In this document: positions 1 to 13,228 of the stretch, piece by piece | How the letters are laid out: each line of letters starts with the position of its first letter | Position numbering within the stretch: the first letter of the stretch is position 1 | Source of the DNA: Lachnospiraceae bacterium | Lineage (GTDB): Bacteria > Bacillota > Clostridia > Lachnospirales > Lachnospiraceae | Assembly: GCA_021204285.1 (NCBI GenBank) | Contig: JAJPZP010000085.1 | Span: 4,648 to 17,875 of the forward strand | DNA length: 13,228 nt | Direction of reading: 5' to 3' | Translations under genes and position numbers: made by a program | Notes under the pieces: model-generated | The model's database searches: none | What the model was told of the DNA's origin: nothing | Seen by the model: the letters and a program-made list of their open reading frames with translations, nothing else

Positions 1-5
1 AATAC

Positions 6-824
6 TTACTCATCTACATTATCCAGATGCACGGTCATCTGCGGGAACGGAATCTCAATTTTTTCCTCTTCAAAACGATTATGCACCGTCTCGAGTACGC
101 TCCATTTGACATTCCAGTAATCACCCGTCAGAACCCACGGACGGATCAGAATCGTGATGCCGCTGTCTGCCAGCTCATCAACCGCCACCACGCAGGTCGG
201 CTCCTTCAGTATCCGCTCATCGCTGTCCAGAATCTCATGGATCACACGCTGCGCCTTCTTAAGGTCACTGCCGTAAGCCACACTGACGCTCATGTCGACG
301 CGTCGCGTCTCATTGGCAGAATAATTGATAATCGTACCATTGGCCAGCGTGCCATTCGGCAGGATCACGTTGCGGTTGTCCACCGTATGTAAGGTTGTGG
401 CAAAGAGTGAAATCTCCACCACCGTCCCCTCACAGCTGCTCGCCGAGACAAAATCACCGACCTTGAAGGGCTTCAGCACGAGGATCAGGATGCCGCCGGC
501 GAAATTTGAGAGGCTGCCCTGCAAGGAGAGACCGACCGCTACGCCAGCAGTACCGAGGATTGTAATGAAGGAAGTCGTCTGCACGCCAAAATGCGCAAGG
601 ATGACGAGAGCCAGAATCACATAGGCCGCAATCTTCACGAATCCGTCCAGAAACTGAATGACGCCGGTATCGACCTCCGCACGTTCCAGTACGCCGTGCA
701 GGAACTTTCTCAGATACTTGATCGCCTTAACGCCTATAAAGATGCAAACCAATGCCCAGACGACCGACATACCTGCCGAGAGAAGCTTTGGCCAGAGAGT
801 CTCGATAACTGTTTCAAGATTCAT
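6..824 (-). CDS. mscS: Small-conductance mechanosensitive channel, MscS family
   Basis: 272-residue inner-membrane channel that opens under membrane tension to release solutes on osmotic downshock. Three hydrophobic helices can be seen at about residues 12-33, 62-80 and 86-118. The third is the Gly/Ala/Ser-rich pore helix typical of MscS (TAGVAVGLSLQGSLSNFAGG, 92-111), followed by the beta domain with the family signature ILPNG (154-158) and a C-terminal alpha/beta domain. The length is close to E. coli MscS. Its ATG overlaps the ligA stop codon as ATGA, and AGGAGG lies 10 nt upstream, so it is the last gene of the rluF-ligA-mscS operon and probably translationally coupled to ligA. Function is known from the family; gating has not been inferred from the sequence. 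Confidence 0.95.
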   Translation of the reverse strand: MNLETVIETLWPKLLSAGMSVVWALVCIFIGVKAIKYLRKFLHGVLERAEVDTGVIQFLDGFVKIAAYVILALVILAHFGVQTTSFITILGTAGVAVGLSLQGSLSNFAGGILILVLKPFKVGDFVSASSCEGTVVEISLFATTLHTVDNRNVILPNGTLANGTIINYSANETRRVDMSVSVAYGSDLKKAQRVIHEILDSDERILKEPTCVVAVDELADSGITILIRPWVLTGDYWNVKWSVLETVHNRFEEEKIEIPFPQMTVHLDNVDE

Positions 825-2812
825 AATATTGTTTCCTCCTCATTATTTTCTGTATAACGATCCAGAAAATCCTGTTCCGATATAATTTCAACGCCCAGCT
901 CCTTCGCTTTTTTATTTTTTGAAGAAGACGACAGGACATCGTTGTTGATCAGAAAATCTGTCTTCGAGGTGACGCCGCCGGTCACCTTACCGCCCTTCGA
1001 CTCAATAAGGTTTTTGAGGGCATTGCGATTCGGAAAATGCGTAAGACTTCCGGTGATCACAAAGATCTTTCCGGTGAGTGTCTGCGCACTTTCGTCCGTC
1101 TCCTCACGGTAAAGGGATAGCTCGTCCATGAGATCATCGAGCCAGCGGTTATGCTCCGCGTCATGGAAATACTCCTCCATGGAAGCTCCGATCACACCGC
1201 CGATACCGGGAATTTCGCTCAGCTCCTCCGCTGTCGCGCCCCGCAGCCGTTCCAGCTCATCCTGATACGCGCGGCAGAGCAGTTTCGCGTTTGCAAGGCC
1301 GATATTGGGAATGCCGAGGCTGTAGATCACACGGGAAAGCGTCGTACGGCGTGCCTTTTCGGCGCTCCCGATCAGATTCTCGTAGGATTTTTCACCAAAG
1401 CCTTCCATCTCCACGATCTCATCGCGGTGACGATCCAGATGGAACAGGTCCGCGTATTCGTGGATAAATCCCTTCCCAATCAGCTTTTCGAGCGTCATCT
1501 CGGAAAGGCCGTCGATATTCATGGCATCGCGGCTCACAAAGAGCGTGAAGGCCTTGATCTTTTTCGCCTGACAGTCCGGATTCGTGCAGTACAGAGACTC
1601 CACACCTCCTGCGCTCTCGATCCGGGTTGGTCCGCCACAGACCGGACAGCGCTCCGGTATCGGCGCATTTCCGCTGCCGGTCCGGTTCTCGGCAATCTGC
1701 GGGATGATCATATTCGCCTTGTAGACGGTGATCTCATCGCCGATTCCAAGGCGCAGCGCCTTCAGGATGCTGACGTTGTGCACCGATGCATGGCTGACCA
1801 TCGTCCCTTCAAGCTCCACCGGTTCGAAGACCGCGACCGGATTGATGAGGCCGGTGCGCGAAGGGCTCCACTCGATTTCAAGGAGCTTTGTCTCACGCTG
1901 TTCGTCCTGCCACTTAAATGCATAAGAATCGCGCGGAAATTTCGCCGTTCGGCCGAGCGACTGTCCATAGGCGATATCCTCATAGATGCTGACAAGCCCG
2001 TCCGAAGGAAAATCATTCTGCGTGATCGCTTCTGAAAAGGCGCGCACCGCCTCCGGCACCTGAGAGCCGGTCACTTTTTTGTATTCCACTACGTCGAAGC
2101 CCTGCTCCTTCATCCAGAGAAACTGCTTTTCTCTGGAATTTTCAAAGTCCACGCCATCCGCACGCACAAGCGCAAAGGCATAAAAATAGACGCAACGCTG
2201 CGCGGTGATCTCGTTGTTGAGCTGCCTGACAGAACCACTGCAAAGGTTTCGCGGATTCTTGTAGCGGGCTGCCTCATCGTCAATCTCCCGGTTGATCCGC
2301 TCAAAATCCGAATAACGAATAACTGCCTCTCCGCGGAGCACCGTCGCTCCCTTATGCGGAATCTTAAGTGGCACATTCTGAAAAACCCGCGCGTTGTTCG
2401 TAATGACCTCCCCAACTTCACCGTTTCCCCTTGTTACCGCCTTGAAGAGCGCACCATTCTCGTAAGTCAGAACGACAGTCAACCCGTCCAGCTTCCAGGA
2501 AAGTAGCACCTCATGCTCCCCTGCGAAGTCAGCAAGTGCACTGACATCCTTCGTCTTGTCCAGCGAAAGCATCGGCGTCTCATGCCGCTCTTTCGGCAGC
2601 TCGTCGACCGCCTCATAGCCGACCGTCACGGTCGGACTGCCGGAGAGCACTGTGCCGGTCTCCTGTTCTAACTGCACCAGCTCATCGTACAGTTTATCAT
2701 ACTCGAGATTGCTCATGATCTCGCAATCTTCCTGATAATAGGCCTTTGAAGCCGCCAGAAGCTGCGCGCCGAGTTCCCGCATTCTGGCAACCTTCTCCTC
2801 AGTCTGTCCCAT
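821..2812 (-). CDS. ligA: NAD-dependent DNA ligase LigA, divergent active site
   Basis: 663-residue ligase that seals nicks with NAD as AMP donor. Order of parts: Ia-like N-terminus (about 10-60), nucleotidyltransferase domain with KLDG (adenylated Lys107), OB fold (about 300-380), a four-Cys zinc finger (C389, C392, C409, C414), helix-hairpin-helix repeats (about 440-550) and a C-terminal BRCT domain (about 578-655). I start at the ATG reading MGQTEEK because AGGAGG lies 9 nt upstream; an in-frame ATG 27 nt further out has no such site. It overlaps rluF by 14 nt and mscS by 4 nt. Compared with E. coli LigA from memory, several conserved positions differ: Glu113 is Ser105, Lys290 is Ile276, Asp32 is Asn35, His23 is Tyr26, and RGDG reads RGNG. 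Arg, Glu173 (RGEA), Asp285 and Lys314 equivalents are kept, so I expect an active but clade-divergent ligase, possibly a second copy. Confidence 0.95.
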   Translation of the reverse strand: MGQTEEKVARMRELGAQLLAASKAYYQEDCEIMSNLEYDKLYDELVQLEQETGTVLSGSPTVTVGYEAVDELPKERHETPMLSLDKTKDVSALADFAGEHEVLLSWKLDGLTVVLTYENGALFKAVTRGNGEVGEVITNNARVFQNVPLKIPHKGATVLRGEAVIRYSDFERINREIDDEAARYKNPRNLCSGSVRQLNNEITAQRCVYFYAFALVRADGVDFENSREKQFLWMKEQGFDVVEYKKVTGSQVPEAVRAFSEAITQNDFPSDGLVSIYEDIAYGQSLGRTAKFPRDSYAFKWQDEQRETKLLEIEWSPSRTGLINPVAVFEPVELEGTMVSHASVHNVSILKALRLGIGDEITVYKANMIIPQIAENRTGSGNAPIPERCPVCGGPTRIESAGGVESLYCTNPDCQAKKIKAFTLFVSRDAMNIDGLSEMTLEKLIGKGFIHEYADLFHLDRHRDEIVEMEGFGEKSYENLIGSAEKARRTTLSRVIYSLGIPNIGLANAKLLCRAYQDELERLRGATAEELSEIPGIGGVIGASMEEYFHDAEHNRWLDDLMDELSLYREETDESAQTLTGKIFVITGSLTHFPNRNALKNLIESKGGKVTGGVTSKTDFLINNDVLSSSSKNKKAKELGVEIISEQDFLDRYTENNEEETIL

Positions 2813-3533
2813 CCTGCACATCCTCCTGCCCTTCTTCAAGCATCGCCAGAAGATCCCGTCGCTCCCTCTCCGTCACATTCCGCCAGGCGCCGGTCTTCAG
2901 ATGTCCGAGGCGGATGTTCAGAATCCGCACCCTTTTCAGCTCCAGTACATGATAGCCAAATTCTCCGCACATCCTGCGAATCTGCCGGTTCAGCCCCTGC
3001 GTCAGCACGATGCGGAACGAGCGCTTTCCGATCCGCTCTGTCTGACAGAGCCGTGTCGTCACATCGAGTTCACGCAGGTAAACGCCCGCCGCCATATCCT
3101 TCAGAAAGCGGTCATTAAAATCGCGGTCGAGCGTGACCTCATATTCTTTCTCATGGAAATTCGCCCCCCGCATCATGCGCTGAATGAGATCGCCCTGATT
3201 GGTCATCAGGAGCAAACCTTCCGAATCCTTGTCCAGCCTCCCGGCATAGGTAATGCGCTGCGGATAGTTCAGAAAATCGATAATATTCACGTCACCGCCC
3301 TGGCTCCTCTCCGAGCAGACGACGCCGCGCGGCTTATTGACCGCCAGAAGGATGAAATCTTCCTTCTTTTCGACCGACTTCCCATCAAGAAACACGGCCT
3401 GTCCCTCTTCGATCTGCATTCCGAGCTCCGCCGTATGCCCGTCAACGCTCACACGTCCCGCTTCGATCAGCCTGTCCGCCGCGCGGCGCGAGCAGACGCC
3501 TGCTTCACTCAGATATTTATTCAAACGAATCAT
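2799..3533 (-). CDS. rluF: RsuA/RluF-family rRNA pseudouridine synthase
   Basis: 244-residue protein that isomerises uridine to pseudouridine in ribosomal RNA. An S4 RNA-binding domain occupies about residues 2-50 (RLNKYLSEAGVCSRRAADRL). The catalytic domain carries the family motif GRLDKDSEGLLL (98-109) with the nucleophilic Asp101, and the later QGLNRQIRRMCGEFGY motif (about 175-190) that I associate with the RluF branch (23S U2604) rather than RluB or RsuA. Branch assignment is from motif memory and the exact target uridine is not proven. It is the first gene of the rluF-ligA-mscS operon. Its start has only a weak, distant GGAAGG, and the leader holds a 9-bp hairpin. Confidence 0.93.
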   Translation of the reverse strand: MIRLNKYLSEAGVCSRRAADRLIEAGRVSVDGHTAELGMQIEEGQAVFLDGKSVEKKEDFILLAVNKPRGVVCSERSQGGDVNIIDFLNYPQRITYAGRLDKDSEGLLLMTNQGDLIQRMMRGANFHEKEYEVTLDRDFNDRFLKDMAAGVYLRELDVTTRLCQTERIGKRSFRIVLTQGLNRQIRRMCGEFGYHVLELKRVRILNIRLGHLKTGAWRNVTERERRDLLAMLEEGQEDVQDGTD

Positions 3534-3551
3534 CTATGTATCGTTCCCTTC

Positions 3552-3577
3552 CGGGACTGCTTTGGTCTGCAGTCCCG
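3552..3577 (-). promoter_or_regulatory. Hairpin in the rluF 5' leader
   Basis: Perfect 9-bp stem cgggactgc / gcagtcccg with an 8-nt loop. It lies between the candidate promoter and the rluF start codon, so it would sit at the extreme 5' end of the transcript. No U-run follows it on the minus strand, so it does not look like an intrinsic terminator for the upstream gene. A role as an RNA-stabilising 5' hairpin is inference. Confidence 0.5.
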
Positions 3578-3584
3578 CTTCCCT

Positions 3585-3593
3585 ATCATACCA
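3585..3593 (-). promoter_or_regulatory. Candidate extended -10 promoter for rluF-ligA-mscS
   Basis: On the minus strand TGG-TATGAT gives an extended -10 (TGN plus a 5/6 TATAAT match). The -35 at 17 bp is poor (TGGTCT), which is common for extended -10 promoters. The predicted start, near 3578, falls at the base of the leader hairpin. Confidence 0.45.
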
Positions 3594-3624
3594 GAGATTT
3601 CCGTAAAAGACCAGACCCTCTTCT

Positions 3625-4059
3625 CTATAGATAAGCCCGAAGTTTCTCCATATTTTTTTCCTCAAAATCCATAATTTCCTGCGCCATCTCGCAGTACTCC
3701 TTCTGTGCACCGCAGTTTTCCTTCACAGCCTTCATCAGATCTGTGATGCCCATCGCATTTCCGCGGATCAGCATATCGGCCAGATGCGGTGTACTGGTAT
3801 TGAGCAGCGTGTTCATCTGAATACCACTCCACAGCTTTGTCCGATCGAAAACGCTACTGTGCGGCATCTCCTCCTTCTCCTTTTCAAATTCCCGTCCCAC
3901 CTGCTCTTCGTAGCGCAAAAACCGACAGGCCTGCCGGTTCAGGTCGAGCGCCAGATCCTCATCCTCCACCTTACTGATCAACATATTGATCGCATCACGG
4001 CCCACATGTGCATTCCTGTAGCACTCCGTAAGCACAGCTCTGTCTGCTCCAGTGATCAT
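3625..4059 (-). CDS. Small helical protein of unknown function, possibly ferritin-like and sporulation-linked
   Basis: 144-residue soluble protein, not recognised with certainty. It is rich in predicted helix, with no signal peptide or membrane segment. It has two long helices near the N-terminus (about 5-65), a central stretch HLADMLIRGNAMGITDLMKAV (split here only for description; about residues 97-117), and a charged C-terminal helix ending in EKNMEKLRAYL. The four-helix look recalls ferritin-like/DUF2383-type or coat-associated families, but metal ligands cannot be assigned with confidence. ATG is chosen over an adjacent in-frame TTG because GGAG lies 8-9 nt upstream. A sigma-E-like promoter precedes it, which suggests expression in the sporulating mother cell; that is inference. 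Confidence 0.8.
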   Translation of the reverse strand: MITGADRAVLTECYRNAHVGRDAINMLISKVEDEDLALDLNRQACRFLRYEEQVGREFEKEKEEMPHSSVFDRTKLWSGIQMNTLLNTSTPHLADMLIRGNAMGITDLMKAVKENCGAQKEYCEMAQEIMDFEEKNMEKLRAYL

Positions 4060-4060
4060 C

Positions 4061-4108
4061 AAAAAAGCTCCTTTCCCTCGCTGTTATCCTAGGGTATGGA
4101 GCTTTTTT
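4061..4108 (-). terminator. Bidirectional-type terminator after the SH3 gene; holds the next gene's Shine-Dalgarno
   Basis: Inverted repeat aaaaaagctcc (4061-4071) and ggagctttttt (4098-4108), 11 bp, with a 26-nt loop that can form a further ccct/aggg stem. Read on the minus strand it is an A-run, stem, then GGAGCTTTTTT, as expected of an intrinsic terminator about 33 nt after the SH3-gene stop. The GGAG of the 3' arm is also the ribosome binding site of the next gene, whose ATG begins 1 nt past the T-run and its G. Readthrough RNA would therefore hide that site. Confidence 0.8.
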
Positions 4109-4119
4109 GCATTTTATTC
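4091..4119 (-). promoter_or_regulatory. Candidate sigma-E-type (mother-cell) promoter
   Basis: On the minus strand GAATAAA (4113-4119) is separated by 14 bp from CATACCCT (4091-4098). This compares with the B. subtilis sigma-E consensus of about kmATATT, 14-15 bp, CATACAnT: 5/7 and 7/8. CATACCCTA also fits the sigma-K -10 (CATAnnnTA), but no AC-containing -35 is placed correctly. The -10 lies in the terminator loop, so RNA started here would lack the 5' arm and leave GGAG free. Confidence 0.45.
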
Positions 4120-4141
4120 AGATATCTGCCATCCCGACAGA

Positions 4142-5155
4142 CTACTCCAGAAATTCACTCATCACATAGCCGGTCTGGCCATTATACTCGATCTTACTCC
4201 ATCCATTTTCATAGGACTCAATCACGGTAACCGTCTCTCCCTGATAGGCCAGCGCCACTCTTTCAGAATCCGTGGATGCTTCACTGCGCACGTTCACGCT
4301 GTCCGTCACGCGGGTTTCTCGATTTTCCGCAGTCGCCTCACCGGTATCCACAGCCTCGTCAGCCGTCTCCTCCGAGGCATCCGCAGTTTCTTCCCCTTCC
4401 TCTGTGTTCTCCGCGGTTTCCTCCGACGTCTCCTCTTCCGAATCGTCACCTGCCAGCTCAAGCGCACTCTGCATGAACTGTGCCAGAGTGGAATCGCTCT
4501 CCAGAGCCTCCTCGTAACGCGCCTGTACATCCGCATAAAGTGCCTGTACATCCGCATCCTGTTCCAGCTCCGCAACGTAAGCCTGCAACTCCTCATCGTC
4601 ATCTGCGCTGCCATACTGAATCAGCCGGTCTCCATACTCATCCTGCGGCAGCAGGGAAAGACAGATGATACCCGGCGCGAGTGTCTCCACCCCATCGATC
4701 TTCATGTCATAACAGATAAACGCAATATAGGAATCTTCCTCCGGCCCGTTCATGGTATAGCAGACCAGATTGCTGTAGGACTCATATGCTCTGTCGTTCT
4801 TCTCAATCTCTGTCTTATCCTCGTCGGACAACTCGTCAACGATCAGAGCCAGCGTATCCACATCCCCATCCACAATGCAGTCCATATAGGTTTTCACCAG
4901 TGTGATGATGGACGCATGTTCATTCACGGTCAGTACATTTTCCTCCTCGACCTCTTCCGTCTCGTCTGTCGTACTTTCCTCTTCGCTTTCAGACTCCGTC
5001 TCCAGCGCGGTCTCCTCGGAAATGCTCTCCTGCGCATCGTCACTTCCACAGCCGTGTATCAGCAGAATAATCACAACAAGCAACACGAAAAGCGCCGCAA
5101 TGTACAGCTTATATTTCTGCAAAAATTTCATAATCTCCTCTTTGTTCAGTTTCAT
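4142..5155 (-). CDS. Membrane-anchored SH3b-domain protein with NTF2-like middle region
   Basis: 337-residue protein anchored in the membrane and facing outside. A short basic N-terminus precedes a transmembrane helix (about 17-34) ending IHGC, so Cys36 may be a lipidated residue, although His before Gly is unusual for a lipobox. Then come an acidic Ser/Glu/Thr linker (38-75), an alpha/beta region resembling NTF2-like folds (about 76-180), a helical stretch (185-235), a second acidic low-complexity linker (237-280) and a C-terminal bacterial SH3 domain (281-337; VNVRSEAS, GYVMSEFLE) of the kind that binds cell-wall peptides. A 16-bp direct repeat at 4521-4536 and 4542-4557 marks an in-frame 7-residue duplication (DVQALYA/DVQARYE). 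The ATG was chosen because GGAGG lies 8 nt upstream; a longer frame runs back into the tRNA and is not believable. Exact function unknown. Confidence 0.88.
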   Translation of the reverse strand: MKLNKEEIMKFLQKYKLYIAALFVLLVVIILLIHGCGSDDAQESISEETALETESESEEESTTDETEEVEEENVLTVNEHASIITLVKTYMDCIVDGDVDTLALIVDELSDEDKTEIEKNDRAYESYSNLVCYTMNGPEEDSYIAFICYDMKIDGVETLAPGIICLSLLPQDEYGDRLIQYGSADDDEELQAYVAELEQDADVQALYADVQARYEEALESDSTLAQFMQSALELAGDDSEEETSEETAENTEEGEETADASEETADEAVDTGEATAENRETRVTDSVNVRSEASTDSERVALAYQGETVTVIESYENGWSKIEYNGQTGYVMSEFLE

Positions 5156-5184
5156 GGCAAATTCCTCCAAATATGAATTTCCAT
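5152..5184 (-). CDS. 10-codon upstream ORF (MEIHIWRNLP)
   Basis: A short frame between the tRNA and the SH3-domain gene. It has AGGGAG 6 nt before its ATG and its TGA overlaps the SH3-gene ATG as ATGA. The downstream gene's own GGAGG is inside it. The arrangement is what translational coupling would look like, but a frame this short can occur by chance. Confidence 0.3.
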   Translation of the reverse strand: MEIHIWRNLP

Positions 5185-5215
5185 AACAGTCTCCCTCAAA
5201 AGTAAGAACGAAAAA

Positions 5216-5289
5216 TGCACCTGACAAGATTCGAACTTGCGACACCGGGCGTCGGAGGCCCGTGCTCTATCCAGCTGAGCTACAGGTGC
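5216..5289 (-). tRNA. tRNA-Arg (anticodon CCG)
   Basis: 74 nt, folded by eye. Acceptor GCACCTG/CAGGTGC with discriminator A; D arm GCTC-AGCTGGATA-GAGC; anticodon arm CGGGC-CTCCGAC-GCCCG with anticodon CCG, reading codon CGG; variable loop of 5; T arm GCAAG-TTCGAAT-CTTGT. CCA is not encoded; TTTTT follows the discriminator base directly. Its reverse-complement reading gives the usual false peptide (VAQLDRARASDARCRKFESC). Confidence 0.97.
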
Positions 5290-5308
5290 ATGGCTTATTA
5301 CCTCACCT

Positions 5309-5337
5309 ATCATACACCAAGTTGAAAAAATAAGCAA
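5309..5337 (-). promoter_or_regulatory. Promoter of tRNA-Arg
   Basis: On the minus strand TTGCTT (5332-5337), 17 bp, TATGAT (5309-5314). The predicted start lies about 12 nt before the mature tRNA. The region around it is AT-rich. Because no clear promoter lies between the tRNA and the SH3-domain gene, this one may serve both. Confidence 0.65.
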
Positions 5338-5371
5338 ATGTTTTTTGTAACAAAATTGTAATATTTTTCCC

Positions 5372-5533
5372 CAGTTCAGCGCGGACCGGAGCGAAGCGGA
5401 GAACCAGCAGTTCCAGGAAGCCCGCATAGCGGGCTTCCTGGAACCTGCCGCGCCGAACTGCCACTTACCTTACACAGAACCTGCCGCGCCGAACTGCCAC
5501 TTACCTTACACAGAACCCGCCGTGCTGAACTTC
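5372..5533. repeat. Extragenic tandem repeat with nested palindromes
   Basis: Two identical 36-bp units (5441-5476 and 5477-5512) and a partial degenerate third (5513-5533), which ends just before the stop codon of the DUF5688-like gene. A 13-nt inverted copy of the unit core, cagttcagcgcgg (5372-5384), can pair with the cores at 5448-5460 or 5484-5496 (12/13 each) and less well at 5520-5532. Between them lies the perfect 16-bp hairpin at 5410-5444. The content is GC-rich against an AT-rich flank, which fits an inserted REP-like or MITE-like element. Confidence 0.8.
5410..5444. repeat. Perfect 16-bp palindrome, 3-nt loop
   Basis: gttccaggaagcccgc, ata, gcgggcttcctggaac. It is fully paired over 16 bp with no mismatch. 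No T-run follows on either strand, so it is not a standard intrinsic terminator, although it could block exonucleases or weakly terminate transcription from the DUF5688-like gene. Confidence 0.9.
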
Positions 5534-5535
5534 CG

Positions 5536-6417
5536 TCACGCTCGTCCTTTCTCACACAATGACATTCTCTTCTCCGCGGCTGAATAATAATACACACTCC
5601 CACTAAGATACTCTTCTGCTCTCACGCAGCGCCTGTTTACCGTATGCACAATCTCTTCCAGATCCGCATTCTCCGGCGTATCAGAGGCCGGCAGCAGAAT
5701 CACCTCATGAATACTGCTTGGCAATACATAATAATCTCCTCCCAGGCGTTCTCCGCACATGCTCTGTACCCCCGGATCCAGAATACAGGCTGCGCCATAT
5801 TCCTTTCGACTGGTGCTCAGAACATATAGATGACTATTAGAATCGTCAAGACCATACTCCCCCAGGAGCTGCTCAAGCGGCTGAAAAAATGCCGGTTCCC
5901 TGCGCATATTCCGCACAGCAATCTCATGCAGCTCCTCCGGCGTCAGCCCCCAGCTGCGCAGATGTTCCGTACGGACCAGTGCCGTTGCATTCTTTATAAT
6001 AGAATCGGGAATCTTCAGATAGTACACAATGGCCAGGTCCAGCCATTTTCGACAGGGAACCTGTTCGAGAAGTTCTGTATTGCGCGTCGCAGAGATCAGC
6101 TTACTGTAAATCAGATCGCGGGCCTTGTCAAACTCAAGAAGCTTCTTTATTTCTTCTCCCGGCAGTGTGCGGCTCCCGCGCTGAAGATTCAGAACCATCT
6201 GCGCGATTTCGCGAATATAGTCGGGATCCGGGCTGCTCCGATAATAATTGTTCACATAGACCGTAGGCTGTTCCCTTCGTCCCGGCATCATACAGCTGAA
6301 TCCATCCAGATGAACGTTGTTATTTTTCAGCACCTGAACACGGCGAATATGCTCTCCCGGAGCCAGATTGCTGTCAATCTCCTCCTCAAGGAGATCCAGA
6401 AATTTATCATAGGTCAT
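5536..6417 (-). CDS. DUF5688-like protein
   Basis: 293-residue soluble protein resembling DUF5688, a family that I associate with Lachnospiraceae; its function is unknown. Seen in the sequence: N-terminal acidic helix (MTYDKFLDLLEEEI), a strand-rich region (about 25-60), a helical middle (70-170), and a C-terminal region with ITIL-type strands including YYVLPSSIHEVILLPA (about 223-238). No signal peptide, membrane helix or enzyme motif was recognised. The start is placed at the ATG with AAAGGA 6 nt upstream; the frame continues 69 nt further without a ribosome binding site. It is divergent from the DAHP synthase gene, and its stop codon touches the repeat element. Confidence 0.85.
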   Translation of the reverse strand: MTYDKFLDLLEEEIDSNLAPGEHIRRVQVLKNNNVHLDGFSCMMPGRREQPTVYVNNYYRSSPDPDYIREIAQMVLNLQRGSRTLPGEEIKKLLEFDKARDLIYSKLISATRNTELLEQVPCRKWLDLAIVYYLKIPDSIIKNATALVRTEHLRSWGLTPEELHEIAVRNMRREPAFFQPLEQLLGEYGLDDSNSHLYVLSTSRKEYGAACILDPGVQSMCGERLGGDYYVLPSSIHEVILLPASDTPENADLEEIVHTVNRRCVRAEEYLSGSVYYYSAAEKRMSLCEKGRA

Positions 6418-6509
6418 GAAAAATCCTTTCTGTCTCTCTCCTCCTTCTGCTCTGTTCCTTAACTGGGAAATGTTGTGCGAAAGCACAGACGCGTTTTATA
6501 TCTGCATCC

Positions 6510-6538
6510 AGTGTAACCGATTCGCCATTTTTTTGCAA
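6510..6538 (-). promoter_or_regulatory. Candidate promoter of the DUF5688-like gene
   Basis: On the minus strand TTGCAA (6533-6538), 17 bp, TACACT (6510-6515); each hexamer matches consensus at 4/6. Its -35 lies 6 bp from the -35 of the divergent aroF promoter, so the two would be read back to back. Confidence 0.4.
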
Positions 6539-6544
6539 GCTACA

Positions 6545-6573
6545 TTTACATTCTCAGGAAATTATATTATAAT
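6545..6573 (+). promoter_or_regulatory. Sigma-A promoter of the DAHP synthase gene
   Basis: TTTACA (6545-6550), 17 bp, TATAAT (6568-6573). This is a near-consensus promoter with a predicted start near 6580, giving a leader of about 40 nt. The leader shows no T-box, no Trp/Tyr-rich leader peptide and no terminator hairpin. Confidence 0.8.
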
Positions 6574-6618
6574 AATTCTGTTTGCTCTGCGGACGATTCT
6601 ACACGGAGGAGAGCTGTT

Positions 6619-7647
6619 ATGGGATTTACATTCAATAAAAAGCTGCCGATTCCAAAGGAGATCAAGGCAATGTATCCGGTCTCCGCGAAATGCGCGGCGA
6701 TAAAAGAACAGCGGGACAAGGAGATCCGCGACGTGATCACCGGAGTAGACGACCGCTTCCTGATCATCATCGGACCCTGCTCGGCGGATAACGAGACGGC
6801 TGTCATGGACTATCTGAGCCGCCTGGTTCCGGTACAGGAAAAGATCAAGGATAAGTGCATCATCATTCCCCGCATCTACACAAATAAGCCCCGCACCACC
6901 GGCGAGGGCTACAAAGGCATGCTCCATCAGGCTGACCCGGAGGCTGCGCCTGATCTGCTCGAAGGTCTCATTGCCATTCGGAAACTGCACATTCGTAATA
7001 TCGAAGAGACCGGTCTGACCGCATCGGACGAGATGCTTTACCCGGAGAACTGGTGGTATCTGGCTGACCTTCTGTCCTACGTCGCAATCGGCGCGCGCTC
7101 TGTAGAAGATCAGCATCACCGCATGACTGCCAGCAGCTTCGACGTCCCTGCCGGCATGAAGAATCCGACGAGCGGCGACCTGACCGTCATGCTGAATTCT
7201 GTCATGGCAGCGCAGCATGCCCACTCCTTCATCTATCGTGGCTGGGATGTCAACACTCCCGGCAACCCGCTGGCGCACACCGTCCTGCGTGGTGCAACAA
7301 ATAAATACGGTACTACGCTACCGAACTATCATTATGAGGATCTCCTGAACCTCTACGAACTGTATCAGCAGAAAAATCTGCAGAACCCGGCCTGTATCGT
7401 AGATGTGAACCACTCGAATTCAAACAAAAAATATCTTGAGCAGATCCGTATCTCCAAGGAAGTGCTGCACAGTCGCCGCCACAATCCGGATATTTGCCGG
7501 CTTGTGAAAGGACTTATGATCGAGAGCTACATTGAGGACGGCAACCAGGGCGTGCATGACAAAGTTTACGGGAAATCCATTACCGATCCCTGCCTTGGGT
7601 GGGAGAAATCTGAACGCCTCATGTATGAGATTGCGGAGGAGTGCTGA
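6619..7647 (+). CDS. aroF: 3-deoxy-7-phosphoheptulonate (DAHP) synthase, class I
   Basis: 342-residue cytosolic enzyme that joins phosphoenolpyruvate and erythrose 4-phosphate, the first step of the shikimate pathway to Phe, Tyr and Trp. It carries the AroF/G/H-type marks: GPCS (52-55, metal-ligand Cys54), PRIYTNKPRTTGEGYKG (84-100), GARSVEDQHHR (158-168), KNPTSGD (181-187), VDVNHSNSNK (His265), ESYIEDGNQ (Glu302) and TDPCLGW (Asp323). These line up with the E. coli metal ligands Cys, His, Glu and Asp. The length is that of the bacterial type, with an N-terminal extension of the kind that binds feedback inhibitors; which amino acid inhibits it cannot be read. GGAGGAG lies 7 nt before the ATG. 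It stands alone, convergent with the large fusion gene; no other aro gene is present. The AroF/G/H sub-branch is uncertain. Confidence 0.96.
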   Translation: MGFTFNKKLPIPKEIKAMYPVSAKCAAIKEQRDKEIRDVITGVDDRFLIIIGPCSADNETAVMDYLSRLVPVQEKIKDKCIIIPRIYTNKPRTTGEGYKGMLHQADPEAAPDLLEGLIAIRKLHIRNIEETGLTASDEMLYPENWWYLADLLSYVAIGARSVEDQHHRMTASSFDVPAGMKNPTSGDLTVMLNSVMAAQHAHSFIYRGWDVNTPGNPLAHTVLRGATNKYGTTLPNYHYEDLLNLYELYQQKNLQNPACIVDVNHSNSNKKYLEQIRISKEVLHSRRHNPDICRLVKGLMIESYIEDGNQGVHDKVYGKSITDPCLGWEKSERLMYEIAEEC

Positions 7648-7675
7648 CGTGTCATTGTAATTCAAACAGCATGCC

Positions 7676-7808
7676 ACAGACCGCCTTCTGCGAAGGCTAT
7701 ATGCCGCTTGCGCGTCATATGTCTGAGGCTTTATGGGCGTTCCGCCCATCCCGAAATGAAGAGACAGCCTTTAGCAGGTAAACCTGCACGGTCTGTCTCT
7801 TCATTTCG
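7676..7808. repeat. Hairpin cluster between two convergent genes
   Basis: The 177-nt gap after the DAHP synthase stop holds a chain of hairpins: gccttc-tgc-gaaggc (7683-7697), atgggcg-ttc-cgcccat (7733-7749), and a 16-bp stem cgaaatgaagagacag / ctgtctcttcatttcg (7752-7767 with 7793-7808) that encloses a smaller gcagg/cctgc stem (7774-7787). An 8-nt segment at 7676-7683 (acagaccg) can instead pair with 7789-7796, which would compete with the large stem. No T-run is present. It probably ends transcription from both sides or is a REP-like element. Confidence 0.7.
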
Positions 7809-7824
7809 ATGCTGTTCTGAGCTG

Positions 7825-10800
7825 TTATCTCACATATTTCTGGATAAAATCCAGAATGATCTTCCGCGTCTCCTCATAGCCGCTTCCTGTCTCGAAGCGG
7901 CGCTCCGGGTGCCATTGCAGCGCGAGTACCTTCATCTTGTCCGATCCAAAAGCCTCGACGACATGATTTTCGCGGTCAATGGCGAGCGGCTCAAAGCAGG
8001 GCGCGAGACCTTCTTCGTAAATACAGTCAGAGTGATAATTATTCACCCAGATGTTCCGCTGTTCCTTTACAAGCCAGACTTCATGATCGACACCGCGTAT
8101 CCGGCGAACCGGGAGCTTTGGATAATACCAGAGCTTCCCGCCGAACATGACGTTGATATACTGCATGCCGCGGCAGGTGGCAATGATCGGGATGCCATGC
8201 GCCAGACAGTAGTGGATGACCTGCTCCTCCATATGGTCGCGGTGCGGCTGCAGCTCATCCTCGTGCGGCCTGTCATAAAATTCAGGCGGCAGGGAACCGC
8301 CGCCGACCACGATCAGCAGATCCCGCTTCTTATTGAACACCATCTCCACATTTTTCGTAAAATTTGATATCGCCTTCGGGATAAAGCCGAGCAGCTCATA
8401 AAAGCGTACATAGCCGGATTCCAGGATGTCTACCGGATCACCGTACTGGTTCACGCCCTCGCGCTGCGTGATCAGCGCGCTTAAATTTCGGTACTGCAGC
8501 CCTGCCTCGATTTTTCCCGCCCGGCAGTCCATAACCAGATAAGACAGAGACGACACATAATTGTAGATCTTTTCCCCGCAGCCGATCGCCGCCGGAATCT
8601 CAAACTCCGCACAGCGAATCGCCATATGCGAGGCCGCTCCGCCAAAGCGTGTGATGAAGCCCTTGATCCCCTTCGCGAACACCCATTCATAGCCGGGATC
8701 CGCCTTCGGCACGATCACAATCTTGTCCCTGATATCCGCGCCCGGCTCCTCGTCCAGCAGAACAACCTCCCCCTCGACGCGCTTCGTCGTGATGAAATTC
8801 GGCCTGGCTTCGTAGACCTCAACAACGTTAAGACTGCTCCGATCCAGAATCACTTCCGGCAGGAAAAGTTCCTGGTACTCCTGATATTCCAGACGACGCC
8901 TTTCAATACGCAGCTCCAGCCTGTCCTTGAGTTCCTCCATTGTCATGTACTGTGGCAGCTTAAAATCTTCAATTTCCAGCCAGGAAAGATCATTTCTGGC
9001 AATCTCCATGATCGCTCCGCTGCGAACCAGCAGTTCCAGAATCAGGCTCAGCGATTTTGTAAACTCAAATTTAAAGTATTCGCGCTGTTTAATCGCCTGG
9101 TAAATAAAATAGACGAGCTCCTCAACACCGACCGACAGTCCCGTCTCACGCAGCGCCATCTCCAGGCGAGCGGCATCAAGACGTTTTCTCCCTGTCTCCG
9201 GCCGTGCGGTTCGCGACTGTCCCGGACGGAAATTCATCTGATCGTAGCGCTCTGTCCGAATATCGTAGGTGCCAACCCGCAGATGCCCATATTTCCGGTT
9301 AAACTCAGCGCGGCTGATCTCATCCATCGAGAAAGCGCGAAAATCCTCTTCAAACTCTGTGGAGACCGTCGTGATCGACTGCATGAATGCGTCGATGTCC
9401 TCCTCCGTAAACCAGGTCTCCCCCTCCTGCCCTGCCGGGCCGCTCTCCGTCAGGCTGCGCAGGAAAGCCCGCGCCATGAAAGCCATACGTGCCTGCCGGG
9501 CGAACTGCGGTGTCCCGTAGTGCTGCAGGCTGGCGCGCAGAGACTGCACCGCAGCCAGAATCCTGTGCAGGGAAGCGTTCGGATCCTCCAGGAGTTTCTC
9601 CTCATTGACACGCACCTCCTCCAGCTTTCTCAGGCTTTCCCGATCCATGGCAAGAATCTCATCAAAGCGCAGAATCGCCTGCTCCGTCACATGTTTCAGG
9701 CTGCAAAGAAGCTGTTGCCGCTCTTCCTCACGAAAGCCATGTTCCAACAATCGCTTTGTCTTCTCCGGTGTGCTGAAATCATAGCTGGTAAAGACAATTT
9801 CAAATTCAATCTTATCGTGAGCAGTAAGGTTATGACGCAGCGCATCCTGATAATAAGCAACCAGCCGGAGCGAAAGCTCCTCACTGAGCTCCTGTGGAAT
9901 CAGCGAATAGAATGCGTACTCCAGACAGATGTAAGGCTTATTTCCAATCCGGTGCATCAGATCCTGCTGCAGCCTGCGATAACCCAGGCCCTCGATTCCC
10001 TGGTTCCATGCCCGGTGTGTGATAATCGCGCGATACAGCGAATAGTCGAGCGGGCGCGGATTATTCCCAATAATCTCGGAAGGATTCCAGAAAGCCATAT
10101 CGGACATCATCATCGGCGTACCGGTAATCACATTCTTGTGCTGCTCATACATCTTTCCCGCATTTTCCAGCATATTGTAGAATTTGTGATCGTCATAGGC
10201 ATTTTCCTGCCGGTAACTCGCCACGAGCGGGCGCATCTGGAACAAAATTACCCTGCCGTCACGGTCAATCGCAAACTCGATATCAAGTGCCAGCCCGTCC
10301 ATAATATGCTCAAGTTCCTGCACTGCATACAGAAGATCCCGCCATGGCTGCCGAAGCTGCTCCACTTCTGCGTTTCTCACGATTTTCATCATGCGGCCTG
10401 CAGATCCGCTCGTCACACTGTCCGTAGAGCCGGTCTCGTCATAATTGATCAGATAATAAGGTTTATTATTCTGGATATCACGCGTGAATACGACACCGCT
10501 GTAGACGACATGCTGCGCCTGGCACTGGATCAGCACCTGCTCGTTCTCCAGATGACGAATATCGCGTACATAAGAAGCGATCACCGCGTCAACCGCCGCG
10601 ATGATCTCCTCCTCACTGGACGAATCCACGTCCAGAATGCTCTTATAATGTCCAGCGTTCGAATGCCGGTAGGAATCTTCCTCCGAGGAGGAACTGCGCA
10701 CCACGATCCTTCGTCCGCGGAACTGCGCCATAATCTCATGGCAAACCGCAAGCTTGTCCTTCTGATAATCGCGATTCCATAAAATATACATCTCCTCGAT

Positions 10801-10872
10801 CGAGGATTTCTTAACAAGACTGCGCAGGGCAAAGAGCGTCCCTGCCTTCGTCGATATCAGTTTCTGTTCCAT
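7825..10872 (-). CDS. Putative L-glutamine kinase / gamma-glutamyl amidate hydrolase fusion
   Basis: 1015-residue cytosolic protein with three recognisable parts. (1) An ATP-grasp domain of the PPDK/PEP-synthase type at about 1-220 (VVRSSSSEED with Arg59, SNAGHYKS, ending FQMRPL at 211-216). (2) After a long helical middle containing YGHLRVGTYDI (528-538), a swivelling phosphohistidine domain at about 690-795 with GGAASHMAIRCAEFEIPAAIG and catalytic His749. (3) A class I amidotransferase/peptidase C26-like domain from about 800 to the end, starting ITQREGVNQYG, with Cys900 (ATCRGMQ), NNYHSD, and WHPE giving His988 and Glu990. The C-terminal PEP barrel of PEP synthase is absent. Parts 1 and 2 resemble Campylobacter Cj1418, which makes gamma-glutamyl phosphoramidate from Gln and ATP; part 3 resembles Cj1417, which splits the gamma-glutamyl amide after nucleotide transfer. 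The start is the second of two adjacent ATGs, 6 nt after AAGGAG; a GTG 27 nt further out has no site. It lies 19 nt after the Xer gene. Alternative: another phosphotransferase such as a rifampicin-phosphotransferase relative. Confidence 0.8.
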   Translation of the reverse strand: MEQKLISTKAGTLFALRSLVKKSSIEEMYILWNRDYQKDKLAVCHEIMAQFRGRRIVVRSSSSEEDSYRHSNAGHYKSILDVDSSSEEEIIAAVDAVIASYVRDIRHLENEQVLIQCQAQHVVYSGVVFTRDIQNNKPYYLINYDETGSTDSVTSGSAGRMMKIVRNAEVEQLRQPWRDLLYAVQELEHIMDGLALDIEFAIDRDGRVILFQMRPLVASYRQENAYDDHKFYNMLENAGKMYEQHKNVITGTPMMMSDMAFWNPSEIIGNNPRPLDYSLYRAIITHRAWNQGIEGLGYRRLQQDLMHRIGNKPYICLEYAFYSLIPQELSEELSLRLVAYYQDALRHNLTAHDKIEFEIVFTSYDFSTPEKTKRLLEHGFREEERQQLLCSLKHVTEQAILRFDEILAMDRESLRKLEEVRVNEEKLLEDPNASLHRILAAVQSLRASLQHYGTPQFARQARMAFMARAFLRSLTESGPAGQEGETWFTEEDIDAFMQSITTVSTEFEEDFRAFSMDEISRAEFNRKYGHLRVGTYDIRTERYDQMNFRPGQSRTARPETGRKRLDAARLEMALRETGLSVGVEELVYFIYQAIKQREYFKFEFTKSLSLILELLVRSGAIMEIARNDLSWLEIEDFKLPQYMTMEELKDRLELRIERRRLEYQEYQELFLPEVILDRSSLNVVEVYEARPNFITTKRVEGEVVLLDEEPGADIRDKIVIVPKADPGYEWVFAKGIKGFITRFGGAASHMAIRCAEFEIPAAIGCGEKIYNYVSSLSYLVMDCRAGKIEAGLQYRNLSALITQREGVNQYGDPVDILESGYVRFYELLGFIPKAISNFTKNVEMVFNKKRDLLIVVGGGSLPPEFYDRPHEDELQPHRDHMEEQVIHYCLAHGIPIIATCRGMQYINVMFGGKLWYYPKLPVRRIRGVDHEVWLVKEQRNIWVNNYHSDCIYEEGLAPCFEPLAIDRENHVVEAFGSDKMKVLALQWHPERRFETGSGYEETRKIILDFIQKYVR

Positions 10873-10891
10873 CATCCGCTCCTTTTTCGCG

Positions 10892-11773
10892 TCATGCACG
10901 CGGATGCGTTTTGCTGTACTCCGTTTTCATGCCGATCTGAAATTCTGCGTAAATCTGTGTCGCCGCAATATCTTTATGTCCGCGCATCTCCTGGATAACC
11001 GGAAGGCCTGCGCCTCTTGCAGCCATATGAGCCGCACAGGAATGGCGGAACATCCGCGGCGTAATATCTTTATCAATGCCTGCCCTTGCAGCATAACCCT
11101 TCAGAATTTTCCAGAATCCCTGCCTGCTCATCGGTTTTCCGGAACAGTTTAAAAATAAAATCGTCTGCTTCTCATCCTTCAAAAAGACATCGCGTGCTAT
11201 TTTAAGGTAATCCTTTATAGCCTGCGCTGCTGCCTCCCCAAAAGGAACCATGCGCTCGCGATCCGCGTCACGGCAGATCAGCCATCCAAAACGCAGATTG
11301 ATATCCTCCTCATGAAGCGTGAGCAGCTCGCTGACGCGCATTCCTGTCGCATAGAGCAGTTCCAGCATGGCCCGGTCACGCAATTCTTTCGGCTTATTCG
11401 ATGAAGGCTGCATAAGCAGGCACTCCATCTCCTGCTCTGTCAGGATCTCCGGTGTATGCTTCTCCACCTTCGGCGGCCTGAGAAAAAATGAGGGGTCCTC
11501 TGCAATCCGGTGCTCCCGCAGCAGATAATCAAAAAAAGCTTTGATCGACGCAACATACCGCGAAATCGTCGCCGCCGACATCCCTTTTTTCTCCATATCC
11601 AGTATATAGGAACTCAATACCGTCGCACTCACATCCGCGGCACGCGCGATCCCCTGTTCCTGCAGATAAGCCGCCATCTTTGTCAGATCTCCCCGATAAG
11701 ACATGACGGTATTGCGCGAAAGCCGCTTCACCGTCTCCAGGTATCCCGTAAACTCCTGTATTTCCTTCTCCAT
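10892..11773 (-). CDS. Xer-like tyrosine recombinase with altered catalytic residues
   Basis: 293-residue protein of the XerC/XerD type: an N-terminal SAM-like DNA-binding domain (about 1-90) and a C-terminal catalytic domain (108-290). Present: Arg146 (GMRVSELL), Arg243 and His244 (FRHSCAAHM), His266 (MRGHKD) and the nucleophile Tyr275 (QIYAEF). Missing: the box II His of the HxxR motif is Arg240 (TPRMFRH), and the beta-hairpin catalytic Lys is gone, since the aligned segment CRDADRERMVP has no lysine from about 157 to 186. Family function is dimer resolution at dif or DNA integration. Its place beside spoIIM matches xerD/ripX in B. subtilis, which argues for a resident chromosomal gene and not a mobile one. 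The ATG was chosen because GGGGGA lies 6 nt upstream; an ATG 24 nt further out has no site. It probably starts the transcript that includes the kinase-hydrolase fusion. Confidence 0.88.
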   Translation of the reverse strand: MEKEIQEFTGYLETVKRLSRNTVMSYRGDLTKMAAYLQEQGIARAADVSATVLSSYILDMEKKGMSAATISRYVASIKAFFDYLLREHRIAEDPSFFLRPPKVEKHTPEILTEQEMECLLMQPSSNKPKELRDRAMLELLYATGMRVSELLTLHEEDINLRFGWLICRDADRERMVPFGEAAAQAIKDYLKIARDVFLKDEKQTILFLNCSGKPMSRQGFWKILKGYAARAGIDKDITPRMFRHSCAAHMAARGAGLPVIQEMRGHKDIAATQIYAEFQIGMKTEYSKTHPRA

Positions 11774-11786
11774 AACAATCCCCCGT

Positions 11787-11806
11787 AAAAACCACACACG
11801 GTTTTT
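11787..11806 (-). promoter_or_regulatory. Short hairpin with T-run in the xer leader
   Basis: aaaaacc / ggttttt, 7 bp, 6-nt loop, so on the minus strand a stem ending GGTTTTT. It lies between the predicted start of transcription (near 11812) and the ATG. Only two GC pairs support it, so it is at best a weak terminator or a 5' stabilising hairpin. Confidence 0.4.
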
Positions 11807-11818
11807 CGATATGTCTAA

Positions 11819-11847
11819 AGTATAGCGGAGAATTCACGGCATTTCAA
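11819..11847 (-). promoter_or_regulatory. Sigma-A promoter of the xer-fusion operon
   Basis: On the minus strand TTGAAA (11842-11847), 17 bp, TATACT (11819-11824). It is near-consensus in both hexamers with ideal spacing. The predicted start lies near 11812, about 40 nt before the ATG. Confidence 0.72.
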
Positions 11848-11891
11848 TACATTTTTTGCCCACCGGTTCCAAAACGGCCTGCCGCTCTGCT

Positions 11892-12425
11892 TCACATTCT
11901 CCTCAGCAGCTGCTGTAGCAGAGGAGGATTGATATATACCTCTGCCAGAATTCCGAAAATCAGGAACAGGGATCCCGCAACCGAGAGAAAAAGGTACTTT
12001 CTGCGGCTTCTTCCTCCCCGCCATACCCAGAAGAATACCCAGCCGAATGCCGGAATATAAAAAAACAACTGCGGAAGCACACCCACAGCACAGATCAGAA
12101 TCCCCTCCAGGCCTAAACGAAGCGCAGAAATGCTGAGAACTGTACCCAACAGCATTCCCATACCAAACAGCAGAATACACAACGTCGCCTGCGCCGCGCT
12201 CAGACACCCCAGACAGACCAGCAGCAAATATTGCCCCATGTGGCAGCGTCCTGTATAAACCAGAAGCTTTCCCGTGTCAATCCGAAGGGAAGCGTACTGA
12301 TTCAGGAAATACTCGCTGAAAATTCCGGAGAACCGGGCTTCCTTCTGTATCTGAACCAGGACGATTCCTGCAAGCAGACCCGAAAACAGCAATAAAAGGC
12401 TGCGGCCACTCACTGACTTACGCAT
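11892..12425 (-). CDS. spoIIM: Stage II sporulation protein M-like membrane protein
   Basis: 177-residue integral membrane protein of the SpoIIM/DUF95 type. In B. subtilis SpoIIM works with SpoIID and SpoIIP in the peptidoglycan-thinning complex that drives engulfment of the forespore. Hydrophobic segments lie at about 8-25, 63-82, 80-99, 104-133 and 143-162, and the C-terminus carries EVYINPPLL (162-170), which is typical of the family. It is somewhat shorter than the B. subtilis protein of about 210 residues. The position beside a Xer-type recombinase matches B. subtilis and supports the call. The ATG has AGGAGG 7 nt upstream, but that site is buried in a hairpin. Confidence 0.85.
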   Translation of the reverse strand: MRKSVSGRSLLLLFSGLLAGIVLVQIQKEARFSGIFSEYFLNQYASLRIDTGKLLVYTGRCHMGQYLLLVCLGCLSAAQATLCILLFGMGMLLGTVLSISALRLGLEGILICAVGVLPQLFFYIPAFGWVFFWVWRGGRSRRKYLFLSVAGSLFLIFGILAEVYINPPLLQQLLRRM

Positions 12426-12432
12426 AAAAACA

Positions 12433-12462
12433 CCTCCTGCGTCCAGTATATGGACGAGGAGG
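12433..12462 (-). terminator. Terminator-like hairpin that sequesters the spoIIM ribosome binding site
   Basis: Read on the minus strand, CCTCCTCGTCCA pairs with TGGACG-C-AGGAGG over 12 bp with one bulged base and a 5-nt loop, followed by TGTTTTT. It lies 8 nt after the proC stop, so it fits a proC terminator. The 3' arm is the AGGAGG of spoIIM, and the T-run forms the spacer to its ATG. RNA reading through from proC would hide the spoIIM start region. Confidence 0.75.
12445..12452 (-). promoter_or_regulatory. Possible sigma-E -10 box in the hairpin loop
   Basis: CATATACT on the minus strand matches the sigma-E -10 CATACAnT at 7/8. RNA started about 7 nt downstream would begin at or just before AGGAGG and lack the 5' arm. 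A matching -35 is poor (GTGTAAT with a 17-bp spacer), so the call rests mainly on position and on the known sigma-E control of spoIIM in B. subtilis. Confidence 0.3.
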
Positions 12463-12470
12463 CTTTTCCA

Positions 12471-13228
12471 TTACACTTCCGTACATTTTTTGTAGACCGC
12501 TTCCGAGGCCTTCATAACCGCGCTGCGGAAACCACACTCCTCAAGTGCTGCCACGCCCTCAATCGTCGTTCCGCCCGGACTGCACACCCGATCCTTCAGG
12601 ACGCCCGGATGTTCACCGCTCTCCAGCACCATCGCCGCCGAGCCCTTCACTGCCTGCGCCGCGAACACATAAGCCTGATCCCTGGGCATTCCACAACGCA
12701 CCGCGCTGTCCGCGAGTGCCTCAATAAAGATATACACAAAGGCTGGCGAACTTCCGCTCGCGCAGACAACCGCGTCCATCAGGCGCTCTTCGATGAATTC
12801 CGCTTTTCCGCAGGAAGCAAAAATCCGTGTCAGCGTGTCAAGCTCCTCTTCGGTCAGCTCCTCCTTCCGGCAGCTGATACCGGTCATACCTTCTCCGATC
12901 ATCGCAGGCGTATTCGGCATCACGCGCACAATGCGCCTGTCACTGCCCAGCTTCTGCTTCAGCTGCTCAATCGTCCTTCCGGGTGCCAGGGAAATGATCA
13001 CATGCTCCGGCGTCAGCATGTAGCGGATACCCTTCAGCACCTCATCATAAAACTGCGGTTTGATCGCAAGAATCAGGTATTTACAACGATTGGCACACTC
13101 TGCGTTTGAATCCGCATACACGACACCTGTCTCCTCATGAACCCGCTGCTTCGTCTCGTCCGTCCTGGCTGAAAACACAAAATCTGTTTTGGGAAATGTC
13201 TTCAACAAGCCTTTCAGAATCGCTCTGC
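12471..13228 (-). CDS. proC: Pyrroline-5-carboxylate reductase, 5' part outside the window
   Basis: Cytosolic enzyme that reduces 1-pyrroline-5-carboxylate to proline with NAD(P)H, the last step of proline synthesis. The visible part carries MPNTPAMIGEGMTGI, SGSSPAFVYIFIEALADSA and SPGGTTIEGVAALEECGFR, which are the ProC substrate- and dimer-forming motifs of the C-terminal domain. The frame stays open to the window edge and reads AILKGLLKTFPKTDFVFSAR there, which matches the helix just after the N-terminal nucleotide-binding GxGNM motif. So only about the first 20-25 residues are missing, and internal TTG/ATG starts are not real. It is followed by the terminator-like hairpin. Confidence 0.95.
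   Translation of the reverse strand, partial: RAILKGLLKTFPKTDFVFSARTDETKQRVHEETGVVYADSNAECANRCKYLILAIKPQFYDEVLKGIRYMLTPEHVIISLAPGRTIEQLKQKLGSDRRIVRVMPNTPAMIGEGMTGISCRKEELTEEELDTLTRIFASCGKAEFIEERLMDAVVCASGSSPAFVYIFIEALADSAVRCGMPRDQAYVFAAQAVKGSAAMVLESGEHPGVLKDRVCSPGGTTIEGVAALEECGFRSAVMKASEAVYKKCTEV

Follow-up and report, generated by a model that had tools for sequence, protein, structure and literature searches.

A gene for a fused kinase and hydrolase

The window, the whole stretch of 13,228 nucleotides that was analysed, carries on its minus strand an open reading frame of 1015 codons, counted from the ATG at 10872 and read directly from the sequence. Its place agrees with that given in a first-pass annotation. 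The fusion of a kinase part (residues 3–789) with a hydrolase part (residues 796–1015) is real; an assembly or frameshift artefact is ruled out by full-length copies in many genomes and loci. The gene and its surroundings comprise the following features.

7825..10872 (stop codon included), minus strand: fusion gene, 1015 aa, glutamine-kinase-like enzyme plus gamma-glutamyl (amidate) hydrolase
10879..10884, minus strand: AAGGAG, ribosome-binding-like site directly before ATG 10872, read from the sequence
10892..11797, minus strand: XerD/XerC-like tyrosine recombinase gene, upstream neighbour on the same strand, ending 19 bases before ATG 10872
7753..7807, no strand assigned: terminator-like 15-bp inverted repeat separating the fusion gene from the convergent DAHP synthase gene, read from the sequence
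6619..7647, plus strand: DAHP synthase (aroFGH type), convergent neighbour, housekeeping context

Upstream of the ATG, the fusion frame stays open as far as the GTG at 10899. A simple terminator scan returned 14 terminator-like matches, and the 7753..7807 repeat is not among them. The order of recombinase and fusion genes is also kept in loci L036 and L179, and co-transcription of the two genes is our guess. An RNA switch near the gene was considered and rejected: an Rfam scan of 13 sources (the window, L047, L050, L051, L056, L057, L077, L066, L071, L074, L079, L085 and L102) gave 17 matches, 15 to tRNA and two to RNase P.

N-phosphorylation of an amide is a rare reaction. Two papers (PMC10971088, PMC6429109) describe it for the Campylobacter capsule pathway, in which the amide nitrogen of glutamine receives its phosphate from the C. 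jejuni kinase. No report of such a kinase–hydrolase fusion was found in literature searches.

Distribution and origin of the fusion

Full-length copies were found in 11 of 61 genomes, the window's own included, and in nine of the 18 matching genomes when 396 genomes of the family were searched. The genome scan, from which 80 loci were kept, contains the fusion in 25 loci and triads (kinase, hydrolase and Cj1416-like nucleotidyltransferase) in 40, with four split pairs and six solo kinases among the other arrangements. One fusion locus, that of Lachnoclostridium sp. An196, belongs to a record that does not carry the MAG label. Two loci classed DYAD are not counted as pairs (L097, with a nucleotidyltransferase elsewhere in its genome, and L113, at a contig end), three classed ORPH are cut by or lie near contig ends (L089, L100 and L114), and G209, with a kinase-like stretch at 125–479 only, enters no count. 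Among phage-collection records, MT837632.1 (unverified) is the only one to hold a full-length fusion. Its frames include some that by eye are MurC-like and thioredoxin-reductase-like, so that it resembles a contig of bacterial origin, and a phage origin was rejected.

In the kinase tree, built from 75 of 81 rows (L031, a copy of L065, was left out, as were L092, L110, L113, L089 and L100, which are broken or cut), the fusions form a single clade with an SH-aLRT of 100. They group with the solo kinases and three of the pairs at a moderate support of 82, and pair L074 falls outside. In the hydrolase tree, the fusions and the four pairs form one clade (support 100/99). Against six same-genus copies, dN/dS is 0.03–0.12 for the kinase half and 0.02–0.06 for the hydrolase half, and dN is lower in the hydrolase half in six of seven comparisons. 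Because 25 of the 80 loci share the fusion as one clade, with dN/dS of 0.02–0.12, the fusion is old, of single origin and under strong purifying selection.

Domain architecture and conserved residues

The 1015-residue protein is divided as follows.

10198..10872, minus strand: ATP-grasp (PPDK_N-like) domain, residues 1–225 (boundary of our choice), from Pfam PPDK_N and the predicted structure
8803..10197, minus strand: helical acceptor domain, residues 226–690, proposed glutamine site, mostly helical in the predicted structure, the whole chain matching RPH-Lm in Foldseek
8506..8802, minus strand: phospho-histidine swivelling domain, residues 691–789, from Pfam PEP-utilizers at 716–786
8626..8628, minus strand: codon of His749, expected phospho-carrier, from column conservation
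7828..8487, minus strand: class I / peptidase C26 gamma-glutamyl hydrolase domain, residues 796–1015, from Pfam, NCBIfam GCDPHdlase (below cut-off) and the PuuD/SpuA fold
8173..8175, minus strand: codon of Cys900, nucleophile, 100% in 40 triad hydrolases and 26 fusions
7909..7911, minus strand: codon of His988, 100% in the same 40 and 26
7903..7905, minus strand: codon of Glu990, 100% in the same 40 and 26

The ATP-grasp domain, the His749 domain and the class I amidotransferase-like domain named in the first-pass annotation are each matched by Pfam, with 44.5 bits for PPDK_N, 49.5 bits for PEP-utilizers, and 81.7 bits for Peptidase_C26 (residues 814–990, passing the gathering score of 20.5) beside 45.6 bits for GATase. 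For the PEP/pyruvate barrel, also reported as absent, Pfam gives no match at E-values up to 0.1. Neither Pfam nor the predicted structure shows a regulatory domain.

Conservation was measured against the triad kinases, on the rows of the kinase tree less L097 and L114. Ninety-five per cent or more of 38 triad kinases agree in 91 kinase columns, and 85 of these are kept by at least 95% of the 26 fusions. Two fixed changes, D729E and L739F, fall among these columns. By domain, the fusions keep 25 of 26 triad-conserved columns in the ATP-grasp domain, 37 of 40 in the acceptor domain and 23 of 25 in the phospho-histidine domain. His749 is the same residue in at least 95% of rows in each of four groups, and together with Cys900, His988 and Glu990 it is invariant in ten aligned fusions. 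The hydrolase alignment keeps 23 of 26 triad-conserved columns, with C900, H988, E990 and R991 invariant.

These columns bear on the substrate. Glutamine is the substrate expected from the family, in which the non-fusion relatives are about 28–47% identical to the window protein, and the kinase might instead act on another amide or gamma-glutamyl compound, the hydrolase then processing that product. We consider this doubtful: the 40 triad-conserved acceptor columns are nearly all kept, in the fusions (37) as in the pairs (40) and the solo kinases (37), and whether the arrangement is a triad, a pair or a fusion, the kinase is partnered by a gamma-glutamyl hydrolase.

Relationship to known enzymes

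Likeness to Cj1416–Cj1418 was judged through NCBIfam models and the triad loci. The kinase part passes the cut-off of PRK05849 (747.6 bits against 501 for residues 3–789, and 749.5 against 501 in a second score), a model that itself carries the name 'hypothetical protein' and that we take to represent the family covering the C. jejuni L-glutamine kinase Cj1418 (EC 2.7.3.13; methyl phosphoramidate capsule pathway). The same model matches 43 of the 62 rows of A6, which is the count of kinase-bearing rows there. Cj1418 presumably has the order ATP-grasp, acceptor domain, phospho-histidine domain, and the fusion has this order, likewise without a PEP barrel. Unlike Cj1418, the window kinase is fused to a hydrolase, lies outside a capsule locus and belongs to a genome in which no dedicated cytidylyltransferase was found.

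For the C-terminal part, the best NCBIfam model is that of gamma-glutamyl-CDP-amidate hydrolase (Cj1417; NF045546), whose Cys-His-Glu triad is present, yet the score of 58.8 bits is under the cut-off of 250. Ten hydrolases scored singly all fall below 250, the fused one lowest and the nine others, triads included, at 62–130 bits. The Cj1418-type assignment of the first pass is supported for the kinase at the level of family, and its Cj1417-type assignment holds as to best model but not as to cut-off. The fused hydrolase differs further from Cj1417 in that no dedicated enzyme was found for making a CDP-linked substrate.

The closest solved fold to the predicted whole chain is the Listeria rifampin phosphotransferase RPH-Lm (Foldseek E 1e-21), in which the rifampin-binding domain presumably occupies the place of the acceptor domain at 226–690. 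An enzyme of the rifampicin phosphotransferase or PEP synthase kind, joined to a hydrolase with which it has nothing to do, would fit this fold match, but we give it almost no credence, the identity to RPH-Lm being 14% and the kinase part scoring 26.8 bits against the rifamycin cut-off of 999 and 22–48 bits against PEP synthase cut-offs of 598–976, yet exceeding that of PRK05849. The low scores and the missing barrel also set it apart from PEP synthase and pyruvate phosphate dikinase as a group. RPH-Lm is not known to carry a hydrolase.

The best fold matches of the C-terminal part are PuuD, SpuA and lin1909, the last of which is uncharacterised; amidotransferase subunits, for example from the carbamoyl phosphate and GMP synthetases, rank lower. 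PuuD and SpuA (peptidase C26), about 17–25% identical to it and not fused, act on gamma-glutamyl-GABA or gamma-glutamyl polyamine. This ranking, with the better Peptidase_C26 match, argues against an amidotransferase model, with free glutamine hydrolysed at the C-terminal domain and the ammonia phosphorylated from phospho-histidine, which would give phosphoramidate directly. The GATase match and the general commonness of GATase–synthase fusions speak for such a model, and the solo kinases, which have no hydrolase and retain the acceptor residues at 37 of 40 columns, against it; we judge it very unlikely.

The split triad of a Clostridia MAG of the same order (L031, identical to L065; CANPXH010000037.1) encodes a kinase 46% and a hydrolase 41–42% identical to the fusion halves. 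It differs in having three genes, an N-terminal TagD-like domain on the kinase and an adjoining nucleotidyltransferase, and by eye the rest of its genes resemble a surface-polysaccharide locus.

Gene neighbourhoods

The fusions, the four split pairs and the six solo kinases lie among housekeeping genes in the loci examined. Pfam was run on 65 neighbours from ten triad loci and 61 from ten non-triad loci, after two of 67 triad frames (one in L070, and the hydrolase of L109) and nine of 70 non-triad frames (six of the seven from L043, where antisense frames had prevailed, and one each from L038, L066 and L077) were dropped by our judgement. Picking genes by longest open reading frame is crude, and in L043 an antisense frame displaced the fusion. 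The sampled triads adjoin surface-polymer genes, and the commonest 25 of 81 families around them include LicD, CDP-glycerol glycerophosphotransferase, glycosyltransferases and epimerases. The commonest 25 of 85 families around the non-triad loci are mostly housekeeping, with no LicD, glycerophosphotransferase or glycosyltransferase family among them. The window genes and sampled neighbours, mostly housekeeping too, do not make up a capsule or surface-glycan locus. An insensitive single-sequence search for glycan markers, superseded by this survey, was positive in 12 of the 40 triad loci, counting L065, which is a copy of the marker source, and in none of 40 others.

A glycosyltransferase-like frame was seen by eye in L051. 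Two fusion neighbours match the Polysacc_synt and MatE models and by eye are MurJ/SpoVB-like. No gene able to use phosphoramidate was recognised near the fusion.

The same-genus genome G005, which has no fusion, carries the DAHP synthase and a XerD–ProC block within one stretch; this same-place comparison rests on G005 among three fusion-less genomes, the block lying outside the 10 kb examined in G009 and G015, which are uninformative.

A missing nucleotidyltransferase

A profile model of the triad nucleotidyltransferase (A4) was run on genomes. In 16 triad genomes it scores 208–428 bits; nine of these supplied rows to the model, and the seven that did not still reach 208–424 bits. In 29 fusion, four pair and six solo-kinase genomes, partly draft, it scores at most 93.1 bits, and no dedicated Cj1416-like nucleotidyltransferase was found in these 39. 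The first-pass observation that such an enzyme is absent nearby thus extends to whole genomes in the 29 fusion cases. At E 1e-12, nine of ten same-genus fusion genomes (completeness 88–98%) have no match, and the tenth has one of 75.5 bits inside a 671-codon frame.

A nucleotidyltransferase encoded elsewhere in the genome, possibly one from another family, could act in trans. N-phospho-glutamine would then be converted to a nucleotidyl derivative and cleaved by the fused hydrolase, as in the Campylobacter pathway, a course to which the hydrolase's closest curated model points. NTP_transferase-like proteins (49–91 bits) occur in several fusion genomes outside the genus, and TagD-like stretches (42–61 bits) in eight of 16 fusion genomes searched. 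Against this stand the A4 results, the lack of a TagD-like match at E 1e-5 in the other eight genomes (G000 included) and the glycan families missing from the commonest non-triad neighbours. A TagD-like domain as stand-in was rejected, no dedicated copy being present in the 16 genomes (at most 61.1 bits), and we regard the trans route as improbable.

Proposed mechanism

We lean, with little more than even confidence, towards a two-active-site enzyme of a nucleotide-free phosphorus–nitrogen branch, which would make N-phospho-glutamine and cleave it directly to glutamate and phosphoramidate. The ATP-grasp domain would phosphorylate His749 using ATP, and the histidine domain would swing to the helical acceptor domain and phosphorylate the side-chain amide of L-glutamine. 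Cys900 of the fused hydrolase, with His988 and Glu990, would then attack the gamma-carbonyl of N-phospho-glutamine, releasing phosphoramidate, and the gamma-glutamyl thioester would be hydrolysed to glutamate. The net reaction would be ATP + Gln -> AMP + phosphate + Glu + phosphoramidate. Direct cleavage of an intermediate that is not nucleotidylated is suggested because no dedicated nucleotidyltransferase was found to make a CDP derivative; relatives of both halves being neighbours in L031, as a split pair beside a nucleotidyltransferase, also counts for this reading. Of the two outcomes first offered, a nucleotidyltransferase in trans or direct release of phosphoramidate, the second is favoured because no Cj1416-like enzyme was found across the 29 fusion genomes, although the release itself we infer. 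We know of no activity reported for a protein of this clade of fusions.

The solo kinases suggest a further reading, of writer and eraser in one chain, in which N-phospho-glutamine is itself the functional product (a signal or a phosphagen-like store) and the hydrolase removes it. The six solo kinases sit at a conserved core-genome place with neither a dedicated nucleotidyltransferase nor a dedicated hydrolase in their genomes (best hydrolase scores of 50.7–54.6 bits in five and 104.4 in one). Their product must therefore be useful alone there, and phosphoramidate release cannot be the point of that sister group. The lower dN of the hydrolase half also fits. The single origin of the fusion and its intactness in 25 loci tell against writing and erasing in one chain, and making and destroying a product at once would be wasteful unless regulated, with no regulatory domain seen; we think it unlikely for the fusion.

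Implications

Because no dedicated copy of the middle enzyme was found in the fusion genomes, the preferred reading of direct cleavage suggests that some gut bacteria make a rare phosphorus–nitrogen compound for a purpose other than capsule decoration. This branch of the kinase family appears to have left the surface-glycan loci, without a dedicated nucleotidyltransferase partner; its gene is chromosomal, under strong purifying selection and, in one lineage, a single two-enzyme chain. Tentatively, and with less confidence than in the mechanism itself, we propose that gut Lachnospiraceae and their kin may have a non-capsule phosphorus–nitrogen metabolism whose intended end product would be free phosphoramidate in fusion and pair genomes or N-phospho-glutamine in those with solo kinases, the fusion being its dedicated phosphoramidate synthase. 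If so, the end product may serve, for example, as a phosphoryl donor able to modify histidines or to signal how much glutamine is available. Should phosphoramidate be what the fusion makes, the normal metabolites of some gut bacteria would include a reactive phosphoryl donor.

Architecture of the fusion protein

The gene placed at 7825–10872 by the first-pass annotation is an open frame of 1,015 codons on the minus strand, from the ATG at 10872 to the stop at 7825. It lies among the following features of the window.

5216–5289, minus strand: tRNA gene
5536–6486, minus strand: gene for a DUF5688 protein
Convergent with the fusion: DAHP synthase gene
Before ATG 10872, minus strand: ribosome-binding-like site AAGGAG, read from the sequence
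Ending 19 bases ahead of the fusion ATG: XerD/XerC-like recombinase gene

The architecture proposed in that annotation (ATP-grasp, phosphohistidine and class I amidotransferase-like domains) is borne out by Pfam, which assigns ATP-grasp, phospho-histidine mobile and peptidase C26/class I amidotransferase domains. Residues 3–789 belong to NCBIfam family PRK05849 (747.6 bits against a cut-off of 501). The best NCBIfam model for the C-terminal region is gamma-glutamyl-CDP-amidate hydrolase (58.8 bits, below the cut-off of 250, which none of ten hydrolases scored singly reaches). Across an alignment of 62 rows, PRK05849 is matched by 43 and the CDP-amidate hydrolase model by 37 at E 1e-10, as many as carry a kinase and a hydrolase, respectively. 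An AlphaFold2 model built with 62 aligned rows has a mean pLDDT of 90.1 and a pTM of 0.79. In model searches of the PDB, the best match to the whole chain is rifampin phosphotransferase (E 1e-21, 14% identity), and the C-terminal part best matches PuuD, lin1909 and SpuA; none of the 22 solved sequences matching the fusion protein is a glutamine kinase by name. The C-terminal domain is a predicted gamma-glutamyl hydrolase with an intact catalytic triad.

Gene-set classes and phylogeny

The best 80 loci of 196 relatives in a genome scan comprise 25 fusions, 40 triads (kinase, hydrolase and Cj1416-like nucleotidyltransferase genes), nine kinases alone and six kinase–hydrolase pairs. Three lone kinases at or close to contig ends were not counted as solo, leaving six (L064, L066, L071, L073, L079 and L084); two pairs, one cut and one with the third gene at a different place in the genome, were set aside, leaving four (L074, L085, L094 and L102). 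In 25 of 41 triad loci, a tally that includes L031, a copy of L065, the kinase carries an N-terminal TagD/glycerol-3-phosphate-cytidylyltransferase-like domain of approximately 138 residues (for example, L031 2837–5614). This is another fusion within the pathway; the window's own fusion lacks the domain.

In the midpoint-rooted kinase tree (75 rows), the fusions form one clade (SH-aLRT 100), grouped with the six solo kinases and three pairs (support 82) among the triad kinases; the fourth pair, L074, falls outside this group on a long branch. The fusions are also one clade in the hydrolase tree (72 rows; 100/99), joining all four pairs (100/99) and adjoining the triad hydrolases.

Absence of a dedicated nucleotidyltransferase

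Nineteen triad nucleotidyltransferases supplied a model with which whole genomes were searched: two sets of 17 fusion genomes (29 after removal of five repeats), together with the genomes of the four pairs and six solo kinases. Scores in these 39 genomes peak at 93.1 bits, and 22 genomes give nothing at E 1e-12. The same model scores 208–428 bits in 16 triad genomes; nine of these supplied rows, and the seven outside the model score 208–424 bits. Within the genus of the window, nine of ten fusion genomes have no match. The lack of a Cj1416-like cytidylyltransferase noted in the window extends to the 29 fusion genomes, with at most 93.1 bits. The genomes include drafts, among them the window's own at 88.5% completeness, so absence from any one of them says little; the pattern across genomes carries the weight. 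A second model, of the TagD-like domain found at the N-terminus of many triad kinases, scores at most 61.1 bits in 16 fusion genomes, eight of which have no match, and 216.5 bits in a genome that supplied a row (G046).

In the solo genomes, a hydrolase model detected no dedicated hydrolase, five genomes scoring 50.7–54.6 bits and the sixth 104.4; for comparison, where a dedicated hydrolase is present, the runner-up match in the genome scores up to 112.2 bits.

Distribution and genomic neighbourhoods

Full-length fusions are present in 11 of 61 genomes examined, including the window's own: ten of the 17 congeneric genomes and one outside the genus. Of 396 genomes drawn from the family, 18 have a match at E 1e-40, half of them (9/18) full-length fusions, and 398 drawn from the phylum gave two matches, one partial and one in the window's own genome. 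Some genomes of the genus lack the fusion. G005 has the DAHP synthase gene 2.2 kb from the XerD–SpoIIM–ProC block with no fusion between them, and in G014 and G016 the fusion sits there; the same-place comparison rests on these three genomes, the block not having been found in the stretches examined of G009 and G015.

A family genome listed as 100% complete has a partial kinase-like stretch (G209:C2:183010-184032; query residues 125–479, 37% identity). The unverified 'Bacteriophage sp.' record MT837632.1 (L168) carries a fusion that shares 58.7% identity with the window protein; a phage origin was rejected, as the record resembles a bacterial chromosome contig. Kinase relatives occur in 14 plasmid records (Vibrio alfacsensis, Azospirillum, Cupriavidus, Agrobacterium and others), in seven of which the match spans most of the fusion and takes in the hydrolase part. 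Triads also occur in metagenome-assembled genomes named Euryarchaeota, marine group I thaumarchaeote and Nanoarchaeota (L086, L098 and L106).

Among 65 triad neighbours from ten loci (25 families listed of 81) are LicD (five members), sugar epimerases/dehydratases (four), CDP-glycerol glycerophosphotransferase (three) and glycosyltransferases of group 1 (three) and group 2 (two). The 61 fusion, pair and solo neighbours from ten loci (25 families listed of 85) include one member each of RNase Y, CTP synthase, uracil phosphoribosyltransferase and TrmK; two others match Polysacc_synt and MatE and are, by eye, MurJ/SpoVB-like flippases. The six solo kinases occupy one conserved core-genome place, from a sodium:solute symporter gene to pyrH/frr/uppS-like genes, and three pairs share another near dgt-, dnaG- and rpoD-like genes (names by eye).

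A protein of the sodium:solute symporter family is encoded next to two fusions (L056 5412–7001, L059 3815–5356) and upstream near all six solo kinases; this may be a chance association (identity 23–44%). A 4HBT-like thioesterase lies near three fusions and adjoins two pairs, in a gene order that otherwise differs (35–41% identity between fusion and pair loci).

4HBT-like thioesterases
L051, fusion: 12227–12709
L052, fusion: 13914–14405
L061, fusion: 13917–14396
L085, pair: 13090–13521
L094, pair: 13168–13623

Conserved residues and proposed reaction

Ninety-one kinase columns are at least 95% conserved across 38 triad rows. The fusions (26 rows) keep 85 of these at the same 95% level; four of the others hold the same residue less uniformly, and two are fixed changes (D729E and L739F). 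The fusions keep 23 of 26 hydrolase columns at least 90% conserved in 40 triad rows. Between the window copy and six same-genus copies, dN/dS is 0.03–0.12 for the kinase half and 0.02–0.06 for the hydrolase half; silent sites are saturated in the seventh comparison, with L017.

The glutamine kinase reaction yields AMP; Cj1416 and Cj1417 act as the cytidylyltransferase and the gamma-glutamyl-CDP-amidate hydrolase of the pathway, roles that are taken, like the AMP product, from titles of cited papers and an NCBIfam name. The EC number of the Campylobacter jejuni glutamine kinase (EC 2.7.3.13) and its reaction on the amide nitrogen come from the literature consulted (PMC6429109, PMC10971088, PMC10919079, PMC12660748 and PMC11800379), the latter from the first two papers. 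Among the matches listed from titles and abstract openings of the open-licence literature, we found no report of a glutamine kinase–hydrolase fusion or of phosphoramidate synthesis by Lachnospiraceae.

Because the kinase part keeps the conserved residues of triad kinases, acceptor domain included, glutamine is its likeliest acceptor. The fused hydrolase would then cleave N-phospho-glutamine directly to glutamate and phosphoramidate; we infer this to be the simplest route, since no dedicated enzyme was found to nucleotidylate N-phospho-glutamine. In a sister group, the solo kinases indicate that N-phospho-glutamine may itself be the useful product.
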